Assembly (NCBI GenBank): GCA_007693595.1
Contig: REDI01000082.1
Span: forward strand, 1-64,000
DNA: 64,000 nucleotides
Source of the DNA: Deltaproteobacteria bacterium
Lineage (GTDB): Bacteria; Myxococcota_A; UBA796; GCA-2862545
Direction of reading: 5' to 3'
This document shows, one piece after another, positions 1 through 64,000 of this stretch; the stretch's first letter is position 1, and every line of letters begins with the position of its first letter. A program made the translations under genes and the position numbers. Below the pieces are notes generated by a model. That model worked only from the letters and a program-made list of their open reading frames with translations, searched no databases and was not told where the DNA came from.

Positions 1-75
1 CCGTGTCCGTGTCGACGTCCGTGTCCGTATCCGTGTCGACGTCCGTGTCCGTGTCAACGTCCGTGTCGGTGTCGA
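1..75 (-). repeat. Tandem Asp-Thr/Asp-Val codon repeat
   Basis: Alternating gtgtcc / gtgtcgacgtcc units read on the minus strand as Asp-Thr-Asp-Val-Asp-Thr codons. This low-complexity acidic tract lies in the C-terminal part of the secreted protein and continues off the window edge. It probably acts as a flexible, possibly calcium-binding, spacer and may vary in length between strains. Confidence 0.75.
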
Positions 76-1225
76 AACTGGGGGCAATGCAGGATCGGGG
101 CCTGAAGAGATCCGGGTCAATCTCGGGGGAAGCCGCCGTGTAGACGAACCCTATCTGGAGGGGTGAGGAGTCGGTCTCGCGCTCTGAGAACCAGACGACG
201 TACTCGTCACCGACGGCTGTGGCCTCCCAGTGGCGCCACTGCAAATCATCGTCCCAGGTAAAGAAGGGGCTGTCCGCGGTCAGAAACCACTCCGCACCGT
301 CGGCGCTGGTGGCGCGACCCCACCCTGCCGAGAGGATGCCCCCGCCGTCGGTGGCGCGCCCCCCGTTGAACAGCGAGAAGGGGAAGGCCGTGGTGGGATC
401 GGTACACAGCGAAGAGGGGTTGAAGAGCTCGGACTGGGTCCACCCCGCCGTCCCGGGACGGAGCACGGGCTCCCGCTCCCCGAGGTCGTCTCGGACAAAG
501 TCGAAACCCCCGTCGGGCACCGTCGAAGTAGCCAGGTAGATATCGGGGTTCTGCGAGAAGTACAAGTACCAGATCGGCTCTGGATCTTCGGGCCGCTTCA
601 CCCGCGTGACCGATGGAAAGCCAAAGTCCGCCCCGACCTGGAGCACGGGGTCGTCGCCCGGTACGACGAAGTTCTCGCCGTCGGTCGATGTGGCGTAGCC
701 AACCCCGACAAATCGACTGGAACCCCACTTCTCTTCTTCTTCGGTGGAGATGTTCCTGCGCTTCTGCTCGGCCTTGAAGTAGAGGTGCCACTCCCCGGTC
801 TCGGCGTCGAACATGACGTTGGGCTGAGCCGCCTGACAGTGGTAGAAAGTGTCGGGCTGCGGGATCAGAACGGGCACTTCGTCGGCGACCCAGTTCAACC
901 CGTCTTCGGATGTGGCACGCCCGATACCCCAGACGACCCGATTGGCCGCGCCGTCGAAGGCGCGACAATTGTCGAAGCCTTCTTCTCCGCCGACCTCGGT
1001 CAGGAAGGTCTCGCTCAAGAACATCTCGAAGAACATGACGAACTTCTCGCCATCGTAGGCGACCGTAGGCGAGCCCGCGCCCCGCCGCGAGTAGTCCGAG
1101 ACCATGTCGCCGGTGATGAGCCAGGTGGGCTCACCATCCTCCTCGGCATCGTAGAACTCGAAGTCCAAGGCGAGGGCTGGCGAGGCCACAAAGACGGCCA
1201 AGGAGAGGGCCAGGGTGCGGGTCAT
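1..1225 (-). CDS. Secreted beta-propeller (glycosyl-hydrolase-like) protein, 3' end outside window
   Basis: About 408 codons read leftward from the ATG at 1225 with no stop before the window edge, so the C-terminus is missing. A GGAG sits 7 nt before the ATG. The N-terminus is a clear signal peptide (hydrophobic core ending Ala-Leu-Ala before Leu-Asp-Phe). The mature part has repeated short beta-type segments of the kind 'GxGYATSxDGxNFV', 'GxGRATSxDGLNWV' and 'GWGRATSADGAEWF', plus 'WHLYFKAE' and 'WYLYFSQN', which resemble the blades of GH43/GH32-type five-bladed propellers. The visible end is an Asp-Thr/Asp-Val tract, typical of spacers before surface anchors in Myxococcota. Enzyme activity and substrate cannot be assigned. 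Coding sense is certain, family is inferred. Confidence 0.8.
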   Translation of the reverse strand, partial: MTRTLALSLAVFVASPALALDFEFYDAEEDGEPTWLITGDMVSDYSRRGAGSPTVAYDGEKFVMFFEMFLSETFLTEVGGEEGFDNCRAFDGAANRVVWGIGRATSEDGLNWVADEVPVLIPQPDTFYHCQAAQPNVMFDAETGEWHLYFKAEQKRRNISTEEEEKWGSSRFVGVGYATSTDGENFVVPGDDPVLQVGADFGFPSVTRVKRPEDPEPIWYLYFSQNPDIYLATSTVPDGGFDFVRDDLGEREPVLRPGTAGWTQSELFNPSSLCTDPTTAFPFSLFNGGRATDGGGILSAGWGRATSADGAEWFLTADSPFFTWDDDLQWRHWEATAVGDEYVVWFSERETDSSPLQIGFVYTAASPEIDPDLFRPRSCIAPSFDTDTDVDTDTDVDTDTDTDVDTDT

Positions 1226-1389
1226 GATGCGTCTCCGGATATGAGGGAAGATCTGGAAATAAGGTGGAAGACAGATGGGATATAGCACAGCGTCAACGGG
1301 GATAGCCGCCTCCGGTTCCGCTCCCCCTATCGTTGAACATGTCATAGGGGAAGAGGATCCATCAACCCTCGTTGACGCGGACCTCGTCC

Positions 1390-1418
1390 TTGACGCGGAG
1401 CGACGGGCCGGCTAAGCG
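1390..1418 (+). promoter_or_regulatory. Possible sigma-70-type promoter for rpmJ
   Basis: TTGACG at 1390-1395 is followed after 17 nt by TAAGCG at 1413-1418, about 60 nt upstream of the rpmJ start. A second TTGACG lies a little upstream. The -10 box is a weak match, so this is only a candidate. Confidence 0.3.
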
Positions 1419-1478
1419 CGGCGGGTTCAACCTCCTCGGGAAGCGACCCCTCGCCCCCGACACGCTCTGGAGCCCGTC

Positions 1479-1625
1479 ATGAAGTGCGCCAATAGCCTTC
1501 GCAGCCTCAAGAAGCGCCACAAGGACTGTCAGGTGGTCCGGCGCCGGGGCCGCGTCTACGTCATCAACAAGACCAACCCCCGCTTCAAGGCGCGGCAGGG
1601 TTCTGTCAAGAAGAAGCGCGGCTGA
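1479..1625 (+). CDS. rpmJ: 50S ribosomal protein L36, zinc-free (type B) form
   Basis: The 48-codon ORF encodes a basic protein with the L36 signature: '[17 protein letters not shown]' at the N-terminus, then '[21 protein letters not shown]' around residues 22-42, ending in a Lys/Arg tail. It matches the YkgO-type (C-minus) paralogue: the CxxC zinc pair of type A L36 is absent and the later Cys is replaced by Asn (residue 30-31 region), leaving only Cys3 and Cys17. GGAG lies 6 nt before the ATG. L36 binds 23S rRNA in the large subunit. The gene stands alone, away from any ribosomal operon, as is usual for the second, zinc-independent copy. Confidence 0.93.
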
Positions 1626-1775
1626 ACCAGACCTCCGGCTAGGCTCCAGGGTCGAAACGCCGGTCCATGTTTCTACCGCCTCTTCGAGCGCCCCCCTCTC
1701 GGCGGGGCGTTTGCCGTTTAAGCTCAGAGAGCGTAAGACGTAGATCCTCCGTCCCTCTCCTTCTCCGAGGCCTAC

Positions 1776-2048
1776 GTGTCCCCAAGCAAGAAGCGCGGCC
1801 CACGAGTCCCTGGGTCCCAACACCTGTCGAAACAAGCCTACCAGCGAGAGATCGAGCGGCAGGCACTCAGCTCGTTCACCCGCAACCCCTTCGGACGTGA
1901 AGTCTACCGCTGGTACACGCGGTGGCGCACTGGGGCCTTGCTGCGGCCCAGGTATGTGATCGGCGCGATCGTCGCCGTCATGGGCTTTCTCGCCATGGCG
2001 TGCATGGGGTGCTTCGGCGCCGTCGGGGTCTGGATCGGCCTGCAATAG
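1776..2048 (+). CDS. Small membrane protein, function unknown
   Basis: 90 codons from a GTG with GAGG six nt upstream. Residues 1-58 are basic and polar. Residues about 60-88 form one hydrophobic helix rich in Gly, Ala and Met (VIGAIVAVMGFLAMACMGCF), so the protein is predicted to be anchored by its C-terminus with the basic part in the cytoplasm. I recognise no family. It lies between rpmJ and the FKBP gene on the same strand, with 128 nt before the latter. Confidence 0.6.
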   Translation: MSPSKKRGPRVPGSQHLSKQAYQREIERQALSSFTRNPFGREVYRWYTRWRTGALLRPRYVIGAIVAVMGFLAMACMGCFGAVGVWIGLQ

Positions 2049-2176
2049 CAGTCCGCCGGGGTCTCTCCCCTTCATCTCCCGCTTCGAACGCAGCCCCGAC
2101 GGGGCCCCGTCGGCCGGTACGCGGTGGTCTGTTCTCGGTGGCTGCGGTACATACCCGGCCTCAACCCGGAGCCAAC

Positions 2177-3550
2177 GTGAACAAGAACACTTATCTCCCC
2201 GTCTTCGCTCTCGGAGGTCTCTTCGCTGCCGTCGGCGTCGGCGCGATCCTCTTCTTCCCGCCGAGCCCACCCTCCGGTGAGATCGAGCCCCGAACCATCG
2301 ATCGCGCGTCTTCCAAGGCGAGCGAGAAGGCTGCCCCCGCGTCTCCCCAGACCGAGCGCGTCGCCCAAGCACCCGCCCCATCCAAGGACGATCCGGTCCC
2401 GACCAAGGTCGACGAGAGCGACTACCGCGTCCTGGACAGTGGCCTGAAGATCGCGGATCTTGAGGTCGGCCAAGGTGCCAGCCCCGTCGAAGGACAGATG
2501 GTCAAAGTCCACTACTCAGGCTGGCTCGCCTCGGATGGCTCCCTGTTCGACAGCTCGGTGAAGCGCGGTGTGCCCGCCGAGTTCAGCCTCGTACGCGGGG
2601 GCCTGATCGAAGGCTGGATCGTCGGCCTCGCCGACATGAAGGTGGGGGGCAAGCGCCAACTCATCATTCCGCCGGAGCTGGCCTACGGCGACCAAGGCCA
2701 AAGCAAAATTCCGGCCAACAGCACGCTCATCTTCGACATCGAGCTGCTCGAGCTCGGCGAGGTCCGCCGGGTACCCGACCTGCCCGATCAGGACTGGTCC
2801 GAGGCGCGGGAGCTGGACGATGGGGTCAAGGTGGTCGTCCTCACCCAGGGCGAGGGCCCGGCGGTCCAAGAGCGGTCGGTCGTCCGAACGGAGCTCACCC
2901 TGTGGACCTCCGAAGGCAAGCTCTTCGCCTCAACCTACCAAGGGCGCGGCCCCCGCTCCGCTGCGACCTTCCTCAAGGGGGCGCCACCGCCGGCAGGCGA
3001 GCCCCTCCCCGGCCTCGGGATCGCGCTATCGGACATGAAGGCCGGAGAGAGCCGGCTCGCCCTGCTCCCCCCCAAGACCGCCTTCGGCGACCAGAACCTA
3101 CCCGCGAACGTACCTCCGAACGACACGATCACCGCTCAGATCGACCTCCTCGACGTCGGAGCACCCCGCGTTCCGCCCAGCGCTCCTCCCAAGGTCGATC
3201 CCAGCGCCTTGGTCACGACGGACAGCGGATTGCAGTACGCAGAGCTCGAGGAAGGCGAAGGGACTCCCCCGTCCGAGAGCGCCGTCGTCGAGGTCGATTT
3301 CACGGGCTGGACCCCGGAGGGCGTGGTGGTGGAGTCGTCGATGAACCAGGCGAACGCCGTCACCTTCATGATCTCGCGCACGCCGATCATGCCCGCTTGG
3401 AAGGAGGCCCTCTCCACCATGAAGCCCGGTGGACGTCGTCTCCTCGTGGTTCCGCCTGAGCTTGGTTACGGTCCGCAGGGCCGCGGCGACATTCCTGGCG
3501 ACGTCCCGCTCACCTACGTGCTGGAGCTCCGAGAAGTCAAGCGACCGTAG
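2177..3550 (+). CDS. Membrane-anchored protein with three tandem FKBP-type PPIase domains
   Basis: 457 residues. I chose the GTG at 2177 because GGAG lies 7 nt upstream and the protein then begins with an N-terminal membrane segment (residues about 6-27) followed by a Pro/Ala/Lys linker to residue 80. Domain 1 (about 83-190) keeps the FKBP active-site set: 'VHYSGW', 'FDSS', 'GLIEGW', 'LAYGDQG' and 'IPANSTLIFDIELL'. Domain 2 (about 205-325) has lost most of these. Domain 3 (about 345-457) is intermediate ('VDFTGW', 'PAWKEAL', 'LGYGPQG'). Domain 1 is the likely active prolyl isomerase and the others may bind clients. The anchor suggests work on exported proteins on the outer face of the inner membrane. 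Confidence 0.9.
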   Translation: MNKNTYLPVFALGGLFAAVGVGAILFFPPSPPSGEIEPRTIDRASSKASEKAAPASPQTERVAQAPAPSKDDPVPTKVDESDYRVLDSGLKIADLEVGQGASPVEGQMVKVHYSGWLASDGSLFDSSVKRGVPAEFSLVRGGLIEGWIVGLADMKVGGKRQLIIPPELAYGDQGQSKIPANSTLIFDIELLELGEVRRVPDLPDQDWSEARELDDGVKVVVLTQGEGPAVQERSVVRTELTLWTSEGKLFASTYQGRGPRSAATFLKGAPPPAGEPLPGLGIALSDMKAGESRLALLPPKTAFGDQNLPANVPPNDTITAQIDLLDVGAPRVPPSAPPKVDPSALVTTDSGLQYAELEEGEGTPPSESAVVEVDFTGWTPEGVVVESSMNQANAVTFMISRTPIMPAWKEALSTMKPGGRRLLVVPPELGYGPQGRGDIPGDVPLTYVLELREVKRP

Positions 3551-3610
3551 TCCCGCCGTGTCGCGCCTCAGGCACCCCAGGGGCGAGAGGTCGCCAGGGG
3601 TCGCTCCCGT

Positions 3611-4354
3611 TCAGGGAACCTGTCGCAAGCGCTGATCAGCCAGACTGGTCTCGACCATAAAGCGTCGCTCATCGGAGGTACGAAGGAGCTGCCGCACCCG
3701 GCGTTGGGTGACGTTCAGCGCCGCAGCGAGGGCCTCGTTGCCGTAGCCGTGGTCTCGACCGACCTGGACAAAGAGCGCGAAGCAAGCGGGGTCGGCCGGA
3801 AACACGCCGATCACCGCTGCGGCGACGCGGAGGATGAGCTCGATGGAGGGTCGCTCCTCGGTCGGTGGCCACCCGAGGGGAAGGGGGCCTCCCCCACAAG
3901 CCCGATGGATCGATGCGGTGTCGACACGCGCCCGAAGCGGAGAAGGATCGTAGAAGTTCGCGACGCGGAACCCAAGCAGATCACGGTGGCTGGACCAAGG
4001 GCTCTCGAGGGGGCTCTCGCCGGGCCGCAGCGGCGTGCCGTGGATCTGGGCCACCGCCTCGGGGAGCTCACCCGTGAAGACCTCGCGCACCGTCTCGACG
4101 AAGAGCAGCCGCTCGCCTTGAGCACGGGCCCGTCGGACCGTGCCGACCTTCACCCCGCGCAGCACGTTGGAGCGCCCTTCGACCGTGCCGACCAGCAGGA
4201 CCCGCAGCACCTCGTCGCTCAGTCCGAAGCAGAGCAGCTCGACCTGGGCGCGCTTCGCGCTCCGCGCGAGCCGAGCGAGGAGCTCGTACTTGAAGCTGGC
4301 TCTGGCCCGCAAGGACGCTGCGCCCCACATATGAAGCTCGATCCACTCGACCAT
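3611..4354 (-). CDS. Y1-transposase-like (RAYT family) protein without catalytic residues, with C-terminal helix-turn-helix
   Basis: 247 residues. The ATG at 4354 has a perfect AGGAGG 6 nt upstream. Residues about 20-150 follow the layout of REP-associated tyrosine transposases: a helix 'ELLARLARSAKRAQVELL', then a strand where the family has Met-Pro-Asn-His-Val-His but this protein has 'LSDEVLRVLL', and later 'QIHGTPLRPG...SPWSSHRDLLG' in place of 'YIHLNPVRAG...YPWSSYRAYLG'. Both metal-binding histidines and the nucleophilic tyrosine (replaced by Gln) are gone. Residues about 175-240 look like the DnaA-domain-IV/HTH tail found on many such proteins ('ALAAALNVTQRRVRQLL'). It is probably a domesticated DNA-binding protein rather than an active transposase. 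Family call is by motif alignment. Confidence 0.7.
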   Translation of the reverse strand: MVEWIELHMWGAASLRARASFKYELLARLARSAKRAQVELLCFGLSDEVLRVLLVGTVEGRSNVLRGVKVGTVRRARAQGERLLFVETVREVFTGELPEAVAQIHGTPLRPGESPLESPWSSHRDLLGFRVANFYDPSPLRARVDTASIHRACGGGPLPLGWPPTEERPSIELILRVAAAVIGVFPADPACFALFVQVGRDHGYGNEALAAALNVTQRRVRQLLRTSDERRFMVETSLADQRLRQVP

Positions 4355-4367
4355 CGCACACCTCCTC

Positions 4368-4379
4368 GTTCGACCGAAC
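4368..4379. promoter_or_regulatory. Short palindrome beside the RBS of the Y1-like gene
   Basis: GTTCG-AC-CGAAC is a perfect 5-bp palindrome with a 2-nt centre, lying 1 nt upstream of the AGGAGG of the Y1-like gene. It could be an operator or a small hairpin affecting its translation. Function not shown. Confidence 0.35.
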
Positions 4380-4441
4380 AAGGAGCAGGGCGTGTGCCAA
4401 CCCAAAGAGGGCGTTTGTCCGTATGCTCGACCGACCTCCGT

Positions 4442-4481
4442 CGACGACCGTCAGACATCCGTCAGTGAACGACGGTCGTCG
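4442..4481. repeat. Perfect 11-bp inverted repeat with 18-nt loop
   Basis: Arms CGACGACCGTC (4442-4452) and GACGGTCGTCG (4471-4481) are perfect complements. They start immediately after the stop of the Nudix gene (minus strand) and precede the Y1-like gene. There is no T-run, so it is either a factor-dependent terminator hairpin or a REP-like palindrome; RAYT proteins are classically associated with REP palindromes. Confidence 0.6.
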
Positions 4482-5270
4482 TCAGTCGCGGTCGGACCAC
4501 CAGCGCCCCTGGGCGAAGGTGATCTCCGTCGGCAGGTGCTCGCGAGGGGGGTCCGGGTGGAGCTCGTGACCTGGTAGAAGCAAGGCGAGCCCGCCAGGTC
4601 GACTCTGGAGGATCGGAGTGATGGGCCTGGGATCGAAGAGGTGGCGGCGCAGCCCTTCGAGGTCACGAGCTCGCTGAAGCTGACGCAGCGTCCACCACGT
4701 CGGCGGAGCCATCGGCAAGCGTCCACCCTCAGCGGCCGCGACAGCCTCGTCGATGGGCAGCCACGCGCTGTCCACCGTCTCGCCGGCGTCATGTCGTGCG
4801 TGCACCTCTCCGACTTCTGCCAGGAAGAACCAGGTGTCGTAGCGACGCGGCTCCTCGGCGGGAGTGACCCAGCGCGACCACGGACGCATACGCCCCAGTT
4901 CAAGCGTTCGTCCGGGTTCCTTGAGCAGCTCGGACAGCGAGAGGGAGGGCGGTCTGGAGGTCAGCGCGGCCCGCTCCGCCGCGGAGGGCGGGAGGGGACC
5001 GAGCCAGATCCCGCTCTCTTCGAAGGTCTCGCGAGCAGCCGCCACCCGGATCGCCGGGGAGGGCTTCCGATCGTCGGCGGCGGGACCGGAGGCCACCCCG
5101 AGGGCGGACGCGACCTCGGCATCTGCCGTATCGACCCGCCCACCGGGAAAGACCCATGCATGAGGCATGAAGGCTACGGCGCGGTTGCGGCGCACCATGA
5201 AGACCTCAAAGCCAGGGGAGGCCTCTCGCACGACGATGACGGTCGCGGCTGGGCGAACAGGTGGTGTCAT
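4482..5270 (-). CDS. Nudix hydrolase of the NUDT19 (acyl-CoA diphosphatase-like) type
   Basis: 262 residues from an ATG with GAGG just upstream. The N-terminus 'AATVIVVREASPGFEVFMVRR' is the first Nudix strand. The Nudix box is split: 'FPGGRVD' at about residue 42 and 'AAARETFEESGI' at about 78, separated by an insertion of about 30 residues, as in the NUDT19/RP2p subgroup. The catalytic REUXEEXGU core is intact (RETFEESGI). The family hydrolyses nucleoside diphosphate-linked compounds, and NUDT19 members prefer CoA and acyl-CoA esters. A C-terminal region with 'LPMAPPTWWTLRQLQ' is also typical. Substrate is inferred from the subgroup only. Confidence 0.88.
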   Translation of the reverse strand: MTPPVRPAATVIVVREASPGFEVFMVRRNRAVAFMPHAWVFPGGRVDTADAEVASALGVASGPAADDRKPSPAIRVAAARETFEESGIWLGPLPPSAAERAALTSRPPSLSLSELLKEPGRTLELGRMRPWSRWVTPAEEPRRYDTWFFLAEVGEVHARHDAGETVDSAWLPIDEAVAAAEGGRLPMAPPTWWTLRQLQRARDLEGLRRHLFDPRPITPILQSRPGGLALLLPGHELHPDPPREHLPTEITFAQGRWWSDRD

Positions 5271-5436
5271 AGTTCCTCGGATCGCGGCAGAGCCGACCCC
5301 GTATCGCCCGAAGGCTTCCTCCGCCGTCGGCCTGCGGCTATACTGGAGAAACCGAAGAGAAATGATGGCGTCTTAGGCATCCTATTCGCCCCACCTCCCC
5401 TCGCTCGAGCCCCTCCATCTTCCGCCGACTCGCAGC

Positions 5437-8400
5437 ATGCAGTACGATGCCGCCGTGAGTCTCGTCTCGACGCCAACGCTCCTCGTGCTCTGCCTCGGCC
5501 TGCCGGGGATGGGTCCGCACGTCGCCTACGCCCAGCCAGCCGAAGTGGCCGAGCTGGCGCAGGATCCTGCGGTCCAAGTCCAGAAGCATCAAGCCTTCAT
5601 CAACGTCTACCGCACCCGCGCCCAGGGGAGCCTGACCTGGACCGTGAGCGTGCTCGATCCCGAACGCGCCAACGGCACCCCCGCCCCGCCTGAGCTCGAC
5701 GGCGCCACCTCCCAGGGAGCGAGCATCCGCTTCGGGGAGCTCCGCGTGCCGAGCGACCTTTCCCCAGGAGCCGTCCTGACCTTTCAAGGACCGCTCAAGC
5801 TGGACTCCGGCGCCTACGCTCCCTCGGGACGCTTCGCGACGGTGCCGGGCCAAGTGATCGAGCGCGCCGAGCTAGTGGTCAAGTCGAGCGGAGCTCCCCT
5901 GTCGGTCTGGACCGATGATCAAGGGCAGGCGGAGTGGAGCTCTCCCCGCTTCAACGAGCTCCGTGTGGTCTGGCGCGATCTCGACGAGAACGACGCCGCC
6001 GAGGCCGTCTGGAGCGCCTCCGACGACTGGCTGAGCGCGGGCAAGACCCTCCAGCGGCAGGTCGAGTCCCTCCTCACCAGCAACATCGGGCGCAACTTCA
6101 CCCGCGAGCTGGCTGGCTATACGGCGACCTCCGCCACCGAGGCGGTCTTCGAGTCGATCAAGCTCGTGTCCGGCCCCGACGTCGGCTGGAGCGGCCGCCC
6201 CGCAGCCCGAGTCATCGCCGAAGGCTCCGGCACCCGCTCCGAACGCGGGCTCGTGCTGCTCTCGGTCCTTCGGGCCGCAGGGTACGATCCCATTCCCGGC
6301 CTCTACCGACCCGGCTCCTCCGACGGCACCGTGCCGACCAGCATCGCCGTCCCGTCCATGCTCCAGCGCCCTGTCATCGCCGTGCCCATGGGCGACCACA
6401 TGCTGTGGATCGATCCAGGCGCGGAGTGGGTCAAGCTTCCCGCCCTGCCCAGTGAGCTGAGCGGCGCGATCGCCTGGCTGCCAGGAGACCTCCCTCGCCA
6501 GGTGGTCGCGCAGGGCTCCATCGACGGCACCGTCTCGATCTCCGGCGAAGTCAACCCCGAACGGCTCGGTTCATCCACCTTCAACCTGACGATCACGGCC
6601 ACGGGGGCGGCCAGGGAGTCTTTGCGACAGCAGCTCTCGACCCTCGACGAGAAGAGCCGAGAGGCCTGGTTTCAAGATCTCGTCGCTCAGGCCCACCCTG
6701 ATCTCAGCCGGCTGACCCTCACCGTGAGCGGCGTTCGCGCCGCCGACAGACCGCTGTCGATCACCGCGCGGGGCCAGCTGGGCAAGCAGGTCGAGCCCAT
6801 CACCCAGGAGCTCTACAAGACCCCGGCAAGAACCGTCCTGGCCCCGAGCCTCGCGATCGCGTTGCCACCGCGGATCTCCATCCGCGAAGAGATCAGCATC
6901 CCCTCGCCTCCAGGCACCCGCTTGCTCACCGTCGCGCGGGCCCCGACCACGACCGACCCGAGCGCAATCATTAGCCAGCGCGCGCGTCGCGAGGCGGAAC
7001 GGATCACGCTTGTCACCGAGATCGAGCGACCGGATCGCCACCTCGCCAGCGGCGATGCTCGGCGCGCGAACGCAGCTCTCACTCAGGCCACCGCCTCGGG
7101 ACCGACCCTGCTCCACCTCACCGAGGCCTCGCCCCGGGCAGCCCGAAAGCTACGTTCCGCGTCCCTACCCGCCTCGGAGCGGGTCGCCCTCGAAGCCCTC
7201 ATCCTGTACCGCGCGGCGCGCACGGGGCCGACACGGCGCACCCTCAAGCGGTACATCGAGCCCATCGGGATCGGGCCGCTGTACGAGCAGCTCTCGTACT
7301 ACGACGCCCCTTCCGATCTCACGCGAGAGTTGATCGGTCTCGCGAAGACCGATGATCAGCGCATGGCGACCGTCCCCATCCTCGAAGCCATGGGTCGGCG
7401 CCAAGAGGCCTGGGAGCTCGCCGCCGAGGCCGCAGGAACCCAGATCCATCATGTGCGCGTCCTCGCGAGGCTCGCCATGGTCCGGCTCCAGCCGGAGTCC
7501 CCACCCGACGCGGCCAAGGATCCTGAGGGCGCGGAGCGCTGGAAGGACCCCATGGAGCTCCTCCAAGAGGCCGCCGCCTCTGCGGAACGCGCCGGCGCGG
7601 CTCACCCCGATCTCTCAGCCCTCGTGCTCGCGGCGAGGGGGCGCCTGCTCCTGAAGTTGGGCCAGAGCGAAGAGGCCGAGCTCCGGCTCGCCGACTCCGT
7701 CGCACAGTCCAACGACCCGCTCGTGATCTTGGATCTGGCTCAGGCTCAGATCGCCAACAACGCCCCGATCCAAGATGTGCGAGCCAATCTCGACGCGGCG
7801 ATCAAGGGCGCCAGCGCCAACCCCGAAGTCTACGGGCGGGCGGCCGACACCCTCTCGCGGCTCGGAGACACACGCAGGGCCGCGCGTCACGCGATGACCG
7901 CCGCCCGCCTCGCCGCCACCGATACGCTCGCCTGGTCCCGCGCCACCCAGATGGCCCTGGCCGACGGGGATCTCGTGGGTGCATTGGGTGCCGCCCGCCG
8001 CGCCTCCGATCTCGAACCGACACGAGTAGAGCTCGCCTCGGAGCTCACCCGACTCGCGATCCTCGCACGCCAAGACGAGATGGCCGCGGTCGGGCTCGGT
8101 CGCGGGGGAGAGAGCCCGGGCTTCGGAACCAGCGCGTCGGCCATGGAGCTCATCGGCGAGGTCCCCGAGCACGAGTTCCTGGCGGTCCTCCGGCACCACG
8201 ACGAAGAGGTCACCGCCGATCCCGGCTTGCTCTCGCTCCGCGCCGAGCTGGAGCTGGCCTCCGGCGACCGCGTTCGCGCCGTTCGCGACGGCACCTTGTT
8301 GGCTGCACGGCACAACATGGCACGGGGTACGCTCGTCGCCCATGGGGCCTCGATCGGGGCCGTCTGGAACTCGACCTCGAGCCGTGCCCTCGACTCCATC

Positions 8401-8907
8401 GTCACCCGCGATCCCGCGGCTCGCGCCGCTCGGGTCGAGGCGCGAGCGCTCCTGGGCGAACGGATCGACTACGACCTACGACAGATGCGCGGGGATCCCA
8501 GAGCCCGGATCTGGCAGCTCGCCCTCACGGACCCCGAGGCCCTGGCCGCCGAAGACGAGTCTTGGTCGCCGGGCCTCGCCCCACGCGAGAGCGCACCGCG
8601 CGGCTTCTCCCCCAACAAGATCCTCGGGTCCGTGAAGGGGGTGTCGGCGTGGAGCTCGACCCTCACCGGGCAAGCGCTGATTCGACATACCGGCGAACAA
8701 GATCTCCCGCCTCCGCTCTCGCTGCTCTACACCGTCGAGGAGCCAGCCTTGGAGCGCCTGCCCTCCGGCGGCCGAGTCGTCAGTCTCTCCGGGGGGGCGC
8801 TCCCTCTGTACGCAGCGATCCGCATCGAGGACAAAGAGCGGATCGTCGGGCTGGGGCACACGTCGGAGTCTGCCAAGCGAGCGCTCGCGAAGGTCGTGTC
8901 GCCCTAG
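5437..8907 (+). CDS. Large exported protein with transglutaminase-like and TPR-like regions
   Basis: 1156 residues. The signal peptide ends near 'AYA|QPAE' (residues about 30-33). The start is either the ATG at 5437 or the GTG at 5455; neither has a good RBS, and I keep the ATG. Residues about 195-340 resemble the transglutaminase-like domain of DUF3857-type proteins, with 'GSGTRSERGLVLLSVLRAAGYD' where active members read 'GxCxDKAxLLxALLRAAG'. The catalytic Cys is not present, so the fold is probably inactive. From about residue 690 to 950 the sequence is Ala/Leu-rich with paired helices (TPR-like, e.g. 'LEDTRRAARHAMTAARLAA'-type). It probably acts as a periplasmic scaffold. It is monocistronic, divergent from the Nudix gene. 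Confidence 0.75.
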   Translation: MQYDAAVSLVSTPTLLVLCLGLPGMGPHVAYAQPAEVAELAQDPAVQVQKHQAFINVYRTRAQGSLTWTVSVLDPERANGTPAPPELDGATSQGASIRFGELRVPSDLSPGAVLTFQGPLKLDSGAYAPSGRFATVPGQVIERAELVVKSSGAPLSVWTDDQGQAEWSSPRFNELRVVWRDLDENDAAEAVWSASDDWLSAGKTLQRQVESLLTSNIGRNFTRELAGYTATSATEAVFESIKLVSGPDVGWSGRPAARVIAEGSGTRSERGLVLLSVLRAAGYDPIPGLYRPGSSDGTVPTSIAVPSMLQRPVIAVPMGDHMLWIDPGAEWVKLPALPSELSGAIAWLPGDLPRQVVAQGSIDGTVSISGEVNPERLGSSTFNLTITATGAARESLRQQLSTLDEKSREAWFQDLVAQAHPDLSRLTLTVSGVRAADRPLSITARGQLGKQVEPITQELYKTPARTVLAPSLAIALPPRISIREEISIPSPPGTRLLTVARAPTTTDPSAIISQRARREAERITLVTEIERPDRHLASGDARRANAALTQATASGPTLLHLTEASPRAARKLRSASLPASERVALEALILYRAARTGPTRRTLKRYIEPIGIGPLYEQLSYYDAPSDLTRELIGLAKTDDQRMATVPILEAMGRRQEAWELAAEAAGTQIHHVRVLARLAMVRLQPESPPDAAKDPEGAERWKDPMELLQEAAASAERAGAAHPDLSALVLAARGRLLLKLGQSEEAELRLADSVAQSNDPLVILDLAQAQIANNAPIQDVRANLDAAIKGASANPEVYGRAADTLSRLGDTRRAARHAMTAARLAATDTLAWSRATQMALADGDLVGALGAARRASDLEPTRVELASELTRLAILARQDEMAAVGLGRGGESPGFGTSASAMELIGEVPEHEFLAVLRHHDEEVTADPGLLSLRAELELASGDRVRAVRDGTLLAARHNMARGTLVAHGASIGAVWNSTSSRALDSIVTRDPAARAARVEARALLGERIDYDLRQMRGDPRARIWQLALTDPEALAAEDESWSPGLAPRESAPRGFSPNKILGSVKGVSAWSSTLTGQALIRHTGEQDLPPPLSLLYTVEEPALERLPSGGRVVSLSGGALPLYAAIRIEDKERIVGLGHTSESAKRALAKVVSP

Positions 8908-9155
8908 CAGCCCTGCAGCCCTGCAGCGCATGCTCCCCGCGCATCACTCACCCGCGACTCCTCTTCGTCCGTCCCCTTCGCCAACAGGCGGCCTCCCTCC
9001 CCTCCGGGGACCGAGACATCGCCGAGCTCGACCTCATGGCCAGCGGCCTATAAAAACGCAGCGCTGAGGTGTCGTCTCCGTGACTCCCTCCACCTCTCGC
9101 CTAGGACCGTTGCACAAACTGCCCAACCGATTACGCCGCGCGGCCGGAGGACCCC

Positions 9156-10838
9156 ATGACCAAGACCCCCTGGTTTCGCCTTCTCTTTATGGGCCTCGCC
9201 ATCGCCTTGTTGGCGCTGAGCGTCTTGCTGCCCGCGCTCACCAGCGCCAACACCCCCGACATGCAGCGCTGCGGCAACCTCCGCTCCGCGGCCGACAGCC
9301 TCTTCGTCGTACCTCGGCCCGAGCTCGCCTGCGTCGACACCCACCCCCGCCTACGCGCCCAGAAGGCCTCGCAGCTTCGCCAGATCCTGGACTCGCGAGC
9401 GCTCCGGGTCCCCGTCCCCTCCCTCCCGCAAGATCCCGACTTCCGCCCCGACGACGGAGGCAACACCTACCAGCTCCTCCCGACCACCGCGCCCTGGTTG
9501 GTGATGGAGCGCAAGCCCGATGGACGATGGGTCTATTCCCAAGACACCATGAACCAGGTCCCCGAGCTCCACCGGCAGACCTTCTCCTGGCTGTCCTTGA
9601 CCTTCCAAGAGAATCTGCCCGCGGTCTTCCATCAGCCGGTGCCTGGGATCGGAGGGATGGGCTGGCAGTGGGCCTTGGGGACGCTCTTGGTGATCATCGC
9701 CGTCACCGCCGGCTTGGTGATGCGCCTCATCGTCCTCAACCAGCTCAAACGACTGGCCACACGACTGAAGCTCAAGGTCGACTCGGACACCTTCAGGCGA
9801 CTGGACAACCCCGTGATGGTCTTCGTCATAGGCGCTATCGTCGCCTGGCGACTCCCCGACATCCAGCTCGACATCAACACCTCGAGCCTCTCCTACCTCT
9901 TCCTCTCCATCCTCCTGGGCGTGTCGGGGGTGCTCATCGCCTCACGCGTCGTAGACGTGCTCGCGGGCTTCTGGGAGGCTCACGCGGAGCAAACCGAGAG
10001 CCGACTCGACAGCCAACTCGTGCCCTTGGTCCGTCAGATCGCGCGGGTCATCGTGTGGGTGGTGGGCGTGCTCTTCGTGCTTCAGAACAACGGCGTCCAG
10101 GTCTGGAGCTTCATCGCTGGCCTCGGGATCGGCTCGCTGGCCTTCGCGCTGGCCGCCCAAGACACCATCGCCAACCTCTTCGGGGCAGTCAACATCTTCC
10201 TCGACAAGCCCTTTCAGGTCGGGGACTGGGTGAGGGTCGGCTCGGTGGAGGGCACGGTCGAGGAGGTCGGATTTCGCAGCTTCCGCGTGCGCACCTTCTA
10301 CAACTCCCTCGTCACGATCCCCAACAGCACCATCACGAACACGAACGTCGACAACCTGGGCGCAAGGCATCGCCGACGGGTTCGGATCACCCTCGGGCTG
10401 ACCTACGACACGCCTCCCGACAAGCTACAGGCCTTCGTCGAGGGCGTTCGCGCGATCCTCTCGAACCACCCAAAGGTCCAAAAGAGCTACGAAGTCCACT
10501 TCTTCGAGTTCGGAGCTAGCTCTCTGAACATCTTGGTGCAGTACCACGTGATCGTCGACACCTGGAGCCAGGAGCTCGAGACTCGCGCGGCCAACTTTCT
10601 TGAGTTCCTTCGACTGGCCGAGGCCTTGGGCGTGAGCTTCGCCTTCCCGAGCACGTCGGTCTACCTCGCGTCGACCCCGGAGCACCCCATGGCCAAACAG
10701 ACCGTGCCCTCCCTCGAAGACCTCGAGGCCACCGCGGCCTCCTTCGGCCCTCAGGGCGAGAGGGCGCGCCCCCTCGGGCCGCAGTTCACCCGCTCCTTCG
10801 TCGCCGGCGCGACCACCCAGCGCGGCGAGGGTGAATAG
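9156..10838 (+). CDS. MscS-family mechanosensitive ion channel
   Basis: 560 residues; GGAGGA lies just before the ATG. An N-terminal hydrophobic segment (about 8-30) leads to a 140-residue presumably periplasmic region. Membrane helices follow at about 170-195, 210-230, 245-270 and 295-315. The pore-lining and beta-domain signature is clear: 'IAGLGIGSLAFALAAQDTIANLFGAVNIFLDKPFQVGDWV' region (about 320-358), then 'GTVEEVGFRSFRVRTF' and 'VTIPNSTITNTNVDN'. A C-terminal alpha/beta domain and a disordered tail end the protein. It is expected to release solutes under osmotic downshock. The N-terminal extension is longer than in E. coli MscS (286 aa), so this belongs to the larger MscS-like group. 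Confidence 0.92.
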   Translation: MTKTPWFRLLFMGLAIALLALSVLLPALTSANTPDMQRCGNLRSAADSLFVVPRPELACVDTHPRLRAQKASQLRQILDSRALRVPVPSLPQDPDFRPDDGGNTYQLLPTTAPWLVMERKPDGRWVYSQDTMNQVPELHRQTFSWLSLTFQENLPAVFHQPVPGIGGMGWQWALGTLLVIIAVTAGLVMRLIVLNQLKRLATRLKLKVDSDTFRRLDNPVMVFVIGAIVAWRLPDIQLDINTSSLSYLFLSILLGVSGVLIASRVVDVLAGFWEAHAEQTESRLDSQLVPLVRQIARVIVWVVGVLFVLQNNGVQVWSFIAGLGIGSLAFALAAQDTIANLFGAVNIFLDKPFQVGDWVRVGSVEGTVEEVGFRSFRVRTFYNSLVTIPNSTITNTNVDNLGARHRRRVRITLGLTYDTPPDKLQAFVEGVRAILSNHPKVQKSYEVHFFEFGASSLNILVQYHVIVDTWSQELETRAANFLEFLRLAEALGVSFAFPSTSVYLASTPEHPMAKQTVPSLEDLEATAASFGPQGERARPLGPQFTRSFVAGATTQRGEGE

Positions 10839-10900
10839 CGGACCGCCAGCTCAACGCACCTCGAGCGGTCGGATGTCGTGAGGCCTTGCGGCGCCTCGAT

Positions 10901-10936
10901 CCGCTCAATCCGCTCGATCCGCTCAATCTGCTCGAT
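10901..10936. repeat. Four 9-bp tandem units (ccgctcaat/ccgctcgat)
   Basis: Units at 10901, 10910, 10919 and 10928 alternate ccgctcaat and ccgctcgat (the last is ctgctcgat). They straddle the stop codon of the minus-strand gene ending at 10923, so the final codons of that gene are part of the repeat. No function is evident. Confidence 0.6.
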
Positions 10937-11552
10937 CGGCCTTTCGGAGAGCTCTTCGGCTCTTGCGGATGCCTTCGTCGGTGCGGAGATCGATCCGCTG
11001 CTGACTCACCCGTGGGCGAACATCGACCTCGCGACCGGAAAACTCATAGACGCCCTTCGGAAGCAGGCCGTCGAACATGCCGGTCTTCTCGACGGTCTCG
11101 ACGGCATGCTCCACCGCTCTGGCGTGGGTAGGATCGAAGGGTGTCTTTTGGGCGCGAAGCGTGGCCTCGCCAGGGTTGCCCGCCAGGTAGACCTGACCGT
11201 AGTTGTCGTCGATAGCCCAGAGAGCCTCGAGGACTTCCTTGTCTTCTTGGAGCTTAGAGGCCGCGACCAAGCGCTCATGCACCACGTGCACGCGGCCGAA
11301 GGCCTGCGCGACCTGCGCGGCGGTCTTGAGGTCTTCAAAGGCAGGCTCGACGCCGGTCTCAAGCATGGCTTGGTACGTTCGCTCCGCACCCGACCACGCG
11401 TTGCGCTTGACGAGGCGCTGAAACTCTTCGTGCAGGCGCTTGTACTCGGCTTTCCGAGCAGACTCGGAGGCGGAAGCCGTCGACGCATCGGAGGACTCGC
11501 CCGCGACGGCGGGCGCCCCCAGAACGAGAGGGAGAAGCAAGAACAAGAACAT
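10923..11552 (-). CDS. Exported protein of unknown function
   Basis: 209 residues from the ATG at 11552 (GGAA 6 nt upstream; an upstream TTG would add four residues). A typical signal peptide 'FLFLLLPLVLGAPAVAG' is followed by a Ser/Ala linker and then helical, charged sequence ('LHEEFQRLVKRNAWSGAERTYQAMLE') that looks like one or two TPR-type helical pairs. The C-terminus is basic. No recognised family. A 230-residue ORF on the opposite strand is a shadow. Confidence 0.7.
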   Translation of the reverse strand: MFLFLLLPLVLGAPAVAGESSDASTASASESARKAEYKRLHEEFQRLVKRNAWSGAERTYQAMLETGVEPAFEDLKTAAQVAQAFGRVHVVHERLVAASKLQEDKEVLEALWAIDDNYGQVYLAGNPGEATLRAQKTPFDPTHARAVEHAVETVEKTGMFDGLLPKGVYEFSGREVDVRPRVSQQRIDLRTDEGIRKSRRALRKADRAD

Positions 11553-11668
11553 TTGCGCTTCCAAGTGTGACGAGAGAGACAGACAAATGAGACCCAGAGG
11601 GGACCCTGACCCATCATAACCGATGATGAGCCCGAGCGCTCCCTACTCCGACTCGCACCGGCAGGCTC

Positions 11669-12193
11669 CTATTCCTCGGGGCCCCGCTGAACGAAGGCCC
11701 AGCGGAGCTCACGAGCAGCTCGGAGCGCGGCGTTGCGGTACGACAGCCCGATCACCATCGCGAGCACGAGGGCGATCGGCACGCTCAAGAACCCTTGCCC
11801 CCTCGCGATCCCCAGCCCTGCAAACCACAACAACGCGACGAGGAGGGTCCAAGGCGGGGCCCAGCGCACGTGCATGTGGACCCCGCGGGTCGAACGTAAA
11901 AAAACGACACAGCCGTGCAGCCCCATGGGAGCGCGCCGGGCGCCGGGCTGAGCCCAGAAGATGGCGCGGCCTTCTCGCTCGAGGACGCGGTAGTCCACCG
12001 AGGCGGTCTGACCGCGCCCCTCGGGCGGAGCGGACAAGGGCTGAAGCTCTTCACCGAGGGGAAACCCGAGGAGATCGTAGGGCCGAAACCCACGGCCGAG
12101 CAAGAATCGCTCGACGAGCAAGCCGATGATCGCCACGGCCCCGATGAAGGCGGCGAAGCCGATGCCTTGGGTGTCGAGCAGCGTCTCGATCAC
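11669..12193 (-). CDS. Integral membrane protein, function unknown
   Basis: 174 residues from a GTG. Hydrophobic helices lie at about 10-30 (GFAAFIGAVAIIGLLVE), 110-130 (TLLVALLWFAGLGIA) and 135-152 (FLSVPIALVLAMVIGL). Between the first and second is a soluble stretch of about 80 residues, with beta-like strands, of a kind seen in photosystem-assembly or PH-like membrane proteins. I cannot assign a family. It is transcribed divergently from the HEAT-like gene starting at 12314. Confidence 0.6.
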   Translation of the reverse strand: MIETLLDTQGIGFAAFIGAVAIIGLLVERFLLGRGFRPYDLLGFPLGEELQPLSAPPEGRGQTASVDYRVLEREGRAIFWAQPGARRAPMGLHGCVVFLRSTRGVHMHVRWAPPWTLLVALLWFAGLGIARGQGFLSVPIALVLAMVIGLSYRNAALRAARELRWAFVQRGPEE

Positions 12194-12313
12194 AGCGCGT
12201 CCGGAGAGGTGGAGAAGGGGGAGCCGACACGCGGTAACCCGAACGCGCAGGCCGAGCGTGATGGCGGGGCGCGCAGGGCTACGCGGCGTCGCGGGCCCGG
12301 GTTACCCCGCCAC

Positions 12314-13639
12314 ATGGTTGAGCTCATTCATGATCGCGAGGCCTTGGTCGAGGTCGCGACCACCTTCTCGGAGCCCGCACGGAGCTGGGCTCGCGCCCTC
12401 CTGGCGCTGTGGTTCCGCGACCTCTCGGCAGGACTGCCCCACGACCACCAAGAATACCCCGCGATCCTGCTCTCGGCGCCTGAGCAGGTCGCTCAAGCCG
12501 TCCACGACATCCTCCAAAGCTCCGCCACCCCTTCGCTCGCCTTCCTTCGAGCCTTGACCCTGGGGCATCGGTACGGGCTCGACCTGGGTCCACCGCAAGC
12601 CTTGGTGTCCGCGCTGCGTCGACATCTGGGCGACAGCGCCTCCGTCGCCTTGAGGGTGGCCGAGCTCCTCGCTCACCTGGGGGAGCTCGACGCCGCGACG
12701 CTCCGAGCGGCGGCGACCGCCCCGACCTCCGAGGCGCGGATCGCGCTTCCGACCCTCGCGATCCGGTTCGGGGTCGAGAAGGGTGGCGGCCTGGAGCTCG
12801 TCCGAAGCACCCTCGCACAGTGTCCACCCCAAGATCTTTATCCGATCCTCTGCGAGTTGGGCCCCGCATGGCCCATCCCGGTCCACGGCCGCGACGCCGA
12901 CGCCGTCGTCACCCACCTGGCCGAGCGCGTGGGGGGCGAGCTTCCCCCGTGCCCGGCCCGAGGCTCGCGCAAGCTCCGCGCAGCGGCCTGGGTGCGCACC
13001 CTCGCCCAGGCACGCACCGACCCCTTCAGCCTCACCGCCCACGCCCTGAGCAACCTCCCGCTCCCCCCCGGCCTCCTCGAGCGCATCGCCGGTATGCTCG
13101 TCATCCTTCGGAGCGACGCAGCCCGCGACCCGGTCCAGTCCATCCTCCAGCACCTTCGATGGGAGCCCCGGATCCTGGCTCAAGCCCGACAGGTGCTCGA
13201 TCCCACTCTCGTCCCTCTGCCCCCTCTCTCCTCCCTTCTGGCCGAAGATCACTTCGGGGCTGCGCTGCTGGTCGCGCCCCATCAGCGCGAGGCGAGCACC
13301 GCGCCCCTCCTAGAGCGCCTCGCGCTCGCTCCGGTCGCACGGGACCTCGCGGGGGCGACCCTCCCCGGATGTGGCGAGGCTCTCCCCGCGCACCTCGAGC
13401 GAGCAGGCGACCGCTCCTCCCTCTTCCGGCTCGCGGCCCTCACCCCGAGCGGACCCGTCCTCGAGACCTTACTGCGCCTACCCATCCCACACGATCCCGA
13501 GGAGCGGGCCGCCTACCTCTTCGCCCTCGCCTCGATGGGGAGCCCGGACTGCGCAGAGCGGGTGCGCCTGATGGCCCATGCGCTTCCCGATCTCGACGCC
13601 CGAGAGGGCCTCGCCTTGCTCGACGCCCTCCACCTCTGA
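12314..13639 (+). CDS. Helical-repeat (HEAT-like) protein, function unknown
   Basis: 441 residues from the ATG at 12314. The open frame extends upstream, but that part has no coding character and overlaps the divergent gene. The protein is made of Leu/Ala-rich amphipathic helices of about 15 residues in pairs ('VALRVAELLAHLGELDAATLRAAAT', 'AYLFALASMG'), suggesting an alpha-solenoid. It has no signal peptide and no membrane segment. It is followed after 11 nt by an exported-protein gene, so the two are probably co-transcribed. No catalytic motif seen. Confidence 0.65.
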   Translation: MVELIHDREALVEVATTFSEPARSWARALLALWFRDLSAGLPHDHQEYPAILLSAPEQVAQAVHDILQSSATPSLAFLRALTLGHRYGLDLGPPQALVSALRRHLGDSASVALRVAELLAHLGELDAATLRAAATAPTSEARIALPTLAIRFGVEKGGGLELVRSTLAQCPPQDLYPILCELGPAWPIPVHGRDADAVVTHLAERVGGELPPCPARGSRKLRAAAWVRTLAQARTDPFSLTAHALSNLPLPPGLLERIAGMLVILRSDAARDPVQSILQHLRWEPRILAQARQVLDPTLVPLPPLSSLLAEDHFGAALLVAPHQREASTAPLLERLALAPVARDLAGATLPGCGEALPAHLERAGDRSSLFRLAALTPSGPVLETLLRLPIPHDPEERAAYLFALASMGSPDCAERVRLMAHALPDLDAREGLALLDALHL

Positions 13640-13650
13640 CCGACGCCCGG

Positions 13651-14598
13651 ATGTGCCCTATGATGATCCTACTCCTCGCCGCCGCAGCCCTGGCAGAGCC
13701 CACCGGCCACGCCCATCCCTCCGAGATCGCGCAGCACAGCGCGCTTTACACCAAGGCCGCCGAGTCCGCGGGCTCAACCTTCCAGTCCCTCGAGTCCAAG
13801 AGCGAGGCTCTCGCCACGGCGCTCCGTGCCTACGAGACCTCCCTCGACCTGCTGGGCAACGACGCGCCCGCCGCCGAGCGGGAGCGCCTCGCGACGCTGC
13901 GAACCACCTTCAACCGCGAGCGCTCCGTGCTCCAGTCCTTCGCGACCACGCTCATGGAGGACTTCGACCAAGAGTTCAGTCAGGCCATGGAGCGGGTGCT
14001 CCCCAAGGGCGCTCAGATCTGTGAGCCCACCGTCAGCGCAGGCGCCAGCCTGCCCGGAGTCGCCTCTCGAACCCAGCCCAACCCAGACTGCGAGGGGCCG
14101 GATCTGAACCAGCAGACCGCAGCCAAGATGGACGCCGATCCTTCTCTGCAGGCCGCCGTCGAAGAGATGCTCAGCTTGGACTGGCCTGAGCTCTCGCTCG
14201 AGCCCGCCTCGCAGGACCCGATCGGGGCCCAGACCTGGATCCAGGTCTACCCCCTCTTCTCAAAGCTGAGGGGCAGCGCCCTCAAGTCCATCGATCGCGC
14301 CGATGAAGAGGCCCGGCTGCCTTTCGCCGCCGCCATCGAGCGAGGAGCGAGCACCGAGGAGCTCGCCACGATGCGCGAGGACGCCAAGGCCATCTCCGAC
14401 AAGACCGCTCGAGCACGCGCCGCGCTCGCGCAGCCCATCCTCGAGGCCATCCGCGCACGTTCCGGGCGCAAGGGCCTGCCCGAGCTCGGCTTCTGCGCCA
14501 ACCCAGAGCTGTTCGGCGGCTGTCGCGGAACCCAAGCCTCGCCGAGTCAGATCGATGCGATCTTGAGCGACAAGAAGGTCCAACGAACGCTACGCTAG
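13651..14598 (+). CDS. Exported coiled-coil protein, function unknown
   Basis: 315 residues from the ATG at 13651 (in-frame ATGs at 13660 and 13663 are equally possible). A short signal sequence 'MMILLLAAAALAEP' is followed by a long helical region: heptad-like sequence at about residues 20-110 ('ESKSEALATALRAYETSLDLL'), and again near 200-265. Four Cys occur in the mature part, two near residues 130-150 and two near 290-300, so disulfides are possible. No family recognised. It is sandwiched tightly between the HEAT-like gene and the prenyltransferase gene (5 nt gap). Confidence 0.65.
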   Translation: MCPMMILLLAAAALAEPTGHAHPSEIAQHSALYTKAAESAGSTFQSLESKSEALATALRAYETSLDLLGNDAPAAERERLATLRTTFNRERSVLQSFATTLMEDFDQEFSQAMERVLPKGAQICEPTVSAGASLPGVASRTQPNPDCEGPDLNQQTAAKMDADPSLQAAVEEMLSLDWPELSLEPASQDPIGAQTWIQVYPLFSKLRGSALKSIDRADEEARLPFAAAIERGASTEELATMREDAKAISDKTARARAALAQPILEAIRARSGRKGLPELGFCANPELFGGCRGTQASPSQIDAILSDKKVQRTLR

Positions 14599-14603
14599 TC
14601 GCC

Positions 14604-15620
14604 ATGCGGCCTGCCCTTCGCGAGCTCCATCCCTACTGGGTGCTCGCCCGCCCCGCCGGGGTCTGGGCGGCCGCGTTGCTCCCGCTCGTGGGCTATGGGT
14701 GGGCTCACTGGGATCGAGCCCTGATCGCTTGGAACCAGGAGTGGGTGCCCCTGCTGCTCCTCGCGTGGCTCAGCCTGAACGTGGGCACACTCTGGCTCAA
14801 CGCCGCTCGCGATCGCGACGTCTCAGACGTGCTCTTCGGACGGGCCGTGCGGATCCCCCGGCGCCTCAGCCTCGCAGGGTATGGCGCCTTGGCGCTGGCC
14901 GTCGGGCTCAGCCTGGTCCTCGAGAACCCATGGATCGCCGGCATGACCGTGAGTTGCGCCATCCTGAGCGTCCTCTACAGCCACCCCAAGACCGCATGGA
15001 AGGGGCACCCCGTGCTCGGCCCGCTCACGAACATCCTCGGCTATGGCATGCTCTCGCCTGGCGTCGGCTATGCCTTGGTCGGTACGCCGCTCACCCAGCG
15101 TACGGTCGTGATCACGATCATCATCGCCCTCATCGTCCTCAGCGCCTACTTCGCCGCCCAGGCCTTCCAAGCCGAGGAGGATCGAGCTCGCGGCGATCGG
15201 ACCCTGGTGGTGACCCACGGCCCACGCGCCACGCTCATCGCGACCCGCATGTGCTTCGGCTCTGCGGTCCTGCTCGGCTTGGCCCTGGTCCTCTTCGGCT
15301 GGCTCCCGCTCGCCCTGCTGGGAGCGCTCCCCGGCCTCTGGTGGATCGACCGGCTGCTCGCCCGCTGGTCCCGCTGCCCCCTGGGCGGCGACGTGAGCGA
15401 CGCCAAGCGCCTGGCGCGGGCGGTCTTCGCGGTGACGGTCCTGACCCTGAGTCTGGCGGCCGGCGACTACATCTACCACAGCGTCTATACCTACCCGGTG
15501 GCCGGCCTCTCGACCCAGGCTGGGCACCCGCCCGACCGCGCCTTGCTTCCGCACCCCATCCTCCGCTCCTACGATGAGGTCTACCGGGCCAGCCATGGTC
15601 GGCCCTACTGGCCAAGCTGA
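14604..15620 (+). CDS. UbiA-family prenyltransferase
   Basis: 338 residues with about eight or nine hydrophobic helices. The two Asp-rich motifs of the UbiA superfamily are visible: 'NAARDRDVSD' (about residues 66-75, the NDxxDxxxD type) and 'EEDRARGDRTLVV' (about 191-203, the DxxxD/YxxxK-like second motif). Members condense a polyprenyl diphosphate onto an aromatic or other acceptor in the inner membrane. Which acceptor is used here is unclear; the neighbouring pentaheme lipoprotein hints at a quinone or heme-linked role but does not prove it. The C-terminal 50 residues after the last helix are unusual for a UbiA protein. Confidence 0.82.
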   Translation: MRPALRELHPYWVLARPAGVWAAALLPLVGYGWAHWDRALIAWNQEWVPLLLLAWLSLNVGTLWLNAARDRDVSDVLFGRAVRIPRRLSLAGYGALALAVGLSLVLENPWIAGMTVSCAILSVLYSHPKTAWKGHPVLGPLTNILGYGMLSPGVGYALVGTPLTQRTVVITIIIALIVLSAYFAAQAFQAEEDRARGDRTLVVTHGPRATLIATRMCFGSAVLLGLALVLFGWLPLALLGALPGLWWIDRLLARWSRCPLGGDVSDAKRLARAVFAVTVLTLSLAAGDYIYHSVYTYPVAGLSTQAGHPPDRALLPHPILRSYDEVYRASHGRPYWPS

Positions 15621-15660
15621 AGGGCCAAGCCAGCGGCTCTGAGCGCGGTTAGTGCCCCTC

Positions 15661-16893
15661 ATGTCTCGTCCCCTCCTTTGGCTCCTGCTGGCCGGCTGCA
15701 ACCGCTCCACCCCGAGTCCTCCTCCACCCCAGCCGCCTCACGGGGCGGTGGAGGGCCCGAGCCAGGGCTTGGAGCGCGACTTGGAGCGCACCCGCTCGTT
15801 CGCCGCCAGCCGCCCCCTCGAAGAGCGGCCACTCGCGGATGGCTTCCAACGTCCCGAGGGTGTGGGCTCCCTTCGCGCAGAAGCGTGCGGGGCGTGTCAC
15901 CCCGAGATCTACGCCGAGTGGGCGGTGAGCACTCACCGTCACGCCTGGGATGATCCTCAGTTCCAAGCCGAGATCACCAAGTCCGACAACCTCTGGCTGT
16001 GCCGAAACTGCCACACCCCCCTCCGGAGCCAGCAGCCGCATTGGCCGGTGGGCCTGGTCGGGGGCGACGTCGAGGCCCCAGAGCTCGTGCCCAACCCCGC
16101 CTTCGACGAGGCGCTCATGCACGAGGGCGTGACCTGCGCCGGCTGCCACGTCCGCCAGGGCACGATCCACGGTCCGGGCCTCTCCAACAGCAGCCCACCA
16201 CACCCCGTCGAGCCTGAACCGACCCTTCGATCTGGAGAGATCTGCCTGCGCTGCCACCAGGCGGAGCGCGTCTACCCGGCCAAGACCTTCGTCTGCACCT
16301 TCACCACCGGCGAGGAATGGCGGCAGAGCCCGCAAGCCTCCCAAGGGGAGACCTGCGTGAGCTGCCACATGCCACAGGTCACGCGCCCCGCGGCCTTGGG
16401 AGGGCCCGAGAGGACGGTCAGACGCCACTGGTTCAAGGGCAGCGGCGTGCCCAAGTTTCCTGATCGCGCGCCTCCCCAAGACGCGCCGCCCTCCCCTGGC
16501 CTGGCGCTGGAGCTCGGACAAGCCAACGGCGCCCTCGAGGTCCGTCTACGCAATGAGGGGGCGGGTCATGCCTTGCCCACCGGCGACCCCGAACGCTGGA
16601 TCCAGATCGACGCGACCTTCTTCGATGGCTCCGGCGCGGAGCTGGAGCCCCGGTGGTCGACCCGCATCGGACAGGAGTGGCGATGGGAGCCAGAGCCCAA
16701 GCGAATGAGCGACAACCGCCTCGCTCCCCACGAGGCGAGGGTGGAGCGGGTCGCCGTGCCCCAAGGCGCGGCGAAGGTGACCGTGCGCGCATCCCATCAT
16801 CGCATGTCCGAAGAGAACGCACGCTGGCACGGTCTGAGCGATTATCCGCTCTCGATCCAGACTCACGAACAGCACCTGGACCTGAGCCCCTAA
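15661..16893 (+). CDS. Pentaheme c-type cytochrome lipoprotein
   Basis: 410 residues from the ATG at 15661. The lipobox LLLAGC puts the lipidated Cys at residue 13, followed by a Pro-rich linker. Five CXXCH heme-attachment motifs are present: CGACH (76-80), CRNCH (114-118), CAGCH (159-163), CLRCH (195-199) and CVSCH (232-236). The spacing and 'CHPEIYAEWAVSTHRHAW' resemble the cytochrome c554 / NapC-NrfA-like multiheme group, where a His upstream gives the distal ligand. Residues 260-410 form a beta-rich domain with no heme motif. Likely an outer-membrane or inner-membrane-tethered periplasmic electron carrier or reductase. It sits 40 nt downstream of the UbiA gene. Confidence 0.88.
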   Translation: MSRPLLWLLLAGCNRSTPSPPPPQPPHGAVEGPSQGLERDLERTRSFAASRPLEERPLADGFQRPEGVGSLRAEACGACHPEIYAEWAVSTHRHAWDDPQFQAEITKSDNLWLCRNCHTPLRSQQPHWPVGLVGGDVEAPELVPNPAFDEALMHEGVTCAGCHVRQGTIHGPGLSNSSPPHPVEPEPTLRSGEICLRCHQAERVYPAKTFVCTFTTGEEWRQSPQASQGETCVSCHMPQVTRPAALGGPERTVRRHWFKGSGVPKFPDRAPPQDAPPSPGLALELGQANGALEVRLRNEGAGHALPTGDPERWIQIDATFFDGSGAELEPRWSTRIGQEWRWEPEPKRMSDNRLAPHEARVERVAVPQGAAKVTVRASHHRMSEENARWHGLSDYPLSIQTHEQHLDLSP

Positions 16894-17081
16894 CGACTCG
16901 ATTCGACCGCGCCGTGCCCCGCCCCAGGGTCCCGAGCCCGTCCATCGCGGTTCGATGAGCCAGCCAGCCACTCGTCGCGCAAGGGAGAATCTCTGTGGTT
17001 CGGACAGCATTTCAGGCCTACGAGCCCTCTCGATGCACCCTCGGCTCCCCCCAGACGGTCCCCCCCTGCTAGGCTTGCGCC

Positions 17082-18761
17082 ATGCAGACTATGAGCCCTG
17101 GGGAGCCATTCGGCCCCTTCACCATCGAAGGATTCGTCGCCGGAGGCGGCATGGGGCAGGTCTATGCCGCAACCCACTCCGTCTACGGCCACCCTGCCGC
17201 GCTCAAAGTCCTGCATGAACGCTTCCACGACGACCCCCGCTGGCACCGGCGCTTCAGCGAAGAGGGTCTGCTGGGCATGCAGCTCAAGCACCCCAACATC
17301 CTCTCGGCCAGGGAGCTCCTCGAGCACAAGGGTCGGCTCGCCCTCGTGATGGATCTGGTGAGCGGAGGCCAGAACCTTCTCCGCGTCATCGAGCGCGACT
17401 GGCCCACCGGGCTCTCCCTGAGTCACGCGCTCACGATCTTCCTTCGGGTCATCGCCGGCGTCGAATACCTGCACGAGCGCAAGATCGTCCACGGCGACCT
17501 CAAGCCCGAGAACGTCCTCATCGACGGACCGCTCCGGGAGCCCGCGAGCTGGGCACCGCGCGTGACCGACTTCGGCACGGTCTCCCTGATCGCGGACCCC
17601 GTGCAGATCCGAGGTCGGTCCGCCGTCGTCGCGAGCCCCCGCTACGCCTCCCCCGAGCACCTGGCAGGCGTCGACCAGATCCTTGACGGCAGCGATGTCT
17701 ACGCCCTGGGTCTGATCCTTCACTTCTTGCTCTCGGGCAAGCATGCCTCGGGGGCGCGCACCGTCGAAGAGGCCGCGGAGCAGGTCAAGGGGCCCGTCTC
17801 GCTCGTACACATCGTCGACCAACCCGACCCTCTCCTCGAGATCTTCAAGCGCGCCACCCAGCCCGATCCCAACGAACGCTACGAGAGCTGCCGAGCGCTC
17901 GCCCTCGCGATCCGCGACGTGCTCGATGAGCTCGGGCTAGGCCTGCGCCTCGACGACCTTCAATCCGAACTCGCCACCGAAGTGGTCGAGGAGCGCGCCC
18001 GTGCCCAGCGCGCCCTTCACGAAGGAGGCGCCGATCCCAAGGACGACTCCGACATCACCCTGGGCGAGCCGTTGCGCGGCGACACCTCCGAGCACACCCT
18101 CGACGTCCACCTCGACGACGACGCCTCGTCGCCCTCCGAGGCCGCGGCAGATGCCCTGCCCGGACCGGCCCCCACCCTGCCGCCGCGCCCTCCCCTGGAC
18201 ACCCCCACCCTCGACGAAGGCGCCGAGGAGCCCGCAGGTGCACCGGCCGCCGACGGTGCCCTCCCCCCCTCCGACGACCCGGCCGAGTCCCCTGACGAGT
18301 CGGAAGAGCCCGACGAGCCTAGCGCGAGCGATGCCATCCACAGCGGACCCCCTGCAGAGCTCGACGGGGAAGCGGACGAGCCCGAGCCCGAGCCTCGAGC
18401 CGACGCCCCACTGCCAGCCACCGAGCCCACGCCGCCCACGCCGCCCGACACGGCCCCCATCGACGAGGAACCCTTCCAAGACGGCCATCGTCCGCTCTCG
18501 TCGGCCGCCACCATCACCAACGAGACCGAGAACTCGAGCCTGCGCGCCGCCACCACCGTTCCCACCGACAACGATCTCGCCCCGACCAGCAAGCCCGTCT
18601 CGGATGCAGCGACCCGCCCCGCGGCCCAGCCCAGGGTCGCCTCCCCCGACGATGCGAAAGGGCCGCCAAGCGGGCTGGTGATCGCCATCCTGGTCGGAAC
18701 CGGGGCAGCGCTCGGGCTGCTCTCGGTGGTCCTGCTGTGGCTGCTCGGTATCTGGCCTTGA
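17082..18761 (+). CDS. Tail-anchored Hanks-type Ser/Thr protein kinase (HGD-type)
   Basis: 559 residues. Kinase domain about 12-290: Gly-rich loop 'VAGGGMGQVY', catalytic-strand Lys in 'AALKVL', catalytic loop 'HGDLKPEN', 'DFG' at about 165 and 'SPEH' in the activation segment. The loop has Gly instead of Arg (HGD, not HRD), so this is a non-RD kinase, probably not controlled by activation-loop phosphorylation. Residues 330-525 are a disordered, acidic, Pro/Asp/Glu-rich linker, and a single C-terminal membrane helix (about 530-556, 'LVIAILVGTGAALGLLSVVL') anchors it, with the kinase facing the cytoplasm. It stops 9 nt from the convergent ettA. Confidence 0.9.
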   Translation: MQTMSPGEPFGPFTIEGFVAGGGMGQVYAATHSVYGHPAALKVLHERFHDDPRWHRRFSEEGLLGMQLKHPNILSARELLEHKGRLALVMDLVSGGQNLLRVIERDWPTGLSLSHALTIFLRVIAGVEYLHERKIVHGDLKPENVLIDGPLREPASWAPRVTDFGTVSLIADPVQIRGRSAVVASPRYASPEHLAGVDQILDGSDVYALGLILHFLLSGKHASGARTVEEAAEQVKGPVSLVHIVDQPDPLLEIFKRATQPDPNERYESCRALALAIRDVLDELGLGLRLDDLQSELATEVVEERARAQRALHEGGADPKDDSDITLGEPLRGDTSEHTLDVHLDDDASSPSEAAADALPGPAPTLPPRPPLDTPTLDEGAEEPAGAPAADGALPPSDDPAESPDESEEPDEPSASDAIHSGPPAELDGEADEPEPEPRADAPLPATEPTPPTPPDTAPIDEEPFQDGHRPLSSAATITNETENSSLRAATTVPTDNDLAPTSKPVSDAATRPAAQPRVASPDDAKGPPSGLVIAILVGTGAALGLLSVVLLWLLGIWP

Positions 18762-18770
18762 GCCGTCGGC

Positions 18771-20453
<1,683 letters not shown>

Positions 20454-20571
20454 GGTGGCCTCGGACGAGCGGGGGAGCCTCGGGGGTATCCGAGCCCGCC
20501 AGTCCAGGCCAGCGCGGCGCGTTCCCCGTGATACAGACTCGCGAGACTCTCTCTGAACCGTTGGAGTGGCC

Positions 20572-21033
20572 ATGCGCACTGATCCCATCCTCGTCCCCCT
20601 CGCCCTCGACGCCCACGACGCCCAGATCGTCGAAGAGCTGATCCCTTTCGCTCAGAAGCTGGGCAGCACCGTGATCCTCATGAACGTCGTGCAGCTCCCC
20701 GAGGGCGCTCACCCCTACGCGACCCTGATGATGGACGAGGCCGCGTGGCGCGCCACCCGCGAGATTATCGACGAAGACGCCAGGAGCCAGCTCGAGCCGC
20801 TCCGGCTCCGTCTCCGAGAAGCAGGCCTGAAGGTCGGGCACCTGCTGGGTCACGGCGACATCATCGCCGCGATCCTCGCCGCAGCCCACGAGACCGAGGC
20901 CGGCTTGATAGCCATGGGTACCCACGGCCGAAAAGGCCTGGAGCGCTTCCTTCTGGGCAGCATCGCCGAGCAGATCGTGCGTCGCGCTCCCTGCCCCGTC
21001 CTGGTGCTTCGAACCCCCACCGCCCAGGGCTGA
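20572..21033 (+). CDS. Universal stress protein (UspA family)
   Basis: 153 residues from the ATG at 20572 with GGAG 7 nt upstream. A single Usp domain: N-terminal strand 'ILVPLALDAHDAQIVEELIPFA', and the ATP-binding signature 'GTHGRKGLERFLLGSIAEQIVRRAPCPVLVLR' region near residues 115-148 (G-2x-G-9x-G-S/T type). It is likely to bind ATP and to be induced under stress or starvation. It is transcribed divergently from ettA across about 118 nt. Confidence 0.93.
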   Translation: MRTDPILVPLALDAHDAQIVEELIPFAQKLGSTVILMNVVQLPEGAHPYATLMMDEAAWRATREIIDEDARSQLEPLRLRLREAGLKVGHLLGHGDIIAAILAAAHETEAGLIAMGTHGRKGLERFLLGSIAEQIVRRAPCPVLVLRTPTAQG

Positions 21034-21075
21034 CCCCCCTCGATGAACGCCGTCGTTCGGAGCGTTGCGGGAGCT

Positions 21076-22281
21076 CTACCGGCTCTCGTCACTCGAGGCG
21101 CTAGCGCCCGTACCGCGCTCGCTCAAGGGCGCGTCGGTCTCTGCTGACTTCGAGGGCTTCGACGGCTTGGGCGGCATGGCCAGCGGACCTCCTCGGCGAT
21201 GGGAGGTGGGCGCCTGCTGGTTGTGATCCAGAGGCACCCAGAGAGGGAGCTGCTCGACGTGCTTCTTGTCGCGCCGGCGGACCCGGCCCTGCATGCGGAC
21301 CTCTTGGGTGGGGCCTACGTCGACCTGCTCGTCGTCGCCGAGCATTCTTAGGCGACCAAAGTGGCCGTAGTCCCCCATCATGGTGCCGTAGGTCATGTAG
21401 GAGTCCGCGGTGCGGATCCCGACCAGCGACCAGACCCGCTCGGTCATGTAGCCCTCGTCCTGATCGTAGATGGAGACCCCGTTGAGGTCGACCTTGTAGG
21501 TTACCCCCTGATCGTCCATGATCTGACCCTCGCCCTTGGTCTGCACCACCACGTGCCCCTCGAAGCCGTTGAGCTGGTGCACGATAAGGCCCGACGCGGG
21601 GGAGAGCGTGGTCGACGGCATCGAGAGGAGCGCGGTGCGGTTCTCGACCCACTGGCCCGTGCGGAGGAAGTTAGCCCGCCGGAGCTTCATGTCGAAGCCG
21701 ACCACGAGCCGGGAGAGGATCATCCGCATCGCTTCGTTGATCTGCCGCTCTCGGCGGTTGCGCTGCTCGGGCGTGTCGCGCAGGCCAATGTTGGTGACCC
21801 GGCCGTTGTCCCGCACCTGGAGCTTGAGCGCGGCCCCGGAGAGCTTCTCTCTCATCTCGTCGAGGATCGGCTGGGAGACGTGGGGGCGCGCTTCCATGGT
21901 CACCGCCTGGAGCCCGACGTCTTCGAGGTGACAGAAGACCTCGATCCGGCGACGCCCGATGCGAGCGTACTTCTCGCAGGCCAGCACGGTGCGCACCTGA
22001 AAGGCGGGCACCCGCACCTCGAGGTTCTCGTCGGCCGCCCAGAACATCCAGGTGGGCAAGCGGACCTCGGTCTCGACGAACCAGCGTGTGTCCTTCCAGC
22101 GAGCGAAGAGGTCGCTGTAGACCACGATCTCTTCGTCGGCCTTGACCCTGTGGGCGCCACCTTTCTGAGGCTGCGCCACCGCTTGAAGGGGACCGCACAC
22201 CGCGAGAGTCGTCGCGACCCCAAGACAGAGCCCACGCCACCCCAGAAAGTGGATCGGGACCTGAACAGGGAGGCGAGGGAT
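21076..22281 (-). CDS. Exported protein of unknown function, probable non-canonical ATC start
   Basis: About 401 residues. Only GTG at 22200 is a canonical in-frame start, but the frame stays open for 27 codons upstream and encodes a fine signal peptide (basic 'PRLPVQVPIHFLGWRG', hydrophobic 'LCLGVATTLAVCG', then 'PLQAVA|Q'). An AGGAG lies 6 nt before an ATC at 22281-22279, so I take that as the start; a sequencing error of ATG is the alternative. The mature part is mixed alpha/beta with a Lys/Pro/Ser-rich C-terminus. No recognised family. It is followed upstream by a small gene (22638-22306) on the same strand, 24 nt away. Confidence 0.65.
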   Translation of the reverse strand: MPRLPVQVPIHFLGWRGLCLGVATTLAVCGPLQAVAQPQKGGAHRVKADEEIVVYSDLFARWKDTRWFVETEVRLPTWMFWAADENLEVRVPAFQVRTVLACEKYARIGRRRIEVFCHLEDVGLQAVTMEARPHVSQPILDEMREKLSGAALKLQVRDNGRVTNIGLRDTPEQRNRRERQINEAMRMILSRLVVGFDMKLRRANFLRTGQWVENRTALLSMPSTTLSPASGLIVHQLNGFEGHVVVQTKGEGQIMDDQGVTYKVDLNGVSIYDQDEGYMTERVWSLVGIRTADSYMTYGTMMGDYGHFGRLRMLGDDEQVDVGPTQEVRMQGRVRRRDKKHVEQLPLWVPLDHNQQAPTSHRRGGPLAMPPKPSKPSKSAETDAPLSERGTGASASSDESR

Positions 22282-22305
22282 GGTGGGCTCCTGGGTAGAA
22301 GAGGC

Positions 22306-22638
22306 TCAGCGGAGGATGTAGAGCCAGTACCGGCTGGACCCGTGCGGGAGCTCTTCGTCTTCCGGGCCCACTTGATAACACGGAACGCCAGGATGTGCCT
22401 CGACGGCCCAGCTCCGGAAGACATCGGCCGCCAGGAGCACGTCGCCGCGATCCTTCGTGACGAAGAGCAGGGCCATCTCTTCCCACTGTTCCTCGTCTTC
22501 GTGGTCCCACCAGGTCGCCTTGGCGTTGTCCGTGAGACCGAAGACGATCCCGATCTCTGGGATCTTCCGATACCGCTCCAGCACGCTCCGAAAGCGCCCC
22601 AGGTCAGCCATCTTCATCAGGTCGGTACGCAGCTCCAT
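22306..22638 (-). CDS. Small soluble protein of unknown function
   Basis: 110 residues from an ATG with GAGGAG about 6 nt upstream. It is acidic and Trp-rich ('ATWWDHEDEEQWEEMALLFVTKDRGDVLLAADVF'-type core), with no signal peptide or membrane segment. It looks like a compact alpha/beta domain. It precedes the exported gene at 22281 with 24 nt between, so the two are probably one operon. No family recognised. Confidence 0.7.
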   Translation of the reverse strand: MELRTDLMKMADLGRFRSVLERYRKIPEIGIVFGLTDNAKATWWDHEDEEQWEEMALLFVTKDRGDVLLAADVFRSWAVEAHPGVPCYQVGPEDEELPHGSSRYWLYILR

Positions 22639-22748
22639 CGTACTCCTCGCGCGACCACCTTCGACGACAGAGCGCCTGGCGCCCTGCGCCCTGATCGCTC
22701 TGCAGGCCCGCGGGTGCTATCATAACGTCACCCAGGAGGCCTGCCCGC

Positions 22749-24365
22749 GTGAATCCATCGACTCCATGCCCCGATCCTTCGTCCTGCCGATGGGAGCCCC
22801 GCACCCTGAACGGAACGCCCGTCGAGGTCTGCGGCGCGTGCGGAAGGGTCCAGCTCGACGCCTCCACCCTCGAGAAACTCACGGGCGGGCGGGCAGCCCT
22901 CGATCCTCCCGCGCCCAAGAACGTCGCTCACCCTGAGCGCACCGGCCGCGATCCCCTCGACCCTCCAAAGCGTACGCCCCTGCCCTCCAGCCCTCGCCAG
23001 GGCGCAGGGCCGCGGAAGGAAGAGTCTTCCGCTCGCCAGAGCGCACCCAAGAGCAACCCTACCGCCGATCTCGACCCTCCGATCCCTCCCAACCCCTTCT
23101 CGCCCTTCGCTCGCACCCCCGCCCCGCCTCCAAAGCGTCCCGTCGCCAAGCCTCCCCCCGCGCCCCCCCCTCGGGCCACGCCAGCCGACGGACCCCTACG
23201 GGGCACGCGGGGCACGGGGGGCACGCGGGGCACGGGGGGCACGCGGGGCACGCGGGGCACGCCCAAGCCCTCCGGGCGCTCCCTGCGCGAGGCCCACACC
23301 GTCATCCCTTTCGCGGCGCTTCCGCCCGCGTCGCCCGCCCCCGCCCCGGTTCGGAGGCAAGCCCAACCCGAGCCTCCCGATCCCTTCGAAGACGAGCCGA
23401 CCTTCACCGCCGCGCCTCCTCCTGAGGCCGCGCCCTCGGTCGACGCCACCCCAGCCCAGAGACCGGATCTGCGGAGCGCCAAGACCGTCATCACCGACTC
23501 GCGTGTCCCCACCGAAGAAGCCGAGCGCCCTCCCGGATGGGTCGGGCCCGCCGACGACGAGCCGGGCCTGGGCCTGAGCGTCGACGACACGAACCTCCCG
23601 CACGAGGGGCAGTCCTTCTTTGACCCCGACGGCGTAGGGATCCGCTTCTCGGTCGACGACGACGGGATCGGCGATGACCTGGACTACAAGCCGCGTGGGA
23701 GCAACCTCGGCAAGATCTTCGCCGTCGCGGCGCTCATCGTCTTCGTGCTCGGGATCCTGGCGGTGAGCGGAGCCTTGCTCCTGCCCACCCTCCGCGCCTC
23801 CGATCGGGTCGACGCCGAGACCGGGCAGCCCCCCTCTCTCGCCGGTAGCCTCGAGCCGCAGATCGCCGATCCGTCCGAGCCCGACGAGACGGACCCCACG
23901 CTCGCGCTCGCCAAGACCGAGACTGAGCCGGACCCCGAAGAGCCCGAAGAGCCCGAAGAGCCCGAAGAGCCCGAAGAGCCCGAACAAGCAGCGGCCACCC
24001 CCGCCCCGAAGGTCGCGCCCAAGATCGCTCCGAAGGTCGAGCCCAAGCCCACCCCAAAGACCGCCTCCCAGCCGCCTCCCCCGCCCAAGCCAAAGCCCCA
24101 GGCCTCGTCCTATCGAACCCAAATCGACAAGGGCTGGAACCTGGTCGAGAGCGACGCCGACACCGCCGCCGAGCACTTCCGCAAGGCCCTCGACGCGAAG
24201 GCAGGCGACACCGAAGCCTCCTACGGACTCGGATACGCCATGCTCAAGCTCGGCCAGAAGAACGGCGCCCGAGCCTACCTGTGCGGTGCCGCCGCCAGCG
24301 CCGACGCGAAGACCGCCGGGGAGATCCGTGCGATCCTCGCCAACGCGGAGCTGAACTGCGACTGA
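22749..24365 (+). CDS. Zinc-ribbon/TPR transmembrane protein with disordered Pro-rich linkers
   Basis: 538 residues from a GTG with AGGAGG upstream. Residues 5-45 look like a degenerate zf-TFIIB ribbon: 'VEVCGACGRVQLDASTLEKL' supplies a CxxC, while the first pair is spread out (Cys-x5-Cys). A long Pro/Thr/Arg-rich region follows with a Gly-Thr-Arg/Gly-Thr-Gly repeat. A membrane helix lies at about 320-342 ('IFAVAALIVFVLGILAVSG'). Outside it come a Glu-Pro-Glu repeat and a Lys/Pro-Ala tract, then about 75 residues of TPR-like helices at the C-terminus. The layout recalls myxobacterial gliding/adhesion-type membrane proteins, but the function is unknown. Confidence 0.75.
   Translation: MNPSTPCPDPSSCRWEPRTLNGTPVEVCGACGRVQLDASTLEKLTGGRAALDPPAPKNVAHPERTGRDPLDPPKRTPLPSSPRQGAGPRKEESSARQSAPKSNPTADLDPPIPPNPFSPFARTPAPPPKRPVAKPPPAPPPRATPADGPLRGTRGTGGTRGTGGTRGTRGTPKPSGRSLREAHTVIPFAALPPASPAPAPVRRQAQPEPPDPFEDEPTFTAAPPPEAAPSVDATPAQRPDLRSAKTVITDSRVPTEEAERPPGWVGPADDEPGLGLSVDDTNLPHEGQSFFDPDGVGIRFSVDDDGIGDDLDYKPRGSNLGKIFAVAALIVFVLGILAVSGALLLPTLRASDRVDAETGQPPSLAGSLEPQIADPSEPDETDPTLALAKTETEPDPEEPEEPEEPEEPEEPEQAAATPAPKVAPKIAPKVEPKPTPKTASQPPPPPKPKPQASSYRTQIDKGWNLVESDADTAAEHFRKALDAKAGDTEASYGLGYAMLKLGQKNGARAYLCGAAASADAKTAGEIRAILANAELNCD
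23201..23263 (+). repeat. Seven 9-bp tandem units (gggcacgcg/gggcacggg)
   Basis: Seven units of 9 bp alternate gggcacgcg and gggcacggg (last gggcacgcc) and encode the Gly-Thr-Arg/Gly-Thr-Gly repeat. In-frame unit gain or loss would change the linker length. Slippage-prone. Confidence 0.75.
23934..23978 (+). repeat. Five perfect 9-bp tandem units (cccgaagag)
   Basis: Five identical cccgaagag units encode Pro-Glu-Glu repeats in the periplasmic-side linker of the zinc-ribbon/TPR protein. Identical copies suggest recent expansion by slippage. Confidence 0.75.
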
Positions 24366-24430
24366 GCGCTCGAAGGGATGGGCGCGGTCGAACTCTCCGG
24401 CTCGATCGCCCGCCGCAGCGCATCCTCTCG

Positions 24431-25189
24431 ATGGTTCCCAGCACGACCGAGACGCTCTTCGATCTCGGGTGTGGCGCCCGTGTGGTCGGCTGTACTCGCT
24501 TCTGCGTCCGGCCCGCGGATCGGGTGCGAGGGCTGCCCAAGATCGGGGGCACCAAAGACGTCGAGGTCGACAGAGTGCGCGCGCTCTCCCCCGACCTGAT
24601 CTTCGGAAACTGCGAAGAGAACACGAGGGAGATCTTCGAAGCGTTGGAGCCCATCGCGCCGCTGTGGGCCCCCCTGCCTCGCACCGTCGACGAGGCGCTG
24701 CTCGATCTACGAGTGACGGGTAGGCTCGTCGACCAGGTTGAGCGGGCCGAAAGTTGGTCCTGCCGGATCCGCCAGGCGCGAGAACGCCTTCACGCCGCGC
24801 GAACGGAGCCGTTCACCTACGCTTACCTCATCTGGCGCGATCCCTACATGAGCGTCAGCGACGACACCTTCATCGCCTCGATGCTGTCGGAGCTCGGGGG
24901 CGTCAACGCCTTCGCTCACCACCCCGTCCGCTTCCCCACCGTGACCGCCGACCAGCTTGGTGCCCTCGCTCCCGATCGCGTGCTGCTCTCGTCCGAGCCC
25001 TTCCCCTTCAGGGACCGTCACCGCTCCGAGCTGTGCGAAGCCTCCGGGCTCCCCCCCGATCGGGTGCGATTCATCGACGGGGAGCTCGCGTCGTGGCACG
25101 GCACCCGCATGGCGCGCGCCTTTGAGGCCTTCGCCACGCTACTGCGCGACGGCTTCCCGACGCACCCCATCACGAGGTCACGTCGATGA
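24431..25189 (+). CDS. Periplasmic-binding-protein-like metal/cobalamin receptor (BtuF/FecB fold)
   Basis: 252 residues from the ATG at 24431. Homologous sequence ('GRTLRLDRPPQRILSM') continues upstream of it in frame, so the true start may be the GTG at 24281, which would overlap the upstream gene by 85 nt. The N-terminal signature 'PSTTETLFDLGCGARVVGCTRFCVRP' and later 'PDLIFGNCEENTREIFEALE' and 'FPTVTADQLGALAPDRVLLSSEPFPF' match the helical-backbone receptor family of cobalamin and ferric-siderophore binders. There is no signal peptide and no ABC partner nearby, so a stand-alone or cytosolic role is possible. Its 3' end overlaps the convergent pseudokinase gene by 20 nt. Confidence 0.8.
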   Translation: MVPSTTETLFDLGCGARVVGCTRFCVRPADRVRGLPKIGGTKDVEVDRVRALSPDLIFGNCEENTREIFEALEPIAPLWAPLPRTVDEALLDLRVTGRLVDQVERAESWSCRIRQARERLHAARTEPFTYAYLIWRDPYMSVSDDTFIASMLSELGGVNAFAHHPVRFPTVTADQLGALAPDRVLLSSEPFPFRDRHRSELCEASGLPPDRVRFIDGELASWHGTRMARAFEAFATLLRDGFPTHPITRSRR

Positions 25190-26747
25190 CCATCACCGTG
25201 ACGTTGTCTTTTCCGCCGACATCGAGCGCGCCCTGCACGAGCTTCTGCACGCAGCGGCGGGGCTCACTCCAGTTGTCGAGCTCCCAGCGGATCTCTTGAT
25301 CCGAGAGCTCCGCCCAGAGACCATCGGTACAGATGAGCCACCGATCCCCCCGAAGCGTGCGGACCACCTCGACGTCGATGTCGACGAACTCCTCTTGGCC
25401 CACGAAGTTGAGTAAGACGTTGGCCTTGGGGTGCGTGCGCGCCTCGGCGGGCTTGACGGTTCCACGCTCAACCATGGCTTGCACGAGGCTGTGGTCCTCG
25501 GTAACCCGGCGCAAGGTAGGGCCACGACGAAGGTAGATCCGTGTGTCCCCCGCGTGTGCGACGTAAGCGTGCCCGCCGGTCGCGAGCAGCAGGATCGCCA
25601 GCGTACACCCCATCTGCGTGCCCTTCTTGGCGTTGAAGCCGACGAGGAGCTCATTCGCCGAGGCGATGGCGTCGGTGACGGCTCTCTTCAGGGCATCTTC
25701 GCTGGTCGTACCCGTCTCGAGGCTGTCCTGGAGGCTGTCGAGGACCCGGTTCACCGCGACCTTGGCCGCGACGGCGCCGCCGGTCTGGCCGCCGAGCCCA
25801 TCGGCGACGACATAGGCGGTGGCGTTGCCGTCAAGTCGCCTCCATCCCCAGGCATCTTCGTTCGTCGCCCGGGCCAACCCCACGTCGCTCAGGCCCGCGT
25901 GGGTGGGCTCCTCAACCGCGCTCACGAGCTTGGGATAGAACTGCTCAATCCCCGCACACAGACGCTTCGGGGGGCCATGGTGACCCTCGACGCCCGCTCG
26001 GAGGAAGCGCACCAGCTCCAGATCGCCCGGGTCGGCGAGGCGCAGAAGCAGCGAGCAGAGCGTTCGTACATCTTCGAAGATCGGGCGGTCCGGGTGCCGC
26101 GCGAGGGCGGAGGCGCCGAGGACCTCGAGCGCTTCGAGATCGGTAAACCGCGGCGAGCGATCCGGCATGATCACGACATTGGCCAGGGTGAAGGGTGCGA
26201 GCCGCACCCCGGCCTCGTGGATGACCCCCAACGCCGTAGACAGCCTATGCAGGATCGGCACGAGCACCGGACCCGGGAGCGGGCCGGGCTGGTCGATCAA
26301 GAGGGACTCGCCGTAGTAGGGAAAGACCGTCACGGGGAGGCCATCGCGATAGAACGCGGCGACCGCGGTCGCGATCGCGGCATGCTCAAGCCTGAGCTTG
26401 AGCCAGGACTCCCAGCCGCCCGTGCTCGTATCGTGGCGAACACTCGCCAAGAAGCGCTGCTCTCGGAGCGGTGTGCCGCAGTAGGAGCAGGCCTGGGCCA
26501 CGTTCGGGTTGTACCGATTGCCGCAGTGCCAGCACTTCTTGTGGGCCCACAAGGGGTCTACGTTGTTCGCCAGATAGAGCTGACGGCCCTCGACGACTCG
26601 AACCAGCCGCTCGATCCGAAGATGCTGACCGAGCGCCGTGCCCTTGCGGAGTGGCAGAGGGTGCTCGAGCTTGACCCCCTCGGGGATCTGCCCTCGGGCG
26701 AGGGTGCCTGCTCCAATGGCTTCGAGCTTGGTGGGCTGCACGGTCAC
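25170..26747 (-). CDS. Pseudokinase / PP2C-type phosphatase fusion with zinc ribbon
   Basis: 525 residues from a GTG that overlaps the upstream methyltransferase stop (GTGA). Residues about 70-95 carry a double CxxC zinc ribbon (CWHC...CSYC). Residues 40-280 resemble a Hanks kinase that has lost the glycine loop, the catalytic Asp ('RLAPFTLANVV' in place of HRDLKPENI) and DFG ('DLE'). Residues 290-522 are a PP2C/Stp1 domain: 'GLARATNEDAWGW', 'VADGLGGQTGG', 'HAGDTRIYLRRG', 'TEDHSLVQAMVERG', 'ICTDGLWAELSD' and 'KDNVTVMVI'. The metal-binding Asp residues look intact, so it should dephosphorylate Ser/Thr substrates. The pseudokinase may regulate or target it. Confidence 0.88.
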   Translation of the reverse strand: MTVQPTKLEAIGAGTLARGQIPEGVKLEHPLPLRKGTALGQHLRIERLVRVVEGRQLYLANNVDPLWAHKKCWHCGNRYNPNVAQACSYCGTPLREQRFLASVRHDTSTGGWESWLKLRLEHAAIATAVAAFYRDGLPVTVFPYYGESLLIDQPGPLPGPVLVPILHRLSTALGVIHEAGVRLAPFTLANVVIMPDRSPRFTDLEALEVLGASALARHPDRPIFEDVRTLCSLLLRLADPGDLELVRFLRAGVEGHHGPPKRLCAGIEQFYPKLVSAVEEPTHAGLSDVGLARATNEDAWGWRRLDGNATAYVVADGLGGQTGGAVAAKVAVNRVLDSLQDSLETGTTSEDALKRAVTDAIASANELLVGFNAKKGTQMGCTLAILLLATGGHAYVAHAGDTRIYLRRGPTLRRVTEDHSLVQAMVERGTVKPAEARTHPKANVLLNFVGQEEFVDIDVEVVRTLRGDRWLICTDGLWAELSDQEIRWELDNWSEPRRCVQKLVQGALDVGGKDNVTVMVIDVTS

Positions 26748-28321
26748 AATACCTCGACGGGACGGAGAAGAGCGTGTCGATCGAGCCAGGCGAGCCGGGT
26801 GGGGAGCTCGCGGCGGAGCACATCGCGCGCCTCGTTCGCCGTGGCAGCTTGCCCGTCGTGGAGCCTAAGCACCAGCCCCCCCCGCTCTACCTCGCGTTCC
26901 AGGCCCGTTAGCAGCTCCTCACGATCCCGTGTGCCATCGCACAATGCGAGCAGCGCGCGGTCGATGGGGTCGAGACGCACCACCTCGTGCCGGCGGTTGC
27001 TCACCCCCCAGGGGCAGCCGACCCTCGCTTGCAGCAGCGCCACACTGAAGGCCTTCGGACGGTCCGCCGAATCGCCGCCGAGTCGGATCGGGTGGGGCCA
27101 GAGCTCGGCCAGATCGCGCGCGAAGGCCTGGAGCAGGGCCGGCCCGAGCGTGGACTCGAGATCGTCGATCGGTTCGACCCCTGCGGCGGCGAGACGCTGC
27201 CCCGACAGCTCGACCCAAGACGCGAAGGACAAGGGCTCGGGGTGGTGCTCTTGAAACACGGTCCAGCCTGCCTTGATCGCGCGGTGATCGGACTGCAGCT
27301 CACGGGGTCCCGCTCGAAAGGTCAGCGGTACGCCCTGCGTCAGGTCCAGGGACGCTTGGTCGGAGCGCAGATCGCTGCTCACGAAGAGGTCTCGTAGAGA
27401 GGTCCACTCGAGGGTCCGCTCGATCGGTGCGTCCGCCCGAACCAGCAAGCTCCGACGAAAGGCGCGGTTCAAGACGAAGTCGAGATACTGCTGCGCACGC
27501 ACCAACTCATCGCTGAGCCCATCGAGCACCGATCTCACGCGTTCGGGAAGATCGAGGGTCATCATGTCGCAGAGCTCCGCCTCGCCCAGATAGGCGAGCC
27601 CGGCGTCTTGGGTCAGGCGGGCAAAGTCACGAAAGTAGATCGGGTCGTTGCGCGATGAGAGGTGGTCGTGAAATAGGTAGAAGTCACCCTTTTGTTCGAG
27701 CAATCGCTGCTCTTGGGCTAAGAAAGCGCCCCAAGGGTTGCGATCCGCCGGGACCGTGTCAGCCAGAAAACCAAGGATCGCTCTTGCCTGTTCCACGCGC
27801 CGCCCGGGCTCTTCGATGGCTTCGACGTGAAAGCGCATCGCGTCGCGAACCATACGCCTCATATGCCACCCCGGAAGCGTATTATAACTGATGTAGGCCA
27901 CCCCGTGACGCGAGAGCAGGCCGGCACAACGCTCCAGGAGCACATGGCGCAAATCCGGCTCGATCCATGAAAACACACCGTGGACGATGATGTAGTCGAA
28001 GGGGCCGTCCTCGGGGCTCAGATCCTCAAGACCACGCCGCTCGATGGTCATGTTGTCGAGGCCGAGCGCGAAGAGGACCTGCTGCCCCTCCCGGACGTGC
28101 TTGAGGACCGGGTCGATGCCCAGGAAGCTCGCCTTGGGGTGTTCCGCCGCCCGAGGGATCAGGTTGCCCCCCCCAGCACAGCCGATCTCCAGCACGCGCG
28201 CCCGCTCCGGGGGTGTGGGATCGAGTCCGAACAAGCCCGCAATCACCGACATCTTCGAGGGCATGGCCTGCTGGTGGGGCTGGCTCGGGTACGGGACCTG
28301 CTCATAGGCGTCGACAGACAC
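26744..28321 (-). CDS. SAM-dependent protein-methyltransferase-like protein (PKMT/regulatory-domain type)
   Basis: 525 residues from a GTG at 28321 with AGGAG 5 nt upstream. Residues about 35-160 are a Rossmann methyltransferase: motif I 'VLEIGCAGGGNLIP', 'FLGIDP' (acidic loop), 'FDYIIVHGVFSWI' and 'LLSRHGVAYISYNT'. Residues 170-410 match the methyltransferase regulatory domain found in rickettsial outer-membrane-protein lysine methyltransferases, and the C-terminus is a winged-helix-like part ('LDPIDRALLALCDGTRDREELL'). It probably methylates lysines or other side chains on a protein. Its stop overlaps the phosphatase fusion start by 4 bp, so the two are translationally coupled. Confidence 0.85.
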   Translation of the reverse strand: MSVDAYEQVPYPSQPHQQAMPSKMSVIAGLFGLDPTPPERARVLEIGCAGGGNLIPRAAEHPKASFLGIDPVLKHVREGQQVLFALGLDNMTIERRGLEDLSPEDGPFDYIIVHGVFSWIEPDLRHVLLERCAGLLSRHGVAYISYNTLPGWHMRRMVRDAMRFHVEAIEEPGRRVEQARAILGFLADTVPADRNPWGAFLAQEQRLLEQKGDFYLFHDHLSSRNDPIYFRDFARLTQDAGLAYLGEAELCDMMTLDLPERVRSVLDGLSDELVRAQQYLDFVLNRAFRRSLLVRADAPIERTLEWTSLRDLFVSSDLRSDQASLDLTQGVPLTFRAGPRELQSDHRAIKAGWTVFQEHHPEPLSFASWVELSGQRLAAAGVEPIDDLESTLGPALLQAFARDLAELWPHPIRLGGDSADRPKAFSVALLQARVGCPWGVSNRRHEVVRLDPIDRALLALCDGTRDREELLTGLEREVERGGLVLRLHDGQAATANEARDVLRRELPTRLAWLDRHALLRPVEVL

Positions 28322-28414
28322 GGGGACTCCTAGCTGCGAAGAGGGCCGGAACGAGGAGCCTAGCAGACCGCCGCGCAATGGGACCGAGCGCGGCGCCGGC
28401 CAGCGGTTGGCACA

Positions 28415-29221
28415 TCAGGGAGCCAGCGTCGGCGCGATGAGCGACAACAGACCCTCGGGGTCATCGACGTGAACCCAGTGGCCCGCGTCGGGGAGCGTGT
28501 GGAAAGTGACCGTCGGATCCGCGCGTTGCCGATAGCGCTCGACCACCTCGGGGGGCCAGCGATCGCTCTTCCCCGCCATCACGAGGTCCAGGGGTGCGCT
28601 GGGTTCGACCAGCACACCTTCAAGGTCAGAGACCCAATAGTCTTCGATCATCTCTTGCACCCCTCGCAGGTCGAAGGCCCAGACCAATCCCCCGTCCGCG
28701 CGGCGGAGGTTGGTGGTCATCCAGCGGGCGAGCGCCTGAGAGAAGCCACGCCCTTGGAGGTCTTCGACGAGCTGCTCCCGCGTTTGGAGCGGCTGAGGAA
28801 CCTCGCGGAGGGCGGAGATCACGCGTGCCACTTCGTTGTCGCCCGACGGCGGCTCCGCGTCGAGCCGACTGTCGAGCACCCAGACCCTCTGGAGTCGTTC
28901 GGGATGCCGCTGAAGGTATGCCGCCGCGACCTTACCGCCGTAGCTATGGCCGATGACCACTTGAGGTCGGCCGATCGAAGCCCCCAGCCGAGCGAGGTCG
29001 TCCGAGGTGCTCTGAAGGGTGTGAGGGCCTGACGCGCCACCGCTGTCTCCGTGATTTCGAAGATCGACGAGGACGACCCGCGCGGTCGGCTCGCGCTGAA
29101 CCAACCGACGGGCGAACGTGCGCCAGTTTCGACCGCTCCCGAGGATCCCGTGAAGCACGAAGGCGGTCCTGCCCCCGCCCTGCTTTCCTTCGATGATGGA
29201 GTAGTCTGGCAGGAAGGTCAC
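28415..29221 (-). CDS. Alpha/beta hydrolase (esterase/YbfF-like)
   Basis: 268 residues from the GTG at 29221, which overlaps the DUF1292 gene stop (GTGA) and has GAGGAA upstream. The fold is clear: oxyanion region 'VLHGILGSGRNWRTFA' (HG motif), 'VLVDLRNHGDSG', nucleophile elbow 'VIGHSYGGKVAAAYL' with Ser at about 103, acidic residue near 'LVMAGKSDRWPP' and catalytic His in 'LPDAGHWVHVDDPEG'. The 'DLRNHG' motif is the YbfF/ABHD11 signature, so it is an esterase acting on short- to medium-chain acyl esters. Substrate unknown. Confidence 0.9.
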   Translation of the reverse strand: MTFLPDYSIIEGKQGGGRTAFVLHGILGSGRNWRTFARRLVQREPTARVVLVDLRNHGDSGGASGPHTLQSTSDDLARLGASIGRPQVVIGHSYGGKVAAAYLQRHPERLQRVWVLDSRLDAEPPSGDNEVARVISALREVPQPLQTREQLVEDLQGRGFSQALARWMTTNLRRADGGLVWAFDLRGVQEMIEDYWVSDLEGVLVEPSAPLDLVMAGKSDRWPPEVVERYRQRADPTVTFHTLPDAGHWVHVDDPEGLLSLIAPTLAP

Positions 29222-29517
29222 GGTGTTCCTCGGGGAAGATCGTCCTGGCTCGACAGATCGAAGACTTCGTCGAAGTAGGCCCAAGCCTCGCTGATGAGGG
29301 CGTCATCGTCGAGCTCTTCGAGCTCAACGCCCCCCTCTCCCACCACACGAAGCCGGATCCAAGCGTCGGTCTCCTCACCGGGATGCTCGTCGGCGTCATC
29401 GGGAAGCAAGAGCACCACCTCGCGTTCGCCAGAACGGTAAGCGGCGATGAGCGCGACGGTGCGTTGAGCCCCCTCGTCCTCGAGCTCGAAGCGTTCGAGG
29501 TGTGGCGACAGCGGCAT
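29218..29517 (-). CDS. DUF1292 family protein
   Basis: 99 residues from the ATG at 29517, with GGAGG 6 nt upstream (a TTG four codons earlier is also possible). The sequence matches the DUF1292 pattern: an acidic N-terminal strand, 'VALIAAYRSGEREVVLLLPDD', an acidic loop, 'WIRLRVV', and a C-terminal helix 'EAWAYFDEVFD'. These small acidic proteins are widespread in bacteria and their role is unknown. It is translationally coupled to the hydrolase. Confidence 0.75.
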   Translation of the reverse strand: MPLSPHLERFELEDEGAQRTVALIAAYRSGEREVVLLLPDDADEHPGEETDAWIRLRVVGEGGVELEELDDDALISEAWAYFDEVFDLSSQDDLPRGTP

Positions 29518-29542
29518 CCGGACCTCCAAGCCGACAGCCTAT

Positions 29543-29574
29543 CGCGCGGAGGACCGCTGTGGGACAGCCGCGCG
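29543..29574. other. GC-rich inverted repeat in a divergent intergenic region
   Basis: CGCGCGG (29543-29549) and CCGCGCG (29568-29574) are complementary, with an inner CTGT/ACAG stem (29557-29560, 29564-29567). It lies between the DUF1292 and glycosyltransferase genes, which diverge. It may be an operator or RNA hairpin; nothing more can be said. Confidence 0.35.
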
Positions 29575-29599
29575 GCCCAAGGTCAGATAAGCGCGCTGC

Positions 29600-30673
29600 A
29601 TGAGCCTGATCTCCGTCGTCATCCCGATCTATAATGAACGCGACAGCCTCGCCGAGCTGATCTCCAGGCTCCAGGCTGCGCTGCGCGAGGAGTCGGTCGA
29701 GCTCCTCTTCGTCGATGATGGCAGCACCGACGGGTCCGCGAAGCTCCTGCAGAGCCTCCAGCACACAGTGCCCGGACTTCGACTCGTCCAGCTCTCGAGA
29801 AACTTCGGCCACCAGCGCGCCATCACCGCTGGGCTCGACCTGGCGCGTGGTGACGCGGTCGTGGTGATGGATGGCGACCTGCAGGATCCTCCCGAGGTCG
29901 TCCCCGCTCTGATCGCCAAGTGGCGGGATGGCTTCGACGTCGTCTATGGCGTCCGAGCCACCCGCCGTGGCGAAGGGGTCGCGAAGCGCAGCCTCGCCTG
30001 GGCCTACTACCGCCTGCTCCAAGCCGCCTCGCCCCTGGACCTGCCCACGGATGCCGGGGACTTCAGGTTGCTCAGCCGGCGAGCGCTCATCGAAGTCCGA
30101 AAGCTACGAGAGCAAGCCCGCTATCTTCGAGGCATTACCTCGTGGATCGGCTTCCCCCAAGCCTCCGTGACCTTCGATCGCGCACCGCGTCGCGCGGGGA
30201 CCTCGGGCTACCCTTGGATGCAGTCCACCAGCCTGGCCCTCGACGGGCTGCTCTCCTTCTCTCCCTGGCCCCCAAGAATCCTCATGCTGAGCGGCGCGCT
30301 GGCCCTCCTGCTCGGCCTCGTCTGGGCCGGGATCGCCGTCGGACAACAGGCGGGCCTCTTCCCCGCCCCGTCGGTCCCGTCACCCGTCATCGCCCCGCTG
30401 ATCCTGTGCTCCAGCGGCGCCCAACTCCTCGGTCTGAGCCTGCTCGCGACCTATGCGCGGCGCATCCTCGACGAGGCCTTAGACCGCCCACTCTACGTCA
30501 TCGCCTCCGACCAATGCCCTGCACCAACCTTACAGAACCGTTCCATGGACCCCGGTGAGACCGCCGCTGCACCCAACCTCTCTGCTAAGGTAGCCCTGCC
30601 CACAAGGAGCGGGCCCCCATCCGGCGAGTCCGGCACCATGCAGGAGCAACCATTTCCACGCCCACCCCCATGA
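29600..30673 (+). CDS. Family 2 glycosyltransferase with C-terminal membrane helices (DPM1/GtrB-like)
   Basis: 357 residues. GT-A fold: 'SVVIPIYNERDSL', 'LFVDDGSTDGS', 'LSRNFGHQRAITAGL' and the DxD-type motif 'VVMDGDLQDPPE' at about residues 91-101. The 'RNFGHQ' and 'GDFRLL' motifs identify the polyprenyl-phosphate glycosyltransferase group (DPM1, ArnC, GtrB). Two membrane helices (about 235-260 and 275-300) follow, and a disordered tail ends the protein. It probably loads a sugar onto undecaprenyl phosphate for glycan or lipid modification. The stop overlaps the next start (ATGA), coupling it to the pseudokinase gene. Confidence 0.92.
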   Translation: MSLISVVIPIYNERDSLAELISRLQAALREESVELLFVDDGSTDGSAKLLQSLQHTVPGLRLVQLSRNFGHQRAITAGLDLARGDAVVVMDGDLQDPPEVVPALIAKWRDGFDVVYGVRATRRGEGVAKRSLAWAYYRLLQAASPLDLPTDAGDFRLLSRRALIEVRKLREQARYLRGITSWIGFPQASVTFDRAPRRAGTSGYPWMQSTSLALDGLLSFSPWPPRILMLSGALALLLGLVWAGIAVGQQAGLFPAPSVPSPVIAPLILCSSGAQLLGLSLLATYARRILDEALDRPLYVIASDQCPAPTLQNRSMDPGETAAAPNLSAKVALPTRSGPPSGESGTMQEQPFPRPPP

Positions 30674-31896
30674 TGCCCCGATTCGCCGAGGCCGACGCCT
30701 ACCTCGAGCGGGTCTACCTCGAGCGCTGGCGCTCTACCAAGATGATGAGCACCTCGCGGGCTCGCGCCGTCATGCACGCCGAGCCCATCGACGCTCCCGA
30801 CGACGGGGCTCATCCGGGGGCGACGGTCATCGTGGTGAAGTATGCCGATAACCTCGCTGATGTCGTCGATCGCGAGGCGCTCGAACGCGCCGAGGAGCTC
30901 GAGAGCGAGCACGTCCAATCTCTCCTGGGCCACGAGGAGCTCAACACAGGTGAGCACGTGCTCATCGTCCCTGCCGATGGATCCATGCAGTTCTCAACCC
31001 GCCTGCTGACCACGCCCCCGTCCATCGCAGAGCTCGTGGGATTGCTCGGCGACATCGCATGCGGACTCGCAGACATCACCGACCAAGGCGGGGTCTACGG
31101 TCCGCTGGCCCTCGATCACGTCCTGCTCACCACGAGCAAGGACGGCCACGACATCGCATGTATCCCCCCCGTTTGGTGGGCCTGGCGCCATGGCCCTCAC
31201 GCCTCGTCCGCCCAAGCGTGGAGCTGCCCGACCCCAGGGGGCGACCCCAGCGTTCGCGCCGCCTGGTCGCTCGGCGCCATCGCCTGGCACGCGCTGACCG
31301 GCGCGCCGCCTACCTCGGTGCGATCGAACCCGCACCTGCGGGCGAAGCTGCCCGCTCGGATCCCCCACAGCCTCGCGCACGAGGTCGAAGAACTCCTCGC
31401 TTTGCCGCCTTCCGACGTCCCGATCGATCTGCGTCTCCTCGCCCAACGCCTGCGGACGCTCGCTGGAGATCTTGAAGAGAGCAACGTCTACATCGCGCCC
31501 CCCATGCTCTTGGGTACGCCCGTGCCCGCGGGCGAGCAGCTCCGTCCGCAAGACAGCGCCCTCCCCGTGCCTCCTCCTAAGCCGACCCCCAAGCCGGCGA
31601 TCCCTCGACCAAAACCGACCTTCGGCCTCACGGAGCAAGCCGAGGAGCAGCGAGCCGCCCAGGCCACGCCAGCCGACGCCTCAGAGCCCACGTCCAAGGC
31701 CAGAACACCCTCCACCGCTGCCGGCCCCGACGAGGAGCCAGAGCTCTTGGTCGACCCCGAGAAGGTCCGGGCCAGGCCCCCCGACGCTCGCGACGACGCG
31801 CAACAACCCAACGCCGCCTTGACCATCGGGCTGATCGTGGCCCTGGCCTTGGTGTTGTCGCTGCTGATCGCGTACCTCCTGGGTCTCCTGGCCTGA
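30670..31896 (+). CDS. Tail-anchored pseudokinase-like protein
   Basis: 408 residues, starting at the ATGATG that overlaps the glycosyltransferase stop. Residues about 40-270 have kinase-like secondary structure: 'LVGLLGDIACGLADITDQGGVYGPLALDHVLL' corresponds to the alphaE/catalytic-loop region, and 'RAAWSLGAIAWHALTGAPP' to the alphaF helix (normally SDVYALGxxLYELLTG). No Gly-rich loop, catalytic Asp or DFG remains. A Pro/Lys-rich linker follows, and a single C-terminal membrane helix (about 380-405). Its layout is the same as the 17082-18761 kinase, so it is a tail-anchored degenerate member of that family. Confidence 0.75.
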   Translation: MMPRFAEADAYLERVYLERWRSTKMMSTSRARAVMHAEPIDAPDDGAHPGATVIVVKYADNLADVVDREALERAEELESEHVQSLLGHEELNTGEHVLIVPADGSMQFSTRLLTTPPSIAELVGLLGDIACGLADITDQGGVYGPLALDHVLLTTSKDGHDIACIPPVWWAWRHGPHASSAQAWSCPTPGGDPSVRAAWSLGAIAWHALTGAPPTSVRSNPHLRAKLPARIPHSLAHEVEELLALPPSDVPIDLRLLAQRLRTLAGDLEESNVYIAPPMLLGTPVPAGEQLRPQDSALPVPPPKPTPKPAIPRPKPTFGLTEQAEEQRAAQATPADASEPTSKARTPSTAAGPDEEPELLVDPEKVRARPPDARDDAQQPNAALTIGLIVALALVLSLLIAYLLGLLA

Positions 31897-31905
31897 GCTA
31901 CCCCT

Positions 31906-31931
31906 CGGGGGCCGAACCCGTTAGGCCCCCG
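31906..31931 (+). terminator. GC hairpin, possible terminator
   Basis: CGGGGGCC and GGCCCCCG form an 8-bp stem with a 10-nt loop 10 nt after the pseudokinase stop and 29 nt before cysD. There is no T-run, so it is a weak intrinsic terminator or a stability hairpin between the two transcription units. Confidence 0.5.
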
Positions 31932-31959
31932 CCTCACCCCAGGGGCCCGGAGGACGAGC

Positions 31960-32880
31960 GTGACCCGAACCATCGACCGCCACGCGCTGTCGCACCTGCG
32001 ACTGCTCGAAGCCGAGGCGATCCACATCATCCGAGAGGCGGCGGCGGAGTTTGACAACCCTGTTCTCATGTACTCGATCGGCAAAGACAGCTCCGTGCTG
32101 GCCCGACTCGCCTTCAAGGCCTTCGCCCCCGCCCCGGTGCCCTTCCCCTTCCTTCACGTCGACACGACTTGGAAGTTCCAGCAGATGTACGCCTTTCGCG
32201 AACGGTTCGCCCGCGAGAACAACATCCGCCTGATCGTGCACACGAACCAGGAAGGCATCGAAGCCAACATCAACCCCTTCACAGCCGGCAGTCAGGTCCA
32301 CACCGACGTCATGAAGACCCAGGGCCTCAAGCAAGCCCTTAGTAAGTACGGTTTCGATGCAGCCTTCGGCGGAGCCCGCCGCGAAGAAGAGAAGTCCCGC
32401 GCCAAAGAGCGGATCTTTAGCTTTCGCGACGAGTTTCATCAGTGGGACCCCAAGAACCAGCGTCCCGAGCTCTGGAACGTCTACAATGGGCGCATTCGCA
32501 AGGGGCAGAGCGTTCGCGTCTTCCCCATGTCCAACTGGACCGAGCTCGACATCTGGCAATACATCCATATCGAGCAGATCCCCGTGGTTCCCCTCTACTT
32601 CGCTCGACCTCGGCCCGTCGTCGAGCGCGAGGGCACCCTCATCCTCGTCGACGACGACCGCATGCCGCTCCATCCCGGCGAGCAACCCCGCCAAGAGACC
32701 GTCCGCTTCCGAACCCTCGGCTGCTACCCGCTCACCGGCGCCATCAAGAGCACAGCCCGCACCATCCCCGACATCATCCGCGAGATGATGGTCACGAGGC
32801 TCTCCGAGCGTCAGAACCGCCTCATCGACTTCGATGAAGACGGCTCCATGGAGAAGAAGAAGCGGGAGGGATACTTCTAA
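31960..32880 (+). CDS. cysD: Sulfate adenylyltransferase subunit 2
   Basis: 306 residues, the usual CysD size. It starts at a GTG with GGAGGA upstream. The PP-loop '[13 protein letters not shown]' binds ATP; '[19 protein letters not shown]', '[14 protein letters not shown]' and '[36 protein letters not shown]' are classic CysD signatures, as is the C-terminus 'MERKKREGYF'-like end ('[10 protein letters not shown]'). With CysN it makes adenosine 5'-phosphosulfate from ATP and sulfate, the first step of sulfate assimilation. The stop TAA overlaps the cysN ATG by one base. Confidence 0.97.
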
Positions 32881-34571
32881 TGACTCGAATCCTCGAACGG
32901 TCCGATGGCTCTCACCTCGCGGAGCGCGAGCTCATCGAGAACGACATTGAAGCCTTCCTCGAAGCCAACCTCCGCAAAGAGCTGCTGCGCTTCACCACGG
33001 TCGGCTCTGTCGACGATGGCAAGTCCACCCTGATCGGTCGGCTGCTCCACGACAGCAAGGGCGTCTACGACGACCAGCTCAAGGACGCGACCCTCACCTC
33101 CTCTACCGGAGAGGGGGTGGTCGACTTCGCGAGACTCACCGATGGCCTGCGGGCCGAGCGCGAGCAGGGCATTACCATCGACGTGGCCTACCGCTACTTC
33201 AGCACGCCCAAGCGCAAGTTCATCATCGCCGACACCCCCGGCCACGTCCAATACACCCGGAACATGGCGACCGGGGCCTCCACCGCGAACGTCGCGCTGA
33301 TCTTGATCGACGCCCGCCTCGGCGTCCTGGAGCAGTCCCGCCGCCACGGTTTCATCGCGCACCTGCTGGGCATTCCCCACCTGCTCGTCTGCGTCAACAA
33401 GATGGATCTCGTGGCCTACGACGCCGAGGTCTACCACCAGATCGTCAAGACCTTCTCGGACTTCTGCGAGGAGCTCTCCTTCCGGTCGGTCCAGTTCGTC
33501 CCCGTGAGCGCCTTGCTGGGAACCAACGTGGTCGATCGGGCCCCCGAGTCCACCCCCTACTACGACGGCCCGAGCGTGCTCGAGTACCTCGAGACCGTCG
33601 AGATCAAGGGCGACATCAACCTCTCCGACTTTCGATTCCCGGTGCAGTACGTGCTGCGCCCCAACCTACACTATCGAGGTTTCGCCGGTCAGATCGCCTC
33701 GGGCATCGTAAAGGTGGGCGACGAGATCGCGGTGCTGCCCTCGGGAAAGACCACGCGCATCACGCACATCGACACCTACGACGGCGAGCTCGAGGAGGCC
33801 TTCGCCCCGATGTCGATCAGCCTTCGTCTCTCGGACGAGATCGACATCTCACGCGGCGACCTGATCGTGCCGGTCAGCGCCCCCCTGCTCCGCGGCCGCC
33901 GCGTCGACGCCATGCTGGTCTGGATGAGCGAGACCTCTCTCGATCCCGGCAAGACCTACCTGCTCAAGCACATGACCCGGCTGATCCGCACCAACGTCGC
34001 CTCGGTCCGTTGGCGCCTCGACCTGGAGCGCCTCGAGCGCGACGCCTCGGTCGAAGGCCTGGGGCTGAACGACATCGGTCTGGTGCAGCTCGACGTACAC
34101 AGCGAACTCTGCTTCGACCCCTACCACGACAACCGCGCGAGCGGAGCCTTCATCCTGATCGACTCCCTCACAAACACCACCGTCGCCGCCGGAATGTTGC
34201 AGGGGCTCACCGACGAGAACGAGATCTCCGAGGCCCGCCGCGGCAGCCAGGTCAGCGCCGAGGAACGTCGCGTTCGCCTCGGGCACGAGGGCGGGATCCT
34301 CGCGCTGGGTGGCCCCAACGTCTCGGATCTGCTCAAGGTCGCTTGGGCCATCGAGCGCCGTCTCTTCGACGAGGGCGTCCTCGCCGCTGTCACCACCGAG
34401 CCCGAGATCGCGCGCGCTCTCCGGGCCGCGGGTCTGTTCGCCGTGCTCTGTGGAAGCGCCGAAGAGGCCCTGAACTACTCCATCTCCGACGGCGAAGCGG
34501 CGTCCGATCGACTCGACGCCACCATCTCGGCCATCCTCGATCGCGCCCGCGCCTCCGGACTGCTCGCCTAA
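32880..34571 (+). CDS. cysN: Sulfate adenylyltransferase subunit 1 (GTPase) with decayed APS-kinase-like tail
   Basis: 563 residues. EF-Tu-type G domain: P-loop 'GSVDDGKSTLIGRLL' (about 39-53), 'DTPGHVQYTRNM' and 'NKMDLV'. It uses GTP hydrolysis to drive APS formation by CysD. E. coli CysN has 475 residues. Here about 112 extra residues follow the CysN core, starting 'SAEERRVRLGHEGG' and containing 'AIERRLFDEG', both typical of the APS-kinase (CysC) half of CysNC. The expected P-loop GLSGSGKST reads 'GGPNVSDLLK', and the middle of CysC is missing, so APS-kinase activity is not expected. No separate cysC or cysH is nearby. Confidence 0.94.
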   Translation: MTRILERSDGSHLAERELIENDIEAFLEANLRKELLRFTTVGSVDDGKSTLIGRLLHDSKGVYDDQLKDATLTSSTGEGVVDFARLTDGLRAEREQGITIDVAYRYFSTPKRKFIIADTPGHVQYTRNMATGASTANVALILIDARLGVLEQSRRHGFIAHLLGIPHLLVCVNKMDLVAYDAEVYHQIVKTFSDFCEELSFRSVQFVPVSALLGTNVVDRAPESTPYYDGPSVLEYLETVEIKGDINLSDFRFPVQYVLRPNLHYRGFAGQIASGIVKVGDEIAVLPSGKTTRITHIDTYDGELEEAFAPMSISLRLSDEIDISRGDLIVPVSAPLLRGRRVDAMLVWMSETSLDPGKTYLLKHMTRLIRTNVASVRWRLDLERLERDASVEGLGLNDIGLVQLDVHSELCFDPYHDNRASGAFILIDSLTNTTVAAGMLQGLTDENEISEARRGSQVSAEERRVRLGHEGGILALGGPNVSDLLKVAWAIERRLFDEGVLAAVTTEPEIARALRAAGLFAVLCGSAEEALNYSISDGEAASDRLDATISAILDRARASGLLA

Positions 34572-34656
34572 AGGGCCCTCGACCGCAGCGTTCGAGCGGC
34601 GAGCCAGATCGTCGAGCGTGGGGTGGCTGGGCTCGCACCTTCGAAGCTGCCCCCCT

Positions 34657-35475
34657 CTAGACCGGCTCAACCGCCTGAGGGAGCTCTTGGTCGCGCAGGG
34701 CGTCGACCACCGTGCGGCCATAGGGCGTGAGCTTGAGGCCGCGGCCGTGGGGGAGCTCTTGGCAGATCTGGAGCAGCACGAGCTCCTTTCGGACCCGATG
34801 ATACCAGCGCTTCGGGTTGGGCAGGACAGTGCGGAGGTGTCCGGCGTGGGTCGGAGCGCCGCCGCGCTCGTCGATGCAGTGGAGCACATGACGCGAGAGG
34901 AGCGAGAGGTTGGCGGGATCGCGCAGGTTCTTGAGGAGCGCGGCGGTGTTGCGAGCATCGACGATCGCGCGATGGGCGCGACCGGACTGGGGCACGCCCG
35001 CTCGGGTCAAGGCCTTCGAGAGCGACGGGCGCAGGCGCTGACCGTCCCGGAGGAAGACGAGCTGGGCAAACTCGGCCTTGAGGTCGACGTTCTCCCAGGG
35101 GGGATCCCCTAGCCCCTGCTCTTGGAGCTGGCGGGCGAAGAGCACGTGATCGTAGACGCTCCACGAGGCCATGACGAGGCCATCGAGGTCAGGCTCGAAC
35201 CAAGCCCGGAAGGCGGCCCAGGCCTCGGAGAAGACGGGCGCTGCATCGACGTCGGCCTGGGTGATCGAGGTCAACTCCACGCAGAAGTCCGAGAGCACCG
35301 GGTGTTGCTTGGGTTGGATGAAGGCCTGATACTCCCCATCGACCCGGAGCTCGGGCCCACGGAGCCGCACGGCTCCGATCTCGATGATCTCGGAGATCTC
35401 GCGTTGGCGATTGCGCAGCTCCGGCTGCTCATCGGGCCAACAGGTAGCTTCGACGTCGACGACGATGATGGCCAA
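34657..35475 (-). CDS. DEDDh 3'-5' exonuclease (ERI1/KapD-like)
   Basis: 272 residues; the start is a TTG at 35475 with GGAGG 4 nt upstream and no better in-frame start. Exo I 'IVVDVEATCW' (Asp and Glu), Exo II 'MASWSVYDHVLFARQL' (Asp) and Exo III 'HRAIVDARNTAALL' (His and Asp) are all intact, so the four acidic metal ligands and the general base are present. The 'DVEATCW' form is that of the 3'hExo/ERI1 and KapD subgroup, which act on structured RNA or DNA ends. Residues 205-272 are a C-terminal extension of unknown role. It lies 86 nt downstream of the MacA-like gene. Confidence 0.9.
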   Translation of the reverse strand: MAIIVVDVEATCWPDEQPELRNRQREISEIIEIGAVRLRGPELRVDGEYQAFIQPKQHPVLSDFCVELTSITQADVDAAPVFSEAWAAFRAWFEPDLDGLVMASWSVYDHVLFARQLQEQGLGDPPWENVDLKAEFAQLVFLRDGQRLRPSLSKALTRAGVPQSGRAHRAIVDARNTAALLKNLRDPANLSLLSRHVLHCIDERGGAPTHAGHLRTVLPNPKRWYHRVRKELVLLQICQELPHGRGLKLTPYGRTVVDALRDQELPQAVEPV

Positions 35476-35561
35476 GGGGCCTCCGGGCGAGGCCGGGAGC
35501 CGTATCCGATCCGAGCCCGACGCGCAGGACGTTCTGCGCCCTTCCCCTGGCAGCGCACCCC

Positions 35562-36650
35562 TCAGCGAGGCCGCGGCCGACCCTTGATCCGGTCTTCGGG
35601 AGACACGCCCGAGATCACCTCGACCATCAGGCCGTCCGATAGGCCGAGCTCCACGTCCCGCCGCTCGAAGACCTGAGACCCTGTCTCGACCTCGACGAAA
35701 GGCTTGCGATCCTCGAACTTGACCCAGCCCTCGTTAATGGCGAGTACCTGGTCGCGCCGGTCGAGCACGATGTTGGCGTTCGCCGAACTACCTGCCCGAA
35801 CAAAGAGACCGTCCTCGGGACGGATCGAGGCCCGGATCTCGAACTGAACGGTGCCCTCCTCGAGCAGCCCCTTGGGAGAGATATACTCGAGCTCCCCCTT
35901 GAGTCGACGATTATCGAGCGCACCCACCAAGATCTCGAGCGGCATGCCCTGGCGGATCCGCCCAACCTCGGACTCATCGACCATGCCCTCGAAGACCATG
36001 TCGTTCATGTCGGCCACCTCGGCGATGGTGGTGCCCTCGCTAAAGGTGTTGATCTCGGTGATCGAGGTCCCGAGCTTCACGTCGACCGCAAGCACCATGC
36101 CCTCGACCGTGCTGCGGATGTCGGTGGCGATGGCTTCGGCGTTGCGCAGGGCGCCCTCCCGCACCAGGGTCAGCTCAGCTTGGGCTGCCCGATACTCCTC
36201 GCGCCGTTGATCGACCTCGTTGCGCCGACGCAGGAACTCGGTTCCGGGAATGGCCTTCATCTCATACAAGCGGCTGTCCTCATCGAAGAGGCGCTCCGCC
36301 TCGCGCAGGTTCAGCCGCGCGGTCCGAACGGCGGTCGCCGCGCGCTGGAGGCTGGTTGGATCCGGTACGACCTTGATGCGGGCGATCAGATCCCCACGCT
36401 GGACGGTGTCGCCCGGCTCGACCGCCAGATGATCGAGGATGCCGCTGACTCGGCTCTTGATCTCGACCTCGTTGCGCGGGACGATCGCCCCGGTGGCGAC
36501 CGTCTTCTTTACGATGTCTACCACCTTGGCCGATCCCGTGTCGAAGACCTCGGGCGGCTCCATGGCCTTCACATAGAGGAACACCAGGGTGCCCACGACC
36601 GAGCCCAGCATCAAAAAGACAAGGAGTATCCAACCTAACCGCTGCAGCAT
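35562..36650 (-). CDS. MacA-like periplasmic adaptor (HlyD/RND-type membrane fusion protein)
   Basis: 362 residues. N-terminal membrane helix at about 8-28, then the biotinyl-lipoyl half-motif 'GAIVPRNEVEIKSRVSGILDHLAVEPGDTVQRGDLIA', a coiled-coil hairpin (about 105-180) and the second half 'STVEGMVLAVDVKLG'. The beta-barrel part ends with 'EGWVKFEDRKPFVEV' and 'GLMVEVISGVSPEDRI'. It bridges an inner-membrane ABC transporter to an outer-membrane channel. Its ATG overlaps the stop of the second permease (TAATG), so it is part of a four-gene cassette ATPase-permease-permease-adaptor. Confidence 0.92.
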   Translation of the reverse strand: MLQRLGWILLVFLMLGSVVGTLVFLYVKAMEPPEVFDTGSAKVVDIVKKTVATGAIVPRNEVEIKSRVSGILDHLAVEPGDTVQRGDLIARIKVVPDPTSLQRAATAVRTARLNLREAERLFDEDSRLYEMKAIPGTEFLRRRNEVDQRREEYRAAQAELTLVREGALRNAEAIATDIRSTVEGMVLAVDVKLGTSITEINTFSEGTTIAEVADMNDMVFEGMVDESEVGRIRQGMPLEILVGALDNRRLKGELEYISPKGLLEEGTVQFEIRASIRPEDGLFVRAGSSANANIVLDRRDQVLAINEGWVKFEDRKPFVEVETGSQVFERRDVELGLSDGLMVEVISGVSPEDRIKGRPRPR

Positions 36651-37894
36651 TACTCGGACCTCAAGGCTTCTACAGGATGGATCCGTGCCGCGCGACGTGC
36701 GGGCAAGAGTCCAGAGAACACACCCGCCGCGACGAGCACCACGAGGGCTATCAAGGCCGCGCTGGCGTCGACGCGCGGCGAGCCGACGAGCTCATGGTCG
36801 GGCCCCAGCCAGGCCGCCACCCCCTCGACCAGGGCCACGCCCCCCATCAGCCCGACCCAGCCCGCGAGCAAGGTGAGGATCAGCGCTTCGCTGACGATCT
36901 GGATCACCACCGTCATCCGGGTCGCTCCGAGCGCGCGACGAAGGCCGATCTCTTTGGTGCGCTCGCGCACGATCACCAACATGATGTTGCTCACCCCGAC
37001 CACCCCTGAGAGCAGGGTTGCTGCGCCAACAAACCAGACGAACCAGCGGATCCCAAGAAAGAGGTTCGCGATGCGTTCCATCTCTTCTTGGGCGTTCCAG
37101 CCGCGGATCGCGTTGACGTCTTTGGGGTGGACGCCGTGACGCTCCATAAAGACGGAGCGCACCCGATCCTCCATGGCGCCCGCAGCGATCTCGGGCCTGG
37201 CCGTGAGCAGGATCCAACCGATTCGGTCTTCCATATTGAAGGCCTTCTGGAAGGTGGACAGGGGGATGTGGATGGTGCTGTTCTCGCGATCCCCCCGCTC
37301 ATCTCCACGACTCGACCGCAAGACTCCGACCACGATGAAATGCACACCCTGGATGTTGATGGCCTGACCAAGCGGATCCTTGCCCCTAAACAGCTCTTCC
37401 TTGACCGAAGTCCCGATGACCGCGACCTTGCGCTGCTCCTCAAGGTCGAGCACGTTCAGGAAGCGCCCCCCCTCCCACACGACCGGCGTGATGTCGAAAT
37501 ACTCCGGCATCTCGCCCATGACGTTGTAGCTGCCGCTCTCGGTGCCGACGGTCACGATGTTGCCCGAGCGCCAACCACCGAGCTGCACCCGGGCGGCGAT
37601 CTGATCGATGCCGGGCACCTGGGAGGCCGCCTCGAAGTCGGCCATGCGAAAGGCGATGCGGCGCCCAGAGCGGTAGCCCTTATAAGGCATCGTGGTCCGG
37701 CCCCCCCAGAAGAAGACGGAGTTCGTCGAGGATCGTGCAAAGTTCTTGACGGCCACGGCCTCGAGCCCCTCCCCGAAGCCGAGTAGCAGGATGAGCATGA
37801 GCAGGCCCCAACACACGCCGAAGGCCGTAAGCACCGTGCGGAGTGGATTCCTTCGGAGGACCGCGAGGACCTCTGCCCCCAGATCGAGGATCAT
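36650..37894 (-). CDS. MacB-like FtsX-domain permease (2)
   Basis: 414 residues from the ATG at 37894, overlapping the previous permease stop (ATGA). Four membrane helices: one at about 20-45 and three at about 285-405, flanking a large periplasmic domain. The FtsX signature 'IMLVIVRERTKEIGLRRALGAT' and the C-terminal 'GLLPARRAARIHPVEALRSE' are typical of MacB/LolC-type permeases. It pairs with the other permease (37891-39114) to form a heterodimer, since the ATPase is a separate protein here instead of being fused as in E. coli MacB. Confidence 0.92.
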   Translation of the reverse strand: MILDLGAEVLAVLRRNPLRTVLTAFGVCWGLLMLILLLGFGEGLEAVAVKNFARSSTNSVFFWGGRTTMPYKGYRSGRRIAFRMADFEAASQVPGIDQIAARVQLGGWRSGNIVTVGTESGSYNVMGEMPEYFDITPVVWEGGRFLNVLDLEEQRKVAVIGTSVKEELFRGKDPLGQAINIQGVHFIVVGVLRSSRGDERGDRENSTIHIPLSTFQKAFNMEDRIGWILLTARPEIAAGAMEDRVRSVFMERHGVHPKDVNAIRGWNAQEEMERIANLFLGIRWFVWFVGAATLLSGVVGVSNIMLVIVRERTKEIGLRRALGATRMTVVIQIVSEALILTLLAGWVGLMGGVALVEGVAAWLGPDHELVGSPRVDASAALIALVVLVAAGVFSGLLPARRAARIHPVEALRSE

Positions 37895-39114
37895 GCGCCC
37901 TCCCGGATCGCGTGGGCAGCGTCGATGTGGGCAGCCCGCCAGGCGGGGATGATGCCCGCAGCCAGACCCGCCACCACCAGCACCCCGACCGCAGTGAAGG
38001 CCACGCCCAGATCCACCTCGGGGTTCTGCATGTAGTCGTTGGCCGGCAGGCTCCACTCCAAGATCTCGACCGCCACCACCCCCGACACCAGCCCCGCGTA
38101 GCCCGAGACGCTCGTCAGCAACACCGCCTCTTGTAGGACCTCGAAGACGACACGGGCGGGCGTCGCGCCGAGCGCCTTTCGCAGCCCGATCTCGCCCGTA
38201 CGCTCGGCGACGCTCACGAGCATGATGTTGCCCACGCCCACGACCCCCGCCGCGATGGTACCCAGGCCGACCAGCCAGAGGAAAGCCCGGATCACCTTCA
38301 TGGTGCCGGTGACCGACTGGACCCGTTCGAGGTTGTTGCGCACCCGCACCGCTCGCAGATCGGCCGGGTCGAAGTTGTGCCTCGACGCGAGGGTACGCCG
38401 CACCTCGGTGGCGAGCTCCTGGCTCTGCGCCACCGTCATGTCCCCGATGGTGAAGAGGATGGCGTTGACCCGATCCCCACCACCGTACGCGGTCTGGGCG
38501 GTGGTGATCGGCACGTAGACCTTGCTCAGCTCGCCGAGTCCACCATCGTCGAAGAAGGTGCCGATCACACGGTAGGCCACACCACCGATGTCGACCCACT
38601 CCCCGAGGGGATCCTGGGATCGAAAGAGATGGCGGACCACCTCGGCGCCCAGCACCACCACCTTGCGTCGCTGGGCGAGGTCGTCCTCGTTCAAAAAGCG
38701 GCCCGAGGTGATCTGGGTCTTTTCGAGGTATTGGTGTGCGGGATGGCAGGATCGAATGTCGAAGTCCCCCACCCGGTCCTTGTAGGTGATGGTGCTGTCG
38801 GACCGGACCCGAAATCGGCTCGTGATCTGTTCCACGCCGGGAAGCGCCGCGATCGCGTCGTGGTCGGCGTTGGTGAGCTGAAGCCGTCGGCCGACGCGGT
38901 AGCCCCGCCATGGGCGACTGGTCTGCCCAGGCCAGATCCAGATGCTGTTGACCGCATCGTCGCGAAACTGGTAGAGCAAGGCATTCTCGAGGCCGGTACC
39001 GGCGGCGAGCAGCACCACGAGCATGAAGATCCCCCAGGCCACCGATAGGGCCGTGAGCGCCGTCCGCGTCCCATTGCGGGCGAGGGTCTGGAGGATCTCG
39101 ATGAAGCGATCCAT
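37891..39114 (-). CDS. MacB-like FtsX-domain permease (1)
   Basis: 407 residues. Same layout as the downstream permease: helix at about 18-42, a periplasmic MacB core domain ('EDDLAQRRKVVVLGAEVVRHLF' and 'DPLGEWVDIGGVAYRVIGTF'), and three helices at about 275-395. 'IMLVSVAERTGEIGLRKALGATP' and 'IIPAWRAAHIDAAHAIREG' are the conserved cytosolic motifs. Its start overlaps the ATPase stop (TGATG). The two permeases are clearly paralogues and should form the transporter core together. Confidence 0.92.
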   Translation of the reverse strand: MDRFIEILQTLARNGTRTALTALSVAWGIFMLVVLLAAGTGLENALLYQFRDDAVNSIWIWPGQTSRPWRGYRVGRRLQLTNADHDAIAALPGVEQITSRFRVRSDSTITYKDRVGDFDIRSCHPAHQYLEKTQITSGRFLNEDDLAQRRKVVVLGAEVVRHLFRSQDPLGEWVDIGGVAYRVIGTFFDDGGLGELSKVYVPITTAQTAYGGGDRVNAILFTIGDMTVAQSQELATEVRRTLASRHNFDPADLRAVRVRNNLERVQSVTGTMKVIRAFLWLVGLGTIAAGVVGVGNIMLVSVAERTGEIGLRKALGATPARVVFEVLQEAVLLTSVSGYAGLVSGVVAVEILEWSLPANDYMQNPEVDLGVAFTAVGVLVVAGLAAGIIPAWRAAHIDAAHAIREGA

Positions 39115-39851
39115 CAGCGGGCGGCCTCGGTGGCGTCGACCGGAGGCGTGGAGCGCTCCCTGCGGGGGATGAGGCGATCGTCGGCGATTACGCCATCGTG
39201 AAGACGAACGATGCGGCGCGTGCGCTCCGCGATGTCGGGCTCGTGGGTGACGACGACCACGGTGCGTCCCTCGTCCGCCACCTCCTCGAGCAGGTCGATG
39301 ATCAGGTGTGAGGTCGCCGAGTCGAGGGCGCCTGTAGGCTCGTCCGCCAGGATCAGCGTGGGCTCCGAGACGAGCGCCCGCGCGATGGCGACCCGCTGCT
39401 TCTGGCCGCCCGAGAGCTCCCCCGGCAGGTGGTCGGCGCGGTCGGCGAGCTCGACCCGCTCCAGCACCGCCATGGCCCGGCGATAGCGCTCCTTTCGGTG
39501 GACCCGCTGATAGGTCAGGGGGAGGGCCACGTTCTCCCAGGCGTTCTTGTAGGGGATGAGATGGAAGGCCTGAAAGACGAAGCCCAGCATGCGGTTGCGG
39601 AGTTGGGCGGCGCGCCGCTCGCTCAGATCCTTCGCCAGCACCCCGCCGAGATGGTAGGTGCCCGAGTCGTAGCGATCGAGCAAGCCGAGCACGTTGAGCA
39701 GGGTGGACTTGCCCGAGCCCGAGCTACCCATGATGCTGGTGAACTCGCCTTGGTGCACGTCGAGGTCCAGCGACTTCAGCACCGGCAAGGGGCGACCACC
39801 CACTTGGTACGCCTTGCTGAGGGCACGGAGTTGGAGGACGGGTTCAGCCAT
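39114..39851 (-). CDS. MacB/LolD-type ABC transporter ATP-binding protein
   Basis: 245 residues from the ATG at 39851 (a GTG three codons upstream is possible). Walker A '[15 protein letters not shown]', Q-loop '[20 protein letters not shown]', signature '[15 protein letters not shown]', Walker B '[12 protein letters not shown]' and H-loop '[10 protein letters not shown]' are all intact. '[15 protein letters not shown]' is the LolD/MacB subgroup mark. It powers the mechanotransmission ABC exporter formed with the two downstream permeases and the adaptor; the substrate may be a lipid, peptide or drug. Confidence 0.93.
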
Positions 39852-39971
39852 GCTGCGCACGCTTATCCCTCACTCGGCCCCCAAGATGTCAGGATCTGTC
39901 CCCGCGTCGCCAGCCACTTCATGGCAACCGGCCGCGATCCGGCTATGCTCCGATCCCCACGGAGGACTCCT

Positions 39972-40787
39972 ATGGCAGACTTGGCAGGCAAGACCCTATT
40001 CATCACCGGCGCGAGCCGGGGCATCGGCAAGGCGATCGCCCTGCGCGCGGCCCGAGACGGCGCCAACATCGTCATCGCAGCCAAGACCGCCGAGCCCCAT
40101 CCCAAGTTGCCCGGAACCATCTACAGCGCCGCCCACGAGATCGAAGCCGCAGGAGGCAAGGCGCTCCCCATAGTCTGTGATATTCGCCACGAAGACGTCG
40201 TCGAGGGCGCCGTCGCCAAGGCCGTCGAGCGCTTCGGCGGGATCGACATCCTGGTGAACAACGCGAGCGCCATCAACCTCAAAGGCACCATCGAGCTGCC
40301 CATGAAGCGCTTCGACCTCATGCATCAGGTCAACGCACGGGGCACCTACCTCTGCTCGAAGCGCTGTCTACCCCACCTACTCAAGGCCGAGCAGCCACAC
40401 ATCCTCAACCTCTCGCCCCCGCTGAACATGCAGGCCAAGTGGTTTAAGAACCACACGGCCTATACCATGGCCAAGTACGGCATGTCGATGTGCGTTCTGG
40501 GCATGGCCGCCGAGTTCCAAGGCAGGGTCGCGGTGAACGCCCTGTGGCCAAGAACCGTCATCGCCACCGCCGCTGTGCGCAACCTGCTGGGCGGCGAGTC
40601 CATGATCCAAGCGAGCCGAAAGCCCGAGATCATGGGGGATGCGGCCTGGCACATCCTCACCCAGCCCGTCACGACCACCGGCAACTTTTTCATCGACGAC
40701 GAGGTGTTGGCCAACGCCGGCATCACCGATCTCGACCCTTACGCGGTGAGCCCCGGCACCCCGCTCATGCCCGACTTCTTCATCTAG
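39972..40787 (+). CDS. Short-chain dehydrogenase/reductase (HSDL2-like)
   Basis: 271 residues from the ATG at 39972 with GGAGGA 6 nt upstream. Cofactor motif 'TGASRGIGKAIALRAA', 'NNASAI' (NNAG-like) and catalytic 'YTMAKYGMS' (YxxxK, with the Ser in 'NLSPP') are present. The insertion 'TAEPHPKLPGTIYSAAHEIEAAGGKALP' and the terminal 'DLDPYAV' match the hydroxysteroid-dehydrogenase-like 2 (HSDL2) group. It probably reduces or oxidises a lipid-type substrate with NADP(H). It overlaps no gene and is followed after 9 nt by a coiled-coil protein, probably in one operon. Confidence 0.92.
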   Translation: MADLAGKTLFITGASRGIGKAIALRAARDGANIVIAAKTAEPHPKLPGTIYSAAHEIEAAGGKALPIVCDIRHEDVVEGAVAKAVERFGGIDILVNNASAINLKGTIELPMKRFDLMHQVNARGTYLCSKRCLPHLLKAEQPHILNLSPPLNMQAKWFKNHTAYTMAKYGMSMCVLGMAAEFQGRVAVNALWPRTVIATAAVRNLLGGESMIQASRKPEIMGDAAWHILTQPVTTTGNFFIDDEVLANAGITDLDPYAVSPGTPLMPDFFI

Positions 40788-40796
40788 GAGCAGCCC

Positions 40797-41399
40797 ATGG
40801 ACCCCTGGAAGATCGCCACCGTCGTCTTCGGAGCCTCCTTCGCGGCGACCCTCGGCCTGTCGATCTACCTGACAGGCCAGCTCTCGGGTGCCCAGCACGC
40901 CCTCGAAGAGGCGGAGCACCGGGCGACCCAAGCCGAGGCCACAGCCGCCCAGGCCAAGAAGCAACCCACCGTCGCCCCCGAGGCGACCCGCCGGCGCGCC
41001 CGCGGCGCCAGAGAGCCCAGAAGGGTCAAGGACTTAGACCCGCGTACCCGCATCCCTCGGGCCGAGGAGAACCCGGCCCGCAGGCTCGACATGCAGGAGC
41101 GTCGGCAGCAGCGGCAGCAGATCCGGGCGGAGCGCATGCGCGAGGCCTTCACCACCTTCGCCGAGAACGAAGACCTCGACCCCGAGATCGCCGAGACGGC
41201 CTACAGCCTCTGGACCGACCACCGCAACCGCCTGTTCGACCTGCGCGAGCAAGTCATGAACGGCGAGATCACCGAAGACGAGATCTCCGATCAGTTTCGC
41301 GCCTCGCGCGAAGAGCTGGCGGACTCCATGGTCGATCTCCTCGGCGAAGACGCAGCCTCGCGCCTCGCAGAGCAGTTCCCCGCCCTACGCGCGCGCTGA
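40797..41399 (+). CDS. Membrane-anchored coiled-coil protein (Spy/LTXXQ-like periplasmic)
   Basis: 200 residues; GGAG lies 5 nt upstream of the ATG. One N-terminal helix (about 6-27) anchors it. A coiled-coil follows at about 30-55 ('ALEEAEHRATQAEATAAQAK'), then a basic Arg/Pro linker and a helical domain (about 105-195) with 'LTDHRNRLFDLREQVMNGEITEDEI'-type sequence (WTDHRNRLFDL). The helical part resembles the heavy-metal-resistance/Spy-like periplasmic helical fold, but the match is weak. Function unknown. It is co-transcribed with the SDR gene. Confidence 0.65.
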   Translation: MDPWKIATVVFGASFAATLGLSIYLTGQLSGAQHALEEAEHRATQAEATAAQAKKQPTVAPEATRRRARGAREPRRVKDLDPRTRIPRAEENPARRLDMQERRQQRQQIRAERMREAFTTFAENEDLDPEIAETAYSLWTDHRNRLFDLREQVMNGEITEDEISDQFRASREELADSMVDLLGEDAASRLAEQFPALRAR

Positions 41400-41402
41400 G
41401 AC

Positions 41403-41777
41403 TCAGCCCAGCAAGATGTAGGCCGAGACCCCCACGGCCATGATCATGGTCGCGACCGACATCACCCAGAGGGTCGCGGACGGAGGTGGCGCCCCGCGCA
41501 CCTCACGCGACCAGTGGCGGGTACGCAGCGAGCCCAGCACGACCGTGACGAAGCCCCCGAGCACCAGGGCGACCCCCAGCATCTTCGACCACAGGGGGGC
41601 AGGCAGACGGACGGCGAGGTCGGGGTGGTCGAGCGCTGCGATCTGCAAGAAAGTCGCCAGCTTCGCCACCGCCACCCCAAAGGCCATGAGCGCGAGGGCC
41701 GTGCGCACCCACGCCAGCAGGGTGCGCTCGTTCGCCAGGTGATCCCTCATCCATGACCCTGCGCGCTCTTCACTCAC
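41403..41777 (-). CDS. DUF202 inner-membrane protein (YidH-like)
   Basis: 124 residues from a GTG with GGAGGATTGG upstream. The signature 'RDHLANERTLLAWVRTALALMAFGVAVAK' begins the protein, and three membrane helices (about 25-45, 63-84, 100-122) follow, as in YidH/YidG. Function of the family is unknown. It is convergent with the coiled-coil gene, only 3 nt apart, and 36 nt downstream of the PIMT gene. Confidence 0.9.
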   Translation of the reverse strand: MSEERAGSWMRDHLANERTLLAWVRTALALMAFGVAVAKLATFLQIAALDHPDLAVRLPAPLWSKMLGVALVLGGFVTVVLGSLRTRHWSREVRGAPPPSATLWVMSVATMIMAVGVSAYILLG

Positions 41778-41813
41778 CCAATCCTCCCATCGACGGCTCG
41801 GACGATCCGCACG

Positions 41814-42578
41814 TCAGCCCTCGTCGCCGGGTAGCATGGGCACGAAACGAACGGGGCCCAGGTTCTCGCGGATCAGCACCTCGCCGTCCTTGCGGAACCG
41901 AACGAGCTGCTGCACCTCGTGCTCGGGGCCGATGGGCGCAATCAGGACGCCCCCATCGCGGAGCTGGTCCACCAAGGCCTGGGGCAGCTCCGGTGGCGCC
42001 GCCGTCACGAGGATGCGATCGAAGGGGGCTTGCTCCGGCCATCCCAGGTAGCCGTCCCCCGCGCGTACCTGGACGTTGGGGTAGCCCGCATCCTCGAGCC
42101 GGCGACCCGCCTGCTCCGCGAGGGGCCGGTGGCGCTCGACCGTGAAGACCTGACCCGCCAGCACCGAGATGACCGCCGCGTGATAGCCCGAGCCCGTCCC
42201 GATCTCGAGCACCGTGCTCTCTTCTTCGAGCTCCAACGCCTGGGCCATCATCGCCACCACCGTCGGCTGCGAGATGGTCTGCCCATGAGCGATGGGCTGC
42301 GGGGAGTCTTCGTAGGCCCGCTCTAGCGAGAGGTGCGGCACGAAGCGGTGGCGCGGGACCTCGCGCATGGCGTCGAGCACGCGATCATCCCAGCTCTGTC
42401 CTGGCCAAGGCTCGCCGAAGGCCTCGATGGCCTCGGTCATCAGATCGCGCAGGGCCTCGGCCTTGTCGGGTGGGGGCACAGGGGGCTCCTCGGGGGGGGA
42501 AGTCGTAGCTGGCCCCTCGACACGACCCCAGGTACAGCCCGAGATCAGAAAGAGCAGCACCAGCCAGTGAGGGGACAC
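41814..42578 (-). CDS. Protein-L-isoaspartate O-methyltransferase carried as a lipoprotein
   Basis: 254 residues from the GTG at 42578. The N-terminus is a lipoprotein signal ('LVLLFLISGC', Cys at 15) and a Pro/Thr linker. Residues about 40-254 are PIMT: 'DDRVLDAMREVPRHRFVP', 'HGQTISQPTVVAMMAQALEL', SAM motif 'VLEIGTGSGYHAAVISVLAG', 'FDRILVTAAPPELPQALVDQL' and 'GGVLIAPIG'. It repairs L-isoaspartyl residues. The signal implies an extracytoplasmic location, which is unusual for this SAM-dependent enzyme. Divergent from the ABC ATPase at 42657. Identification as PIMT is secure, location is inferred. Confidence 0.9.
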   Translation of the reverse strand: MSPHWLVLLFLISGCTWGRVEGPATTSPPEEPPVPPPDKAEALRDLMTEAIEAFGEPWPGQSWDDRVLDAMREVPRHRFVPHLSLERAYEDSPQPIAHGQTISQPTVVAMMAQALELEEESTVLEIGTGSGYHAAVISVLAGQVFTVERHRPLAEQAGRRLEDAGYPNVQVRAGDGYLGWPEQAPFDRILVTAAPPELPQALVDQLRDGGVLIAPIGPEHEVQQLVRFRKDGEVLIRENLGPVRFVPMLPGDEG

Positions 42579-42656
42579 CCCCCGATCATAGCATCTGCGT
42601 CCCGACCGTTGGCCTCGCGCCCTCGCAGCCGGTAGCCTGCGACGTGGAGGGCACCC

Positions 42657-43388
42657 TTGCTGACCGTCTCGAACCTCGTCAAGCGCTTCCGCTCCGGTGC
42701 GCGCGCGATCACGGCCGTCGACCACCTCAGCTTCTCGGTCGCCGAGGGCGAGGTCTACGGACTGCTCGGTCCCAACGGCGCGGGTAAGACGACCACCCTG
42801 CGCATGATCGCGACCTTGCTCGATCCCGACGAAGGCCAGATCACTGTCGCGGGCGTCGATCGTAGATCCCAACCACTAAAAGCTCGCGAAAAGCTCGCTT
42901 ATGTCGCCGCTGAGGCCGGCCTGCCCGACCGCCTCACCCCGCGCGAGGTCGTCCGGCTCTTCGCCCGCATCCAAGGGGTGAGCGAGCCCAGCCGCGCGGC
43001 CGACGCGCTCCTCGAGCGCCTCGGAGCCAAGCCCTACGCCGACAGCGCGTGCGCCGAACTCTCGACGGGCATGAAACGCCGGGTCGTGCTCGCCCGCGCC
43101 CTGGTCCACCAGCCCTCCGTCCTCCTCCTCGACGAGCCGACCGACGGCCTCGACGTGCCCGGCCGTCGCGACGTGCTCCAGCTCGTGCGAGAGCAGGCGG
43201 AGCAGGGGCGCGCGGTGGTGCTCTCCTCCCACATCATGGGGGAGGTTGAGCGCGTGGTCGACCGCATCGGCCTGGTCGGAAAGGGCAGGATCGTGAGTGA
43301 GGGGACCGTCGACCAGGTGCTCCAAGAGGCCGGCGCAGCATCCCTCGATGACGCCTTCGTCACCCTCCTGCACGGCGACGCCTCATGA
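42657..43388 (+). CDS. ABC transporter ATP-binding protein (NatA-like)
   Basis: 243 residues; the start is a TTG at 42657 with GGAGG 6 nt upstream. Walker A 'GPNGAGKTTTLRMI', Q-loop 'YVAAEAGL', signature 'ELSTGMKRRVVLARAL' and Walker B 'VLLLDEPTDGLD' are present. The 'STGMKRR' signature and small size match the NatA/ABC-2 sodium-exporter group. It overlaps the next gene by 4 bp (ATGA) and pairs with the two downstream permeases. Confidence 0.93.
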   Translation: MLTVSNLVKRFRSGARAITAVDHLSFSVAEGEVYGLLGPNGAGKTTTLRMIATLLDPDEGQITVAGVDRRSQPLKAREKLAYVAAEAGLPDRLTPREVVRLFARIQGVSEPSRAADALLERLGAKPYADSACAELSTGMKRRVVLARALVHQPSVLLLDEPTDGLDVPGRRDVLQLVREQAEQGRAVVLSSHIMGEVERVVDRIGLVGKGRIVSEGTVDQVLQEAGAASLDDAFVTLLHGDAS

Positions 43389-44326
43389 GTCGGTGGCCAA
43401 CATGGCTCGTCCTGCTGCTGGGGAGCCACCTCCAGCGGCTCCTCCGCGAGTCGATGGTCCGACGCGCTCTAGGCTTTCCCGTGATCTTGGTCGGCGCGAC
43501 CCTGCTGCTCACCTTGCTGGTGGTCGGCGTGTTTCGGGGCCCCTCCGTCCTCACGCACGATCATCCCTTACCGGACCACGAGCAGGCCACGCTGCGGGCC
43601 GAGGGCTTCACGCTTCGCCATCACGCCTCCCCGCGCGAGAGCATCGCCTCCCGAGAGGCCGTCTTCGCTGTGCAGAGCGCGCGCTGGTACACCGATGGCA
43701 GCCGGCAGGCGATCGAGGCGGAGCGCGTTGTGCGGCAGAGCCGCGGGGCGAGCTGGTGGCCCCGCCCCGCCCCGCTCCCAGGGATCGAGGCGAGCGTGCA
43801 CCAGGGTGTGCTCATGGCCTCGCTCATCCTTGCGATCTACGCCCTGTACGGGGTGGTCTTCGGCGCGGGGATGGTCGCGCGGGATCGAGACGAAGGCAAC
43901 CTCGAGGCCGAGCTCAGCCTGCCCATCCCTTCCTGGCTTCACGGTGCCTCCAGGCTGCTGGCCGCGACCTTGATCCTGGGCACCTGGATGGCGCTGGGCG
44001 TCAGCTTCATCACCGCCCTCATCGGGACGGTCGACCCCTGGGCGCTCGGGAGGATCGGCGCCTCCGCCGCGTTGGGATCGGTAGCGATCGGACTCGGAAG
44101 CGTCGGACGCAGCGGCCTCAAGACCGGCTTCGCCGCGACCCTGGCCACCGGCTTGTCGATGGCCACCGGGCTGTTCGGGCTCGGGTACGCCCTCCCTGAG
44201 GTCGGGGAGTGGCTCCCCCTCGCCTCGATCATCGCCGGTGGGAGCGGGTGGGGCCCCATGGCGAGCGCGACCCTCCTCGCCCTCCTCGCGATCGGTCTGT
44301 TCACTTGGCGCACGGCGAGGCCCTGA
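43385..44326 (+). CDS. ABC-2 type permease (NatB-like)
   Basis: 313 residues. One N-terminal membrane helix (about 30-52), a periplasmic domain of about 90 residues and then about five helices (140-305). 'MVARDRDEGNLEAELSLPI' is the ABC-2 permease coupling motif after the second helix. The protein ends one base into the next start (TGATG). It is probably one half of the transporter. Confidence 0.85.
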   Translation: MSRWPTWLVLLLGSHLQRLLRESMVRRALGFPVILVGATLLLTLLVVGVFRGPSVLTHDHPLPDHEQATLRAEGFTLRHHASPRESIASREAVFAVQSARWYTDGSRQAIEAERVVRQSRGASWWPRPAPLPGIEASVHQGVLMASLILAIYALYGVVFGAGMVARDRDEGNLEAELSLPIPSWLHGASRLLAATLILGTWMALGVSFITALIGTVDPWALGRIGASAALGSVAIGLGSVGRSGLKTGFAATLATGLSMATGLFGLGYALPEVGEWLPLASIIAGGSGWGPMASATLLALLAIGLFTWRTARP

Positions 44327-45879
44327 TGCGCTGGCGACCCCTCCTCGCCATCGCCACCCGAGACCTCGCGGTCCAGCTCCGCGGTCGTCGGGGCTTCGTC
44401 CTCCCGCTCATCGCGGGCCTCTTGCTGGTCCCGCTCGCCTCGGTCCCTTTCCCCGAGCTCCCCGCCGCCGAGAGCCCGCTCGCCATCCCTATCTCAGGGG
44501 ATGTGCCACCCGCCCTGAAGGCCCACGAGGGGCTCGAGGTCGTGCCGCGGAGCGCCTACCACTTCGAGGCCGTCGACCAGGGGATCGAGCTTCGAGCCGA
44601 GGGGGTGCCGCACGCGCTGCGCCAGGCCCTCGACGAGGCCTTCCCCAGCGACCGCGTCGCGCCGGTCGAGTACGTGCACCAGCCCCGACCTCCCCTGCCG
44701 GGCCGCACCCTGCTCCTCGCGCTCATCGCAGCGTCCATTCTGACGGGGGCCGTCTCGGAGTCCCTGCCGGGCGAGCGGGGTAGAAAGACCCTCGAAGCCC
44801 TCTTGACCGCTGCGGTGAGCCGCGGGGAGGTCGTCGTCGGCAAGTGGATGGCTTGGGGTGGGGCTGGGGCGCTGCTCGCGACCCTCGCGGGCCTCATCGC
44901 CGTGCTCGCAGGCACGGCCGAGCTGGGAACCTGGCTCCTCACCCTACCGCTGGTCGCACCTTCGACCGTGGCTCTGGGCTTCTTCCTCGTTCACCGCACC
45001 TCGGATCTCGTCGGAGGTGCCACGGTCTCGCTCCGGATCCTGCCGGCAGCCCTATCGATCCTGGGCCTGGTCGCGTGGGGGGTCGGACTGTTTTCGCCCG
45101 CCCTGGGCGCCTTGGTGCCCCTGGGTGGGGCGCTGGTCGCCGCCGGTGGGACCTGGCCCGGCTGGACGGCCCCGGTCCTCGCCTTCTTGAGCACCGGCAC
45201 CGCGACTCTTCTCTTCCTGGCCGCCGCCGCGAACGGACTGGAGCGCACCGAGGCGCGAGGTGCCGGCTGGCCCGCCTTCCAAAACGCCCTGGGGCTGATC
45301 GCCATCGCGCTCGCCTGGTGGGGCTGTCTGCTCACACCGATGACCTGGGGTCCCGCCGGAAACCCCACGCTGGCCGATCAGCTCAGCCTGAGCGCCGCCG
45401 TGGGGGCCGCAGCGCTGGGTCTGGGGATCGTGGTGGTCACCCGAGCCGCTCAGCCCCAGGGTTGGCCTTCGGCGGGCTTGGTGCGTCCCCGGAAAGACGG
45501 GGTGCTCGGGCTGGTCGGGGCCGCCGCGATCACCGCGGTGGTGTTGATCTCACCCATCCCCTCCTGGATTCCAGACACCGCGGGCCTGATCAGCCGCCTG
45601 GACACGGGCTTCACGCTGTGGGCTGCGGGCCCCCTCGTGGCGATCCTCGCAGTCCTCACTCAAGAGGTCGCGTTCCGCGGCCTCTTCCGTCGCGCCCTCG
45701 GGCCGATGGGGGCCGCCATCGCCTTTGTGGTCCTCATCAGCCCCCACCGTCCGGTCGAGGGCCTCGCCTTGGCCCTGGTCCTGGGCTGGCTCGCCGATCG
45801 AACCGGATCGGTCCTGCCGGGGATCATCGGTCGGACCCTCGCGGTGCTGGTGGTCTGGGCGGCGGTGCCTCTGCCTTGA
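44326..45879 (+). CDS. ABC-2 permease fused to CPBP-type intramembrane protease domain
   Basis: 517 residues from the ATG overlapping the previous stop. Residues 1-320 are an ABC-2 permease: N-terminal helix, a short periplasmic domain, 'SLPGERGRKTLEALLTAAVSRGEVVVGKWM' (coupling motif) and five to six helices. Residues about 345-515 are a CPBP (CAAX-protease/Abi) domain: 'LTQEVAFRGLFRRALG' and 'SPHRPVEGLALALVLGWLADRTGSVLPGIIG'. The EExxxR motif has Gln for the first Glu and the last-motif His is Arg, so protease activity is doubtful. Such ABC/CPBP fusions occur in NatB-like exporters. Confidence 0.87.
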   Translation: MRWRPLLAIATRDLAVQLRGRRGFVLPLIAGLLLVPLASVPFPELPAAESPLAIPISGDVPPALKAHEGLEVVPRSAYHFEAVDQGIELRAEGVPHALRQALDEAFPSDRVAPVEYVHQPRPPLPGRTLLLALIAASILTGAVSESLPGERGRKTLEALLTAAVSRGEVVVGKWMAWGGAGALLATLAGLIAVLAGTAELGTWLLTLPLVAPSTVALGFFLVHRTSDLVGGATVSLRILPAALSILGLVAWGVGLFSPALGALVPLGGALVAAGGTWPGWTAPVLAFLSTGTATLLFLAAAANGLERTEARGAGWPAFQNALGLIAIALAWWGCLLTPMTWGPAGNPTLADQLSLSAAVGAAALGLGIVVVTRAAQPQGWPSAGLVRPRKDGVLGLVGAAAITAVVLISPIPSWIPDTAGLISRLDTGFTLWAAGPLVAILAVLTQEVAFRGLFRRALGPMGAAIAFVVLISPHRPVEGLALALVLGWLADRTGSVLPGIIGRTLAVLVVWAAVPLP

Positions 45880-45892
45880 CCCGATCGCGCGT

Positions 45893-48136
45893 TTAGGGCT
45901 GCGCGCCCGGCTCCAAGGCGACGACGTAGGTCCAAGGCACCGAGGTCAGCCGGCTCCACACGAAGAGCTCCCGGCTCACCGAGAGGAGCCCAGTCTCTTC
46001 GCCATCGACGATGCCCTGGACCACCCCCTCGACCTCGAAAGGCCTGGTGCCGAGCGAGAGGTTGTCGTGCAGGCCCGCGTCCATGCGCTTGCCGCGGTCT
46101 TCGGTGCTCACGATGATGTGACCGCGCTCGTCGAGCAGCCAGGCGTCTCGAGCCGACGGCATATCGAGCAGGGCGACCACCGTATCGAGCGACATATCGG
46201 CCCCCGCGACTCCGATGAACGTGCCGTCCGCCGCGTAGAGCGCCCGGTTGCTCGGCAGCAGGATCGAGAGCCCGGAGTCGTCGGGGTAGAGCTCCCCCCA
46301 CCGCGCGCCTCGGGTCTTCCGCGTCGATCGATACCACGGCCTCTTGCGAGGGTCGTAGTCATCGGAGAGGTCAGGAAATCCAGGATAGTTGATGAGCGGC
46401 CCCGACTCGAGCCCCACGTAGAGCCAGCGTACCGAGGTGGTCCGACCGCGCAGCAGGGCCTCTTGGCGCTCCGGGGAGAGCCCGATACCGTCCGCGCCGT
46501 AGCTCGCTAGCATCGCGGACCGAAAGACCCTCCGCAGCGGGGCGAGTCGCCCGATCTCTTCTTCGATGGGGCCCTCGTAGACCACCCCTGGCGGGACCAA
46601 GACCAGTGGATCCGAGAACGACATCTTGCGGCCGTAAGTCTCGGCCATCAGGTAGTCCACCGGGGGTTCGTCTCCGCGGTAGTCCGAGCGCCGATAGATC
46701 GGCACCGGCTGAGGGCGGGCGAAGGACCAGAGCTGCTCGGTGGAGCCCGCGAGCTGCTCCAACGCGGCCTCGACCCGTAGGAACTCGACGTCGATCTGGT
46801 GGCTGTGCGAGACCACCGAGGCGGTGAGCCCGGCGACACGCGCATGCTCGGAGGCAGCCCAAGCCATCGTACCCGAGACGGAGGCCACCGCCATCAGCAG
46901 GATGAAGGCCGCCGCGAGCAAGGCCCCCACCACCAAGCTCGCGAGGAGACCCGTGTGGCGGCTGCCCCACCGGCGCATGGCACGAAGCAGGTTGTCGGGG
47001 CGAGCCTTGATCTCGCGCTGCTGGAGATACCGACGCACGTCGTCGGCCAAGGAGAGCACGTCGGGGTAGCGCCGCGCGGGGCTCTGGGCGCAGGCCTTAT
47101 GGATGATCGCAGCCAGATCCTTGGGGACCCTTCGCCCATTGGCGTTCCGGAGCGGGCGTCGCTCCGCGGCCGCGGCGCGCAGCAAGGCCTCGGCGGGGGC
47201 GTCGGTGGTGATCGCACGCTCAAAGGTGACGATCTCTTGCAGGACCAAGCCCAGCGCATACTGATCGCTGAGGGGGGTGAGGGGTAGACCTCGAGCCTGC
47301 TCCGGGGCCATATACTGCGGCGTTCCGACCGCTCGGCCGGCCTCGCTCGCGCGCACCACCGTCGTCATCTCGGACGTACCCTCGACCTTGCGGAGGATCT
47401 CGGCGATCCCCCAGTCCATGATGGTCACCTCACCGAACGCGCCGACCATCAAGTTCTCGGGCTTGATGTCGCGATGCAGCACCCCACGCTCGTGGGCGTA
47501 GGCGATCCCCTCGCAGACCTTGACGAAGATCTCGAGTCGCCCCTCGAGGGTCTCGGCAGGCTCCATCGGCTTGCGCTGACGGGCCTTCTGCCTGGCGTCC
47601 CAGATGATCTCGCCGAGCGTACGGCCGTTGATCACCTTCATCGTGAAGGCCGGCTGGTCGTCGCGGGTTCGCTCTAGCGCGTGAACCGAGATGATATTGG
47701 GATGATCGAGCTGGGCCGTGATGCACGCCTCGCCCACGAAGCGGGCCGTCAGGGCCTCATGGGCCCCGTGCCGCAAGACCTTGACCGCGACGGTGCGGAG
47801 GAGGAGCTTGTCGCGCGCCAGCAAGACTGTACCCATGCCGCCCTGCCCGAGCTCGGCGAGCAGCTCATACCGACGCTCCAAGGGCTCGCGGCTGGGGAGC
47901 TTGGGCTTGGCCCGGCCGGGCTGCACCGGACGCGCGCTGTGCACCTCGCAGAGCTGGCGCAGCGAGAGCACCCCCTCTCGCTTGAGGGTCGCGAGGAAGC
48001 GGTCGATATCGCGCGGGTTTCCCTTGCGCACCCAGGCATCGTAGCGCTCGACGAGATCGGTGACCCCCATACGATCGAGGGTCGCCGCATCGATTCGCAG
48101 CCGCTCCGGCAGCTCACCTTGGTGACGCGCGCGCAT
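45893..48136 (-). CDS. Ser/Thr protein kinase with Cache-like extracytoplasmic sensor
   Basis: 747 residues from the ATG at 48136, GGAGG 4 nt upstream. Residues 1-90 are a helical N-terminal extension. Kinase domain about 90-385: 'LGQGGMGTVLLARD', 'VAVKVL', 'HRDIKPENLM' (RD kinase), 'MDWG' for DFG and 'APEQ'. A membrane helix at about 410-435 leads to an extracytoplasmic region of about 310 residues with Cache-type features ('YDPRKRPWYRSTRKTRGARWGELYPDD' pattern and 'FIGVAGADMSLDTVVALLD'). It is a transmembrane receptor kinase, and the Cache part should sense a small ligand. It ends 13 nt from the convergent permease gene. Confidence 0.93.
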   Translation of the reverse strand: MRARHQGELPERLRIDAATLDRMGVTDLVERYDAWVRKGNPRDIDRFLATLKREGVLSLRQLCEVHSARPVQPGRAKPKLPSREPLERRYELLAELGQGGMGTVLLARDKLLLRTVAVKVLRHGAHEALTARFVGEACITAQLDHPNIISVHALERTRDDQPAFTMKVINGRTLGEIIWDARQKARQRKPMEPAETLEGRLEIFVKVCEGIAYAHERGVLHRDIKPENLMVGAFGEVTIMDWGIAEILRKVEGTSEMTTVVRASEAGRAVGTPQYMAPEQARGLPLTPLSDQYALGLVLQEIVTFERAITTDAPAEALLRAAAAERRPLRNANGRRVPKDLAAIIHKACAQSPARRYPDVLSLADDVRRYLQQREIKARPDNLLRAMRRWGSRHTGLLASLVVGALLAAAFILLMAVASVSGTMAWAASEHARVAGLTASVVSHSHQIDVEFLRVEAALEQLAGSTEQLWSFARPQPVPIYRRSDYRGDEPPVDYLMAETYGRKMSFSDPLVLVPPGVVYEGPIEEEIGRLAPLRRVFRSAMLASYGADGIGLSPERQEALLRGRTTSVRWLYVGLESGPLINYPGFPDLSDDYDPRKRPWYRSTRKTRGARWGELYPDDSGLSILLPSNRALYAADGTFIGVAGADMSLDTVVALLDMPSARDAWLLDERGHIIVSTEDRGKRMDAGLHDNLSLGTRPFEVEGVVQGIVDGEETGLLSVSRELFVWSRLTSVPWTYVVALEPGAQP

Positions 48137-48284
48137 GGGGCCTCCGGGCCGGGGGCGAGTATACAACACGGACGCGAAGAAGCCCTAAAGGTCGAGCGGA
48201 CCTTCACCCCTCCTGCGAGGGCCACCGCTCATGCCCCGCCCAACGAGGTCGAGCCAGAGATCCCTCTCGGCTCATGGACCCTGG

Positions 48285-50111
48285 CTACGGCGCGATCTCG
48301 ACGTTGAGGGCAGCCCCCGTCACCGAGGGCTTGAAGCGAAGCTTTCGCGCGGCCCGCCTGAGACAATAATCCAGAGCGCTTCCTTTCTTTTCACCCACGA
48401 GCCCCTCCGCGACGACCGTGCCATCGGGCACGATGACGAGCGCCATCTTCTGGGGACGGTCCATGCCTACATCCTCGATGCAGGCTCGGGTCTCGGGTAA
48501 GCGAGAGAGCTGGTTGGACATCCCGGCGGTGGAGGGGCGCATCGGCAGCCCCCGAGGATCGACTCCCCCCTCGAAGCTACGCCACTCCCCTTGCTGGAAA
48601 GACCAGATCCGTCGCGTTGTCTCGCCGGGGCTGAGCTTGACCGAAAAGGTTCGCTTGCGATCCCCCGAGGCCTGGATCTCGACCTTGTAGGTCCCTGGCT
48701 CAAGGCGACGCACCAAGGGACTACTGCGGATTAGCTCGCCATCCAGGAAGATCTTTGCGGGGACATCCGCAGCTACTACCAGCTTCGTCTCGCCGTCGGA
48801 GCGCGTCACCGTCTGGCGAGGCTGGCGGACGGGGGCGGGGGGATCGGGCTCCACAGGGGGCTCTTGCAGGGCAACTTCGGCAATCTCGACCTCTTCGACC
48901 TCGGGGAGCTCTTCGAGGAGCACATCGCCGAGGCGGAACGTGGGTGCCGGCTCTACCGGCTCGACCGACCCCCAGCCATCGCCCGACCGTCCGGCCCCAA
49001 ACCAAAGGACGATCCCTCCGATCACTAGCGTTAGCAGAAAGGTGATCCCGAACGCCAACACCGCCCCCGCGCTCCCGAGCACCAGCCCGACCGTGCGACG
49101 TCGGCGCACCCCGGTCGAGGTCAGGCTGCCCTCGGGGAGGGTCTCGACCTCGTGAAGGTCCTGGTAGGACGGCGGCTCGCCGGGTAGGGCCACATCGAGA
49201 GGGAGATCGGGGCGCTTCCTGGAACCCGTCGGGGCCGCCCCCAGGGCCGTCGCCTCGTCGCTCTGTCGATCCGCCCACAGGGTCTGGGTCTCAAACACCC
49301 GGCGCCACTCCGAGAAAGGGGGCCCTCGGTGCGCTGGATCGGGCTGGGTGGCGCCCCTGACGAGCTCCCGCACGCCCCGCGAGACCCCCTCGCCGGGATC
49401 GAGGGGCTCGATCTTGAGCTTAGCTCGTAGGATCTGCACCGAACGCTGGTGATCGCGCACGTCGGGCTTGCGCGGGTAGGTCAGCTCCCCCCGGAGGCAC
49501 TCGCACAGGACCTGGCCCAGCGCGTAGAGATCGCAGAGCGCAGGGTCGAGCTGCACGCCATCGCGGAGCTGTTCGGGGGCCGCGTAGGCGATCGTGCCGG
49601 GAACGACCCCGTCTTGAGTGAGGCGTTCCTGACCTTCTTGGACGGCGATCCCGAAGTCGAGCAGGACCGGCGCGCCGTCTGCTTGCAGCATAAGGTTGGC
49701 CGGCTTGAGGTCGCGGTGGAAGACCCCCCGCCCGTGGGCGTAGGCCAGCCCATCGGCGAGGGTCGCGAAGATCTCGTCGATCCGATGCCGAGGAAAGGTT
49801 CCCCGGGTGATCAGGCGGTCAAAGTCGTCGCCCTCGACCAACTCCATGGCGAGGAAGGGCAGCTCGGTGGCCGCGTCGGTGCCGAAGCCGGTGATGCGCA
49901 CGATGGCGGGGTGCCGTAGGGCGTGAAGGGCCTCGGCCTCGCGGATGAAGCGCTCTCGCTCGCCGGGGATCCCGGACGGCTCCAGCACCTTGACCGCAGC
50001 CTCGATGCGCTCGGAGAGGCTGTGGCGGCAACGATACACCGATCCCATGCCCCCGTGGCCCAGGGGGCGTAGGATCCGCCAGTCTCCAATGGTGTCGCCT
50101 GGACTCAGCAC
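48285..50111 (-). CDS. Ser/Thr protein kinase with membrane helix, PEGA-like and TonB-C-like domains
   Basis: 608 residues from a GTG. Kinase domain about 10-275: 'LGHGGMGSVYRC', 'AAVKVL', 'HRDLKPANLM', 'LDFGIAV' and 'AAPEQ' are all intact. One membrane helix at about 335-360. Outside lie a Glu/Pro-rich stretch, a PEGA-like module (about 430-490, 'VPAKIFLDGELIRSSPLVRRLEPGTYKVEIQ') and a C-terminal TonB/AgmX-PglI-like domain (about 525-608, 'VIVPDGTVVAEGL...CLRRAARKLRFKP'). The last is common on myxobacterial envelope proteins. It could couple outer-surface or periplasmic state to cytosolic phosphorylation. Confidence 0.92.
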   Translation of the reverse strand: MLSPGDTIGDWRILRPLGHGGMGSVYRCRHSLSERIEAAVKVLEPSGIPGERERFIREAEALHALRHPAIVRITGFGTDAATELPFLAMELVEGDDFDRLITRGTFPRHRIDEIFATLADGLAYAHGRGVFHRDLKPANLMLQADGAPVLLDFGIAVQEGQERLTQDGVVPGTIAYAAPEQLRDGVQLDPALCDLYALGQVLCECLRGELTYPRKPDVRDHQRSVQILRAKLKIEPLDPGEGVSRGVRELVRGATQPDPAHRGPPFSEWRRVFETQTLWADRQSDEATALGAAPTGSRKRPDLPLDVALPGEPPSYQDLHEVETLPEGSLTSTGVRRRRTVGLVLGSAGAVLAFGITFLLTLVIGGIVLWFGAGRSGDGWGSVEPVEPAPTFRLGDVLLEELPEVEEVEIAEVALQEPPVEPDPPAPVRQPRQTVTRSDGETKLVVAADVPAKIFLDGELIRSSPLVRRLEPGTYKVEIQASGDRKRTFSVKLSPGETTRRIWSFQQGEWRSFEGGVDPRGLPMRPSTAGMSNQLSRLPETRACIEDVGMDRPQKMALVIVPDGTVVAEGLVGEKKGSALDYCLRRAARKLRFKPSVTGAALNVEIAP

Positions 50112-50299
50112 GCCTCTACCCTATCTCAGCGGAGGCCTTGAGGGCAGCCGGAGCCCGATCCTCCTCGTCGACGGGATGGGGATCCACGCTCAAGGAGCCC
50201 CGATACGCGACCTCGCCTCGCTCCCCGCTTCGAGTTTCCGCGCCGTGCGCAGACCCTACCCCTCGTGCTCCACGCCCCGACCGGGGCTACGCTCTCGTC

Positions 50300-51637
50300 A
50301 TGACCCACCCCAGCGATCCACGCGCCGTGGACCCCGGCTTGCTCGGACAGGTCTGGGCCAACGCCACCTTTCTTCGCGACCCCCTGGGCGGGATGGAGCG
50401 CATCCAGCAGCGGTACGGCGACGTGGTCATCACGCGCTTTCCCGGTCAGACCTTCGTACAGGTAGCCGACCCAAACCTGGCCGGCCGTGTGCTACGCGAG
50501 CTGCGCGACGCTACGATCAAGGACTTCGCCACCCGGGTCCTGTCCGAGGTCGTCGGAAACGGGCTGCTGACCAACGAGGGGGACTCTTGGAAGCGGCAGC
50601 GCCGACTCGCCGCCCCACCGTTTCGGCCCAAGGCCCTAAAACCCTACACCGCGGCCATGGTTCGATGCGCGAGCCGGGCGGCGGAGTCCTTTCCGTCCGG
50701 CGACCAGGTCGACGTGCACCCTCCGCTCGCGCGGCTGACCCTCGACATCTTGGCCCAGACGATCTTCGGCGGCGATCTCGAGATGGACGCCGCCCGGGTC
50801 GAGCGCCACCTCGAGCGGGTGATGGCCCAGTTCTATCGGATCACCGGATCGTGGGAGGCGGTGCTGCCCCATCGCTTGCAGCGGACCATCATGCGGCAGC
50901 TCCACGCGGATCGCGACGCGCTGCACCAGGTAGTCGACACCCTGATCGCCCAGCGCCGAGCCCAGGGGACGGAGGGACCCGACCTGCTCTCCCGGCTGAT
51001 CGAGGCCCGTGACGACGAGGGGCGTGGTATGGACGGTGCCCAGCTCCGCGATGAGGTCCTCACCCTGCTCCTGGCCGGCCACGAGACGACGGCGCTGGCG
51101 CTCGGCTACGCCCTGTGGCTCCTCGCCGCCCACCCCGAGGTCCAGACCCGCCTGCACACCGAGGCCGAGGCCGTGCCCGCCCTCAACGACCACCACGACC
51201 TCGACGAGCTGCCCTTCACCCGCGCCGTCGTGCTCGAGAGCATGAGGCTCTACCCGCCCGCCTGGCTGATCGGCCGCGAGCTCACCGCGCCCACCCCCTT
51301 CGCGGGGAAAGATCTTGGCGTCGGCACGCAGCTCTTGGTCCCGATCTGGCTCCTCCACCGCGACGCCCGCTCTTTCCCCGACCCGCTGACCTTTCGACCC
51401 GACCGCTGGCTCGACGGCACCGCCGAGGCCGCCCCCAAGGGCGCTTACCTTCCCTTCGGCGGCGGCCCACGGATCTGCATCGGGCAGCACTTCGCGATGA
51501 TCGAGGCCGTGCTCTCCCTGGCCGTCCTCATCCGACAGCTCCGAGTCTCTCCTGTCCCAGGTTTCTCCCTCGAGCTCCTGCCAACGGTCACCCTCCGCCC
51601 CCGTCGCGGGATCCTGCTTGGGATCTCGCGACGCTGA
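50300..51637 (+). CDS. Cytochrome P450
   Basis: 445 residues from the ATG at 50300. I-helix 'LLAGHETTALALGYALWLL' (AGxET, about 255), K-helix ExxR 'ESMR' (about 305), 'FRPDRW' and the heme-ligand loop 'FGGGPRICIG' with the Cys at about 398 are all present. It uses O2 and electrons from a ferredoxin or flavodoxin partner (none nearby) to hydroxylate an unknown substrate. Best described as the CYP102/CYP4-like cluster of bacterial P450s. It is monocistronic, with about 190 nt upstream and 157 nt downstream. Confidence 0.95.
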   Translation: MTHPSDPRAVDPGLLGQVWANATFLRDPLGGMERIQQRYGDVVITRFPGQTFVQVADPNLAGRVLRELRDATIKDFATRVLSEVVGNGLLTNEGDSWKRQRRLAAPPFRPKALKPYTAAMVRCASRAAESFPSGDQVDVHPPLARLTLDILAQTIFGGDLEMDAARVERHLERVMAQFYRITGSWEAVLPHRLQRTIMRQLHADRDALHQVVDTLIAQRRAQGTEGPDLLSRLIEARDDEGRGMDGAQLRDEVLTLLLAGHETTALALGYALWLLAAHPEVQTRLHTEAEAVPALNDHHDLDELPFTRAVVLESMRLYPPAWLIGRELTAPTPFAGKDLGVGTQLLVPIWLLHRDARSFPDPLTFRPDRWLDGTAEAAPKGAYLPFGGGPRICIGQHFAMIEAVLSLAVLIRQLRVSPVPGFSLELLPTVTLRPRRGILLGISRR

Positions 51638-51794
51638 GAGCATCCAGGTGCGTGGTGTCGCACGACCAGAGCCCCGATCTGTGGCCCGCTCCTTGGCATC
51701 CGAGGATCGCGAGCCAAAGCCCGTCAGACCATACGGGTCGCTCAGGGCGATCCCCCTCCGGGACGCTATGAGGGTGTCCTGTCAAGGAGCCCCG

Positions 51795-52295
51795 ATGCGC
51801 GCCCTCGCCACGCTCACCCTCATCGCCTGTACGGGTACGCCCGAGCCCTCCACCCCGCCGGGACCCCAACCATCCAAGATGATGCAGCGCGACCCCTACT
51901 GGTCCGTGCGCACCGACGCCGAGCTAGAGGCCGCCCTCCAGCAAGCCTGCGAGCGCGCGGTGGCGACGGAGCGCCCGGTACTGATCCAGTTCTCCGCCTC
52001 CTGGTGCATCGACTGCAAGAAGATCCGTTCCTTGAGCACCCAGCCCCCCCTGGTCGACGAGCTGCGCGCCTGGGAGACCCTGGTGATCGATCCGGGTCGC
52101 TTCGAGCGCCACGAAGGCCTCGTCAACGCCTTCAACGTCTCCCGCCTCGCCACCTGGATCGCGACCCGTCCCTCCGACTGCCGCCTTCCCGCCCCCGGCT
52201 GGCCTAGGCTGGCTGAGGGGAGCTTCGAGCCCGTCTCCGGGTCTTCGGTCACCGCCGAGCAGCTCACCGCATGGCTCAAGCAGGCTCGCCAGTGA
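51795..52295 (+). CDS. Thioredoxin-like lipoprotein (DsbD-gamma-like)
   Basis: 166 residues from the ATG at 51795 with AAGGAG upstream. The lipobox 'LTLIAC' puts the lipidated Cys at residue 12, followed by a Pro-rich linker. The thioredoxin fold has 'VLIQFSASWCIDCKK' with the redox pair Cys71-Cys74; 'LVIDPGRFERHEGLVNAFNV' follows. WCIDCK resembles DsbD C-terminal domains and lipoprotein thioredoxins that reduce periplasmic disulfides. It probably is an envelope thiol-disulfide factor. Overlaps the next gene. Confidence 0.88.
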   Translation: MRALATLTLIACTGTPEPSTPPGPQPSKMMQRDPYWSVRTDAELEAALQQACERAVATERPVLIQFSASWCIDCKKIRSLSTQPPLVDELRAWETLVIDPGRFERHEGLVNAFNVSRLATWIATRPSDCRLPAPGWPRLAEGSFEPVSGSSVTAEQLTAWLKQARQ

Positions 52296-52891
52296 GCCGC
52301 TGGGTCCCCGACGGCTCCACCGTCTTCGCCGATGAGCCCACCAAGGGCTCTCGCTTCCTCGCCCTCGTGAGCCACACCGACACCACCCACGCGGCGCTGC
52401 AGGCCGTCGCCGACGCCCAGGCACGCTGGCCCGACGCCTCGCATCACTGCTTCGCCTACCGCCTCGCCCAAGGCACCCACCGGACGTCCGACGACGGCGA
52501 GCCCTCGGGCTCCGCTGGCCCTCCGATCCTCGCGATGATCGACGGCCACGACATGGTCGACACCACGGTGGTGGTCGCACGCTGGTTCGGAGGCACCAAG
52601 CTCGGCGTCGGGGGGTTGATCCGCGCGTATGGGGGCTGTGCCGGGCGCGCCCTCGACGCGGCACCGCGCACCTTCTACGTCCCCGAGGTCGAGATCCGCC
52701 TCAGCTTCTCCTACCCCGACACGAGCGCGGTCGAGCAAGCCCTCACGCTACACGATGCCCGCATCATCGAGTCGAACTACGCCGACCGGGTCACCCTCAC
52801 CCTGCGTCTCGCCACCACCGCCCTGCACGGCTTACAAGAGAGCCTGCGCGACGGCACCGCCGGGCGCGTGCAAGCCATCGCCTCTCCCTGA
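52292..52891 (+). CDS. yigZ: YigZ/IMPACT family protein
   Basis: 199 residues from a GTG overlapping the previous stop (GTGA); an ATG at 52271, 24 nt inside the upstream gene, is an alternative. 'TKGSRFLALVSH', 'AYRL', 'DDGEPSGSAGPPIL' and 'VVVARWFGGTKLGVGGLIRAYGG' are the IMPACT/UPF0029 signatures. The C-terminal DUF1949-like part is also present. In bacteria the function is unclear, perhaps binding nucleic acids or regulating proteolysis. Co-transcribed with the thioredoxin lipoprotein and the transglutaminase-like gene 7 nt downstream. Confidence 0.94.
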   Translation: MSRWVPDGSTVFADEPTKGSRFLALVSHTDTTHAALQAVADAQARWPDASHHCFAYRLAQGTHRTSDDGEPSGSAGPPILAMIDGHDMVDTTVVVARWFGGTKLGVGGLIRAYGGCAGRALDAAPRTFYVPEVEIRLSFSYPDTSAVEQALTLHDARIIESNYADRVTLTLRLATTALHGLQESLRDGTAGRVQAIASP

Positions 52892-52898
52892 GCCGCCC

Positions 52899-53567
52899 AT
52901 GTCCGACGACGCGATCGATCCGCAGACCCTTCATCCCGATCGCTTCATCGACAGCGATCACCCCGATGTCCTCGCATTCGCCCTGGAACATGCCGCGGGC
53001 CTGCCCCCGCGAGAGTCCGCCGTCGCCCTGTACTACGCCGTGCGCGACGGGTTCCGGTACAGCCCGTGGAACGTCGCCTTTGAGCGTAGCGCCTTCCGGG
53101 CGAGCGCGCTGCTTCGCCGAGAGCCCAGGCAGGGGCACTGCATCGACAAGGCCCTGCTCCTCGCGGCCGTCTGCCGCGCTCGACAGATCCCCGCACGCCT
53201 GCACTTCGCGAACGTGCGCAACCACGTCGGCACCGCCCAGCTCGAGGCCCGCCTAGGCTCTGATCTGCTCGTCTACCACGGCTACGTCGAGCTCTACCTC
53301 GACGGGCGCTGGGTGGCGGCCACCCCGGCCTTCAACCGGGAGCTCTGCGACCGGCTCGGGGTCGTGCCCCTCGAGTTCGACGGGCGCAACGACAGCATCT
53401 TCCAAGCCTACGACCGCGCAGCCGGGCGCTTCATGGAGTATGTCACCGATCACGGCAGCCACAACACCCTTCCCTTCGATGCGATGATCGCCGAGTGGAG
53501 GCGCCACTACCCGCGAATCGCCGCCGAGGGCTGGCCCTCGCCTCCGTCCGGCGATCGCCTCTCATGA
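52899..53567 (+). CDS. Transglutaminase-like cysteine protease-fold protein
   Basis: 222 residues from the ATG at 52899. The catalytic triad of the transglutaminase-like fold is visible: Cys in 'GHCIDKALLLAAVCRARQIPARL' (about 82), His in 'YHGYVELYLDGRWV' (about 122) and Asn/Asp in 'ATPAFN' (about 138). No signal peptide. Members cleave peptides or modify amides; substrate unknown. It is 7 nt downstream of yigZ. Confidence 0.88.
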   Translation: MSDDAIDPQTLHPDRFIDSDHPDVLAFALEHAAGLPPRESAVALYYAVRDGFRYSPWNVAFERSAFRASALLRREPRQGHCIDKALLLAAVCRARQIPARLHFANVRNHVGTAQLEARLGSDLLVYHGYVELYLDGRWVAATPAFNRELCDRLGVVPLEFDGRNDSIFQAYDRAAGRFMEYVTDHGSHNTLPFDAMIAEWRRHYPRIAAEGWPSPPSGDRLS

Positions 53568-53618
53568 TATAGATGATGACCTAGATTCTCGCTCCGGCTC
53601 GCATCTCCCAGGTCGGCC

Positions 53619-54263
53619 ATGCACGCTTCACACCTCACGCGCCCAGGCCTGTTCCTCGTGGTGGGTCTAACCCTCGGAGCCCCCGCGGGGATCGCTACCC
53701 GTCACCTCGCGAGCGCACAGCCAGAGCCCGTCGAGGCATCCGCCCCCTCCTCCTCCTCGCGCTCGGAGGCGGACTGCGAGGCGCTACAGGAGCGTGCGCG
53801 CGAGCTCGACACCCAGGCCGAGGCCCTCGCCATGACCGCCTCGCTCCTGCACGGACAGCTCGCCCGGATCGGGGGCGTGCCCATCCCCTGGCCCGACGAT
53901 CGCGATCCGGTCGAGGCCGAGCAGACGCTCGCGTCTCGGACCGAAGAGCTGCTGCTGGAGCGCTATGGCGAAGGCGCACCCGAGGCGCAGCTTGAGCTTT
54001 ACTGCGAGGAATACCCTTGCCTGATCACCTTCGTCGTGCCGCACGCCGTCGAGGAGCAGGCCACCGCCACCGAGCGAGTCTCGCGGGCGAGCGCCGAGCT
54101 CCTCGGACTGCGCCAGTTCTCGTTCACCTTCGACACGATCGAAGTCGACGGCGAACTCTTCGAGGTCGAGGTCCTATTCGGCGACGAGGTCCTCTCGACC
54201 GATGCGCTTAAGCGGGCCGAGGTGCGCCGGGAGCGCTGGCTGAAGCGAGAGGGCTACCGATGA
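53619..54263 (+). CDS. Exported protein of unknown function, tandem paralogue A
   Basis: 214 residues with an N-terminal signal segment (about 8-33, ending near 'ASAQ'). A helical stretch with coiled-coil character (55-85) leads to 'GGVPIPWPDDRDP' and then 'LYCEEYPCLITF', where two Cys sit 6 residues apart. The C-terminal 80 residues are charged. It shares the PIPWP[DE]D and [YD]C[EA]E[YF]PCL motifs with the next gene, so the two are duplicates. Its stop overlaps the next ATG (ATGA). No family recognised. Confidence 0.65.
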   Translation: MHASHLTRPGLFLVVGLTLGAPAGIATRHLASAQPEPVEASAPSSSSRSEADCEALQERARELDTQAEALAMTASLLHGQLARIGGVPIPWPDDRDPVEAEQTLASRTEELLLERYGEGAPEAQLELYCEEYPCLITFVVPHAVEEQATATERVSRASAELLGLRQFSFTFDTIEVDGELFEVEVLFGDEVLSTDALKRAEVRRERWLKREGYR

Positions 54264-54871
54264 AGTGGGCGCTGCTGGGTGTCGGGCTGGTGGTGGGGAT
54301 CGCCCTGGGTGTCCTCATCCCTCTCCGCGAGAACGAGGGGGGCACGACCGCGCCCCCCGAGGTCTCTGCTTCGGTCGAGCCCGCGCCCTGTCCGCAGTTC
54401 AAGCCACTCCTGCGGCAAGCCGAAGATGCCCGGGCGCGGATCACGCTGCTCGAACAGCAGATCCGCGGGCTGCGCGCGAGTGAGATCGAGCTCGTCGGAG
54501 CCCCCGTCCCCTGGCCCGAGGACCTCCCCGCCGCCTACCGCGACGAGGGCGCGCGCGCGACGGTCGAGCGCGCCTTGGAGGGCACCCGCTACCAGCTCGA
54601 CGACCTCGACTGCGCCGAGTTTCCATGCCTTGCGAAGATCACCTGGACCGCCCCACACAGCGAGAGTTCCCTGCCCTACAAAGAGCGCCACTTCGGATCG
54701 CAGCAGCTCCAGCACTTCGAGCCCGGCGCCAGGCAGATCAGCATGTCGAGCCGCTTTGACGAAGAGAGAGACGTCGACGAGAACACAGAGTGGATGCAGC
54801 TTTTACCCGAGGGGACGAGGAACCCCGTTTCGCTCGATCGATTGAAATACCGGATAGACGGCGCGGAATAG
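54260..54871 (+). CDS. Exported protein of unknown function, tandem paralogue B
   Basis: 203 residues starting at the ATG that overlaps the upstream stop. Signal anchor at about 4-20 ('ALLGVGLVVGIALGVLIPL'), then a coiled-coil helix ('AEDARARITLLEQQIRGLR') and the shared motifs 'GAPVPWPEDLP' and 'LDCAEFPCLAKITW'. The C-terminal part differs from paralogue A. Two conserved Cys may form a disulfide. Likely a periplasmic or surface protein; function unknown. Confidence 0.65.
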   Translation: MKWALLGVGLVVGIALGVLIPLRENEGGTTAPPEVSASVEPAPCPQFKPLLRQAEDARARITLLEQQIRGLRASEIELVGAPVPWPEDLPAAYRDEGARATVERALEGTRYQLDDLDCAEFPCLAKITWTAPHSESSLPYKERHFGSQQLQHFEPGARQISMSSRFDEERDVDENTEWMQLLPEGTRNPVSLDRLKYRIDGAE

Positions 54872-54923
54872 ACGCTCGATGCCCCCGACAACGGGCGGTC
54901 TCCCCCAGACCGGCGACGGCCCA

Positions 54924-56255
54924 CTAGAAGAAGACCTGCACCTGGGCCCGAACGCGGTGGTCCGCCTGCTCGCGGGCCTCGAGCCCGAGCAGGCCCCAGC
55001 CGATGGTGTAGTCGGTCTGGATCTTCAGATCGTGGCGCTGCACGTAATATCCGAGCCCCGAGGCGAGCTCCGTGCGTCCAGACACCTCGGCGTGGTCACC
55101 CGCGGGGCGGACCTGGGCCCAGCGCCCCGAAAACTCCACCCCTGCGGGGAGGACGTAGCCCGCCTGGACGAAGGCGCCGCCAGCGTTCAAGGGGCTCCGC
55201 TCTATCGCAGCGGCTCCCGAGACCGCCTCGACCTCGCGCACCAGCGCCTCGGCCTGGAGCGAGAAGCCCGAGATCTTGAAGAGCATGTCGACCGCCGCGT
55301 GGCGGGTGTTGAAGGCGTCGTCGAGCACCTCGCCGTGCGTTCCGCGCTGACGGGTCGTGCCGTAGTTCAGTCCGCCCGCGACGCCGATCGAGAGCCTGGG
55401 CTTGGGCAGTCGCGCCAGATCGGCCTCCATGAAGAGATCCTTGAAGCCGCCGAAGGGGTTGACCTGCACCCGGCCCACATACATCAGCCCGCTCCCCCCC
55501 ACGGCCCGATTGCGGCCATCCCCGCCATAGACGCCGATCTGGTAGCCGAGGCGCTCGTCGAGCCCGAAGAGGTCGTTCGAGAAGAGCTGCGCGCCGATGT
55601 CACGATCGAGGTTGAGCTCGGCGTTTACGATGGATCGATCGACAAGCTGGAGCGAAGAAGACGAGATCATGCGCTCGCGGTTGAAGTTCACCTTCATCTG
55701 CCCCACCCGGAGGTTGAGGTCGCGCAGCGGCGTCCAGGTGATGACCGCGTCGCGCAGGGGGATGGTCCAGTCGGGCTCCAGATCGTCGGCGCCAAAGCCG
55801 AGCTGGATGTAGACCTCGAGATCCCGCTCCTCGAGGTTGCCAAGGAAGACGAGACGAGCGCGTCGAACCTTGAAGCGAAGGTCGGGCTCGGGGCTCATGG
55901 GCTGAAACGCCCCGCTCCCTCGTGCCTGGACCCGCCCGCGGATGGTCAGCGAGAAGGTGGCGTCGTCGTTGGTGAGTCGGACCCCACGACCGAACTCGAC
56001 GTAGAGGCCCTCGGCTTCCACGTCGGCCTTGGGAAGCTCCTTGGCAGGCGCGCCCTCGGTCGCCCCGAGCACCGGCAGCGGTCCCTCATCGGCGGTCGGC
56101 GGTGGCGTGCCAGGGCTCTCGAGCTGAGGCTCCTCCTCGGGTGCCGCCAGGGCGGAGGACACGCAGACCAGCCACAGCGCCGCGCCCAGCCACCGCGCTG
56201 CGCCCTTCGGGCGGGCCCCAGATCGCGCCGGTCGAGCGCGAGGCCTATCCATCAT
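54924..56255 (-). CDS. OprO/OprP-like outer-membrane porin
   Basis: 443 residues; ATG at 56255 (or the adjacent ATG at 56252). Signal peptide to about 'ALA|APEEE'. A Pro/Glu-rich N-terminal part is followed by strands of the phosphate-selective porin O/P family: 'FSLTIRGRVQARGSGAF', 'KVRRARLVFLGNLEERDLEVYIQLGFG', 'DAVITWTPLRDLNLRVGQMKVNFNRERM', and terminal aromatic 'RVRAQVQVFF' ending in Phe, as in true barrels. It forms a water-filled anion channel and may take up phosphate or polyphosphate. Its start overlaps the 3' end of the small gene upstream by 11 bp. Confidence 0.88.
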   Translation of the reverse strand: MMDRPRARPARSGARPKGAARWLGAALWLVCVSSALAAPEEEPQLESPGTPPPTADEGPLPVLGATEGAPAKELPKADVEAEGLYVEFGRGVRLTNDDATFSLTIRGRVQARGSGAFQPMSPEPDLRFKVRRARLVFLGNLEERDLEVYIQLGFGADDLEPDWTIPLRDAVITWTPLRDLNLRVGQMKVNFNRERMISSSSLQLVDRSIVNAELNLDRDIGAQLFSNDLFGLDERLGYQIGVYGGDGRNRAVGGSGLMYVGRVQVNPFGGFKDLFMEADLARLPKPRLSIGVAGGLNYGTTRQRGTHGEVLDDAFNTRHAAVDMLFKISGFSLQAEALVREVEAVSGAAAIERSPLNAGGAFVQAGYVLPAGVEFSGRWAQVRPAGDHAEVSGRTELASGLGYYVQRHDLKIQTDYTIGWGLLGLEAREQADHRVRAQVQVFF

Positions 56256-56685
56256 TCAGATCCGGCAGCCCGAGGGCCTCGATGAGCAAGACCTCGAGCC
56301 CTTGGTCGAAGAAGGGCACCCGGTGCTCCTTGCCACGCCAGCGGTATCGCCAGATCCAGCGATCTTGCAGAAGCGGCTCACGGTAGAGAAGGTGCTCCGC
56401 TTGGGGGGACCGGCCCTGCCAGTCCAGCTCGACCCCATCGGCGTCGCCGTGAGCGCGAAAGGTGAGCTTGCGATCCTCGAAGGTGAGCTCGACCCCGCCC
56501 TCTACGGTGCGAGCCTGCACGAACCCTGTCGCCTCGGCAAATCGAAGCAGGTCTTGAAAGAGTTGGTCGCGCGCCTGACGGGCGAGCACGTCGTCAACCT
56601 TTCGGTCCTTTGCTTCGTCGGAGCGCTGCTTGGCCTCGATGGCGGCCTTGAACCGCGCCGCGAGCCCCTCACCTCTGCGAGCCAT
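56245..56685 (-). CDS. Small soluble protein of unknown function
   Basis: 146 residues from the ATG at 56685 (a GAGG is about 8 nt upstream; the frame continues further upstream without support). An N-terminal basic helix is followed by beta-like segments ('ELTFEDRKLTFRAHGDADGVELDW') and a Trp-rich end 'WIWRYRWRGKEHRVPFFDQG'. No signal or membrane segment. It overlaps the porin start by 11 bp, so the two are coupled. No family recognised. Confidence 0.65.
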   Translation of the reverse strand: MARRGEGLAARFKAAIEAKQRSDEAKDRKVDDVLARQARDQLFQDLLRFAEATGFVQARTVEGGVELTFEDRKLTFRAHGDADGVELDWQGRSPQAEHLLYREPLLQDRWIWRYRWRGKEHRVPFFDQGLEVLLIEALGLPDLNDG

Positions 56686-56887
56686 CCAATGCCTCACGCG
56701 AACGGTAGAGCGCATCCTAACCCGAGCGGGGCGAGGCGTCGCCGCGGGAGGCAGGCCCCGGGGAGGATCGCGCGCCCAAGGGAAGAGCTCCCGGTGGGGA
56801 GCGGGGCGTCCCGCGACGAGCGGGCCCATGTGGGCTCCCGACCCGGCCCGGTGGCCCGCACGACTGGAGACGCTACACTTCGGGCAC

Positions 56888-59737
56888 ATGACGCCGCGCC
56901 GACCTCAGCCTCTCATCCAACGCGCCCGCCGGACCCTCCTTCGTGCCGTAGGTCTGGCTTTGCTCGGCGTCCTCGTCGGCGTCCCCGCCAGCGCGGAGCC
57001 CGACGAGCCGTCCTCCGCGAGCGAGAGCACGCCCCAGCGTGCCGTTCGCCTGGCCTGGACCGGGGGAAGCGGCGGGGTCGACGCGGGGACCTATGTCTTC
57101 ACCATGCACGAGCGCTTGGGCAAGGGCGGGGCCCCTGAACTCGCGTCCGTGCGGTCCAGCTATGCGTGGTTCAGTCAGGGCGACTGGCTGGTCTCGGCGG
57201 AGGATCACCAGCTCGCCTCGACCCTCCGGCTCCTTCGGGGCGAACGTCCAAAGTGCATCACCTCGCGGCCCGCCACGCTGCTTCGCAGCCCCGATGAGCT
57301 GTTGATCTTCGATGGGTCTGCTCCCTCCTGGGCCGCCTTCTGGCCTGCCGAGCGCCTGGAGCGGGCGCGCTGGCAGTGCGTTCAGGGTGACCTCACCGCT
57401 GAGCTCATCGGCCCCGCCGACGCCAGCCCCCAAGACATCACCTGGGAGCTGAAGAGCTGGGAGACCCGGCTGTCGCTCACCTGGACCCTCGAGTCACCGA
57501 GCACGGAAGGCGAGGCGCCTGCCGGGATCCGCGGCGAGAAGATCCCGGTCATCGGGCGACCTCGAGGCGATGGGCCTCGACGCGCCCAGCAGCTCCTCGA
57601 CCTCGTGCAAGAGGGGGTGATCTATGTCGACGCTGGGCGCTTCATCGCGGGCTTGAGCGCGACCCGTGACGATCAGCTCTCCGAGCATCGCGCGACGGGA
57701 CTGGAGCTCCTTCGCAAGCTCAAACCCGCCGCCCTCGCGCCGGGCCACGAGGAGCTCGCGGGCGGCGCGAAGGCCCTGCTCCACGAGGCGCCAGATCTGC
57801 CTTGGGTCGCCTCCAACTGGCGCACCACCGACGAAGAGCTGAAGATCCCGCACAGCAGGGTCCATCGGGCCGATACACCGCGTGGGGCGGTTCACATCGC
57901 CTTCTTAGGGGCGATCGACCCCGCGCTTCATCGCGCCATCCCCCTGCTCTCCTCCGAGGACATCACCCTGTCCGATCCCGTCCGCGGCGTCCAAGAAGAG
58001 ATCGACCGCCTCCGCGCACGCGACCAGCCCCTCGATCTGGTGGTGGTGCTCTCGACCGCATCCCCCGCTGTCCTGGGCCGGCTGCGCACCGAGCTGCGGG
58101 GCGCCGATCTCATCCTCGGCGATCCCTCCGACAGCCTGGAGCGCGCCGCCGCCGTCGAGATCGCGATCGATGATCGCCAGCGCTCGAGCCGACCCCTCGC
58201 CTTCCCTGGCGACCCTGCCTTGCTGGCCGAGGTCGTGCTCGCCGCAGGGGGTGGGCTCGAAGGCATGTACGTCCTGCCCCAGCCGGTCGAGCTGTCCACC
58301 CCTCCCCAGCCCGAGATCCTCGAAGCCGTGACCCAGACCCGCGCGGAACGCTTCCCTGAGCTGGACCGCCCCCTCATCCCTGCCCCCGTCGGTCCTGCAG
58401 GGTCGACCCTCTCGGACAGCGCCTTCGCGCGGCTGGTCTGCGAGGCGATCCGGGACCACACCAAGGCGGACGTCGTCTTCATTCCCGAGCTCCCTCGAGG
58501 GGCGACCATCCCCGGCGAGCTGAGCGCTCTGCTCACTGCGCGGCGCCTGCGCGTCCCCGACCACCTCGAGGTCCACCGGATCCCGGGTGACCGCATGCGG
58601 CGCCTGCTCGACCAGCTCTACAGCAGCCCCATCACCCACTGCGGCACCACCCTGGGCCAGGCGACCCCGCGGATCGGCGCCCGCGAGATCGAGCCGGATC
58701 GGATCTATCGGCTGGTGACGACCGACCGTCAGCGGCAGGCCACCGAGCTCGGCTCCCTGCTCCAGACGGCGCGGCAGCCCTCCGCCTTCGACCAGCAAGG
58801 CTTCACCCCACTCCGCGACACCGACGGCAGGCCGCGCACCCTCCGGTCCGTCGCGATCTCGGCGCTGCAAGACCTCCGCTCCGAGTATGAAGAGGGCCTC
58901 CTGACCGAGCTGCTGGCCCGTCGCAGCGCCCCCGCCCCTCCGCGCTGGATGCTCCGCCTTCGAAACCTCTCCGTTCGGATCGAAGGCTTTCAGGGGGCAG
59001 ACGACCCCGCGTACAGCCAGGTTCCCGAGACCTTGGCGACCAGCCCCTCCAGCTTCACGATCGGCAGCGCCGCCGACATGAGCCTGCACTACGACGAAGA
59101 GCGGGTTCACTGGGACCTTCGACTACGGCACGCCTACACCCGACTGAGAACCGCCGACATCATTCAAGAGACAGCCGATGACCTTCGCTTCTCGAGCTCG
59201 CTCACCCTGCCGGGCCTCACGACCCCCTCCTTCTTCGGTCTGGCCGCACGCCCCTTCGGCGAAGGCCTGCTCGACAGCGAGTGGACCCCGATCGTCACGC
59301 CCGCGGGCGAGACCCTCCCGCGCCAGCTCGACCTCTCGTTCACGCTGGGACTCGCCGCCGTGCCCAAAGGCATACTCCGAACACTACGAATCGGCCTCAT
59401 CGGGATGCAGGACCTCTCGCGGACCGACAAGGTCCCCAACCTCGGGACTCGCGTCGAGGTCGAGACGAACGTCGCCTTTGGGCCTGGGCTCCGCTGGTTG
59501 ACCCAGCTTCACGCGACCGCCTACGCCAACACCCCCGATCAGGACGCGCGCGACCTCAGGTTTCGCGCCCTGCTCGACAGCCGGGTCGCCATGCCGCTCT
59601 TCCGCGGGCTCGACATGTCATTCTACGGGAACCTCTTTGCCTTTCAGGGGCGCGTCCCCGAGACCAGCGCCGCCCGATACTCGTTCACCTTGGGCGCCAG
59701 CCTCGACGCGCGCGGGATCCTGATCCTCAACCGCTGA
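56888..59737 (+). CDS. Degenerate 5'-nucleotidase/UshA-like protein fused to a C-terminal beta-barrel-like domain
   Basis: 949 residues from the ATG at 56888. A signal peptide (about 15-37, ending 'ASA|E') begins it. Residues about 150-470 resemble the metallophosphatase half of UshA: 'GVIYVDAGRFIAGLS' for the 'LLDAGD' metal site and 'LAPGHEELAGG' for 'GNHEFDYG'. The second Asp and the Asn of these sites are replaced, so catalysis is doubtful. Residues about 480-690 are the 5'-nucleotidase C-terminal domain, and the last 250 residues are alternating hydrophobic strands of outer-membrane barrel type. Predicted to sit in the outer membrane. Its 3' end overlaps the convergent gene by 120 nt. Confidence 0.78.
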   Translation: MTPRRPQPLIQRARRTLLRAVGLALLGVLVGVPASAEPDEPSSASESTPQRAVRLAWTGGSGGVDAGTYVFTMHERLGKGGAPELASVRSSYAWFSQGDWLVSAEDHQLASTLRLLRGERPKCITSRPATLLRSPDELLIFDGSAPSWAAFWPAERLERARWQCVQGDLTAELIGPADASPQDITWELKSWETRLSLTWTLESPSTEGEAPAGIRGEKIPVIGRPRGDGPRRAQQLLDLVQEGVIYVDAGRFIAGLSATRDDQLSEHRATGLELLRKLKPAALAPGHEELAGGAKALLHEAPDLPWVASNWRTTDEELKIPHSRVHRADTPRGAVHIAFLGAIDPALHRAIPLLSSEDITLSDPVRGVQEEIDRLRARDQPLDLVVVLSTASPAVLGRLRTELRGADLILGDPSDSLERAAAVEIAIDDRQRSSRPLAFPGDPALLAEVVLAAGGGLEGMYVLPQPVELSTPPQPEILEAVTQTRAERFPELDRPLIPAPVGPAGSTLSDSAFARLVCEAIRDHTKADVVFIPELPRGATIPGELSALLTARRLRVPDHLEVHRIPGDRMRRLLDQLYSSPITHCGTTLGQATPRIGAREIEPDRIYRLVTTDRQRQATELGSLLQTARQPSAFDQQGFTPLRDTDGRPRTLRSVAISALQDLRSEYEEGLLTELLARRSAPAPPRWMLRLRNLSVRIEGFQGADDPAYSQVPETLATSPSSFTIGSAADMSLHYDEERVHWDLRLRHAYTRLRTADIIQETADDLRFSSSLTLPGLTTPSFFGLAARPFGEGLLDSEWTPIVTPAGETLPRQLDLSFTLGLAAVPKGILRTLRIGLIGMQDLSRTDKVPNLGTRVEVETNVAFGPGLRWLTQLHATAYANTPDQDARDLRFRALLDSRVAMPLFRGLDMSFYGNLFAFQGRVPETSAARYSFTLGASLDARGILILNR

Positions 59738-60994
59738 GCGGCCGAGCGTGCGCTGAACCGCGCGGGTCGAGAAGGCTTCGCCCGAGACCTCGGCGACGGG
59801 GACGCCGTCGACCCTCACGAAGGTCGGGCGCCACCGCTCGGTGCGGGTCCACAAGAAAACGCCCCCCCACAGGGTCGCCGCCTCTGCCGCGATGAAGCCG
59901 AGCGAGGCGGCGAGGACGGCCTTGGCCGGGTTGGCGTCGTAGTAGGGGGTGAGCAGGAGGGCCTGCAGGGCCTCGCGCGCCCCTTCACCCGCCAGGGTCG
60001 GCGAGAGCAGGGTCCCGACGATCTGCAGCAGACTCCCTGCAACGATAGGCAGGAAGGAGGCCCCAACCACCCCGATGGCCAGCGCCGTGCACCAGTAGAC
60101 GACCGCCGTCGTGAAGTGACCGATGAGTTTGCACCCCAAGGCGGCCACCAGCAGGCCCCGGTGGGCGCGATACGCGGTGGCGGCGGCGGAAGCCCGAGCG
60201 ACGAAATCCCCCAGCCGCGCCGGCATCACGCGCCCCAGGACCGCACCGATCCCGGCCCAGATCGAGGGCGAGAGGAAGAGCGCGAGCGCGACGAGGACCA
60301 CCGAGGCAGCGATCAAGCCCACCCCTGCGGTCACCGCCGGAGCCCGATCTGATCCGAACGCCTCGGAGAAGACCCCGTGGGCCACGGGCAACGTGAGCAA
60401 GATCCCCCCGAAGAGAGCGGCCCCACCCACCACCTTCTCGGCCAGCTTCGCCGAGACCACCCGCGGCCAGGCCCGCGTCACCCGCCCCGCCTCCCACAGG
60501 GTATAGCCGTCAAGCCCGAGGGTCGATGGCAAGAACGTCCCGATGAACCGACCGATCAGAAAGCCGGTGAGCACGGTCTGACCGAAGGGGAGGGCGATCC
60601 CCTGGCCACGAAGGAGCAGATGCCACCCCATCGCGCTGCACAAGACCCCGAAGAGCTTGATCGCCATCGCGATCCCCCCCCAGAGCAAGAACGTGGCCGG
60701 CTCGACCTGGGAGAGGTGCGCGACCAGGGCCTCGTGAAGCGGGGCGGGCCCTCCAGGCCCATCGATGGGGTGACGGAGCAGGGCGAGAAGCCCGCCGAGC
60801 GTAAAGAGCAGCCGGGCGATCGCGTCCGCGCGCCGCCGTCGCCCCTCGGCCAACCGGCGGCGCCCAAAGAGGTAGGCGACGGACGACGCCCCCAGCGCGA
60901 GCAGCGCGACGCCCCCCCCCACGCCCCCGAGCAGGCCAGCCCAGGCCAGGACGAGCGCGACGGAGAAGGTCAGGAGCGAGAGGAGGAGCAGCAA
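59618..60994 (-). CDS. Flippase-like integral membrane protein (LPG-synthase TM region/UPF0104)
   Basis: 458 residues; TTG at 60994 is the only upstream start for the first hydrophobic helices (no RBS seen). About eight to nine helices. 'GFLIGRFIGTFLPSTLGLDGYTLWEAGR' and 'LVVGGAALFGG' are typical of lysylphosphatidylglycerol synthase-type (UPF0104) membrane domains, and 'PIVAGSLLQIVGTLLSPTLAGEGAREALQALLL' near the end matches the family's last motif. It may flip or transfer a lipid. The C-terminal 40 residues lie in the 120-nt overlap with the convergent gene and have no family match. Confidence 0.8.
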   Translation of the reverse strand: MLLLLSLLTFSVALVLAWAGLLGGVGGGVALLALGASSVAYLFGRRRLAEGRRRRADAIARLLFTLGGLLALLRHPIDGPGGPAPLHEALVAHLSQVEPATFLLWGGIAMAIKLFGVLCSAMGWHLLLRGQGIALPFGQTVLTGFLIGRFIGTFLPSTLGLDGYTLWEAGRVTRAWPRVVSAKLAEKVVGGAALFGGILLTLPVAHGVFSEAFGSDRAPAVTAGVGLIAASVVLVALALFLSPSIWAGIGAVLGRVMPARLGDFVARASAAATAYRAHRGLLVAALGCKLIGHFTTAVVYWCTALAIGVVGASFLPIVAGSLLQIVGTLLSPTLAGEGAREALQALLLTPYYDANPAKAVLAASLGFIAAEAATLWGGVFLWTRTERWRPTFVRVDGVPVAEVSGEAFSTRAVQRTLGRSAVEDQDPARVEAGAQGERVSGGAGLGDAPLKGKEVPVE

Positions 60995-61045
60995 AGAGTG
61001 GATCCGGGACGGCGGCGACGATGGCCGCGGCTGTATCCTGCCTGC

Positions 61046-62845
61046 ATGTGGTTCGTCCTGTCACTCCTTCCTGCTCTCGCGGCGCCGGGCTTCGCCGAGC
61101 CTGGACCCGAGGGCGCCGGGTTCGGAGATCCCTTCGGCCGCTGCGGGGGACCCGCCGAGGGGCTCGGCGAGAAGATCCGGCGCGAGACCGCCTGCCTCGT
61201 TAAGCAAGCCGGGCCTCGAGGCCCCATGGATCCCGAGGGTCGACAGAGGATGTTCGCCGCCGTACACGAGCGGATCCCCGCGGGGTTCCTGACGGAGCTC
61301 AGCCCAGGCCCGTATCCGACCCTGATCGCCTGCCGGCCGGGCAAGCGCGAGGAGACCCTCCTCCTGCTCGCTCACGTCGACGCCGTGGCCCACGACGTGG
61401 CCGGTGCGGCCGACAACGCCGCCTCCATCGCCTCCCTCCTCGCGACCGCCCGACGTCTGCCCGAGCAGACCGAGCAGACGATCTGTCTCGCCTTTCCCGA
61501 CGGGGAAGAGATCGGACTTGTCGGCAGCCGAGCCCTCGCCAGGAGTCTCTTCGACGAGGAGCGCTCCTATGCCCAGGGGCTGCTCCGCGCCGCGAGCCTG
61601 GATCTGGTCGTGAGCCTCGACCTGATCGGGGAAGGCCAGGTGACGTGGAACGGCCTGGGCCCCGCTTGGGATGCGGAGGGCTTGCGCACCCTGACCTCCC
61701 TTGGCCGCGCGAGCGTGCCGTGGGTGTACCGCGCCCTCTCGCTGCATCGGCCGGACATGGAGCGATCCGACCATAGCCCCTTCGCCCGTCGAGGCGTCCG
61801 CGCAGCGCACCTCATGTCTCGCGGTCGCTCGGGTGTGACGTGGGCGTACCATACCCCGCGCGACGATGTGGAGGTCTTGAACCCCTCGACCCTCGAGGCG
61901 GCGGCGGAGCTCATCCTCGACCTGTCGACCACGGAACCTCTGGGTCCCCCCGCGCGCCGAGGGGAGCTGGCGATCGTGACGCCTTGGACGCACCTGGTGA
62001 TCCCTGGCTGGCTAAGCTGGCTCTGGCTTGTGCTCGCGATGGGCTCGGCGGTGGTGCCGTGGCTCCCCACGCGCCGGCATGCCTCGCAGGCGGAGCCACC
62101 CTCGCGATGGCCGCGCAACCTCCTGCCTTGGCTCCGCGCCCTGGGATGGCTCTTGGCTCTCCCCGTCGCCGCGGGTGCAGGCCTCAGCCTCGCCGCGCTG
62201 GGCCGCCCTCTCGAGGGGGCCCTGGCCAGCCCTGCCCTCGTCGCGGCGTGGATCGGTGCCCTGAGCCTCGCCCTGTGGTGGCCGCGCCGAGGCGACGACA
62301 GGCAGCGCCTCGCGCTCGCGACGATCCCGACCGCTCTGACCGCAGCCTCTCTGCTCACGCTCGGCCTGCCCCTCCTGGCGCTCCCGGTCGCCACCCCCCT
62401 CATCGGTCTCGCCATCGCCTCTCGGGCCGCACACGACGCGCCCGTCAGCCCGACCGCCACGCCCGGATCCAGGGCGGGCCGCGCGGCCACCTCCCTCGCC
62501 GCCCTCCTCTTCGCCGCCCCGCTCTCCCTGTGGCCTGCGCTCTACCTTTTGCGCGGGGATGCGTACCGCGAGCTGAGCTTTCACGGGCTGATGCAGGGGG
62601 TCCTGCCGTTGGTCCTCCTCTTCGCGCTCCTCGGCCCCGCCGCCCTCGCCTGGCTGCCAAGCCGCCCACCGCTCCCACGCCCCTTCTGCTCCTCCCTTCG
62701 GATCGCGCACGCTTTGCTCCTCGCCATGACGATCTTCTGGAGTTGGAGCTCGAGCCCCTGGCAGCCGCCCTTCGAGGAGCGCGAGGTCCGCTTCCCAATC
62801 TCCCCTCGGACCTCGTCCACCCTCCAGCCCGAGCCAGGCCGATGA
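61046..62845 (+). CDS. M28 family zinc peptidase with C-terminal membrane domain
   Basis: 599 residues from the ATG at 61046, with a short signal sequence. Residues about 85-290 form an M28 peptidase with all metal ligands visible: 'LLAHVDAV' (His), 'GAADNAAS' (bridging Asp), 'DGEEIGLVGSRAL' (Glu-Glu, catalytic), 'VSLDLIG' (Asp) and 'RSDHSPFARRG' (His). So it should be an active aminopeptidase or carboxypeptidase acting outside the cytoplasm. Residues about 320-575 contain about seven membrane helices, as in the Fxna-like M28 group, which tether it. It is divergent from the flippase-like gene (51 nt). Confidence 0.9.
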   Translation: MWFVLSLLPALAAPGFAEPGPEGAGFGDPFGRCGGPAEGLGEKIRRETACLVKQAGPRGPMDPEGRQRMFAAVHERIPAGFLTELSPGPYPTLIACRPGKREETLLLLAHVDAVAHDVAGAADNAASIASLLATARRLPEQTEQTICLAFPDGEEIGLVGSRALARSLFDEERSYAQGLLRAASLDLVVSLDLIGEGQVTWNGLGPAWDAEGLRTLTSLGRASVPWVYRALSLHRPDMERSDHSPFARRGVRAAHLMSRGRSGVTWAYHTPRDDVEVLNPSTLEAAAELILDLSTTEPLGPPARRGELAIVTPWTHLVIPGWLSWLWLVLAMGSAVVPWLPTRRHASQAEPPSRWPRNLLPWLRALGWLLALPVAAGAGLSLAALGRPLEGALASPALVAAWIGALSLALWWPRRGDDRQRLALATIPTALTAASLLTLGLPLLALPVATPLIGLAIASRAAHDAPVSPTATPGSRAGRAATSLAALLFAAPLSLWPALYLLRGDAYRELSFHGLMQGVLPLVLLFALLGPAALAWLPSRPPLPRPFCSSLRIAHALLLAMTIFWSWSSSPWQPPFEEREVRFPISPRTSSTLQPEPGR

Positions 62846-62955
62846 CCCGCTACCGCATCACCTTCACATACAACACCTCAAACCCCACCTATAAGAACGG
62901 CCCTTGACTCCGATCCTCGCGGGGTCGAGGGTTGTGCGTCTTGGGAGGTCCATTC

Positions 62956-64000
62956 ATGAGCAAAGCCCCTTCGATCCACCTGCTCGCAAGCGGCGCCGCC
63001 GCGCGAGAAGCCGCCGACATCTCAGGAAACTTACTTCGAGACGCCGGCCTTGACGTCGGCGCTACGCGAGCGGTTAAGCCAAAGGGGCTCGAAGCGGCGC
63101 TCCGGCAGGCAGCCGGCCAGGGCGACGTGGTCGTGATCGTCGGAGGCATGGGCCTGGGCGCCCAAGGCGCCACCCGCGCCGCACTTCAAGGGATCCTTCA
63201 CCCCACGATCCCAGGCTTCTCCGACCTCTACCGCCTGGTGAGCTTCCGTGATCTGGGAGCCGACGCCCTGCTCAACGACGCCATGGCCGGCTACGCAAGC
63301 GGCGCCTTGGTCATCGCCCTGCCTGCCGACGTCGAGGCGGTCGAGCGCGCCATCGAAGATGTCCTGATACCGACCCTGCCCTCTCTGCTCCGCGCCGCGG
63401 CCGGCACCGCCAGCCTCGAGCCCGCGCCTCCCGCAGCGCTGGGCCCCCACACGGCCCTAGAGCCCCCCGAGGCCGGGGAACCCGACTCCCCCGACGACGC
63501 CGAAGGCGACGATGACGCCGAAGACGACGGGGAGCCCAAGCCCCCTCCCCCTGAGCCCCGCTGGCGCCTGGGTGCGACCCGCGTCTCCACCGAGGCTGCT
63601 CCCATCGAGGCCGAGCCCCCCACCGATCCCGAGGGCGAAGAGATCCCCGATCGCGGTTGGAAGCGGGCCGTCTACGATCTCGAGGCCGAGGTCGTTCGAG
63701 GCAAGAACCCAGACACCCCACAGAACCTCGAAGACTTCGCCCCCTTCATGGACATCCTCTACCAAGCCGGAGAGCGCGCTCGTCTCGAGCTGCCGAGCGG
63801 GGTCAAGCTCGACCTCTACGGCTACCCGGACCTCCAGCGCGCCGGGAGTAAGGTGCTCGCGGTCGGCTGGGGTGAACCCCTCGCCGAGGTCATCGCCCTG
63901 CACCGCTACCCCGTGCAAGCCGGGCTGTGCATCGAAGAAGCCCGGGGGCTCATGCCAGCTCGCGACGCCGACCTCAAGGCGGTCGCCGAAGCGGTGACCG
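62956..64000 (+). CDS. MoaB/Mog-like molybdopterin-binding protein with extra C-terminal domain, 3' end outside window
   Basis: At least 348 codons from the ATG at 62956, with GGGAGG 8 nt upstream; no stop before the window end. Residues about 5-155 are a MoaB/MogA domain: 'VVVIVGGMGLGAQGATRAAL' (the GGTG-type molybdopterin-binding loop) and 'TIPGFSDLYRLVSFRDLGADALLNDAMAGYASGALVIALPADVEAV' (the PGFxELFR and GxANGxxxxxLPGS blocks). An acidic/Pro-rich linker (160-240) leads to a domain of more than 100 residues that I do not recognise. MoaB proteins work in molybdenum-cofactor biosynthesis. The fusion is unusual. Confidence 0.82.
   Translation, partial: MSKAPSIHLLASGAAAREAADISGNLLRDAGLDVGATRAVKPKGLEAALRQAAGQGDVVVIVGGMGLGAQGATRAALQGILHPTIPGFSDLYRLVSFRDLGADALLNDAMAGYASGALVIALPADVEAVERAIEDVLIPTLPSLLRAAAGTASLEPAPPAALGPHTALEPPEAGEPDSPDDAEGDDDAEDDGEPKPPPPEPRWRLGATRVSTEAAPIEAEPPTDPEGEEIPDRGWKRAVYDLEAEVVRGKNPDTPQNLEDFAPFMDILYQAGERARLELPSGVKLDLYGYPDLQRAGSKVLAVGWGEPLAEVIALHRYPVQAGLCIEEARGLMPARDADLKAVAEAVT

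Follow-up and report, generated by a model that had tools for sequence, protein, structure and literature searches.

The locus raises the question of whether a protein-lysine methyltransferase and a phosphatase fused to a dead kinase, whose genes share four nucleotides, form one regulatory unit or are separate enzymes encoded side by side. The window, that is, the whole 64,000-nucleotide stretch analysed here (G000:C36:1-64000), comes from a genome of 4.9 Mb in 97 contigs. A preliminary description had assigned the two products to the rickettsial OMP-lysine-methyltransferase type and to a PP2C phosphatase with a dead kinase and a zinc ribbon, and all of these assignments hold (Pfam, phmmer, predicted kinase fold and motif losses). 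The GTGA that was said to join the genes is likewise confirmed, with both reading frames present and the TGA stop overlapping the GTG start (Table 1). The reading that we favour, with a probability of roughly 0.6, is that two separate protein-modifying enzymes, an OM PKMT lysine methylase and a PP2C most likely regulated by its dead kinase, are made from one message and coupled in this genus.

Table 1. Coordinates of the paired genes and their domains in the window
Feature	Position	Strand	Evidence
Protein-lysine methyltransferase, OM PKMT family, 525 aa, GTG start	26744..28321	-	Pfam, phmmer, AdoMet residues
Rossmann AdoMet-binding domain, residues ~40-145	27887..28204	-	Methyltransf_25, 40.9 bits
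MethyTransf_Reg domain, residues 215-295	27437..27679	-	PF10119, E 4e-21
PKMT C-terminal winged-helix domain, residues 420-518	26768..27064	-	PF21782, E 5.3e-19
GTGA overlap, methyltransferase stop TGA and phosphatase start GTG	26744..26747	-	Sequence; the sister species has ATGA (L064, 7811-7814)
Phosphatase with pseudokinase, zinc ribbon and PP2C, 525 aa, GTG start	25170..26747	-	Pfam, structure, alignments
Pseudokinase domain, residues ~36-279	25911..26642	-	AlphaFold2 model, motif losses
Zinc ribbon, residues 71-95 (C72, C75, C87, C90)	26463..26537	-	Zn_Ribbon_1 match, conserved cysteines
PP2C (PPM) Ser/Thr phosphatase domain, residues 281-525	25173..25907	-	PP2C_2, E 1.1e-18

RBS-like sequences precede both GTG starts, AGGAG that of the methyltransferase and GAGG that of the phosphatase. 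By a simple gene caller, overlaps of exactly 4 nt occur in 7 of the 32 same-strand neighbour pairs of the 64-kb window and in 46/297 such pairs across all loci examined. Because such overlaps are common among same-strand neighbours, the overlap alone is weak evidence, and its ordinariness speaks for the view that the adjacency arose as a neutral accident in the gene order of one genus and that the two enzymes have unrelated roles, a reading to which we give somewhat less than even odds. The translational coupling proposed earlier is plausible, and a four-nucleotide ATGA is retained in the sister species (G001), but it has to be set against the 7/32 frequency in the window. Through such coupled translation the methyltransferase and the phosphatase may be co-expressed.

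The OM PKMT family is widespread among Gram-negative bacteria (PMC11784438), and the window methyltransferase, judged on its sequence, is an ordinary member that is probably active as a protein-lysine methylase. Its domain order of methyltransferase, MethyTransf_Reg and PKMT winged helix is that of the OM PKMT lysine methyltransferases, and both PKMT-specific Pfam models match above their curated cut-offs (MethyTransf_Reg 76 bits, PKMT_2nd 69 bits). The closest solved relative is PKMT1 of R. prowazekii (5dnk; phmmer E 7.7e-76, residues 5-507), followed by rickettsial PKMT2 (5doo; phmmer E 1.5e-68). Likeness to these two enzymes and to KmtA of Acinetobacter takes in full-length similarity, the MethyTransf_Reg and winged-helix domains, and the Asp and His that bind AdoMet. 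D70 and H114 align with the AdoMet-binding Asp102 and His146 of RpPKMT1 (PMC11784438), and the two positions are near-invariant (20/20 and 19/20) among homologues having residues there. Recognition of OmpB by RpPKMT1 includes Leu103 and Ile130 (PMC11784438), whereas the alignment places Pro71 and Leu98 at these positions in the window methyltransferase. KmtA likewise lacks equivalents of both residues, and the changes seen here resemble those reported for it (PMC11784438); since KmtA lacks both, Leu103 and Ile130 are a trait of rickettsial substrate recognition and not of the whole family. Elsewhere in both genomes of the genus, a second PKMT-like methyltransferase gene adjoins a FabG-like dehydrogenase gene (L083:9003-11211, L100:413-2673), and a related genome carries tandem PKMT-like methyltransferases with a 4-nt overlap (L094:8228-11241).

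The C-terminal half of the partner protein is probably an active phosphatase. Its predicted model matches tPphA (2xzv) with a Foldseek E of 6e-23 and a VIA Z of 35, and the NED, ADG, GD, DG and DN residues of PP2C, including the metal-binding Asp, are invariant in 21 sequences; activity is predicted because the metal ligands are invariant. tPphA, PstP and Stp1 share the PP2C fold and all metal ligands, but they either consist of a single domain or are membrane proteins, and they lack a pseudokinase; the Stp1/IreP PP2C equivalog model NF033484 gives 192.9 bits, under its curated cut-off of 230. The window also encodes three Ser/Thr kinases of Hanks type (17091-18761, 45893-48136 and 48285-50048), all matching Pkinase strongly and one with a Cache-type sensor domain, which are possible partners of the phosphatase.

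The N-terminal half has a predicted bilobal protein kinase fold that sequence models hardly register. Pfam calls no kinase in this half of the window protein, and among the 21 family members Pkinase matches appear in 14 at E values up to 1. This half was folded separately because a fold search with the whole-protein model listed PP2C chains only. Modelled alone by AlphaFold2 it reached a pLDDT of 89, with VIA Z scores of 17.3 to PknI, 17.0 to PknB and 16.2 to the kinase-homology domain of Rv3910. Losses among the VAIK Lys, the HRD Asp and the DFG motif are seen at motif level, with positions assigned from the sequence and the order of the strands rather than from a superposition of coordinates, and at that level the kinase-like half is dead. 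The zinc ribbon (CxxC-11-CxxC) is inserted between N-lobe strands beta2 (55-61) and beta3 (98-104) in the model; its Zn_Ribbon_1 match (E 8e-5) lies under the curated cut-off, and of 21 relatives at least 90% keep its cysteines. It is very improbable that this half is still an enzyme, whether through residual kinase activity or as an unusual transferase of the SelO or SidJ sort. Nucleotide binding is conceivable, given an invariant Asp203 in the D-L-D/E that occupies the DFG position, an invariant Arg104 at the beta3 position and an Asn190 that is mostly retained, and an arginine-assisted mode of ATP binding has been suggested for other pseudokinases of bacteria (PMC12599244). Against an enzyme, the alignment of 21 members has lost the glycine loop, lacks the beta3 Lys throughout, and varies at the HRD Asp position (P, R, G, D, W and others; Pro185 in the window protein). 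The pseudokinase and its ribbon would most likely act as a docking or gating module for the phosphatase. A bacterial pseudokinase fold (Z 16.2) is shared with mycobacterial MviN (Rv3910), whose structure, solved together with an FHA protein, illustrates how a pseudokinase can dock a partner (3oun title), although in MviN the pseudokinase is fused to a membrane transporter-like protein and has neither zinc ribbon nor phosphatase.

The pseudokinase-PP2C family is order-wide. Strong matches to a profile of the N-terminal half were found in about 60 of the 63 order genomes (all but G011, G029 and G055), and a single genome from a different order of the class has one too. Among the matches listed for the rest of the phylum all are weak, most of them covering the profile's middle, and these are taken to be ordinary kinases. 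Because the family is kept in about 60/63 order genomes, the dead kinase appears to be under selection. A tree resolves two phosphatase clades in family f1, one order-wide and one family-specific that includes the window protein. The order-wide paralog (L063:9153-10592; L220, G001:C506) is without the zinc ribbon in both genomes of the genus, and the methyltransferase-linked copy keeps it, a pattern that fits specialisation. Outside the phylum, the zinc-ribbon PP2Cs of Chloroflexota and Poribacteria (L111, L123, L181) also have a ribbon aligned at beta2-beta3 of a kinase-like region before the PP2C domain, but identity is only 26-28%, and in two of these proteins there is an additional N-terminal ribbon or a long tail. 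The cyanobacterial PRK14559 (NF011149) proteins resemble the window protein in combining a zinc ribbon with a degenerate kinase-like middle and a C-terminal PP2C, whereas their ribbons are N-terminal and outside the N-lobe; the model scores 90.1 bits against the window protein (cut-off 374), on the PP2C part only. A contig scan by PP2C motifs returned mostly unrelated PP2Cs, and tblastn against a plasmid collection found no plasmid-borne relatives of the pseudokinase. Membership in a defence system was rejected, the PADLOC matches covering nothing beyond generic stretches of PP2C and methyltransferase. In a review from 2025 of pseudokinase families in bacteria (ActPs1-3, GLW, CP1, DYD and DLHK), a word search of the text met 'phosphatase' a single time, in the title of a reference, and 'zinc' nowhere (PMC12599244). 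The published surveys examined list the parts, and the combination of ribbon, pseudokinase and PP2C is not described there.

The pairing with the methyltransferase has a far narrower distribution. The methyltransferase family occurs in 15 of the 63 order genomes, and the two genes are adjacent in 2/63, the window genome (G000) and G001 of the same genus; the pair is a feature at the level of the genus. It recurs in one further genome, and at this frequency it comes close to being found only here, the outcome that the preliminary description named as counting against its reading; its standing as a general system was rejected by order-wide searches with both genes. The G001 phosphatase (L064) shares 54% identity with that of the window, and the contig ends inside the methyltransferase gene, whose fragment is 38% identical over the aligned part. 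Trees place both G001 genes with the window genes (100/100 and 96/88), and the pair persists with its overlap despite this divergence. Both genes are present but unlinked in six other genomes of the family (G013, G007, G009, G018, G012 and G014), and some family genomes have only one of the two. Co-occurrence of the family-clade phosphatase and the methyltransferase within the family was not significant (counts 6, 3, 4 and 8; Fisher p 0.20), and no shared neighbourhood of unpaired phosphatases or methyltransferases was seen in gene calls inspected by eye.

These patterns bear on the proposal of common control in the preliminary description. In one regulatory module of this kind, methylation and dephosphorylation would act on a single target, or the phosphatase would itself control the methyltransferase. 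The coupled start and stop retained by both species over considerable divergence, and a ribbon kept in the paired paralog and lost from the unpaired one, are what such a single module might leave behind. We nevertheless regard it as unlikely, since the pair is missing from the rest of the order, co-occurrence is not significant, and neither a shared domain nor a known precedent was found in the literature searched. A joint function is unproven because pairing is limited to two species of one genus, and a shared target or mutual modification of the two enzymes is speculation. The occurrence of the pair in 2/63 genomes only, and the separation of the genes in six other family genomes, also agree with the neutral accident considered above. 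On the other side, the overlap outlasted insertion or inversion of flanking genes, for which a neutral pair would have no need, although two genomes are a small sample.

The surrounding genes help to define what was kept. The gene 93 nt upstream of the pair encodes an alpha/beta hydrolase. In G001 the hydrolase and DUF1292 genes occur in the same order on another contig, in the opposite orientation relative to the GT2 gene next to them. Because of this change of orientation, the pair is the unit kept and not a larger operon; a four-gene operon with the hydrolase and DUF1292 genes was rejected on the reorientation and the separate contig. The nearby hydrolase would suit a PP2A-like methyl switch, with the methyltransferase and the hydrolase as methylase and demethylase of the phosphatase, but the chance of this is close to nil: the methyltransferase is of the lysine-methylating type, an esterase is unable to remove methyl-lysine, the phosphatase is a PP2C and not a PP2A, and the reoriented hydrolase-DUF1292 segment of G001 on its other contig led us to reject a methyl-esterase cycle. 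Two further genes of the window may be recorded. One (30670-31896, + strand) has a kinase-like look, a C-terminal membrane anchor and no Pfam match at E 0.01; it directly follows a glycosyltransferase gene with a 4-nt overlap, in a neighbourhood kept in G001 (L215). The other (2177-3550, + strand) encodes three consecutive FKBP-type prolyl isomerase domains.

Under the favoured reading of two separate enzymes from one message, the methyltransferase would probably add methyl groups to several lysines of a protein, which, to go by the enzyme's relatives, is perhaps destined for the cell surface. The soluble PP2C would remove the phosphate that Hanks-type kinases attach. Its catalytic half appears intact, and the N-terminal dead kinase with the ribbon in its N-lobe may dock a partner or gate the phosphatase. 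The two genes would have been brought together in this genus and kept as a translationally coupled pair, leading to co-expression.

The zinc-ribbon pseudokinase-PP2C family is the more interesting part of the locus than the gene pairing. A survey of bacterial PP2Cs counts zinc-ribbon and Pkinase fusions by Pfam labels (PMC12088040), whereas for the kinase half Pfam is silent in the window protein and weak in its relatives. Tentatively, and as a rather doubtful proposal in its full form, the pseudokinase with a ribbon in its N-lobe could be a sensor or docking switch for the fused PP2C, in an order-wide undescribed family that one genus has coupled to a lysine methyltransferase of surface proteins. 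If these phosphatases are shown to carry a conserved dead kinase with a ribbon inserted in it, this would offer a mechanism of regulation, open to testing, for an enzyme retained by about 95% of the order, and the link to the methyltransferase, if functional, would be a lead to joint control of lysine methylation and phosphorylation.
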